From Candidatus Methanoplasma glyptotermitis (GTDB lineage: Archaea > Thermoplasmatota > Thermoplasmata > Methanomassiliicoccales > Methanomethylophilaceae), in NCBI GenBank assembly GCA_031267895.1, contig JAIRYF010000034.1, positions 1 through 33,478 on the forward strand: DNA of 33,478 nucleotides, in the 5' to 3' direction. A program made the position numbers and the translations under genes. Every line of letters begins with the position of its first letter. The stretch's first letter is position 1. Under the pieces are notes generated by a model, which was not told where the DNA came from, made no database searches, and saw only the letters and a program-made list of their open reading frames with translations. Positions 1-33,478 of this stretch are shown here, piece by piece.

Positions 1-1800
1 ACCATTTTTGTAAACCTGGGCGGAGGAGGCGTATGCAACAGAAGTATATTCACCATGACCGGCGGTATAATCGGGGGTACGGAATCAGATCATGCGAATC
101 TATCATTCAACGGCGGAGGAGTGCACAACAGCGGTAAGGACAGTCTGTTTACGATGTCCGGCAATGCCGTGATTTCCGGAAATAAAGCGGAATATCACGC
201 CGGAGGCGTGTTCAACTATGCCACTTACTTCTCGACACATGCCACATTTGAAATGTCCGGCAATGCTGCGATCACAGGAAACACTTCGGGAGACTACGCC
301 GGAGGCGTGTGGAACGGCGACAGCCTGTTTACCATGAACGGCGGAGTGATCAGCGGCAACACGGCAACAAACTACGGCGGAGGTATTGTAAATCTCGACA
401 GCTCCGAGTTTACAATGAACGGCGGAGAAGTTTCCGGCAACAGCACAGGAATATACGGCGGAGGAATATTCAACTTATTCGGTTACGAGTTTACAATAAA
501 TGACGGTAAGATCAGTGACAACACCGCCGCTCGGGGCGGAGGTGTGGCCAACTACGAAGGTATATTCACGATGACCGGCGGAGAGATCAGCGGCAACAAG
601 GCAACCGGTGCCAATGCCAACGGATCCGGAGGCGGAATATATACGACGGATTTCTCTCAGCTTAAGGTGGCCGCGGGTGTAGTATTTTCGGGAAATACTG
701 CTCCGACTCTGAGAATACAAGATATAGCGGGTGATGCGGATATCGATGGGAACGGAGTGGCTGATGTTACTGATTATGCGAAAATAGGAAAGGTTGTATT
801 ATCAGAATTTATTCTCAGTGCTCTTTCCGGCAAGAATGCTCCGGCATACAACAACTATGATATCAACTATCCTGACCCCAACGGCGTTTACGCTGTGTAT
901 GTTGATATGGATCTCGACGGGGCGGGATCCGTTACCGCGAAGAACACTTCCGGCGAAACGGTATACGGCACTCTTACGAAGAATGGACACGTTCTTGTTC
1001 CGATTTCCGCAGCATCGGTAACATTCTCGGCGGATGCCGGGGAAGGTTACGTATTCTTGAAGTTCGTGATTGACGGGACGGACTTTGAAAATGATTCTGC
1101 TGTCTCCGTTACGGGGAATATGAATGTGACTGCGCAGTTCGTATCGGAATCTTCTCCGGCACCTCCCGTTTCCGGCAGCTATACGATTGTATCATCCGCA
1201 GGAGACGGTGCATCCATATCTCCTGTCGGAAACATCTCTGTCTCGGCGGGCGGGAATATGACGTTCGCGTTCTCGGCAAGATCCGGATACGAAATATCTG
1301 CGGTATACGCCGACGGTTCTTCCGTATCCTCAGAGGCATTAGCCTCCGGCACGTATACGTTCTATAACGTACAAAGCAACCACACCATCGAAGCAACAGG
1401 AACACCTTCTTCCGCACCTCCAGATTCTGGATCAGAAGGAGACGGTTTGGAATCCGGGGAAAGAACCACAGGGGGAGCCGTTCTGAATCTGGTATTTGCA
1501 CTGATAGCAATAGCTGCAGGTATTGTTGCCGTAGTTGCGGGGAGAAACCGTTCCGAAAAGAAAGACAGCAACGAAAGAAAATCAAAGAGATTCATTCCGA
1601 AGATTGTATCGCTTATACTGGGAACAGTATCTGTTATTGTATTCTTAGTAACTGGAGATATGAGTCTTACTGCTGCCGTTGCGGATAACTGGACTGTTCT
1701 TATGTTCATACTGGTGATTGCAACGCTTATCTCTGCTTTCGTCAGTTTCAGGTACAGGGAGGAAGGAGAGAACCCCGAAGACGGGAATGCAGATACGTAA
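1..1800 (+). CDS. adhesin-like beta-helix repeat surface protein, 5' end outside window
   Basis: The frame is open from the first base, so the N-terminus is missing; the first internal ATG is at 55. Residues 1 to about 225 are repeats of the form GGGV-N-(x)-FTMNGG-ISGN, the pattern of parallel beta-helix adhesins and polymorphic membrane proteins. A short acidic stretch (DGNGVADVTDY) follows, then two InlB-like beta repeats (about 300-380 and 385-465). The C-terminus is unusual for such proteins: after a Ser/Gly linker it has three hydrophobic segments (about 493-514, 532-551, 564-583) separated by a Lys/Arg-rich loop, so it is anchored by a small membrane domain rather than one helix. Stop is TAA, followed by a hairpin terminator. 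It probably sits on the cell surface; no binding partner can be deduced. Confidence 0.85.
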   Translation, partial: TIFVNLGGGGVCNRSIFTMTGGIIGGTESDHANLSFNGGGVHNSGKDSLFTMSGNAVISGNKAEYHAGGVFNYATYFSTHATFEMSGNAAITGNTSGDYAGGVWNGDSLFTMNGGVISGNTATNYGGGIVNLDSSEFTMNGGEVSGNSTGIYGGGIFNLFGYEFTINDGKISDNTAARGGGVANYEGIFTMTGGEISGNKATGANANGSGGGIYTTDFSQLKVAAGVVFSGNTAPTLRIQDIAGDADIDGNGVADVTDYAKIGKVVLSEFILSALSGKNAPAYNNYDINYPDPNGVYAVYVDMDLDGAGSVTAKNTSGETVYGTLTKNGHVLVPISAASVTFSADAGEGYVFLKFVIDGTDFENDSAVSVTGNMNVTAQFVSESSPAPPVSGSYTIVSSAGDGASISPVGNISVSAGGNMTFAFSARSGYEISAVYADGSSVSSEALASGTYTFYNVQSNHTIEATGTPSSAPPDSGSEGDGLESGERTTGGAVLNLVFALIAIAAGIVAVVAGRNRSEKKDSNERKSKRFIPKIVSLILGTVSVIVFLVTGDMSLTAAVADNWTVLMFILVIATLISAFVSFRYREEGENPEDGNADT

Positions 1801-1850
1801 TCAGACAAACGGAGAAACAAGCACACACGGAAACTCTTTCCGAACATAAT

Positions 1851-1887
1851 ACCGCAGGCATCGGCCTGCGGTCCTTTCTTTCTTTTC
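1851..1887 (+). terminator. hairpin plus T-rich terminator after the adhesin gene
   Basis: ACCGCAGGC (1851-1859) and GCCTGCGGT (1864-1872) form a perfect 9-bp stem with a 4-base loop, followed by a pyrimidine/T-rich run to 1887. It lies 50 bases after the adhesin stop. Archaeal termination mainly needs the T-run, so the hairpin may also protect the RNA end. Confidence 0.7.
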
Positions 1888-2130
1888 ATTAATTGAAAAG
1901 TACGGCCTTTTCCTATTTATCCTGATTTCGACAGTTGATTTTCTATTCTGTAAATTTGACAGAAAGGTTTACGATGATCGTCAAGGCATTCTCGTTCACA
2001 TCTCGGCCGTGTCTTTCGGGCCGGCGTAAGCTTTCCTGTCCGATTTCCAAAAATTGAAATTTCTCGAATTGCAACTGTTGAGTTCAGGTTTATCACCTTA
2101 GATATCCGTGTTTCAATTCCGAGACGGTCA
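1888..2130. other. intergenic stretch with no recognised gene
   Basis: AT-rich at first (to about 1970), then mixed composition. Reading frames on both strands are short and resemble nothing known to me. Together with the next feature it makes a gene-poor, probably decayed region of about 650 bases between the adhesin terminator and hepT. Confidence 0.4.
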
Positions 2131-2440
2131 TGTGGAAAGGTATGTTAATCGGTTCCCGAAGCTCATCGATACCGATGTTCACCTGTCTGAGATCGGGTCT
2201 CTTATCCCTTGAATCCTGAGTTCGACAGGTAATGTTTTTAGATGGGGTGTGGGCGGGGATACTGGCAGAAGGCAGAGGTGTCCCGAGCCGATCCGGTCAG
2301 CTGTGGCACGGACGGAATTCGGATCCGACCTCGGCATTTCATGATCGTTAATGATCTTGTACGCAACGGCAGAAGCGCGTTCTCCGCGGTCATGTTCTTC
2401 AGATCGCTCTCGGTCCGCATTCTGCATCTTAGCATGAATC
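2097..2440 (-). pseudogene. possible degraded transposase remnant
   Basis: On the minus strand, pieces in different frames look like the C-terminal third of an IS4-type transposase: TESDLKNMTAENAL, then AYKIIND in a second frame, then a third frame with NIGIDELREPINIPFHMTVSEL ending in TGA near 2097. No frame stays open across the region and no start, terminal repeats or target duplications are visible. The order of fragments fits a transposase end, but the match is by eye and weak. It could equally be chance reading frames in GC-rich decayed DNA. Confidence 0.25.
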
Positions 2441-2538
2441 ATCCGCGCCCGGGAACCTTCCGCGCGCGCAGACCGGGTTGTGCTCATATACAGTGACGAT
2501 CCGGACAGAACTCAGCGGATTCCCTGACGTTCGATACA

Positions 2539-2883
2539 TCAGGAAATATCCTGAAACATCTTATTGCAGTATCTCCTTAATCTGGGAATATCATCTCGGA
2601 TTATCATCCATATCCTGTTGCGGTCCATCCACTCATATCTGTGTGCTATGATATTTCTAAAACCGATAACAGCATCCCACTCGACTTCATTATATCTTTC
2701 CAACAATTCGCTGGATAATTTGTTAACGGTCTCTCCGATCTGTTGGAGACTCATATCTGTCGATCTCTGGTAACTCCTGTCTTCGTAATATATTTCGGCA
2801 TCATCACCGAATCTCTCGCAGTCAAAATCAATCTGATCACAGTACTTTATTATCCTTTCTATGTAGATGCGGTCATCTCTCAT
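2539..2883 (-). CDS. hepT: HepT-like toxin (DUF86 family HEPN ribonuclease)
   Basis: 114 residues, the usual size for HepT. HEPN-fold RNase toxins of this family cut RNA (reported for the tRNA 3' end) and are silenced by AMPylation of a tyrosine by their MntA partner. The diagnostic R-x4-H-x-Y motif is complete: RNIIAHRY near residues 76-83, providing catalytic Arg and His and the modifiable Tyr. The upstream mntA gene overlaps it by 11 bases (2873-2883) on the same strand, so the two are translationally coupled with the antitoxin first, the standard order. All key residues are present, so the pair appears functional. Stop TGA. Confidence 0.88.
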   Translation of the reverse strand: MRDDRIYIERIIKYCDQIDFDCERFGDDAEIYYEDRSYQRSTDMSLQQIGETVNKLSSELLERYNEVEWDAVIGFRNIIAHRYEWMDRNRIWMIIRDDIPRLRRYCNKMFQDIS

Positions 2884-3196
2884 AGATCAATACCTCATGT
2901 TCTCTTACCTTGCAGAGGTATTCCTCAGGTATGGAATCAGTAGGTATTATATCCACAGGCATACCCAACGCCCTTTCCAGGCGTACCATCAGAGCACAGA
3001 GGTCCATGTTCTCCAACCTATCGGCGTCTATGCGGACATCTACATCGCTCCTCGCATCCGCCTCCCCTCGTGCATACGAGCCGAATATGTAGGCGCGATC
3101 GATAGTGTCATAACATTGTATCAGCGGTATGATAACCTCTATCAGTTCTCCAAGCTCATATCTGGCAGCTATGATATCACCGGAGTGCCATCTCAT
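2873..3196 (-). CDS. mntA: MntA-type minimal nucleotidyltransferase antitoxin
   Basis: 107 residues. The motif G-S-x10-D-x-D that defines these minimal nucleotidyltransferases is intact (GSYARGEADARSDVDV, roughly residues 44-59), giving the glycine-serine ATP site and the two metal-binding Asp. By family knowledge it AMPylates HepT and neutralises it. The 3' end overlaps hepT by 11 bases. An AT-rich stretch just upstream (about 3210-3225 on the minus strand) could carry the promoter. The broken PIN gene on the other strand begins about 45 bases upstream, so this is a spot where toxin-antitoxin genes have come and gone. Confidence 0.88.
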   Translation of the reverse strand: MRWHSGDIIAARYELGELIEVIIPLIQCYDTIDRAYIFGSYARGEADARSDVDVRIDADRLENMDLCALMVRLERALGMPVDIIPTDSIPEEYLCKVREHEVLIYER

Positions 3197-3242
3197 TTGG
3201 GTTTCATAATGTTTACGGTATTATCGGAGGGGGACTGCACGC

Positions 3243-3418
3243 ATGGAGGAGATAAACGTTGCACGGGATGCAATAAAATAGACTGGGTCGACACGATCAT
3301 TGCATCGTATATCGACAACGGAAAGGTAATCGTCACCGAGAATGTAAAGGACTTCCCAACATCGGGGGAGTTTGAAGACAAGACCCTTACCGCCGATCAG
3401 ACCATGAATAGATGCTGA
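3243..3418 (+). pseudogene. truncated and frameshifted PIN-domain (VapC-like) fragment
   Basis: Residues IDWVDTIIASYIDNGK followed by VIVTENVKDF, ending with TGA at 3418, match the C-terminal half of PIN-domain RNase toxins (WvDaiIAa...G..lvT.NvkDF). A preceding helix, MEEINVARDAIK, lies in another frame (from ATG 3243) and joins the PIN part exactly if one A is restored in the A-run near 3274-3277. Only about 58 residues of a usual ~130 remain; the N-terminal half would have to lie where mntA now sits on the opposite strand. It is therefore a dead toxin remnant, not a working VapC. Confidence 0.5.
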
Positions 3419-3577
3419 TCCATCGTCTGCGGCAGAGTTGGACATGCGTTGCAGCTGTCGAGGTCTGAATTTTACCGGTACAGCTGTCCGCAGCGGACAC
3501 GGCATGCAGGATCCGCAGACCGACTTTTGATGTAATAACTGACACCTGAGAACCAGCTTCGCGAGCGGCCGGATGAG

Positions 3578-3650
3578 TGCGGATGCCGGGATTCGAACCC
3601 GGGTTATGGCCTTGGCAAGGCCAAGTGATAACCAGCTACACCACATCCGC
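3578..3650 (-). tRNA. tRNA-Gly (anticodon GCC)
   Basis: Read on the minus strand the acceptor GCGGATG (3650-3644) pairs with CATCCGC (3585-3579); discriminator A is at 3578 and CCA is not encoded. The D arm has the GCTGGTTA loop core, the anticodon arm is TGGCC-TTGCCAA-GGCCA with anticodon GCC, the variable loop has 4 bases and the T arm is CCGGG-TTCGAAT-CCCGG. All stems pair fully; length is 73 and there is no intron. Confidence 0.97.
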
Positions 3651-3671
3651 AATGTCACTCGCAACCTATTC

Positions 3672-3688
3672 TTTTCATATAAAGTTTA
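3672..3688 (-). promoter_or_regulatory. TATA-like promoter of tRNA-Gly
   Basis: On the minus strand CTTTATATGAAA is centred about 30 bases before the first tRNA base (3650), the expected TATA-box distance for an archaeal transcript starting at or near the mature 5' end. Confidence 0.6.
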
Positions 3689-3754
3689 TTGTCGGCACAA
3701 ATGTAAGTCTTTTTCAGGCTTCTCACTGTTTGGAATTTTTTCATGCTGCCAGCA

Positions 3755-5248
3755 TTATTTTTTGCGTTGACCCTGATAGAGAAAACTATTCTGATATCGG
3801 GGTTCGCAGGTTACGTTCAGGCCGAGACTTTTAAGAACAGAATCATCCACGGGGGGCAGTATTACGGATGAGTGCATCTCGCATCCCCTTAATCTGGGGA
3901 GCTGTTCCAGAGCCGCTTTGGCAACAGGGTCTGTCTGTGCGGATATAGACAGAGCGATCAGCATCTCATCTACATCCAATGCAGTGTCCCTGAAGCCGAG
4001 GTTCTCTGTTTTCAGTTTTTGGATCGGTTCCAGTATTCTGGGAGATATAAGTAAAATACTGTCGTCGAGACCCGCAATAGTTTTGAGGGCATTAAGTATC
4101 GCGGCGGAACCGGACCCCAGCAGCGAGGACGTCTTTCCCGTTATCACATTTCCGTCTTCCAATTCTATCCCGGACACCGGTATGTCTAAGACGTCGGCCG
4201 TCTTTTTCACTTCCGAAATGACTCTCCTGTCTCCGGGGCCGATGTCAGCATTTTTCATAAGGAATTCCAGTCTTGATACCATTTCATCCGATGCGGTTCC
4301 CTGCTTTCTGTCTTTAAGGAGATCATAGTAACGGCGTATTACTTCGAGACTTGCGGCTCCGGATACCACTGTATCGTCCGTTATGCAGTACCCGGCCATG
4401 TTAACTCCCATGTCGGTCGGCGATCGGTACGGAGATTCTCCGAGTATCTTTTTCAGCATAGAGTTCACCACAGGAAACACTTCTATGTCTCTGTTGTAGT
4501 TGACGGCCCTCTTTCCGTAGGCCTCAAGATGAAATGGATCGATCATATTGACATCGGCGAGGTCCACAGTCGCGGCCTCGTATGCCAGGTTTATCGGATG
4601 CTTGAGAGGTATGTTCCATATTGGGAATGTTTCAAATTTGGCATATCCCGCAGATACCCCTCTTTTATTCTCGTGATACAGCTGTGACAGGCATGTTGCC
4701 ATCTTTCCGCTGCCTGGTCCCGGGGCCGTTACCACCACGAGCGGCTTGCTTGTTTTGACGAATTCGTTTCTTCCGTATCCGGCATCGCTCACGATGTGCT
4801 CCACATTCAGAGGATATCCGTCAATCAGATAGTGCTTGTATACCTTGATATTCAGTGCCTTCAGTCTCTTCTCGAAGGCTATAGCGGCAGGCTGCGAGGT
4901 GTATTTGGTCATAACGACATTTTCCACGAACATTCCGCGTTCCCTGAACGAATCTATGAGCCTCAGCGTCTCCATGTCATAGGTTATGCCGAGGTCCCCG
5001 CGCATCTTGTTTTTCTCTATGTCACCGGCATTCACGGCAATGATGGCTTCGGCATTCTCCTTCATCCGCATGAGCATGCTTATTTTGCTGTCCGGTCTGA
5101 AACCCGGAAGCACCCTCGACGCATGGTAGTCGTCGAACAGCTTCCCGCCGAATTCAAGATACAGCTTCCCGCCGAACCTGCCGATACGTTCTCTGATATG
5201 TTCGGACTGTATCCTTATGTATTCCTCATTATCAAAACCCGATCTCAT
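3755..5248 (-). CDS. DUF1846 (UPF0371) family protein
   Basis: 497 residues, the normal full length for this family. The start MRSGFDNEEYIRIQSEHIRE and the central glycine-rich loop APGPGSGKMATCLSQLYHE (roughly 175-195, P-loop-like) are characteristic, as is the segment with LADVNMIDPFHLEAYG. Structures exist for bacterial members but the reaction is not established, and I do not assign one. The protein is soluble with no signal peptide. It is flanked by the tRNA gene (convergent space 3651-3754) and the divergent helicase gene. Stop TAA. Family call is confident; function is unknown. Confidence 0.88.
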   Translation of the reverse strand: MRSGFDNEEYIRIQSEHIRERIGRFGGKLYLEFGGKLFDDYHASRVLPGFRPDSKISMLMRMKENAEAIIAVNAGDIEKNKMRGDLGITYDMETLRLIDSFRERGMFVENVVMTKYTSQPAAIAFEKRLKALNIKVYKHYLIDGYPLNVEHIVSDAGYGRNEFVKTSKPLVVVTAPGPGSGKMATCLSQLYHENKRGVSAGYAKFETFPIWNIPLKHPINLAYEAATVDLADVNMIDPFHLEAYGKRAVNYNRDIEVFPVVNSMLKKILGESPYRSPTDMGVNMAGYCITDDTVVSGAASLEVIRRYYDLLKDRKQGTASDEMVSRLEFLMKNADIGPGDRRVISEVKKTADVLDIPVSGIELEDGNVITGKTSSLLGSGSAAILNALKTIAGLDDSILLISPRILEPIQKLKTENLGFRDTALDVDEMLIALSISAQTDPVAKAALEQLPRLRGCEMHSSVILPPVDDSVLKSLGLNVTCEPRYQNSFLYQGQRKK

Positions 5249-5319
5249 GTTAACGGGATTCGGGGATGGTCTCTGTTTCTAAAAAGTTATCTGACCGTAT
5301 CTGTCGCGGAGTCTTTAGG

Positions 5320-5334
5320 TAGTTATATATCATC
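5320..5334 (+). promoter_or_regulatory. TATA-like box upstream of the DEAD-box helicase
   Basis: GTTATATATCAT lies about 80-90 bases before the helicase ATG (5413). With start of transcription ~25 bases downstream this gives a 5' leader of roughly 55-60 bases, longer than for most genes here; such leaders are common for regulated RNA-helicase genes, but no regulation can be proven. Confidence 0.4.
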
Positions 5335-5412
5335 ACGGGGGATTAACAGTACCGAAACAGAGGTGTCTGCGTCAGAGTCGCAGGCGGTTTGGATTCGGAT
5401 CAGTGATGTGTA

Positions 5413-6825
5413 ATGATCTCAAAGTTCACAGATTTAGGGATATCTGAGGATATCGCAAGGGCGTTGAATGATATGGGTTGGGAGGAACCGACCCCGATTC
5501 AGACAGAAGCGGTCCCTCCGGGCCTCAGAGGCGCGGATATGTTTGCTCAGGCTCAGACGGGTACCGGGAAGACAGGAACATTCGGTTCGATAGTTCTGCA
5601 GAAGATAGAACCGAAAAACAAACTGCCGGCGGCTATCGTACTCGTTCCTACGAGAGAACTGGCCAACCAGGTCGCGGACGAGCTCACAAAAATTGCCAAA
5701 TACACCGGGCACGAGAGTGTCCCGATATACGGCGGAGCAAGCATAGAAGGACAAATCAAAAGGCTGGAGAATGGTGCCGATATCATAGCGGGAACACCCG
5801 GCAGGGTGAAGGACATGATAAACAGAGGCGTCCTGAATCTCAGCAACATAGAGATAGTCGTTCTGGACGAGGCGGACAGGATGCTCGACATGGGATTCAT
5901 AGAAGACATCGAGGATATACTGTCGTCAATGCCCAGAGAAAGACAGACAATGCTCTTTTCGGCGACGATGCCCGAGGACATAAAACGTCTGGCCAGCGAC
6001 TACATGAAAAAACCGAAGGAGATAAGTGTCTCGCGTGACGAGATGGTTCTCGACCTGACGAGGCAGTATTATATTTCGGTGGGAAGAAGGAATAAGTCAT
6101 GGGCTCTGACAAGAATCATAGACATCGACAGACCGAAAGCGATAATATTCTGCCAAACGAAGAAAATGGTGGATATTCTCGACGAGAGGCTGACTGATCT
6201 GGAGTACAAAGTCAAAGCGATCCACGGAGATATGCCGCAGTCGAAGAGGGAGAAGGTCCTCAAAGATTTCAAAGATGATAAAATACAGCTGCTGATTGCC
6301 ACGGATGTTGCCGCCAGAGGCCTTGACATAGACGATATATCGTATGTAATAAACTACGACATGCCCGAAGATGTCGATAACTACATCCACAGAATCGGAC
6401 GTACCGGAAGAGCAGGCAAAGAAGGAATAGCGATATCCTTCGTGACATCTGAAGAGGAGCATCTGATAAGGGAGTTTGAACTCAGAACCGAGATGAAGAT
6501 AGAAAAAAGGGATGTTCCGGAAGCCGAAGAGGGCACAAAGGATACTATCAGGAAAGTCGTCGACTATGATCAGATCTCCGATGTTTACGGGATGGTAAAG
6601 TTCCGGGTGAACCTCGGCAAAGATGACGGACTCGGCAAGGTAAGTCTGGCCGAGCATTTGATCAGAGCGGCGAGGATAAGAGATTTTGCGATAGGGAAGA
6701 TACAGATAGATCAGGACTCTTCCGTTGTCGAGGTGCACAGGGACTTCGGCAACAGGATGATGATGGATCTCCCCAAGATAAAATACAAAGGAAAGAGGGT
6801 CACCGTGAAAGTACTGCAGAACTGA
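5413..6825 (+). CDS. DEAD-box ATP-dependent RNA helicase with DbpA-type C-terminal RNA-binding domain
   Basis: 470 residues. Motifs in order: Q motif (GWEEPTPIQ, 22-30), motif I AQTGTGKT (47-54), Ia PTRELANQ (79-86), TPGR (128-131), DEAD (152-155), SAT (183-185), and the C-terminal RecA motifs ending in HRIGRTGRAGKEG (about 330-345). After ~395 a small domain (VKFRVNLGKDDG ... KGKRVTVKVL) matches the DbpA/CsdA RNA-binding fold that docks these helicases on structured rRNA. It unwinds or remodels RNA duplexes using ATP, probably in ribosome assembly or RNA decay. The gene ends 7 bases before the convergent ValRS gene end. Confidence 0.95.
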   Translation: MISKFTDLGISEDIARALNDMGWEEPTPIQTEAVPPGLRGADMFAQAQTGTGKTGTFGSIVLQKIEPKNKLPAAIVLVPTRELANQVADELTKIAKYTGHESVPIYGGASIEGQIKRLENGADIIAGTPGRVKDMINRGVLNLSNIEIVVLDEADRMLDMGFIEDIEDILSSMPRERQTMLFSATMPEDIKRLASDYMKKPKEISVSRDEMVLDLTRQYYISVGRRNKSWALTRIIDIDRPKAIIFCQTKKMVDILDERLTDLEYKVKAIHGDMPQSKREKVLKDFKDDKIQLLIATDVAARGLDIDDISYVINYDMPEDVDNYIHRIGRTGRAGKEGIAISFVTSEEEHLIREFELRTEMKIEKRDVPEAEEGTKDTIRKVVDYDQISDVYGMVKFRVNLGKDDGLGKVSLAEHLIRAARIRDFAIGKIQIDQDSSVVEVHRDFGNRMMMDLPKIKYKGKRVTVKVLQN

Positions 6826-6832
6826 TCTAAGA

Positions 6833-9442
6833 TCATATCTCCAGTATGATCAGGGTGTTCCCGAGCTGTATCGTGTCGACCGTCCTGCCGCCGAGAGTAA
6901 GTCTCTTCTCCATCTCCAGGAACTCCGAGGGGATGATTATGTCCTCCCCATCTGCGTTTATTCTGAGTCCTTCGGGGGTCATTCTTTTCAGTGCATCCTC
7001 CGGTGTCATGGCAGACAGTGCCGAAACTATTGTTTTCGCACGGCCCTTGAATACAGGGCCGAGTTTCGAGTGCACGGGTTTCATTCCGATGATCTCTTCT
7101 TTCAGTTCGGCCTCTTTGGATAAGACAAGCTCTCCGATTTTGGATGTTTCTTTTATGTCGAGCGAACCGCTCTCAAGCATAGGGGCATCCTCTCCGATGA
7201 TCTCCACTCTGGACAGCCCGGCGTTGAGAGGCATTTTTTTATCCGATTTCCAAGCCCTTATCGCCGATGTTATTTTTGTTATGGATTCACCTGTCTTCAG
7301 GGCCTCTTTGTCTATGAATATCGGAGCAGGCCATTCCGCTGTGTGTATGCTCTCTGCAGATTCATAGGCGGCGAAATGTTCCTGATATACATCCTCGGTG
7401 ACATGAGGCATGAACGGAGCCATCATTTTTATGCTTCCCAGAAGAATAGTGTACAGCGCATACCTGACGGCTGGATCTTCCCTCGCTTTCACCATCTCTA
7501 TGTAGTTGTCGGCAAAATCTCGCCAAATGAATCCCTCAATTTCTTTGAGGGCTCTGTCGAATTGATATTCTTCTAGATATTCCGTCACGGCTGCGACCGT
7601 CTCGGAATAACGGCTTATTATCCATTTATCGGATTCCCTGAGGTCCTCTGCAAGACTTGGCTTTCCGCTGAAGAATTTTCCGGCAAACTGCCCTATGTTG
7701 AATATCTTATTGGACAATTTTTTGCCTCTGACCACATCCGGTTCCCTGAAGGCATGGTCTGTTCCGAGCGAACAGGATGCCGCGAAATATCTGAGGGCAT
7801 CCGCACCGTAATTTTCCAGTATCGGTATCGGATCTATGACATTCCCGACAGACGAATGCATGGGTGTCCCGTCCGGGGACATGATAAAGCCGTGTACCAT
7901 TATGTCGTTCCACGGGCGGGAGTGTTCCATCTGTTCAGATCTGAGTATCGAATAGAATGCCCATGTGCGAATTATATCATGAGACTGGGGCCTCATGCTC
8001 ATCGGGAAGAACTTTCGGTGGAGGTCTTCGTCTCTCTTCCAAAATGTGTTGTAAAGACAGGAACCGGAGGAATCCATCCACGTATCGAAGACATCGGTGC
8101 ATCCGATCAGCCTGCCGCCGCATTTCGGACATTTGTCGACGGGAGGGGCATCCGATACAGGGTCCACGTAGCACTGTTCTTCGGTTGCGCACACGGCCTC
8201 TCCGCAATCCTCGCATTCCCACACGGGGATAGGAGTTGCGAATATGCGCTGTCTGCTGAGGACCCAATCCCATTCAAGTGAATCTACCCAATCTCTGAGC
8301 CTTGTTTTCATAAAATCCGGGTACCAGCGGATCTCGTCTGCCCTCTTGAGTACTTGCTCCTTGAATTCAAGAGTCTTAAGAAACCACTGCGGTACCTGCA
8401 GGAATTCGATCGGTGTGCCGCATCTCCAGCAAACGGACACCTGCTGAGAAACATCCTCCTGTTTCACGAGAGCACCCGCCTCACCGAGGTCGTCTATGAT
8501 GTGTGTTCGGGCATCTTTCGCAGGCATACCCGAGTATCTGCCGGCAAGATCGGTCATCTTCCCGGTTTCGTCTATGCCCTTTTCCATCTCGAAGCGGTAT
8601 TTCATCACCCATTCGAGATCATCTTTGTCCCCGATAGTACATATCATGACATTTCCGGTACCGTATTTCGGATCAACCTTTGGATCGGCTATGACTTTGA
8701 TCCTGCGTCCATATATCGGCGTCACAAGCTCCCTGCCTATAAGGTGCTGTTTTTCTGTGTCGTCCGGATGCACGGCGACAGCTTTGCACGTGCAGATGAG
8801 TTCCGGTCTCGTGGTGGCTATCGTGACGCAGCCGCATTCTCCGTCTATCTTGAATTTCACGAAGTTCAGTTTTGTTATGTTGTCTTTGTGATCGACCTCT
8901 GCATCGGCAAGGGCGGTCATGCATCTCGGGCACCAGTTGACCGGGAAATCGCCTTTGTAGACAAGACCCCTGGCGAAAAGTTCCGTGAACGATATCTGCG
9001 TTATGCGTCTGTAATATGGAGCGTCCGTTTGGTAGTAGATGCTGGGATCCATACTCTCTCCGAGTATCTCGAAGTGGTGTGTCATCTCACCGATGAAACT
9101 TTCCGCATATTCTCTGCACAGTTTCCTGTATTCCTCCCTCGGAAGGTCCAGTTTTGTGATGCCGTGCTTCTTCTCCACTTTCACCTCTATAGGCGTTCCG
9201 TTGACATCAAAACACAGCGGGAAGAATACGTTGTATCCTTTCATTCTTTTGTATCTCGCCGCAAAATCTATCAGAGAATATCCGGTGGCATGTCCCAGAT
9301 GAAGGGGTCCGGATGTGTACCTGGGCGGATTGTCAATGCTGAAGGCGGGCTTGTCGGACTTTGGATCGAAGCGGTATATCTCCTTTTCTTTCCACATCTT
9401 TTGCCAACGTCTTTCAACCGAAACCGAATCATACTGTGCCAT
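6833..9442 (-). CDS. valS: valyl-tRNA synthetase, archaeal type, with degenerate KMSKS loop
   Basis: 869 residues from ATG 9442 (MAQYDSVSVERRWQ). An upstream in-frame start at 9505 exists, but a TATA-like box at 9467-9478 lies between, so 9442 is the better start. Class I synthetase charging tRNA-Val: HLGH at 48-51 in PLHLGHATG, editing domain about 150-330, two zinc-ribbon-like cysteine clusters (CWRC; CEDC...CPKC), and the anticodon-binding C-terminal half. The second ATP signature, normally KMSKS, reads PMHSS at 527-531 inside an otherwise normal context (MSPDGTPMHSSVGNVIDP), so both lysines are lost. Everything else looks intact, hence probably still an active ValRS. Confidence 0.95.
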   Translation of the reverse strand: MAQYDSVSVERRWQKMWKEKEIYRFDPKSDKPAFSIDNPPRYTSGPLHLGHATGYSLIDFAARYKRMKGYNVFFPLCFDVNGTPIEVKVEKKHGITKLDLPREEYRKLCREYAESFIGEMTHHFEILGESMDPSIYYQTDAPYYRRITQISFTELFARGLVYKGDFPVNWCPRCMTALADAEVDHKDNITKLNFVKFKIDGECGCVTIATTRPELICTCKAVAVHPDDTEKQHLIGRELVTPIYGRRIKVIADPKVDPKYGTGNVMICTIGDKDDLEWVMKYRFEMEKGIDETGKMTDLAGRYSGMPAKDARTHIIDDLGEAGALVKQEDVSQQVSVCWRCGTPIEFLQVPQWFLKTLEFKEQVLKRADEIRWYPDFMKTRLRDWVDSLEWDWVLSRQRIFATPIPVWECEDCGEAVCATEEQCYVDPVSDAPPVDKCPKCGGRLIGCTDVFDTWMDSSGSCLYNTFWKRDEDLHRKFFPMSMRPQSHDIIRTWAFYSILRSEQMEHSRPWNDIMVHGFIMSPDGTPMHSSVGNVIDPIPILENYGADALRYFAASCSLGTDHAFREPDVVRGKKLSNKIFNIGQFAGKFFSGKPSLAEDLRESDKWIISRYSETVAAVTEYLEEYQFDRALKEIEGFIWRDFADNYIEMVKAREDPAVRYALYTILLGSIKMMAPFMPHVTEDVYQEHFAAYESAESIHTAEWPAPIFIDKEALKTGESITKITSAIRAWKSDKKMPLNAGLSRVEIIGEDAPMLESGSLDIKETSKIGELVLSKEAELKEEIIGMKPVHSKLGPVFKGRAKTIVSALSAMTPEDALKRMTPEGLRINADGEDIIIPSEFLEMEKRLTLGGRTVDTIQLGNTLIILEI

Positions 9443-9465
9443 TTTTAACAGACGGTTATTCGGGA

Positions 9466-9480
9466 CGATATAAAAAAAGG
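9466..9480 (-). promoter_or_regulatory. TATA-like promoter of valS
   Basis: On the minus strand TTTTTTTATATC is centred about 30 bases before ATG 9442. The spacing predicts a leaderless or near-leaderless mRNA and settles the start choice for valS. Confidence 0.55.
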
Positions 9481-9687
9481 TTATGAGGCCCTGCATCTCC
9501 GGCATATGCGGAAATGATCAATCTTCAGTCAGCCGTGCAGACCGATTGCGCACAGCAGCGTTCTGATGTCAAGACTGTGTCTGCTGTGATGCTGGATGGA
9601 TGAACGGGCAGCCCAGAGCCTCCGATGGCATATTCCGATTCTGCCTGATAACACGGAGAACCGAGTTGTCATGCATGCAGAGGGAAC

Positions 9688-9936
9688 TTAGTCTCCGTCT
9701 TTTGACGTTTTTGCATTCAGAAGACGTGATATGAAGAGGTACGCACCGACCAGCATGAACACGGCGGAGACCGCCGGCAGTATGGCATTGATGTGTCCGC
9801 CGGCCCCGCCTCCCAGCTTTTCCAGCGAATGCAGTACGGAATTGAACAGCATCGCAAGGAATCCGCAGGAGAAAAGAGCTATGCCTGCCGTAAAAACCCT
9901 GTTCTCGAAATCGTTATTGTTTTTGTTGTTTGACAC
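9688..9936 (-). CDS. small membrane protein with two transmembrane helices
   Basis: 82 residues with a GTG start at 9936. AAGGTGA sits 4 bases upstream of the GTG, an unusually good ribosome binding site that fixes the start; a nearby ATG is in another frame and closes after eight codons. The Asn-rich polar N-terminus (about 1-13) is followed by two hydrophobic segments (about 14-33 and 47-69) joined by a Gly-rich loop, and a charged tail (NAKTSKDGD). A TATA-like TTTATAAAC at 9985-9993 fits a leader of about 28 bases. I do not recognise the family and the neighbours give no hint of function. Confidence 0.65.
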   Translation of the reverse strand: MSNNKNNNDFENRVFTAGIALFSCGFLAMLFNSVLHSLEKLGGGAGGHINAILPAVSAVFMLVGAYLFISRLLNAKTSKDGD

Positions 9937-10020
9937 TCATTCACCTTCATATTGATTTTATTGCCCGATTTGACCGAAAATCTGTTTATAAAGATGCATA
10001 ACTTCTGAATAAATGCCTGT

Positions 10021-11226
10021 TTAAAATGAAACGATCATCTCTTTAGAAATCGTACTGTGTTGATCTGGCAGAAGTGTGCGGTCCTTGTAGAATGTTACAG
10101 AGTAATAGTCTGTTTCATCATATATTTGGCCGTCATTTCCACTGGTACTCACAATCTTACCTGGCTCCATCAGGAGAGTGTCTGATTTGTTACTCGCTTC
10201 ATCTCCGACAAAGTGTTCTTCGACAGTACTGAATTTGTTAAGCGAAAAATCGGATCTGTCCCGTACGGTAAGGTCCGGAACATTATAGCTCCAAGATTTA
10301 CCTATAGCAGCTCCAATATCATTTATACTTACGTTGGCACTTAGATTCACACTTATGGCTCTCGATCCGCCGGAAGAGGATGATGGTCCGTACGTCAGAA
10401 GATCTGCACTGTAGTTTCCAACCTGAGTGCTTACTTCCATGCCCGAAACACCTATCCAATTATCCCAATCTGATGATGTTTCAAAAGGGACGCCTTGTAG
10501 CTGATATTCCGTCAGCACAAAGCTTTTCCCATCATCGTCTTCCTCCAATACAGAATAGAATGATTTTATGTTCATTCTGCCAAAGTTACCGTCGTCTTGT
10601 GTATGTGAGCTTTGTAACTTTTGGCTCCACAGAAACCCATTATCTGAGGAATTTATCATCATTTTTGATGAAGATTCTGTTAAAACTTCTTCTGCCCAGG
10701 CATATGCTAATTTCAACGACTCCTCGGGCGTGCATCCACTTGTTCCGTAACAGTATGTCACATCATTCAGCACATCGTAGTATATGCATCGGATATCATC
10801 ATCCGCAGAGTATGATGAAGCGAGTCCAGTGTTTTTCGAATAAAGGAAATCAGAAGATCTAGACAGAGATATTATCGGGTTCCCAGAATTTGCATAATAC
10901 TTGACCTTCTCGCTGATGTAGTCTGCGTCGATGTTTTTTATCCACGTGTTTCCGAAAACCAATACGTCCTTGCTGGTTTCTACATCATCAAAAGTTTCCT
11001 TTATTTTTATATTTGAAACGCCGGAATCTGCTACATCATTAGATAAGATTACGATGTTCCTGCCATCTATGTCTTTGCCCAAGGTATTTTCGACAATATA
11101 CAGGTCGTTTTGATAATCGGTTGCATCTGTATTGCCATTCGATATTCCGTCGGCAAGGGCCAATGTCACAGCCGTCGCCGATAGCACAGTTGCTATGACC
11201 ATTATCAGAATCGTTGTGTGTTTTAC
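10021..11226 (-). CDS. unknown secreted protein; start codon apparently lost (GTA)
   Basis: The clear frame runs from ATG 11202 (393 residues), but that start gives a signal peptide with no positive charge (MVIATVLSATAVTLALADG). Reading eight codons further up the same frame gives VKHTTILI before it, a proper secretion signal with Lys/His n-region, beginning at GTA (11226-11224) exactly 7 bases after a perfect GGAGG (11238-11234). The upstream codon is TGA, so no other start exists. A GTG or ATG mutated to GTA is the simplest explanation; use of ATG 11202 is the alternative. The mature part is acidic and rich in Ser, Asp and Tyr, with no membrane anchor and no domain I recognise. Stop TAA. 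Confidence 0.7.
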   Translation of the reverse strand, partial: VKHTTILIMVIATVLSATAVTLALADGISNGNTDATDYQNDLYIVENTLGKDIDGRNIVILSNDVADSGVSNIKIKETFDDVETSKDVLVFGNTWIKNIDADYISEKVKYYANSGNPIISLSRSSDFLYSKNTGLASSYSADDDIRCIYYDVLNDVTYCYGTSGCTPEESLKLAYAWAEEVLTESSSKMMINSSDNGFLWSQKLQSSHTQDDGNFGRMNIKSFYSVLEEDDDGKSFVLTEYQLQGVPFETSSDWDNWIGVSGMEVSTQVGNYSADLLTYGPSSSSGGSRAISVNLSANVSINDIGAAIGKSWSYNVPDLTVRDRSDFSLNKFSTVEEHFVGDEASNKSDTLLMEPGKIVSTSGNDGQIYDETDYYSVTFYKDRTLLPDQHSTISKEMIVSF

Positions 11227-11229
11227 TCA

Positions 11230-11276
11230 ATCACCTCCATGCATTTATACGACCGTATTTCATAGTATAAATACAT
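11230..11276 (-). promoter_or_regulatory. promoter and Shine-Dalgarno of the secreted protein
   Basis: On the minus strand a TATA-like TATTTATACT lies at about 11264-11274, a second weaker TATAAAT at 11244-11250, and GGAGGTGAT at 11238-11230. The first box would start transcription near 11244-11248 and leave the Shine-Dalgarno in the leader. The strong signal with no standard start codon after it is the basis for the start-loss call. Confidence 0.5.
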
Positions 11277-11334
11277 TTGTGCAGTTGATACGAAACCATG
11301 AGCAAGTTATCAGCAATCTGACAAAAATCAGGAT

Positions 11335-11620
11335 CAGGCCGCCTGCGCGAATGGCGCACGCTTGTGTTTGGCGATTCGAAGAATCCGCGGAATCTGTGTG
11401 ATTATGTACGACTTCGCTGTCAGCCGCACATCAGGCTGTTCCCACGCAATCGTGAACGGCCAGGGGGTATACCCGTGTCCGAGAGGATCTTCGGAACCTT
11501 TCCGCCGCAGGTAGCCGTGCCGTTTTTATGTACGTCTGAACTGGTATGTCCCATGTGGTGTTTGCTCCTTTTTTGTTCGGTACTGAGCGGTGAATGCCGC
11601 ATTTTTTGATTTTAGCAATC
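11335..11620 (-). pseudogene. IS110-family transposase remnant (copy B)
   Basis: Aligned with the copy at 18503-19073: the 5' flank (AAAAAATGCGGCATTC ... AAAAAAGGAGC) corresponds to 18513-18557, then ATG 11554 gives MGHTSSDVHKNGTATC against the other copy's xRYIGLDVHKNNTAAC, the DEDD catalytic Asp context of IS110 enzymes. Further pieces (LAVHDCVGTA; GFFES) match LQAVHGYMRTA and RFFES of the other copy in shifted frames. Internal deletions and frameshifts make it long dead. It lies in opposite orientation to copy A, 7 kb away. Confidence 0.6.
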
Positions 11621-11820
11621 AGTAACATCATCATATTATCCGTCTGAGGTCAGAATATGCCCTCCCGGGTGGATGGTTTCTGTCAGACTCCGGAAACAAG
11701 CGCGTAAAGCTCCTACGGACGTGGTTGCGGTTTATGATTGATATGCCGGGTTATGTGTCGGCAGATGCGGATTCCGATTCCTGTCATAAAAACAATACCT
11801 GTAAAAGCATTTGACTGCAT
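11621..11820. other. intergenic DNA between IS110 remnant and marR
   Basis: No gene or RNA recognised. Mixed composition to about 11790, then AT-rich towards the marR promoter. Confidence 0.4.
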
Positions 11821-11890
11821 AGTAATATTCAAATAGATATAGTAAATTACATTACCAATTAGTCAGGTACATGACTGATCAGGAAATGTG
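11821..11890 (+). promoter_or_regulatory. marR promoter with candidate operator
   Basis: AT-rich stretch with TATA-like ATAGATATAG near 11834-11843, followed by the inverted repeat AGTCA (11861-11865) - 6 bases - TGACT (11872-11876), directly upstream of the GGAAATG ribosome-site region and ATG 11896. Its position between the TATA box and start fits autorepression by the MarR protein that it precedes; binding is inferred only from position and symmetry. Confidence 0.45.
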
Positions 11891-11895
11891 AAAAT

Positions 11896-12489
11896 ATGAA
11901 CGATAACAGAAAATTGGCGGTGCTGTTTGTGCGTCTGGGCGGACTTCTTCTCCGCTACAGGCAGCGCACAGCAACGCACGGGGGCATGAATTTCTTCAGA
12001 GGACAGGGACGCGTGCTTGCTGTTCTTAAGATAAAACCGACAGTCTCGCAGAAAGAACTAGGCTATCTGCTTGACATGAGCAAGCAGGCACTGGCAGGAC
12101 TTTTAAAAAAGCTGGAGGAGAAAGGATACATCGCACGCACGCAGTCCGATAAAGACCGCCGCTCTTACGACATCTCGCTGACCGATGCGGGACGCAGGGC
12201 AATTCCTGACGAAAGCACCGGAACGGACTGCGGGTGGGAAATAGAGGAAATCTTCGATTGTCTGAACAGCGAAGAACGGCAGGATCTCACCGGCTATCTT
12301 GAACGCATAATTGGCGTTCTCAGGGAAAGGGTCGGTGAAGACAGAGACGGCGATTATGCCGAATTCTGCAGAGAACGGTTCTTTGCCAGACATATGGGAG
12401 ACAGGCCGGGAAGACGCGGAGGATTTGGCCGCCGCGATTTCGATCCGCGCGAATTCGGAAGGCGGGAAGACAATGACGATGAATACTGA
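11896..12489 (+). CDS. MarR-family transcriptional regulator with charged C-terminal tail
   Basis: 197 residues. A winged helix-turn-helix typical of MarR covers about 30-115: VSQKELGYLLDMSKQALAGL is the recognition helix region and DKDRRSYDISLTDAGRRA the wing. MarR proteins bind as dimers to short palindromes and release DNA on sensing a toxic ligand. The last ~40 residues (from about 158) are a low-complexity Arg/Gly/Asp tail (GRRGGFGRRDFDPREFGRRE), absent from typical ~150-residue members. It is the first gene of a three-gene operon with an ABC exporter (overlaps the next gene by 17 bases), so it probably controls that exporter and itself. Confidence 0.88.
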   Translation: MNDNRKLAVLFVRLGGLLLRYRQRTATHGGMNFFRGQGRVLAVLKIKPTVSQKELGYLLDMSKQALAGLLKKLEEKGYIARTQSDKDRRSYDISLTDAGRRAIPDESTGTDCGWEIEEIFDCLNSEERQDLTGYLERIIGVLRERVGEDRDGDYAEFCRERFFARHMGDRPGRRGGFGRRDFDPREFGRREDNDDEY

Positions 12490-13438
12490 CGGCACTTCGG
12501 CGGTCGAAGTGCGGAATCTGGTAAAGACATTCGGCGGCTGCAGAGCCGTTGATGGCATAGATTTTAACATACCCGCCGGAACAGTATGCTGCATACTTGG
12601 CCCCAACGGTGCCGGCAAGACTACTGTTATCAGCATTCTCGCCACGCTGACGGCCCCGGACTCGGGCAGCGTAAAAATCTTCGGATGCGATGTCCGAAAA
12701 GACGCAAATAAAGTCAGGCGGCTGATCGGACTGACAGGTCAATTCGCCTCGATCGACGAGGGTATGACTGCAGCAGAGAACCTTATGATTTTTGCAAGGC
12801 TTTTGGGATTTTCCCGCAAAGGTGCCAAGGAGAGGACGAAAGAACTGCTGGAAGAATTCAGTCTGACCGAAGTGGCAGATACGACTCTGTCCGAATTCTC
12901 CGGAGGTATGCGCCGCAGGCTCGACATAGCGGCGAGTCTGATTACCAGACCCCCGCTTATTTTCCTGGACGAACCCACGACGGGACTCGACCCGCGCACG
13001 CGGGCGCAGATGTGGCACACTATCCGCAATCTTGTAAAAAATGGCTCAACTATTCTGATGACAACACAATATCTGGATGAGGCGGACCAGCTTGCCGACA
13101 GTATCGTTATAATAGACCGCGGGCGCGTTATCGCCAATGATACGCCTGACGGGCTGAAAAAATCGATAGGTTCTATGATTCTGCGGATCACTGTCAAAGA
13201 AATGACCCGTGCGGAAGAAGCCGCCGTGATCATCGGGAGATCGGCGGACTCGGCGGTTCCGTTCTCAGAAGCGTGCGAACTGACGGCACCTATAGACAAC
13301 ACCGGCTGTCTGGCCAGAGTATTGGCCGCACTTAAGGATGCGGATATCGAACTTACCGAGATAAACGTAACCAGACCGACGCTGGATGAAGTGTTTTTTG
13401 CTCTTACGGGTGGTGGAGAAGAGAGTGAGGACAGATGA
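12473..13438 (+). CDS. ABC transporter ATP-binding protein, DrrA-like drug exporter type
   Basis: 321 residues from ATG 12473 (a second in-frame ATG at 12479 is also possible); the open frame extends further upstream but there overlaps marR and has no homology. Walker A GPNGAGKTT (about 43-51), Q-loop, signature LSEFSGGMRRR, Walker B LIFLDEPTTGLD and the H-loop region are all present. The C-terminal ~90 residues (from EMTRAEEAA) form the extension seen in DrrA/CcmA-type exporters, ending in the typical NVTRPTLDEVFFALTG. It drives export through the permease encoded next, whose start overlaps its stop (ATGA). Confidence 0.93.
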   Translation: MTMNTDGTSAVEVRNLVKTFGGCRAVDGIDFNIPAGTVCCILGPNGAGKTTVISILATLTAPDSGSVKIFGCDVRKDANKVRRLIGLTGQFASIDEGMTAAENLMIFARLLGFSRKGAKERTKELLEEFSLTEVADTTLSEFSGGMRRRLDIAASLITRPPLIFLDEPTTGLDPRTRAQMWHTIRNLVKNGSTILMTTQYLDEADQLADSIVIIDRGRVIANDTPDGLKKSIGSMILRITVKEMTRAEEAAVIIGRSADSAVPFSEACELTAPIDNTGCLARVLAALKDADIELTEINVTRPTLDEVFFALTGGGEESEDR

Positions 13439-14244
13439 CCGAAATATCAATATCTGCCGCCGAGTTTGGATCGAAAGAGTGCTCTGGCATAATCACCGCA
13501 ATCAGCCAGACATTTACTTTTGCGCATCGCGCGATGATCAAAGCATTCCGCAATCCCGAGAGCCTTGCCGATGTTGCCGTAATGCCGATAATGTTCACAC
13601 TTCTGTTCGCCTATCTCTTCGGAGGAGCGATCTCCGGCAGCACAGATGCATATCTGCCCGTGGTCATTCCGGGTATTTTGATCATGACGTTAGTGACAAG
13701 CTGCGGCACCTCGGGCATACAGATCAGAGAAGACATGGATAAGAGCATCACTAGCCGTTTCAAGTCTATGCCTGTCGCCAGGTTTGCGCCGGTTGCCGGA
13801 ATATTGATCGCCGACCTTGTTCGATTTGCCATAGCCGGAGCCGTTGTGTTCGTGGCGGGGTATGCCATCGGCTACAGACCGGAATGGAGCATGATTCTTG
13901 CGTGCATATTGTTCATGATGTTCTTTGCGTGGTGTCTGAGCTGGCTCTTCGCCTTCGTAAGCATCAGCGTGAAATCGTCCGCGATGGCCACCTCGGCCGC
14001 GATGATGATTCTGTTCCCGCTGACATTCCTGTCGAACGCATTCGTTCCCGCCGAGACCATGCCGTCCGTGCTGCAGTTCTTCGTCAACAGCATAAATCCG
14101 CTGACAAAAGCGGTTTCGTCGGTGCGTGAAATGCTGACTTACGGCACAATAGACACAGATTTCTGGCTCAGCCTGCTGGGTGCGGCAGCGATACTCGCGG
14201 TGTTCATTCCGCTGACTCTGCGCAGATACATGAGAAAGACATAA
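13435..14244 (+). CDS. ABC-2 type permease, DrrB-like
   Basis: 269 residues, six hydrophobic segments (starting near residues 44, 73, 118, 148, 180 and 240), and the GCGTSGIQIREDMDKS-type segment with TSRFKSMPVAR that marks the DrrB/ABC-2 permease family. The ATG overlaps the ATPase stop by 4 bases, so the two are cotranslated. Together with the MarR regulator it makes a regulated exporter for a lipophilic or antimicrobial compound; substrate unknown. Stop TAA, followed by a hairpin terminator. Confidence 0.92.
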   Translation: MTEISISAAEFGSKECSGIITAISQTFTFAHRAMIKAFRNPESLADVAVMPIMFTLLFAYLFGGAISGSTDAYLPVVIPGILIMTLVTSCGTSGIQIREDMDKSITSRFKSMPVARFAPVAGILIADLVRFAIAGAVVFVAGYAIGYRPEWSMILACILFMMFFAWCLSWLFAFVSISVKSSAMATSAAMMILFPLTFLSNAFVPAETMPSVLQFFVNSINPLTKAVSSVREMLTYGTIDTDFWLSLLGAAAILAVFIPLTLRRYMRKT

Positions 14245-14260
14245 ACCGTTTATCGGGAAG

Positions 14261-14300
14261 AAAAACCGAGGTTCCGTATGAGGACCGCGGTTTTTCTGTA
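14261..14300 (+). terminator. hairpin terminator of the marR-ABC operon
   Basis: AAAAACCG (14261-14268) pairs with CGGTTTTT (14288-14295) and the inner bases pair partly (GGT/ACC), ending in a T-run. It lies 17 bases after the permease stop. Confidence 0.65.
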
Positions 14301-14657
14301 TTCATCCGATCCGCATGAATCCGGCGGGAACTTTCTGCGGTGATGCATGATAAGAAAATTCTTGCTTGCTGTTCAGTCCCTCGTTCTCCTGAACATATTG
14401 TCGCTGATGTACCCGCATGTCAACTGGACAGAGATTTTCAATGCGGAAAAAGTTCATTTCGGGTGTTGTTGCCGTCTCAAAATCAAAAATACTCTTGCCG
14501 GCAATCGGCGGTAAACACGTTTCGCAAGACTCCGCCGACGAACCTGCATAAGCACTGTTAAAATACATATGGGTAGAGAAAGAAAGGTTGATAAAGCAGG
14601 CAAAATCAAGCGCGGCAGGGGTTATAGCACGCCGGTTGCCTGCCGGAATTCTCTGAT
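14301..14657. other. intergenic region between convergent ABC operon and MATE gene
   Basis: A minus-strand frame is open from within the MATE antisense down to 14302, but its predicted protein is unlike anything I know and lacks a start of its own outside the MATE gene. Its C-terminal part (KSIFDFETATTPEMNFF) has a protein-like composition, so an old gene remnant is possible. No RNA gene or repeat seen. Confidence 0.35.
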
Positions 14658-16061
14658 TCACGGCCCGTAAGTCTTCAGATCCGGACCAGATTTTTTCATG
14701 ACCGATCTGAGAGTGACAAATGTCCACCATGCGATGAACAGCGAACCTGCAATCTCCGAAACCGCGATCCCCCACCATATGTACGTCAGACCCGATGTTG
14801 CCAGCATTGCGATGTAACACACGGGAACAAGCAGAAAGTTCCTGAAAAGGGTTGAAAATAAAGACTTCATTCCCATGCCCAGGGATTGGAACAGCGACTC
14901 TGCGGTCATCCCGATGGCCATGAACGGCATAAATATGCATGCGATACGCAGGAACAGCACCATCCCGTCTCTCAGATACTCTGTATCGCTGCCGTAGGTG
15001 AACACGGTCAGAATCTGGGGTGCAAAAATTGCTGTTATTATTCCCACAAGGATCATGGAGAGCACAGATATTTTCAGAGAGTAGACGTATGCTGTACTGA
15101 TTTTATCATAGCGTACCGCACCGAACGCTGCGGCACACACGGGAACGAGTCCCATGGCCACACCCATCGGAGGTATGATAAGAATATCTATGATTCTCCA
15201 ATCTGATGCATATATGGCGACTCCGTCGTCGCCTCCCGCCTGCAGTAATATGATATTGGCAAATATTATTACCGCAGAGATGACTGTCATCTGTATGGAT
15301 GCAGGCAGCCCCACACTGAATATGTCTTTGATGATTGAGGAATCGAACCTGAAACCTCTGAATTTGAATCGAATGAATAGATTTTTCCTTATGAAGTACC
15401 AGTAGATGATGATAAACATCGACACAGCCACAGACACCACGGTGGCCGCCGCGGTGCCTCTCATACCCCATCCCAGTCCGTAATCGTATATGAACAGGGG
15501 GTCCAAAACCATATTGATGGCCGCCGAGAGTATGAGCACGTACATCGAACGTTTTGCCGCACCCTCCGATCTGAGTATGCTGGACATCACACCGACTATC
15601 ATAAAAACAGACAAAAACAGAACAATCGGAAATGCATAGTTCATGCATTCTGTCATCGTACCCTCAGAGGCACCCGCACCCATCAGGTTCAGAATCGGTT
15701 CGAGAAACAGAAGGAATACCGCAGTAAGCACCGCGCATCCGATCAAAGTCAGCACCAAGGCATGGGATGCCGTCTTGTCTGCTTCGGCCCCGTTGTCGGC
15801 ACCCAGCCTTCTTGATATCGCAGAAGCGGCCCCGATCCCTATGCCGTTACTTATTCCGATCATGATAAAGAATATAGGAAATACTATGCCGACTGCGGCG
15901 AGTGCATCCCTCCCCAGACCGGCCACCCACATGGCATCGATCAGATTATTGGCGGATTGTGCGATGAGAGCAACGGCTGTTGGGACTGCCATTGCAAGGA
16001 TCGCTTTTTTCGGGTCCCCCAACAGTGTCTCCACTTCTTTGCTATTCTTGCAGTCTTCCAT
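14658..16061 (-). CDS. MATE-family multidrug/cation antiporter
   Basis: 467 residues from ATG 16061; AGAGGT 7 bases upstream supports this over a far-upstream in-frame start that would add 94 unrelated residues. Twelve hydrophobic segments in two halves. The N-terminal half shows the MATE pattern (DPKKAILAMAVPTAVALIAQ, NNLIDAMWVAGLGRDALAAVG, ISRRLGADN). These proteins export cationic drugs or metabolites using a Na+ or H+ gradient in the cytoplasmic membrane. No linked regulator. Stop TGA. Confidence 0.92.
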   Translation of the reverse strand: MEDCKNSKEVETLLGDPKKAILAMAVPTAVALIAQSANNLIDAMWVAGLGRDALAAVGIVFPIFFIMIGISNGIGIGAASAISRRLGADNGAEADKTASHALVLTLIGCAVLTAVFLLFLEPILNLMGAGASEGTMTECMNYAFPIVLFLSVFMIVGVMSSILRSEGAAKRSMYVLILSAAINMVLDPLFIYDYGLGWGMRGTAAATVVSVAVSMFIIIYWYFIRKNLFIRFKFRGFRFDSSIIKDIFSVGLPASIQMTVISAVIIFANIILLQAGGDDGVAIYASDWRIIDILIIPPMGVAMGLVPVCAAAFGAVRYDKISTAYVYSLKISVLSMILVGIITAIFAPQILTVFTYGSDTEYLRDGMVLFLRIACIFMPFMAIGMTAESLFQSLGMGMKSLFSTLFRNFLLVPVCYIAMLATSGLTYIWWGIAVSEIAGSLFIAWWTFVTLRSVMKKSGPDLKTYGP

Positions 16062-16246
16062 AAGAATACCTCTTTTTTCTGTCTGTTTCGGCAAGGCATA
16101 GGATGTCCATACGTGATAAAAGGTGGCATGGATGCGTATCTGTACGAAACTCCTCCGTGTCCGAGGCGAAAAACAGTCCGCATCGCATTCGGTAAGCACA
16201 ATCACAATTATTACATTGTCTCGGGCCTGCCGCTTCCGATCAACCT

Positions 16247-16301
16247 GTGCGGACCGAGATGAACAGTTACAGCACAGCCGCAAACAACCATTCTTTGCAA
16301 A
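16247..16301 (+). repeat. 55-base intergenic repeat, copy 1
   Basis: From GTGCGGA to TGCAAA this stretch matches 30685-30738 closely; the longest exact block is ACAGTTACAGCACAGCC (17 bases), followed by AAACAAC, CAT and TGCAAA in the same order. Both copies are on the same strand, 107-116 bases before a plus-strand gene. Too short to code; could be a shared regulatory site, a small RNA part or the end of a non-autonomous element. Confidence 0.5.
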
Positions 16302-16373
16302 TGACAGTCTCCACCGCACAGTCTCACCTAAAAAAGAGGACACCGCCCGCAGAATGCACCCGGTCTGTACAAT

Positions 16374-16387
16374 TACTATAAATAACG
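16374..16387 (+). promoter_or_regulatory. TATA box of the PHP gene
   Basis: ACTATAAATAAC is centred 28 bases before ATG 16408, predicting a leaderless transcript. Confidence 0.6.
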
Positions 16388-16407
16388 CAACTCACTCCTA
16401 GATTTAT

Positions 16408-17376
16408 ATGGATCGTGTCGGAAGGGCAGATACGCACATTCACACCGAATATTCGGGGTTTGCGAAGCTCGGAGTGCTCCGTTTTCCCGAGTCGGTTACG
16501 AAGCCGGAAGATCGGGTAGAAAGTGCAAGAAAGCACGGATTCGATGTAATCTGCATTACCGATCACGACGAGACTGCCGGTGCCTTCATCGCTCAGGAAT
16601 ATGCCAAACGGTATGATGACATAGATGTCGTCGCGGGCGAGGAGGTTACGACATCCGACGGGGAAATAATAGGTCTGTTTCTGACGGAGAAGATACGGCC
16701 CGGCCTGACCGTTGAAGAAACAGTCGATATCATCAGAGGGCAGGGAGGGCTGACTATCGCTCCGCATCCGTTCAGTTTTCATGTGTACGGTCTCAACGAG
16801 AAGATCTTTGATATCGATCTCGACGGATTCGAGGTGCTGAACGGAGGACATCCCGACAGGTATTCCAATGCATTCGCACAGATGGTGATGGATAAATACC
16901 CCGGAAGATGGGCACCCATATCAGCAAGCGATGCCCATTCGAAATTCACTTTCGGATACTCTTGGACGGAATTTGACGGCAGCACCGCGGACGATCTGAG
17001 AAAAGCAATACTTCACAAAAAAACAGTCCCCAGGGGAAGAACGGCTCCCGTTCTCAGCGAGGTACAGTGGAGCATGGAGGTGGTGATAGGCGGACAGAAA
17101 CTTATGTACCGTTCGCTCAGGGGAAAACTGCCGAACATGGAGGACCACTCACTGGTCGATAAAATCAACAGCCTGAGCAATCTCAAAAAAGCAACAGGCA
17201 TAATCGGCGGTTTTATGTACATATTGCCGCCAGTATCTTTTCTGGCCACAATGGCAAGCACATTTTATCTCAACAAGGGTGCCAAACGCATGCACCGCGA
17301 TCTGCGGAGAAGATTAGATGAGATCGAAGTGATAATGACGAATCCGGATCACAGAAACAAACCGTCCAGAGGGTGA
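16408..17376 (+). CDS. PHP-domain metal-dependent phosphoesterase with hydrophobic C-terminal segment
   Basis: 322 residues. PHP signature blocks: DTHIHT (8-13), TDHDE (51-55), E in VVAGEEVTT, PHPF, and SDAHSKF. These ligate three metals in phosphoesterases such as histidinol phosphatase, DNA polymerase PHP domains and RNase AM-type enzymes; the single-domain layout here is closest to the YciV/TrpH-like group, but the substrate cannot be told. Unusually a hydrophobic stretch (about residues 264-290, GIIGGFMYILPPVSFLATMAS) follows the catalytic domain, so the protein may be membrane bound with its active site in the cytoplasm. The next gene starts almost at its stop. Confidence 0.85.
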   Translation: MDRVGRADTHIHTEYSGFAKLGVLRFPESVTKPEDRVESARKHGFDVICITDHDETAGAFIAQEYAKRYDDIDVVAGEEVTTSDGEIIGLFLTEKIRPGLTVEETVDIIRGQGGLTIAPHPFSFHVYGLNEKIFDIDLDGFEVLNGGHPDRYSNAFAQMVMDKYPGRWAPISASDAHSKFTFGYSWTEFDGSTADDLRKAILHKKTVPRGRTAPVLSEVQWSMEVVIGGQKLMYRSLRGKLPNMEDHSLVDKINSLSNLKKATGIIGGFMYILPPVSFLATMASTFYLNKGAKRMHRDLRRRLDEIEVIMTNPDHRNKPSRG

Positions 17377-17440
17377 TTCCGCGGAACCGAAGGCATACAA
17401 GATATCTCTCACCATACCTCATGACTGCAGAGACAGGCTG

Positions 17441-17722
17441 ATGGATGCCGTGAACGGTTCGATGGAACAGATATATCCCGGATATGACAGAGTATTTTCG
17501 GTGGCTGCGACCGAAGGGACATGGAGGCCCCTGGAAGGATCCGACCCGTATATCGGGAAGACGGGAGAGATAGTCCGCGAAGAAGAGCTGCGCATAGACT
17601 TCGCTGTGAGGGCCGAGGATCTGAGAAATGTCATAAAGGCAATAAGAAATGTGCACCCCTACGAAGAGCCGTGCATAGATATCGTGCCCATGCTGCTCTG
17701 GAAAGACTTCATTGATTTTTGA
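17441..17722 (+). CDS. YqfO/NIF3 insert-domain-like (CutA-type ferredoxin fold) protein, start unclear
   Basis: From ATG 17441 there are 93 residues, but homology begins earlier: the same frame reads AYKISLTIPHDCRDRL from about 17393, the usual first strand of this fold, with no ATG, GTG or TTG before the upstream TGA at 17336. Conserved blocks are EGTWRPLEGSDPYIGKTGEI and the C-terminal NVHPYEEPCIDIVPM, typical of the domain inserted in NIF3-like YqfO and of its stand-alone relatives, which form small trimeric proteins of uncertain role. The PHP gene stops at 17376 in another frame; a +1 shift there would fuse the two. So it is either started at a nonstandard codon, fused by frameshift or slightly damaged. 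Confidence 0.7.
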   Translation: MDAVNGSMEQIYPGYDRVFSVAATEGTWRPLEGSDPYIGKTGEIVREEELRIDFAVRAEDLRNVIKAIRNVHPYEEPCIDIVPMLLWKDFIDF

Positions 17723-18302
17723 GTTTCACTGAGAATACTCCGTCGAAGGTCCTCTGCAGCTTGCGGATCTTATGACTCTGCTTCCTGTATCTTACATCCT
17801 CTTCCGACATCAGACCCATCTCGCAGAATCTGTCCATGGCCTCGTCGCCGGCATCGTAGTCCCCGTACGCTCCGACCAAGACGTTTACAGTGTAGTTGCG
17901 GCACATCAGCGTCTCCGGCAGTCTGTCTCCCTTTCTGTGTTTTATCTTATCTGCCGAGTTCTCCAGGATGCCGATGCCGTCATTGCAGCATTTCAGACAG
18001 TCATCGTATCTCTTCACGCCGAAATATGCGGGGATGAGTTTTTCGAGCACATCAAACCTTTCGGTTTCGGTCAGATTGCTTTTCAGTATATTTTCGCCGA
18101 CCAGAACCGTGAGTGAATGATTCTCTTCCATATTCGCCGTCTCCATAACGGACAGACTGAAACCGAGTGCCGAGGACGTTTCCGCATTTTTGAGATATCT
18201 TCCTAATTTCACTTTGTTTTGGTCGCTCATCTCCGAATACCATTCGTCCAACCCGGCTTTCGATATCTCCTCCGGAAAATCCCTCTGCCTGCCGAAGATC
18301 AT
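17709..18302 (-). CDS. unknown soluble protein, possibly TPR-like helical
   Basis: 197 residues, no signal peptide or membrane segment. Mostly helical by composition, with paired-helix patterns (RFDVLEKLIPAYFGVKRYDDCLKCCNDGIGIL) that resemble tetratricopeptide repeats, but no clean repeat is visible. I do not recognise the family. The 3' end overlaps the convergent YqfO-like gene by 14 bases. An AT-rich TTTAATTAT about 20-28 bases before the ATG could be its TATA box, implying a leaderless mRNA. Confidence 0.65.
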   Translation of the reverse strand: MIFGRQRDFPEEISKAGLDEWYSEMSDQNKVKLGRYLKNAETSSALGFSLSVMETANMEENHSLTVLVGENILKSNLTETERFDVLEKLIPAYFGVKRYDDCLKCCNDGIGILENSADKIKHRKGDRLPETLMCRNYTVNVLVGAYGDYDAGDEAMDRFCEMGLMSEEDVRYRKQSHKIRKLQRTFDGVFSVKLKNQ

Positions 18303-18387
18303 GGGCGGGAATGTCCTCGGAGATAATTAAACTCCTTTATTCGGGTCCTCTTCTGAAGAGTGCGGATTTCATGCAGACAGACTCTGA

Positions 18388-18515
18388 TGCCCGAGCACGG
18401 AAGATGTCGAATCGGCGGATTTCATGCCGGATATCATGGAGTCCCGGAAGGTCATGGAGATATGGCATGTAACGGAAATGGGGATAGACATCCGGGAGGA
18501 TGTGCACAATAACTA
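18388..18515 (+). pseudogene. orphan coding-like fragment before IS110 copy A
   Basis: A short frame with no good start reads ESADFMPDIMESRKVMEIWH and ends ...DIREDVHNN TAA, immediately before the IS110-like left flank. Composition is protein-like and acidic. It may be the tail of a host gene interrupted or trimmed by the element. No family recognised. Confidence 0.2.
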
Positions 18516-19073
18516 AAAAGTGCGACATTCGATACTTTAGTATCAGACAAAAAGGAGCGAATGCCTCATAAGATACATTGGTTTAGACGTACATAAGAAT
18601 AACACAGCCGCCTGCGTTATATCCGCAGGCGGAAAGCCGTGAAGACCTTCGAAGTCCGCTCTTCGCAGAGCGGACTTCAGGCCGTTCACGGTTACATGAG
18701 GACAGCCGAATACGTTGTGATGACGGAGTCTTCCGCCCATTCATACAAAACCTGCAGATTCTTCGAGTCGATCGGCGAGGATGCTTACGTTGCACATGCG
18801 AAAAGTCTTGAGATCATCACCGAATCCAATAAAAAGACGGACAGAAAGGATGCCGAATCCATAGGAAAGATACTGCGGCCGCGGAAGAAAGGGGAAATGG
18901 AGCTTTCCATATCGTACATCCCGACACCGGAACAAGTGGAGCTGAAGGATATCTGCCGTTACAGAGAGATATCCAGGGTATTGGCTGAACCGAGACCGCG
19001 GCCCGAAAGATCAGTGAATACAACGGAAGTGTGCCTTACCAAAAACGGAGGAACCGGTAAACGGACCGATTGA
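18503..19073 (+). pseudogene. IS110-family transposase, degraded and truncated (copy A)
   Basis: After a left flank shared with copy B (from about 18513) the frame at 18568 reads RYIGLDVHKNNTAACVISAG but its expected ATG is ATA. A one-base shift near 18636 moves the frame to VKTFEVRSSQSGLQAVHGYM, which continues with MTESSAHS (Glu of DEDD), KTDRKDAESIGKILR (Asp) and SYIPTPEQVELKDICRYR. The protein breaks off near residue 155, with degenerate sequence to 19073, so the whole C-terminal Tnp20 domain with the catalytic Ser is missing. Missing start, frameshift and truncation make it inactive. Confidence 0.8.
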
Positions 19074-19100
19074 TTTCAATGCCCTTTAAAGGAGGATTCT

Positions 19101-20129
19101 TCACTCGCGGCCATGAATGACCACGTGATTGCCGTATGCATGCTGATGTTCCTGAGAAAGGAGATTCACATTCCAGTTCACTCTCTCCTTAAAATCTGCG
19201 CGCCTGGAGCGGCAATCTCTTTCGCAGTGGATGCAGGAAAATTCTTTGCATGGTTCGGACATCATTATCAAATCTACGGATCCTCCGAAAGTGGATGATA
19301 CAGATTCATACAGACGGCTGTTCTCTCTGTCGAGTTCTGCTATGGTCATATCGAACGGGAATGTGACATGCATCTCTATGTGGAGTCTGCTGCCGTATTT
19401 TATAACCATCAGACTGTGAATATCAATCCAATCCTTTGATCTGTGTTCGTTCAGCGATTCGACGACCTTCTCAAGGACTTCCACATCTGCCTTATCCATT
19501 ATTCCGTCTGTGGCCTTCTTTATCACTCTTACTCCGGTTATAACCACAAGCGCACCGAACAACAGGGCCATCAGCGGGTCGAGAATGTAAAGGTCGTAGC
19601 CAAAGTGTGCCCCTGCATAAACTGCGGTCAGTCCGATTACTATTCCGGCCGAGGACATAGTATCCGTTCTGAGGTGTCTCCCGCTTGACTCGAGTGCCAA
19701 TGAACGGTTCTTTCTGCCTTTCCTGACTGCGACGGTCCCTATTGCATAATTGACCGCAGCGGCAAATATCACCAGCAGAAGGCCCACATCCAGCGAAGAT
19801 ATCTCCTCCGGATTCAGAAGATCGCCGAATGCTTTGAACACTATGAGTATGCCCGCTATTGCTATCATCGATCCCTCGACCGATGCCGATATAAGCTCTA
19901 TCCTGCCGTGGCCGAAAGGATGAGTTTTGTCCGCAGGCCGCGCGGACAGATAAAGGGCATAGAGTCCGATGCAGCCCGCTGCGATATTCACAGCACTTTC
20001 TGCTGCGTCGGTGAAAATCGCAACGGAGTTCGTTAAGAGATACGCCGCAAACTTGATTACGAACAGCGACGCCCCGGCGGCGACAATGATTTTCTGAAAA
20101 TTGTAATTCTCCCGGCAGGTGTCCGACAT
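19101..20129 (-). CDS. cation diffusion facilitator (CDF) metal exporter
   Basis: 342 residues. Six hydrophobic segments in the first ~200 residues, with TDAAESAVN in TM2 and HLRTDTMSS in TM5 as metal-site motifs, and HPFGHGRIE between TM2 and TM3; this pattern belongs to the FieF-like group (Fe/Mn/Zn export). The cytoplasmic domain (about 205-290) has the CDF ferredoxin-like fold, ending in a cysteine-rich tail CKEFSCIHCERDC that could bind metal and is not part of the usual family. A TATATATG box at 20153-20160 lies 28 bases before the ATG, so the mRNA is probably leaderless. Ends 28 bases from the IS110 remnant. Confidence 0.9.
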   Translation of the reverse strand: MSDTCRENYNFQKIIVAAGASLFVIKFAAYLLTNSVAIFTDAAESAVNIAAGCIGLYALYLSARPADKTHPFGHGRIELISASVEGSMIAIAGILIVFKAFGDLLNPEEISSLDVGLLLVIFAAAVNYAIGTVAVRKGRKNRSLALESSGRHLRTDTMSSAGIVIGLTAVYAGAHFGYDLYILDPLMALLFGALVVITGVRVIKKATDGIMDKADVEVLEKVVESLNEHRSKDWIDIHSLMVIKYGSRLHIEMHVTFPFDMTIAELDRENSRLYESVSSTFGGSVDLIMMSEPCKEFSCIHCERDCRSRRADFKERVNWNVNLLSQEHQHAYGNHVVIHGRE

Positions 20130-20149
20130 CCGTTTTTCATGTGCTTTAC

Positions 20150-20163
20150 AGACATATATACAT
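20150..20163 (-). promoter_or_regulatory. TATA box of the CDF gene
   Basis: TGTATATATGTC on the minus strand, centred about 28 bases before the CDF ATG (20129). Confidence 0.55.
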
Positions 20164-20204
20164 TTCCAAAATATGAATAACCTTAGGAATAACTAAACTC
20201 TGGG

Positions 20205-21617
20205 TCATTCAGATTCCGCATACTCTTCATCTGCATCTCCTCTGAACCACGAGAAAATCACACCTGCGATGCACATCGCCAGACACACAGAGAATGCCGC
20301 CTTGATCACGCCTACGAACTGACCGTACGTAGATGGGTTTATGCTGTCCGCAGTGCCCATTATCAGCGATATGCAGCACATGGCGATTCCCATGCTCGTC
20401 ATCATTCCTGCCTGTCTGACGACGGAGATCATGCCCGATGCCTCTCCGCGGTTTTTCGGAGGCACCGATGACATTATTGTATTTGTGTTGGGGGCCGCGA
20501 ACATAGCATAACCGAGACCGAGCAGAATCAGTGCCGACAAGACATGGATGAGATTCATCTCCGTACCCAGGAAAATTATAATGAGAACGGCGGCGCATGT
20601 TATCGCCATGCCTGCAGTCGGCAGTATGCGCTTGTCTTTGATCTTATCAGAGTAACTTCCGAATTTCGCTGTCAGAGCTACCTGAACCAGCGGCTGTATC
20701 AGCATTACCAATCCGGCATGGGATGCGCTCAGCGCACCGATGCTCTGAAGATAGAGTGCTATGAAAAAGGACACCGAATAAGACGATGCGTAGTTCATGT
20801 ATGCGGCCATGCATGACCGCGAGAATGCCTTATGTTTGAATACGCCTAGATCAAGCACAGGAGATTTTGTCCTTTTCATAACCGCTACGAAAACGCAGAG
20901 CATAATCAATCCGGCCGCGACGAGTGCAACGGCCCATATTTCGGGCATGTTTATCGCACCGTACATAGTCAGAACTATCGTCACTCCGTACAGGAAGGAG
21001 CCGCGGCAGTCCATTTTCGCGTCTTTGTCTGATATGATCTCCTTCTTGAATCCGAGGATAAAGAAAAGAGCCACAAATGCGAAAGGTATCATGAAGAAGA
21101 ACAGAGCTCTCCAGCCGAGGAAATCGCATATGAACCCGCCCAGAGCCGGACCGATTGCAATGCCCAAGTATACAAAAGTCGACTGAACTCCGATGGCCCA
21201 ACCCCTCCTTTCGCGCGGGAATATGTCGGTGAGCATCGCTACGCCCGCCAGGGACAGTGCCGCCGATCCTGCCCCCATGAGCAGCCTCATAAGCAGCAAT
21301 ATCTCAAAGTTCGGGCTGAAAGCCGCGATCAGAGCAGAAACTATTGTGATTACCAGACCCGCGACGAATATCTTCTTTCTTCCGGCGATGTCGGAAAGCC
21401 TCGCGAGAGGCACCATCACTATGACCGAAGCCAGAAGGAATGATGTGTTGACCATCGCCAAGGATTTGGAACCCACGGAGAAATCTGTGCCTATATGCAC
21501 AAGTGCCATGTTCATCATCGTGCTCATGAGAGCCGTTATGAACACGCCCGCACAGCATGCAATGAGAACTGTCTTCATTTCAGAGGAGGTATACTTCACG
21601 GGGGTCTCCATGGACAC
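20205..21617 (-). CDS. MFS transporter, DHA2 (EmrB/QacA) drug exporter type
   Basis: 470 residues with about 14 hydrophobic segments. Motif A-like ARLSDIAGRKKIFVAG lies between TM2 and TM3, and motif C-like segment AIGPALGGFICDFLGWRALFF in TM5, both typical of proton-driven drug antiporters. Start at ATG 21617; ATG 21611 is an equally good choice because an AT-rich TTAATAAC about 25 bases upstream would give a leaderless mRNA at either. No linked regulator. Substrate unknown. Confidence 0.92.
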   Translation of the reverse strand: MSMETPVKYTSSEMKTVLIACCAGVFITALMSTMMNMALVHIGTDFSVGSKSLAMVNTSFLLASVIVMVPLARLSDIAGRKKIFVAGLVITIVSALIAAFSPNFEILLLMRLLMGAGSAALSLAGVAMLTDIFPRERRGWAIGVQSTFVYLGIAIGPALGGFICDFLGWRALFFFMIPFAFVALFFILGFKKEIISDKDAKMDCRGSFLYGVTIVLTMYGAINMPEIWAVALVAAGLIMLCVFVAVMKRTKSPVLDLGVFKHKAFSRSCMAAYMNYASSYSVSFFIALYLQSIGALSASHAGLVMLIQPLVQVALTAKFGSYSDKIKDKRILPTAGMAITCAAVLIIIFLGTEMNLIHVLSALILLGLGYAMFAAPNTNTIMSSVPPKNRGEASGMISVVRQAGMMTSMGIAMCCISLIMGTADSINPSTYGQFVGVIKAAFSVCLAMCIAGVIFSWFRGDADEEYAESE

Positions 21618-21788
21618 TGCCCATAGATGCGGGGTTATTAATGCTTTTCAGTCCTACCAAATAATGTCTGATATGAGGCTGCCAGCACCGTATGTTTTAT
21701 AATTTTATGGGATCGGCACCGACCGTAACGGCCGAGTCTGCAGTGTGTTGGTTTTTAATCCTCAGAATGAGATTCACTGCTGATAGGC

Positions 21789-22334
21789 ATGAGTTGTATA
21801 CAGCCGGAAATCAAGAGCAGACTGGGTTTGGTGCATGTTTACACCGGGTGCGGCAAAGGAAAAACCACCGCTTCCCTCGGCCTTGCATTCAGAGCGGCGG
21901 GCCGCGGACTGGAAGTTCTGATGATTCAATTCCTGAAACCTCCGGAAAACTACGGAGAACATATCTCCGCTGAAAGATTCCCGAATTTCACGATATTTCC
22001 CATGGGCCTTGACCATATGGTATCGGAGGTACCGCGTGAGAAAGATATAGCCGTAGCACGCGAGACATTGGCGAGGGCCAAGGATGAGATATATTCGGGG
22101 AAATATGATCTTGTCATACTGGATGAGATAAATGTGGCGGTGGACTGGAAACTTCTGGACTCGGATGAGGTTATAGATATGCTCAGGGGCAGACCGAAAA
22201 ATATTGAGATTGTGCTCACAGGGAGAGGTGCTTCCCGCGAGATAATCGATTATGCTGATCTTGTCACGGAGATGCTGATGGTAAAACATCCATTCGATTG
22301 CGGTATATCGGCGAGGAAGGGAATAGAGTACTGA
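21789..22334 (+). CDS. cobA: ATP:corrinoid adenosyltransferase (CobA/BtuR type)
   Basis: 181 residues, standard length. Walker A is the family-specific GCGKGKTT (20-27) and the Walker-B-like block is LVILDEINVAV; the segment VLTGRGASREIIDYADLVTEM and the C-terminal HPFDCGISARKGIEY are diagnostic. It transfers the 5'-deoxyadenosyl group from ATP to Co(I) corrinoids, which a corrinoid-dependent methylotrophic methanogen would need. AT-rich sequence at 21691-21705 (TGTTTTATAATTTTA) may be the promoter. The metA gene follows after 110 bases on the same strand. Confidence 0.93.
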   Translation: MSCIQPEIKSRLGLVHVYTGCGKGKTTASLGLAFRAAGRGLEVLMIQFLKPPENYGEHISAERFPNFTIFPMGLDHMVSEVPREKDIAVARETLARAKDEIYSGKYDLVILDEINVAVDWKLLDSDEVIDMLRGRPKNIEIVLTGRGASREIIDYADLVTEMLMVKHPFDCGISARKGIEY

Positions 22335-22444
22335 TGACGACTGTATTATTCATATATGCATCTTTTAAGATGAATAGTACGTCGATATGGATAAAGTAAA
22401 TAAGCAAGTATACATATGCCCGCGGTACAAGGACGTAGCGTTCA
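22335..22444 (+). promoter_or_regulatory. cobA-metA spacer with short hairpin and candidate metA promoter
   Basis: A small symmetric element CATCTT-TT-AAGATG near 22360 follows the cobA stop, and AGTATACATATG (about 22408-22419) is a TATA-like box about 30 bases before the metA ATG. No methionine or SAM riboswitch architecture is visible. Confidence 0.35.
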
Positions 22445-23374
22445 ATGCCGATTAACATACCAGACGATCTGCCTGCCGGTGCCACTCTCGAATCTGAGAA
22501 CATATTCGTAATGAGAGAGGGACGTGCATCATCCCAAGACATCCGTCCGGTGAACATACTCATCCTGAATCTTATGCCCACTAAGATAGAGACCGAGGTG
22601 CAGATCCTCAGACTGCTGAGCAACAGCCCTCTGCAGACGAATATATCTCTGCTTCAGATGGCAACCCACGAATCTAAGAACACCTCCAAAGCCTATCTTG
22701 ATAAGTTTTACCACACATTTGGCGAAATCGGGGACAAGAAGTTCGACGGTATGATCGTGACGGGCGCACCGGTGGAGAACATAGATTTCGAGAGCGTTGA
22801 TTACTGGAATGAACTCTGCGAAATAATGGAGTGGTCATGCAGAAATGTTTCCTCGACTCTGCACATATGCTGGGGTGCGCAGGCCGGTCTGTACTATCAC
22901 TACGGCATACCTAAATACCCTCTCGGCAGAAAAATGTCAGGCATTTACAGCCATACGATCGGCGTGAAGGATGAACCGCTGGTGAGGGGATTCGATGATT
23001 TGTTCAATATGCCTCATTCCAGAAATACAGACATACACGCCTCCGATATACATCAGAATCCCCGTTTGCACATAATAGCCGAATCCCGGGCGGCCGGGAT
23101 TGGGATAGTGGTATCCGAAAAGGCGGGACAGGTATTCGTAACCGGCCATTTCGAATATGATGCAGGCAGGCTGGCATTCGAGTACGACAGAGATACGAAG
23201 AAGGGATTGGCTCCGCACATTCCCGATAATTACTTCCCGGACGGCGATCCGCGCAATGATCCGATAATGAATTGGAGAGCCCACGCCACGCTGCTTTTCA
23301 CTAACTGGCTTAACTATTATGTTTATCAGCGCACTCCGTACAACATAGACGACATCGGGAGGGATGAACCGTGA
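22445..23374 (+). CDS. metA: homoserine O-acetyltransferase, MetA-type
   Basis: 309 residues, full MetA length. Catalytic Cys142 (HICWGAQAG), His235 and Glu237 (GHFEYD) are in the exact family positions. Acyl-donor choice in MetA depends on residue 111: Gly in succinyltransferases such as E. coli (GAPLG), Glu in acetyltransferases such as Bacillus (GAPVE). Here residues 107-111 read TGAPVE with Glu111, so acetyl-CoA is the predicted donor. It makes O-acetylhomoserine for methionine synthesis in the cytoplasm. ridA overlaps its stop (GTGA), forming an operon. Confidence 0.94.
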
Positions 23375-23745
23375 GGTCTTTTCTGTGCGAAGATGTCCCC
23401 CCGCCGGCCGGACCGTATTCGCAGGCAGTGTTATCCGGCGGCAGGATATTCGTCTCCGGACAGATATCGATTGATCCGAAAAGCGGGACGATGCCTGCCG
23501 GAATGGAAGATCAGGCGAGAACTGCACTGAAGAATCTTCTGACCATACTCTCGTCCGCCGGGGCCGGAGGGATACTGTCGACCACAGTCTATCTTACGGA
23601 TATGAACGATTTTTCCGTTATGAATTCGGTATACTCGGAAATGTTCGCGACCCCCTATCCGGCGAGAACATGCATAGGAGTGAGTTCTCTTCCAAAAGGG
23701 GCAAAAATCATGATTGATGCCATCGGAGAGATCGGAAATCAATGA
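23371..23745 (+). CDS. ridA: RidA (YjgF/YER057c/UK114) enamine/imine deaminase
   Basis: 124 residues with a GTG start overlapping the metA stop by 4 bases (GTGA). Conserved features: GPYSQAV near 19-25, VSGQISIDP near 34-42, the key Arg in [15 protein letters not shown] (about 103) and the final IDAIGEI. RidA hydrolyses reactive 2-aminoacrylate and related enamines formed by PLP enzymes; coupling to metA suggests protection of sulfur amino-acid metabolism, where such intermediates arise. The 3' end overlaps the convergent radical SAM gene by 7 bases. Confidence 0.93.
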
Positions 23746-24881
23746 TCTGCGATCTTCGGATTTATCAGTTTTCCTATGACTGCATCTCTCACGAATTTGT
23801 TGTAACGGGAAAGATCGGACCGAGCCTCAAGTATCTCCTCCACCGAGGAGAGAACATGGCCGAATACCGCCTTAAATATTCTGCATGAGTCCCCTCCGGC
23901 ATTGCAGAGGCCCGATTCATAATATGCGTCTATGCTGCACCCGCCGCTGCAATACGGGTAAAGTCTGCATTCGGCCATGCACTTCTTCCTTCTTTCGACG
24001 GTGCCTGCAACGATCTTCCCGAAACCGTATGCGGAGAAGGTATCGGATATCCTGTTAATTCCGAATATATTGCCGAGTTTGAACTCACCGGGGCATCCTT
24101 TGCCGCACGGGTAAAGATCTCCGTTAGGGTATATGCATATCCACTTGGTCAGACAGGAATTATGTGCACAGTCGGATTCGGCCGGCTCTCCGAGAGCACT
24201 CAGAACATACAGATAATGAGGTATCAGCGGTATCCGGACATCTCTGTCGAACAGCCATTCGTCATAGCATTCGATGCTTGCCTTTATGTATTCGCCGGCA
24301 TCGGGAACAGTGTCTCCGCATGCCGAACATCCCGCAGGTATTACGGGTGCAAACGAGACCGCGGTTTTATTGTCTCTGAAATCATGGTATATTTCTTTCT
24401 GTTTGGATGCAGTCTTGGAGGATATTGTCGCACTGACGGAGAAAATGCGTTCTTTGTCTCCAAGATAATCCACTTTCTCCCGGACAAGATTCGATTTCTC
24501 TCTCAGAACATCGTTGTACCTGCCTTCAAAAGATACTCCGATGTTAATCTTCTTATCTCTGCAGAAGCTGACGAATCTTCTGTCCAGGAGAGTGCCGTTG
24601 GTCTGTATGGTGTTGCTGACCCTGTGCGAACCGCTTCCGAAGTATTTCTCCTGAAGTTCTATCGCATCTCTGTAGAACTTGAAGGGCATAAGCAGAGGTT
24701 CTCCCCCATGCCATACGAACCAGACTGATTCATACTCTTCAGAGAGCATGCCGAACAGCGCATCAACCGTACTGATGCTCATGCGTTCGGAAGACCTCTC
24801 CTCCGGTGTGTGGTAGCAGTGTCTGCAGTCAATGTTGCATTCGAGCGTTGGTTTGATTACCGCGGTGATGAATGGCCTCAT
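23739..24881 (-). CDS. radical SAM/SPASM peptide-modifying enzyme
   Basis: 380 residues from ATG 24881; the frame extends upstream to 25046 but that part is antisense-like Leu-rich sequence overlapping the precursor gene. C-x3-C-x2-C (Cys15, 19, 22; CNIDCRHC) binds the [4Fe-4S]-SAM cluster; GGEP follows at about 78. The C-terminal third is a SPASM domain (C...NGDLYPCGKGC, then CMAECRLYPYCSGGC) that holds auxiliary Fe-S clusters. The closest known classes are anaerobic sulfatase-maturating enzymes and maturases of sactipeptides or ranthipeptides. The gene starts 17 bases after a cysteine-rich precursor-like gene on the same strand, so thioether or similar modification of that peptide is the likely job. 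Confidence 0.9.
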   Translation of the reverse strand: MRPFITAVIKPTLECNIDCRHCYHTPEERSSERMSISTVDALFGMLSEEYESVWFVWHGGEPLLMPFKFYRDAIELQEKYFGSGSHRVSNTIQTNGTLLDRRFVSFCRDKKINIGVSFEGRYNDVLREKSNLVREKVDYLGDKERIFSVSATISSKTASKQKEIYHDFRDNKTAVSFAPVIPAGCSACGDTVPDAGEYIKASIECYDEWLFDRDVRIPLIPHYLYVLSALGEPAESDCAHNSCLTKWICIYPNGDLYPCGKGCPGEFKLGNIFGINRISDTFSAYGFGKIVAGTVERRKKCMAECRLYPYCSGGCSIDAYYESGLCNAGGDSCRIFKAVFGHVLSSVEEILEARSDLSRYNKFVRDAVIGKLINPKIADH

Positions 24882-24898
24882 AATGATTCCGAGAAGCC

Positions 24899-25195
24899 TC
24901 AGAACGGCCAGTATGTCCATACGCCGTTGAACCCATTGGTGACATAACAGCAGCAGGCACAGCAGACAACCGCACATCCGCCCAGTCCGGCGTACCACCA
25001 GCCCGACGAACAGCACCCTCTGTCTGTGCAGCAAGAGTAGTCGCATCCGGAATCACCGCTATGCTCTCCGCCGTCGACACGTTTCGAATAGTCATGAGGT
25101 TCTCTGGCGTGCATAGCGATCGACGCGAATGCTGCAGGAGACTGACCTATATACAATGCGGTCAGGCTTTCGACGGTTTGTGCATCGGGAGACAT
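24899..25195 (-). CDS. cysteine-rich RiPP precursor-like protein
   Basis: 98 residues from ATG 25195 with AAGGTGA 5 bases upstream, a strong ribosome site. Residues 1-50 are leader-like: acidic, helical, cysteine-free (MSPDAQTVESLTALYIGQSP). The last 48 residues hold all 11 cysteines plus many Gly and Trp: CDYSCCTDRGCCSSG, then GGCAVVCCACCCY, ending in the aromatic tail NGFNGVWTYWPF. The next gene, 17 bases on, is a radical SAM/SPASM enzyme, the classic pairing for thioether-bridged RiPPs. The sequence matches no family I can name (not SCIFF, which has six cysteines). Alternatives are a metal-storage protein or a structural Cys-rich protein. Confidence 0.72.
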   Translation of the reverse strand: MSPDAQTVESLTALYIGQSPAAFASIAMHAREPHDYSKRVDGGEHSGDSGCDYSCCTDRGCCSSGWWYAGLGGCAVVCCACCCYVTNGFNGVWTYWPF

Positions 25196-25221
25196 TTTTT
25201 CACCTTACCTATCCCGCAGGC

Positions 25222-25262
25222 TAGGTACGGCCCGCGTACCCCTTGAAAATATATTAAATCTT
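25222..25262. promoter_or_regulatory. bidirectional promoter/operator between the precursor and DUF5685 genes
   Basis: GGTACG (25224-25229) and CGTACC (25235-25240) form a 6-bp inverted repeat with a 5-base centre, next to AAAATATATTAAA (25246-25258), which is TATA-like on both strands. It is ~30-45 bases from the DUF5685 ATG (25290, leaderless) and ~55 bases from the precursor ATG (25195, with leader). One operator could control both arms. Confidence 0.45.
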
Positions 25263-25289
25263 CTGGCCCTTCAGGGGTCTGCATACAGC

Positions 25290-26216
25290 ATGTTCGGATA
25301 TACGGTGCCTCAATACAGCAGACTGTCTCCTTCGGACCTTTACACATACAGAATGTTCTACTGCGAGACATGCCATCATCTCAAATCAGAGTACGGACTG
25401 ATGTCTACATCTGCAGTGAACTATGACATGACGTTCAATACAATAATTCTCGATTCTCTGGTGTCGGACATTCCGCATTTCGAAGGCACCGGAAACTCCC
25501 TGTTCTGCGTGTTCAAAAAACCGGCGGCAGATTCGGACCTGTTTCGCAGGATGGCAGCATACACAGTACTGCTTACAAAGTGGGAACTGATTGACGATTC
25601 GTTTGACAAGCCCTCAGTCAGGAGCAATGCCGCCTCGCTCGTTCTGGGCCGCGCCATATCCAAAGCCGAGAAGGCTTATCCGGAGTACGATGAGTCCGTT
25701 GGCAGAGGGTTCGAGGAACTCAGATGTCTGGAGAACTCGGACTGCGGAGATGCGGTCTTCATGGGGCGGACGTTCGGACGTTCGCTTTCTTCTGCCTTCG
25801 GCGATATCGCAGGAAAAGAGGCAGGTAAAAATCCTGAAAAAATATTCACCGACCTGGGTGCTTTGGTGTATATCATCGATGCGATAGACGATCTTGACCG
25901 GGATTACATGGACGGAACATACAACCCGCTGATCGGAGACCGTGTATCATACAGGAACAAAGAACAGTTCGTGAAAGACAATGTTTACAAACTGTCTGAC
26001 ATGCTTAACGAAACCATAGGCAGCTTTCAGTCCTCATATTCCGCCGTCAGGGGGAATATGAAAACAAATACGGGCATTTCGGACAACATCGTCTACTTCG
26101 GAATACCGGATTCCGCAAAAAGGGCGATGACCGATTCAAACGATACGATGGCAGGAATAAAAAACCTGTTCGACGGGCACAGAAAGAGAAATGCATCACG
26201 CCGACCTTCTTCCTGA
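25290..26216 (+). CDS. DUF5685 family protein
   Basis: 308 residues. The N-terminus MFGYTVPQYSRLSPSDLYTY followed by RMFYCETCHHLKSEYG is the hallmark of DUF5685, with a Cys-x2-Cys pair in YCETC. Otherwise all-helical and soluble, with an acidic block AIDDLDRDYMDGTYNPL (about 198-214) that recalls the Asp-rich metal site of isoprenoid-synthase folds; this similarity is my inference and no reaction is known. It is divergent from the precursor/radical SAM pair across a 94-base shared control region, which suggests a role in the same pathway. The 3' end overlaps the next convergent gene by 21 bases. Confidence 0.75.
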   Translation: MFGYTVPQYSRLSPSDLYTYRMFYCETCHHLKSEYGLMSTSAVNYDMTFNTIILDSLVSDIPHFEGTGNSLFCVFKKPAADSDLFRRMAAYTVLLTKWELIDDSFDKPSVRSNAASLVLGRAISKAEKAYPEYDESVGRGFEELRCLENSDCGDAVFMGRTFGRSLSSAFGDIAGKEAGKNPEKIFTDLGALVYIIDAIDDLDRDYMDGTYNPLIGDRVSYRNKEQFVKDNVYKLSDMLNETIGSFQSSYSAVRGNMKTNTGISDNIVYFGIPDSAKRAMTDSNDTMAGIKNLFDGHRKRNASRRPSS

Positions 26217-26462
26217 CGGGTCATAGTCCGAACACACGCCGAGCACATATACGTCCTCACCTGTGATTCCGCAAATATCTCCTTTACCGGATATCAGGTG
26301 GATGCAGTTCTCGCACGATCCCGGCCGGTACCGTTCGCACGAACCGCCATTACCGGTGGGTGCACCTATCAGAGAACACACCCAACTGTATCCGGAGTGG
26401 ATACAGAACCGGCACGTACGGCATTTCCGATAGTTTTCGTTGCTCACAGGAGCATATCTCAT
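26196..26462 (-). CDS. small cysteine-rich protein with two-fold metal-site repeat
   Basis: 88 residues from ATG 26462 (an in-frame start at 26561 would add a region without similar composition; a TATA-like TTTATGTATT about 10-20 bases upstream favours a near-leaderless start at 26462). It holds nine cysteines in two similar halves: C-x2-C-x2-C ... C ... C-x2-Y-x-P (KCRTCRFC ... SCERYRP) and C-x2-C ... C ... C-x2-Y-x-P (SCENC ... VCSDYDP). The pattern suggests two zinc or Fe-S sites. Function unknown. It is convergent with and overlaps DUF5685, next to the radical SAM locus, so an accessory role there is possible. Confidence 0.65.
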   Translation of the reverse strand: MRYAPVSNENYRKCRTCRFCIHSGYSWVCSLIGAPTGNGGSCERYRPGSCENCIHLISGKGDICGITGEDVYVLGVCSDYDPSGRRSA

Positions 26463-26561
26463 ACCGAATACATAAACAAAAAGCCTGATGTCCCGCATTT
26501 TTTCGCAGGCACCCGGACATACGAACGAATTATCCACGACCGTACGGAGAGCGGCCGGCAC

Positions 26562-27158
26562 TCACCGATTTGATCTTTTCCATTCCTGCTCGGATTTGTA
26601 TTTTCTTGTGTTTTCTGCCTTAAGTTTATTCACTGCCTCCGTGAGTATATGCATTCCTGTGCTGAATCTGCATCGGAAGAAGTCTTCGGGAGATATCAGT
26701 CCTTCTTTATCAGACGCCTCCTTGGATGCCTTTGCTGCTCCGTAGGCATGTCCCCGAATATGATCCCAAATATCGTCGGTCTTGGAGTATTTGCACCCCA
26801 AATGTACCGAGAGCATATCCTCTATCTTGGCGTCTGCGGGCAGACCGGATACGGATCGGAAATGCATCAACAGCCAAATTTCGAATCTTGGGTTGGAGAC
26901 TATCAGCTTTATTCCGCTTTTCTTGGCCGCAACAGCGGCGGCACGAAGATCATCTTCTTTATTGTTGTATACATCAAACACACAGAATGCAATGTCGCCC
27001 TGAGAGACATCCACGCCTTTTTCTTTCATCTTGTGCACGCAGTTTCCGACCATTTTGGACGGATTTTTATTCTCGGATTCGCAGACCATGACCTCGACAT
27101 TGGAGTTCCTCTCTTTGAGGTGTCTGAGATACAGTGCCTCTGTTTTCCCCTCTACCAC
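26562..27158 (-). CDS. RloB-like TOPRIM-fold protein, start ambiguous
   Basis: 198 residues from GTG 27158, the only standard start near the end of rloA. The homologous first strand (LNLALIVVEGKTE) extends at least to 27176, upstream of that GTG, and the next in-frame ATG is at 27359, deep inside rloA. VVEGKTEALYL holds the TOPRIM-type Glu, VFDVYN the Asp motif, and SNPRFEIWLLMHF is the RloB signature. RloB acts with the RloA ATPase in a module first seen in restriction operons and associated with abortive phage defence. The start may come from a -1 shift out of rloA. Stop TGA. Confidence 0.75.
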   Translation of the reverse strand: MVEGKTEALYLRHLKERNSNVEVMVCESENKNPSKMVGNCVHKMKEKGVDVSQGDIAFCVFDVYNNKEDDLRAAAVAAKKSGIKLIVSNPRFEIWLLMHFRSVSGLPADAKIEDMLSVHLGCKYSKTDDIWDHIRGHAYGAAKASKEASDKEGLISPEDFFRCRFSTGMHILTEAVNKLKAENTRKYKSEQEWKRSNR

Positions 27159-27181
27159 AATCAGGGCGAGGTTAAGAGGCT

Positions 27182-28438
27182 CTAATTCCGCACGAGATCT
27201 CCTGCTCCTCTCAGCGGACTCTCCGCAGTTATGAAATGTTTGCCGCCGTACCTTCCGGCCAGATATCCGTTTCTGATGTTTTTGTCGTTCCTTTCCCTGA
27301 AGTCTGACAGTGATTTTATGGATGATGCCCCAGTATCGGGATCCTTCTCGACGAACCATATCTGATCTCTTCTTAATATGTCAAGGTCCTGCAGTTCAGT
27401 GTAATGTGTGTTGAATATGAGCTGAGAATTGCTTCTGTTATTCTTTTGGTCATGGAACAGCCCGAGTATCCATTTGCATAAGTCGGTGTGTATATTTATG
27501 CCCATTTCGTCTGCTATCAGGGTGGAGTCACATCTTGAGAGGGCGCCGACCACCGTTCCTGCGAGAAGCACAAACTGATTGGTTCCGGATGATTCCAGAG
27601 CCATCGGCAGATCAACTGTCCTGACCTTGCCGTCGCTCCCTCTGACCGAATGCGAGAACCATATGTCATGCACCGGCGGCAGGGGGAATGTGGTAAAGAC
27701 GGGATCGGCTTGCGTATCGATTCCCTTCATTATTTTGTCTTTGATATCCGTTATTCCCAGATCGGCCGTTTTCAGAGCCCGTATGATGCTGTTTTTAAAC
27801 TCCTGATCTGTCTTCATGGCCTCCACCAGCTCGTCTATCGCGTACGAGTTCCCGCTCAGAAGGACCATTAGGTTATTTCCGAACCAGCCGACCACATCGC
27901 AGGCGATTTTGTAGTTGAACTGTGCGGCGACCGAAACGTACAAGACATTCTCTCTCACCTTCTTTGAGTTGGCCTCCTGCACCTCTTTATCTCTGTTGAA
28001 TGTGAAATTCTGATTTTTTCTGGAGAAAACAAGTGCTTCTCTTCCGTTGGGCCAGTAAAGCAGTTCCTCTCTTACTATGCGATCCCTGTCGTACGAGAAG
28101 GAATACTTATATCTCACACCCCCCGCGGTGAATACAGTCTCGAAGTACGTGGGTCTTCCCTTACGTCCATCGTCAAAAACAAAGGGCGTGTGATTGAGTT
28201 GGACATTGACATTATGCGTATGCGAACCTATCACAAACAGTTTGCACATCCAGATGGCTTCGAACAGCTTCGTCTTTCCGGATGCGTTCGCACCGTACAT
28301 TGCCGCTGTTTTGAGGATACCGGGCTTTGAACCGTCAATTATGTTGTCCGGGTGCTTCCTGTCCGCGGTTGCCTCCATTGAGAAATGCGTCCTGTCTCTG
28401 AATGATTTGTAGTTCTCCACTGAGAATTCAATCAGCAT
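27182..28438 (-). CDS. RloA-like AAA/OLD-type ATPase
   Basis: 418 residues. The N-terminus MLIEFSVENYKSFRDRTHFSM and Walker A GANASGKT (49-56) are typical of AAA ATPases of the RloA/AbiLi class; Walker B LIADEMGINIH (about 309-319) and the H-loop FNTHYTEL follow with a long helical insert between. These ATPases work with a nuclease-like partner, here the adjoining RloB. It is the only gene in the window ending in TAG (27184-27182); readthrough would add six residues before TGA. A 23-base inverted repeat lies upstream of its start. Confidence 0.85.
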   Translation of the reverse strand: MLIEFSVENYKSFRDRTHFSMEATADRKHPDNIIDGSKPGILKTAAMYGANASGKTKLFEAIWMCKLFVIGSHTHNVNVQLNHTPFVFDDGRKGRPTYFETVFTAGGVRYKYSFSYDRDRIVREELLYWPNGREALVFSRKNQNFTFNRDKEVQEANSKKVRENVLYVSVAAQFNYKIACDVVGWFGNNLMVLLSGNSYAIDELVEAMKTDQEFKNSIIRALKTADLGITDIKDKIMKGIDTQADPVFTTFPLPPVHDIWFSHSVRGSDGKVRTVDLPMALESSGTNQFVLLAGTVVGALSRCDSTLIADEMGINIHTDLCKWILGLFHDQKNNRSNSQLIFNTHYTELQDLDILRRDQIWFVEKDPDTGASSIKSLSDFRERNDKNIRNGYLAGRYGGKHFITAESPLRGAGDLVRN

Positions 28439-28466
28439 GACACTTCATATGTTATTTTAAATAAAT

Positions 28467-28510
28467 AATTTGTGAAATTTTCACAAATTTTGTAAATAAA
28501 TTATATAATG
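28467..28510 (-). promoter_or_regulatory. operator and promoter of the rloAB module
   Basis: AATTTGTGAAA and TTTCACAAATT (28467-28477 and 28479-28489) are perfect 11-base arms around a single T. On the minus strand a TATA-like TTATATAATTTA (28497-28510) precedes it, so a bound repressor would sit just downstream of the TATA box, over the transcription start, and block rloA. No regulator gene is adjacent. Confidence 0.6.
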
Positions 28511-28624
28511 ACGTTACACCTGATCTCTATAATAAGTATGCGGGAACACATGTTTCCGTGCTATTCACAGCACCGCTGTCGTGTGACATGTCTGTACACA
28601 GACCCGTCAGAATCAGGTTAAAGG

Positions 28625-28665
28625 GAGAGACCGCCGCAGATACGGACGGTCTCCTGTGTTTTGTT
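28625..28665. terminator. possible hairpin terminator downstream of surface gene A
   Basis: GAGACCG (from about 28627) and CGGTCTC (to about 28651) form a 7-bp stem with partial inner pairing. It lies between the ends of gene A and the rloA promoter. The T-rich flank is on the plus-strand side, so its direction is unclear. Confidence 0.35.
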
Positions 28666-28697
28666 AAGGATGGTTTCGGATGCTTTTGTGTTTCTTA

Positions 28698-30534
28698 TCA
28701 GTTCTTCCCGCGCATGAGAACGGTGTGTCCTATTGCAGCAGCTGCTATACAGGCAAGAAACGCTCCGACTGCGAGAACGGGAACCCAATAGGATACACCG
28801 TCGGCGGAGTCTCCGCCCGAAATGCTTCTGTTCGCCAAATCGCTGACGCTGACGCCGCTGTTCCCCGAACCGTTCCGTGTGCCGCTGCCGGATACTCCTC
28901 CGGAAATGTCTCCGCTGCCTGCGGAGACTGTTACGGTTACGTTAAGGTCAGAGCGTATATCCGGTATCCTGTACAATCCGTCGGTCTGAAGAATGATTTC
29001 CGTGTTTCCTGAAACAGCGTAGGGAGAAACGGAATATCCTTCAGATGCCTGCACTCTGAACGCAAGACTTTCTCCCTCCGTAACGGTTAACGGCGAAGAT
29101 ATCGGAGAACCGTTTGCTTCGTATACCGTATAGTAAGAACCGGAACTGAATGCAACGGAGTACGTATTGATATCAAGCGTGAGATCCGCTCCCGATACGC
29201 TTGCCGTCAGCGGAAGCAGGGATACGGAAGATACGCCTGTTTTATGATACCCCGTTTTGGATGCCGTTATTATACCGGATGTGCCTGCGGGCAGATCTCC
29301 TATTGAATAACCGCCGTCAGATGCAGTTACTGCGGAGTATGTTATTCCGGAATCCGATTCAAACTTCACCGAAGCAGAAGAAACAGGTCTGCCGTCCGGT
29401 GAGGTCAGGGTTCCGAATACCGAACAGGAAACCAAATCCCATGCCGATGCGCTGTCCCATATGTATTCGGCGTCGCTGTAATGCAGTTCTCTTCCGCTGG
29501 CTGCGGCCATGTCGTCCGGAGTGCATCCTGCACACGAGGAACTGATGTCCGGGAGGATCAGACACTTTGCGGTATCGGCTGCCGCTATACCGGGCAGTCT
29601 CCAGTTCCTGTTGTCTGCCGCGCCTGCCCTGAAATACGTATCTATGATTCCGCCCGTGCCTGTATAACTGCCGGTGACGGTTACGGTTGTCACCTTGGTA
29701 TTATAGAATGACTCATTGTTGGCCGTAACGCTATCGGGTACCGTCACGGATGTCAGGTTGCTGCAACCGAAGAATGTGCGGTATTCGATGACTGTCACAC
29801 CGCTGGGTATGACAATAGATGTCAGGGCAGAGCAGTACTGAAATGCAGAATATCCGATGGATGTCACGCTTTCAGGTATCTCAACGGATGTCAGGGCTGT
29901 GCAGCCTAAGAATGCCGAGGCGACTATGGATGTCACACCGCTGGGTATGACGACGGATGTCAGGGCAGAGCAGTACTGAAATGCAGAATATCCAATGGAT
30001 GTCACGCCGCTGGGTATGACGACGGATGTCAACTTGACACAATATTCAAATGCACCGATACCGACAGATGTCACACCGCTGGGTATGACGACGGATACTA
30101 GGTTGCTGCAACTGCGGAATGCATAGTCATTGATGGCTGTAACACTGCTGGGTAGGACAACGGATGTCAGTTCGCTACAGGCATTGAATGCATATTTGCC
30201 GATGGATGTCACGCTGTAGACCGTTCCGCCGTCGGACACGGTCGCGGGTATTTCGAGATTGGCAGATATGCTGGATATCCATCCGACCGCAGATGCTTCC
30301 GTACCGGAGGTCTGATAGTGGACATTGCTGATGGTCAGGTTCCCGGTCGAACCTCCGTCCGCATCAGATTCGTTCGGTTCAGAGTATGTTACAAAGAATG
30401 CCGCTGCGAGAAACAGAGCAGCGGCAAACAATACCGTTATGTTTAAACGGCTGGGGAAATTATAATTCCCCCCCCCCCTGGCCGTGTGTTACACCCAGGG
30501 AAGGGATAATTCCTTTTAGAGGTTTCGTATTCAT
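28698..30534 (-). CDS. BspA-like leucine-rich-repeat surface protein A, poly-G phase-variable, OFF in this sequence
   Basis: The main frame (28698 to 30467) codes for a BspA/LRR_5 protein. Translation from ATG 30534 (MNTKPLKGIIPSLGVTHGQ; Shine-Dalgarno AAGGAG upstream) runs into an 11-G tract (30478-30468) and stops at TAA five codons later; with 10 G it enters the main frame as GGGNYNFPSRLN followed by the signal peptide core TVLFAAALFLAAAFFVTYSE. The mature part has about seven 23-residue LRR_5 repeats (VVIPSGVTSIGYSAFQYCSA type), a carboxypeptidase-regulatory-like beta domain, an InlB-like part and one C-terminal membrane helix with tail MRGKN. Paralogue of the gene at 33308. A sequencing error in the tract is the alternative. 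Confidence 0.85.
29750..30160 (-). repeat. near-identical 69-base coding repeats in surface gene A
   Basis: The LRR_5 units are 69 bases long and very similar in DNA; for example a block beginning CAGGGCAGAGCAGTACTG occurs at 29823 and again at 29961, exactly two units (138 bases) apart, with over 30 identical bases. Such repeats can gain or lose units by recombination. Confidence 0.75.
30453..30478. repeat. poly-G/C tract with adjoining imperfect palindrome in gene A
   Basis: Eleven C on the plus strand (30468-30478), i.e. G11 in the coding strand, overlapping GGGGAAATTATAATTCCCC (30453-30471), a 19-base near-palindrome. The same arrangement, with 12 G and a perfect 20-base palindrome, occurs in gene B. 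Confidence 0.9.
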
Positions 30535-30539
30535 AAGTT

Positions 30540-30614
30540 TCACTCCTTATTATGGTAGCGTCGTAGTTACAATACGATGCGCATCTGCGTATCCGTGAAC
30601 TTGAATATATAATG
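30540..30614 (-). promoter_or_regulatory. promoter and ribosome site of surface gene A
   Basis: TTATATATTCAAG at about 30603-30614 (TATA) and AAGGAG at 30543-30548. The TATA context, a GATGCGCATCG-like block and AATAAGGAGTGAAAC are shared with gene B (33241-33307), so the two genes share promoter sequence as well as leader. Confidence 0.55.
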
Positions 30615-30684
30615 TATGTACATGTGCGTGCGCCCCGTCCATTCCACAAAATCCGGTGCCCCTCTCCCCCTATGCCTCAGGTTC

Positions 30685-30738
30685 GTGCGGATTGCAGCAT
30701 ACAGTTACAGCACAGCCAAAACAACTCATCTCTGCAAA
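30685..30738 (+). repeat. 55-base intergenic repeat, copy 2
   Basis: Matches 16247-16301 from GTGCGGA to TGCAAA, with ACAGTTACAGCACAGCC identical. Lies 116 bases before the prephenate dehydratase-like gene, in the same orientation as copy 1 before the PHP gene. Confidence 0.5.
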
Positions 30739-30853
30739 CAGCTGGGAACAATTGTATCCCTATGCATATACTGTCCGAAAGAATAAGCCGTCACTCACCG
30801 GACACAGCCGGACAGCAGAAAATTAACTTAAAGCGTACGGTATACACCCTACG

Positions 30854-31417
30854 ATGAAGATAGGATACATGGGCATACCGTTCTCGAACTCAGAAGAAGC
30901 GGCGGAAATATTCGTCAGAAAGAACAGATGGAATGATGCTGCATTCATCCCTCTGATGAGTGCCCCGTCGGTGGTGAAAGAACTCGAAAAGAGATCTGTC
31001 GACTACGGAGTTGTTGCAACCCGGAACGCAGTGGCCGGACCCGTTATAGAGACGGCTGATTCCCTTAACGGAAAGAGCAACATAGAGGAATATCAGACAG
31101 CCGATGTTCCCATACACCACTGTCTGTTCGTTAAAAGAGAAGGATGTTCTGTCGCTGCCGTAGCCTCTCATGTACAGGCACTTATGCAGACTGCGGGGAA
31201 CATCGGAAGGATGTTTCCTCTCGCAGAAAGGATAGAGGTCGAGGACACCGCATACGCCGCGGAGATGCTGGCAGACGGACTCTTGCCGGACAGCACGGCG
31301 GTTGTGTGCAGGAAAGACGCGGGAGAACACTACGGACTCCATCTTCTGAAGGAGAACATCGAAGACGATCCGACGAACATGACTTCCTTTTCTCTGTTGA
31401 GAATCATATCCGAATGA
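30854..31417 (+). CDS. prephenate dehydratase-like protein lacking the ACT domain and the TRF arginine
   Basis: 187 residues, the size of the bare PDT catalytic domain. Order of features fits the family: IGYMGIPFSNSEEAAEIF at the start (gGpeGsfSe.AA), DYGVVATRNAVAGPVIET (i..GVvPieNs..G.v..t), IHHCLFVK, VQALMQTAGNIGRMFP, DTAYAAEML, and near the end YGLHLLKENIEDDPTNMTSF. In active enzymes the last block is N-x-T-R-F; here it is NMTSF, so the Arg is replaced by Ser and the Pro/Asn block is also altered. It may be a ligand-binding relative or an enzyme with a changed substrate. No aromatic-pathway genes are nearby. Confidence 0.65.
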   Translation: MKIGYMGIPFSNSEEAAEIFVRKNRWNDAAFIPLMSAPSVVKELEKRSVDYGVVATRNAVAGPVIETADSLNGKSNIEEYQTADVPIHHCLFVKREGCSVAAVASHVQALMQTAGNIGRMFPLAERIEVEDTAYAAEMLADGLLPDSTAVVCRKDAGEHYGLHLLKENIEDDPTNMTSFSLLRIISE

Positions 31418-31955
31418 TGTCTCTGCGTTCTATTCTCATCATATGGCATTTTCTTATCTCGCCGTTCCTCTTCGCACACGGAAGGCAGAGATCGGCCGCA
31501 TGCTCATAACCGCATTTCTCCAGACACCGTCTGGATCCGAAGTTCTCTGAGTCGCACCTTGCCTGCACCCACAGATAATCCGTATTACGGAATATGTGTT
31601 CCGTGACGCCTCGGACGGCTTCGGTCATGTAGCCTTTTCCCCAGCAGTCTTTAGCGATACAGTACCCCAGTTCGCAGTATCTCCTGCCGGGAAAATCCTG
31701 AACGGCCGTTATGCTGCCTATCGGTTCTCGGTTGGATTTGAGAGTTATGCACCAATCCATCGTTCCCGCTTCGTAAGAACGTATCCAGCTTGATATCATC
31801 GCCGCCGATGTTTCCGGATTTGCATGCGCGTTCCATGTAAGAAACTCCGTGACATCCTCATCCGACATCCAATTCTCATATGCTTTCCGGGAATCGGACA
31901 GCACGAACATCCTCAGATACAGGTGCGGAGTGCTCAAAGGGAATGTTCTTATCAT
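31404..31955 (-). CDS. GNAT-family N-acetyltransferase (RimJ/RimL type)
   Basis: 183 residues from ATG 31955, four bases after the stop of the upstream isochorismatase-like gene; an in-frame ATG at 31982 would overlap that gene by 23 bases. The RimJ/RimL pattern is clear: early beta strand LSTPHLYLRMF, then IGSITAV, and the acetyl-CoA loop GYCIAKDCWGKGYMTEAV with R/K-x-x-W-G-K-G-Y, then FRNTDYLWVQARCDSENFGSRRCLEKCGYE. The substrate could be a protein N-terminus, a drug or a small amine. Convergent with the PDT-like gene (14-base overlap). Confidence 0.88.
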   Translation of the reverse strand: MIRTFPLSTPHLYLRMFVLSDSRKAYENWMSDEDVTEFLTWNAHANPETSAAMISSWIRSYEAGTMDWCITLKSNREPIGSITAVQDFPGRRYCELGYCIAKDCWGKGYMTEAVRGVTEHIFRNTDYLWVQARCDSENFGSRRCLEKCGYEHAADLCLPCAKRNGEIRKCHMMRIERRDIIRI

Positions 31956-31959
31956 TATA

Positions 31960-32481
31960 TCACGGTCTGCCGAGTATATCAATGGACAGCGACCTCATGA
32001 TATCCAGAGCCTTTTCGTGAAGGTCTCTGTCATAACTTGCTACGCATTCCGGATCCACCGTTATTTCCGATTCGGGGTATGCCGTCTTCAGTATCACTGC
32101 GTTTGCCATGATGCAGACGTTGGTGGCCACACCACACAGTTCTATCTTATCATATCCTTTCAGTTCGCCGACGAGCCGAAGGCTTCCGAAAGTATGCTTC
32201 TCAATGGTTTTGCCCATGTGACTGTATTCTGCGACTTTGCCGAATATCTTCCAGCCCGGAGTCCCCTTTATGCAGTGTCTGACAGGTATGTGTGTTCCCT
32301 CATCCGTTGCGAGATAATCGTCGCCGTGGGTGTCCATTGTGAAAAAGACTTCGTCCCCGTGCGCCAGGTATTCCTTTATCTTCAGGACAATGCAGTCCTC
32401 TATCGCTTCCGCGGAAGGCGATCCTAAGCTGCCTTTGACAAAATCGTTCTGATAATCCACGACAACGAGAGCACGAGACAC
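31960..32481 (-). CDS. isochorismatase-fold cysteine hydrolase, nicotinamidase-like
   Basis: 173 residues with a GTG start at 32481. The Asp-Lys-Cys triad is complete: Asp9 (VVVDYQNDF), Lys95 (EKHTFGS) and Cys123 (GVATNVCI with the usual cis-peptide Val-Ala). The metal site resembles nicotinamidase PncA: Asp50 and His52 (MDTH) and His69 (VRHCIKGTPGW), and CIKGTPGW is close to the PncA consensus HCVQGTPG. Deamidation of nicotinamide in NAD salvage is the best guess; other amidases of the fold cannot be excluded. Likely cotranscribed with the GNAT gene 4 bases downstream. Confidence 0.85.
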   Translation of the reverse strand: MSRALVVVDYQNDFVKGSLGSPSAEAIEDCIVLKIKEYLAHGDEVFFTMDTHGDDYLATDEGTHIPVRHCIKGTPGWKIFGKVAEYSHMGKTIEKHTFGSLRLVGELKGYDKIELCGVATNVCIMANAVILKTAYPESEITVDPECVASYDRDLHEKALDIMRSLSIDILGRP

Positions 32482-32516
32482 ATCCGGTAAACGCCGTATG
32501 AGATAAAATCACTGCC

Positions 32517-33080
32517 TCATATCCTAGGCGAGCTTGAACATTCCCCAGATATTATCTCGTACACAATACTGAACGGAACCCCTGACAGAATTGACACTTT
32601 TGTGCATGAAAATCCGGAATTGTAGCATTTGATTACATAGTCCACATTCTCCCTGCCTATCTTCTGATCATACTCTCTGCTTTCGTCTTCGTCCATTTCG
32701 GTTTGGATCTCCACTGGTCTCATCCAGGTCGTCGATCTGCACGCGGGGCATCTTTTGGGCGGAGCGTCTCTTTTAGCATTCCATTCGTGTCTGCATTTTG
32801 AACATACGTAGATGGTCGGTGCTTTATCCCATCGGTATGTTCCGCATTCTGGACATCTGCGCGGCGAGTCATCCGTCGATATCCACAGATGTCCGCACCT
32901 CATACAGTGCCTCGTGTGGGATTCTTTCATCCATACTGTGGATCTGCACAACGGACAGCTCTGGGGCATTTTGCCGGGGTCTCTCGGAGTCCATCTGTGA
33001 TTGCACCGGCGGCACGATACCTCTCGGCCGCCGATGTCTGTTTCGTTTACAAAAAGTCCTGTTTTCGGCAAAAGAACCAC
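32517..33080 (-). CDS. triple zinc-ribbon protein with HTH-like C-terminus
   Basis: 187 residues from GTG 33080. Three tandem zinc ribbons have the form C-x2-C-x-H-x-W ... P-x-x-C-P-x-C ... W: Cys23/26/42/45, Cys59/62/76/79 and Cys93/96/111/114. An acidic linker follows (about 124-140), and then a helix pair DYVIKCYNSGFSCTKVSILSGVPFSIVYEII that resembles a helix-turn-helix. The design suggests a nucleic-acid-binding regulator, but I know no characterised relative. CTATTTATC about 30-40 bases upstream is a TATA candidate. It lies between the isochorismatase-like gene and divergent surface gene B. Confidence 0.75.
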   Translation of the reverse strand: MVLLPKTGLFVNETDIGGREVSCRRCNHRWTPRDPGKMPQSCPLCRSTVWMKESHTRHCMRCGHLWISTDDSPRRCPECGTYRWDKAPTIYVCSKCRHEWNAKRDAPPKRCPACRSTTWMRPVEIQTEMDEDESREYDQKIGRENVDYVIKCYNSGFSCTKVSILSGVPFSIVYEIISGECSSSPRI

Positions 33081-33240
33081 TTAACCCGCCAGCTTGGCAA
33101 CCCAAGGAGTGGAAAGATAAATAGATGTTGACAAAGGAACGGCATCCGGCAAACTCCGCTCTTTCGTTCGGAACGGCGGATGCGCAGCGTGGTTGCGAAC
33201 ATTGCATGAATGTCTATCGGATATCGTTCGGAAGTATACG

Positions 33241-33307
33241 TTAATTATATATCCAAGCATGCGGGTGCGCATTGCATACCCGACAAAACAATAAGGAGTA
33301 AAACATC
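33241..33307 (+). promoter_or_regulatory. promoter and ribosome site of surface gene B
   Basis: TTATATAT at 33245-33252, AAGGAG at 33293-33298 and ATG 33308. It is similar in sequence and spacing to the promoter of gene A. Confidence 0.6.
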
Positions 33308-33478
33308 ATGAATATCAAACCTCTGAAAGGAATCGTTTATTCCTCTTCCGTTAATACTCCCCGCCCATACAGGGGGGGGGGGGAAATTATAATTTCCCCA
33401 GCCGTCTGAATGTAACTGTATTATTTGCTGCCGCTCTGTTTCTGGCAGCAGCATTCTTTGTAACGTATTCCGAACAAA
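33308..33478 (+). CDS. paralogous surface protein B, poly-G phase-variable, OFF in this sequence; 3' end outside window
   Basis: ATG 33308 gives MNIKPLKGIVYSSSVNTPRP and then a 12-G tract (33372-33383). As sequenced the frame continues to TGA within nine codons after the tract; with 10 (or 13) G it reads GGGNYNFPSRLN and then the signal core TVLFAAALFLAAAFFVTYSE, identical to gene A. Only the leader and signal are inside the window, so the mature domain is unknown, but a cell-surface protein is expected. Leader residues 10-21 differ fully from gene A while the flanks MNxKPLKGI and GGGNYNF are the same. Confidence 0.8.
33372..33399. repeat. poly-G tract with perfect 20-base palindrome in gene B
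   Basis: Twelve G (33372-33383) run into GGGGAAATTATAATTTCCCC (33380-33399), which is its own reverse complement. The palindrome is conserved in gene A except for one A, despite lying in coding sequence. Confidence 0.9.

Follow-up and report, generated by a model that had tools for sequence, protein, structure and literature searches.

The stretch analyzed here (the window, 33,478 nt) is contig 23 of a fragmented draft genome of 72 contigs and 1.717 Mb that is 97.85% complete and encodes McrA and a pyrrolysyl-tRNA synthetase (pylS). The best solved relative of the latter is 6jp2, the Methanomethylophilus alvus enzyme. The two markers point to a methanogen of the Methanomassiliicoccales, most probably of the family Methanomethylophilaceae. 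On the minus strand of the window, a TATA box, TTATATATT (30604-30612), lies about 70 nt upstream of an ATG at 30534-30532, and a Shine-Dalgarno motif, AAGGAG (30543-30548), ends 8 nt before it. The start codon and its 56-nt leader, MNTKPLKGIIPSLGVTHG(Q), occupy 30479-30534 and run directly into exactly 11 consecutive G (30468-30478). The tract is followed by a conserved segment, AATTATAATTTCCCC (30453-30467, encoding NYNFP), which opens a body of 589 codons plus stop (28698-30467). This body matches the BspA-type leucine-rich repeats (LRR) of PF13306 (E = 1.4e-53) and also contains a carboxypeptidase-regulatory-like domain; the related solved structures are LRR proteins (e.g., 4fs7, 4gt6). 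Judged from sequence only, it has a hydrophobic core close to the N-terminus and a hydrophobic stretch at the C-terminus, and the product is a predicted surface protein.

With 11 G, the leader frame reads MNTKPLKGIIPSLGVTHGQGGGEL: TAA is the third codon past the last GGG and the product has 24 residues, so that the assembled allele is OFF. A tract of n = 1 mod 3 (10 or 13 G) fuses the frame of ATG 30534 to the 589-codon open reading frame 30467-28701. The run is therefore sited where a change in its length shifts the LRR gene in or out of frame. The sequence-only reading had described a good start at ATG 30534 with AAGGAG, 11 G between this start and a signal-peptide core, a stop within five codons of the tract at 11 G, and a whole LRR surface protein in frame at 10 G; each of these statements agrees with the anatomy given above. 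That reading did not include a second homologous locus of the window, nor the number of tracts across the genome. Use of ATG 30534 as the start is supported by the upstream TATA box, the Shine-Dalgarno motif and a leader frame that, across related loci of the genome, is constant relative to the body in 38 of 43 cases. An alternative start, TTG 30431, was rejected because the conserved TATA box, Shine-Dalgarno motif, ATG and leader are all upstream of the tract. Together with AATTATAATTTCCCC, the last part of the G run makes up a near-palindrome (30453-30471) that is found in most members of the family; it may merely reflect the NYNFP codons, or it may have an effect on slippage. The predicted mRNA fold around the tract, G run included, is more stable than that of shuffled sequences (z = -3.8).

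The window contains a second homologous locus on the plus strand, which is cut off by the contig end. Here the TATA box, TTATATAT (33245-33252), and Shine-Dalgarno motif, AAGGAG (33293-33298), precede a start codon and 64-nt leader, MNIKPLKGIVYSSSVNTPRPY (33308-33371), a tract of 12 G that is also OFF (33372-33383), and the beginning of the body (33384-33478). The 8-G word has nine matches in the window against a shuffle mean of 0.8, and no shuffle reached nine. Near the opposite contig end, a gene for a FILTED-domain surface protein (55-1797, plus strand; NF052597, E = 8e-19) has no G tract in the available sequence.

Both loci belong to one surface-gene family, represented by 45 tracts in the genome, that shares a common 5' cassette. 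The order is TATA box, Shine-Dalgarno motif, ATG, a leader of about 10-23 residues (mostly MNxKxxKG...), poly-G, NYNFPSRLN, hydrophobic core and LRR body. The element T[TA]TATA occurs at -85 to -50 in 38 of 43 loci, most members have a Shine-Dalgarno motif, and all 32 long bodies match PF13306. A single frame class, ON at n = 1 mod 3, accounts for 38 of the 43 scorable loci (the remainder being five single exceptions) and spans eight distinct leader-plus-offset lengths. Thirty-nine of these 43 loci are OFF and four are ON (p = 5e-4 against an expectation of one third), and 3 of the 45 family tracts have a length of 10 or 13, compared with 20 of the 52 tracts outside the family in this genome (Fisher p = 2.4e-4); both p-values are optimistic because the paralogues have common ancestry. 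Since length 10 is common outside the family, its depletion, with that of 13, points to selection through the reading frame and not to slippage bias alone. A near-identical leader, MNMKSSKGITSSPGVTHG, is found at three loci with 11, 11, and 10 G. The OFF genes are otherwise intact and constrained: 28 of the 45 bodies are open for at least 400 codons, and the median dN/dS is 0.32 for 11 pairs of OFF genes, in windows pre-filtered for similarity, which lowers dN. Across pairs from 32 loci, the identity of the cassette is uncorrelated with that of the body (r = -0.03; body alignments are noisy, at near 57% identity), which suggests that cassettes may be exchanged between loci or that bodies may recombine. 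One member (L060:1506-1530) is in frame with an interrupted run, 11 G and then AGGAATTAT, and shares its leader with an OFF locus (L083); it is possibly a locked-ON allele. A candidate case of one locus assembled twice with differing tract lengths (the start of contig C62 vs. C31) proved to involve only paralogues.

Genome-wide, there are 97 G-tracts of at least 9 G whose flanks were read (96 among the pattern matches listed), compared with about 8.4 expected from composition, and forward and reversed-pattern counts agree. They have 9-13 G, and about half lie near the starts of the surface-gene family. Runs of G/C in the 299 kb around the tracts are bimodal in length, with few at 7, 8, and 9 (4, 1, and 3) and a peak at 11-12 (18, 36, 35, and 5 at lengths 10, 11, 12, and 13), whereas A/T runs fall off smoothly with no second peak. 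In a 390-genome sample of the phylum, this genome has 75 tracts of at least 11 G and one other (G034) has 55; the others have at most 15, and 306 have none. The repeats are thus longer and more frequent than chance, as in slipped-strand phase-variable loci. About 35-40 tracts are without a clear coding flank by a crude codon-usage score, a weak measure, as neither flank of two tracts in restriction-modification genes (HsdS and methylase) scored as coding. Several tracts of 10-11 G outside clear genes (L034, L047, L049, L064) adjoin G+C-rich inverted repeats that are terminator-like (e.g., taccgccgca...tgcggcggta).

Several tracts interrupt genes of other classes. A Dam-type adenine methylase has out-of-frame halves on either side of its tract (L038, n = 11), and an HsdS protein has the tract between its two recognition domains, again with its halves out of frame (L040, n = 10). 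At the level of genes, a DNA methyltransferase and a specificity gene are therefore each disrupted by a repeat tract, as in a phasevarion. The methylase in the relative G048 has no orthologous poly-G tract, and that pair gives no difference in tract length. A ResIII helicase protein (L052, n = 12) and two Peripla_BP_2 proteins (L046, L079) are likewise split into out-of-frame halves, as is a gene of 424 + 230 codons divided by 13 G (L048:1865-3840, minus strand), which has no match in Pfam, NCBIfam, or PADLOC. A further LRR gene (L101) has 12 G and is in frame.

The cassette of the family was found in its own genome only, among 102 genomes of the taxonomic family searched (a 26-nt match in G026 is chance-like), so there is no orthologous locus to compare. 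A search by protein among genome contigs matched only bacterial LRR proteins, and a scan of viral contigs for the post-tract motif found none. Related arrangements do occur elsewhere in the order. In G043, of the same genus, Listeria-Bacteroides-repeat and LRR proteins have poly-G after the signal peptide, with the frame intact in some and broken in others, and a ResIII helicase carries an in-frame 11-G tract (L139). G033 and the single-contig genome G048 have one locus each where 11 G separate a signal peptide from a body that is in frame (L195, L198). In G255, which belongs to a different family of the order, the signal-peptide/poly-G/body arrangement occurs at four loci and is out of frame at each. 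An Acyl_transf_3 gene in G255 that is cut by two 11-G tracts (L201) resembles bacterial phase-variable acetyltransferases. Because these loci do not have the cassette described here, the design seems to have had more than one origin or to have undergone rebuilding. The tracts of G036 were considered as added support and set aside: many lie within a few bases of contig ends and look artefactual, probably as a result of two-color sequencing, a warning for poly-G counts in draft genomes. A search of 17 genomes of the genus, whose controls responded, detected neither MutS (PF00488) nor NucS (PF01939) in any of them. Their absence is permissive for slippage but cannot be a sufficient cause alone, because relatives equally without both have few tracts.

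Taken together, the locus is very probably a slipped-strand phase-variable surface gene that is switched by its poly-G run, and one of about 45 paralogues that share the cassette. Transcription would begin upstream of the leader and translation at ATG 30534, while replication slippage in living cells would alter the G count, presumably reversibly. At n = 10 or 13 the leader would be joined to the signal-peptide-like core and LRR body, and the protein could be expressed and displayed at the surface (ON); at 11 and 12 G the product would be truncated at about 24-33 residues (OFF). In most family members neither resting length, 11 or 12, gives the ON frame, so that ON alleles are in the minority; with about one tenth of the paralogues ON in the assembly, a cell would display few of the proteins at any one time. 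Tracts of this kind are also present in restriction-modification and transporter genes. The locus fits a contingency locus in both anatomy and gene class, and the contingency design proposed from the single locus extends to its paralogues and to the restriction-modification and transport genes.

Four other explanations were weighed, each of which is less likely than slipped-strand phase variation. In the first, the G run would cause programmed ribosomal frameshifting or slippage of RNA polymerase, so that some full-length protein is made at any DNA length, and the tract would tune the level of expression instead of acting as a switch. Long G runs can be slippery, the strong local RNA fold (z = -3.8) takes in the run, and most family genes would be OFF but for such a bypass. 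However, length modulo 3 would then be expected not to matter, and a bypass of the frame predicts no specific rarity of 10 and 13 in the family; this explanation is quite improbable. The second is an error of assembly or sequencing, such that the real lengths are in frame or the runs are two-color noise. Homopolymer lengths are error-prone, the genome is a fragmented draft, and the G036 tracts do gather at contig ends. The tracts of the present genome, in contrast, are internal and differ in length between flanks that are conserved on either side; forward and reversed-pattern counts are concordant, and similar loci occur in independent assemblies, including one of a single contig. Off-by-one errors would also not deplete 10 and 13 in one gene family alone. 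Together with the bimodal lengths, this makes an artefact unlikely, and indeed very improbable as an account of the locus.

The third explanation is decay of the surface-gene family, most copies of which would be pseudogenes, in a genome where G runs tend to grow without being of use. Such decay would be in keeping with the majority of OFF copies, the many tracts outside clear genes and the mismatch-repair proteins (MutS, NucS) that were not found. It is nevertheless highly improbable: the bodies are still open and constrained, the promoters, Shine-Dalgarno motifs and leader frame are kept with the tract as the sole break, and A/T runs are not inflated. Least probable of all is control at the RNA level by a structure or a small RNA acting on the G run, for which the hairpin around 30468-30478 and the action of RepG on a variable G repeat of Helicobacter pylori (PMC8295292) could be cited, but the tract is coding sequence downstream of the start codon, and it is precisely the ON-frame lengths that are rare.

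Slipped-strand phase variation at the focal gene may in turn be part of an OFF-biased, genome-wide archaeal contingency system. Such a system would comprise about 45 LRR surface genes under one exchangeable promoter-leader-polyG cassette, with resting lengths of 11-12 that are both OFF and few proteins displayed. Phase-variable restriction-modification, as an archaeal phasevarion, would be its other component, and the lineage has no detected MutS or NucS. This wider reading is favored only slightly. If true, the stochastic switching of surface proteins known from host-adapted bacteria would also operate in a gut-type methanogen and would bear on the encounters of such archaea with viruses, protozoa, partner bacteria, or a host's immune system. 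A further consequence would be that a large repertoire of surface proteins is easily overlooked where gene callers see only frameshifted fragments.

Poly-G on/off switching is well known in bacteria. In line with the expectation of few or no clear archaeal cases, searches of open-licence papers found no clear report of archaeal slipped-strand phase variation. A survey of prokaryotes that included 18 archaea sought homopolymeric tracts as on/off elements; only short poly-A/T was over-represented, and poly-G was not placed near 5' ends (PMC2831843). A 2025 review of phase variation is framed around bacteria and lists the distribution in archaea among the needs for further work (PMC11868660). BspA-type LRR and Listeria-Bacteroides-repeat proteins are reported adhesion factors of gut Methanomassiliicoccales, and that report gives 0-9 LRR proteins per genome and, in its searched text, makes no mention of phase variation (PMC7883539). 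The present family shares these domain families but has far more copies than the counts published there.

The classic contingency loci are those of Campylobacter: in C. upsaliensis, 209 poly G:C regions are known, of which 22 were seen to vary (PMC539331). As in Campylobacter and Helicobacter, poly-G tracts of about 8-13 are located inside the coding regions of surface and restriction-modification genes, there are many loci per genome, and a change of one base shifts the frame. The known phasevarions are bacterial (PMC13076061), and the present genome resembles them, at the level of genes, in having poly-G in hsdS, between the two recognition domains, and in a Dam-type methylase. Variation has been observed at the Campylobacter loci themselves (PMC539331), whereas switching here is deduced from one assembly. 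In contrast to the Campylobacter and Helicobacter systems, the host is an archaeon, about 45 of the loci form one LRR family with a common 5' cassette, and the resting lengths of 11-12 are OFF for most of its members.
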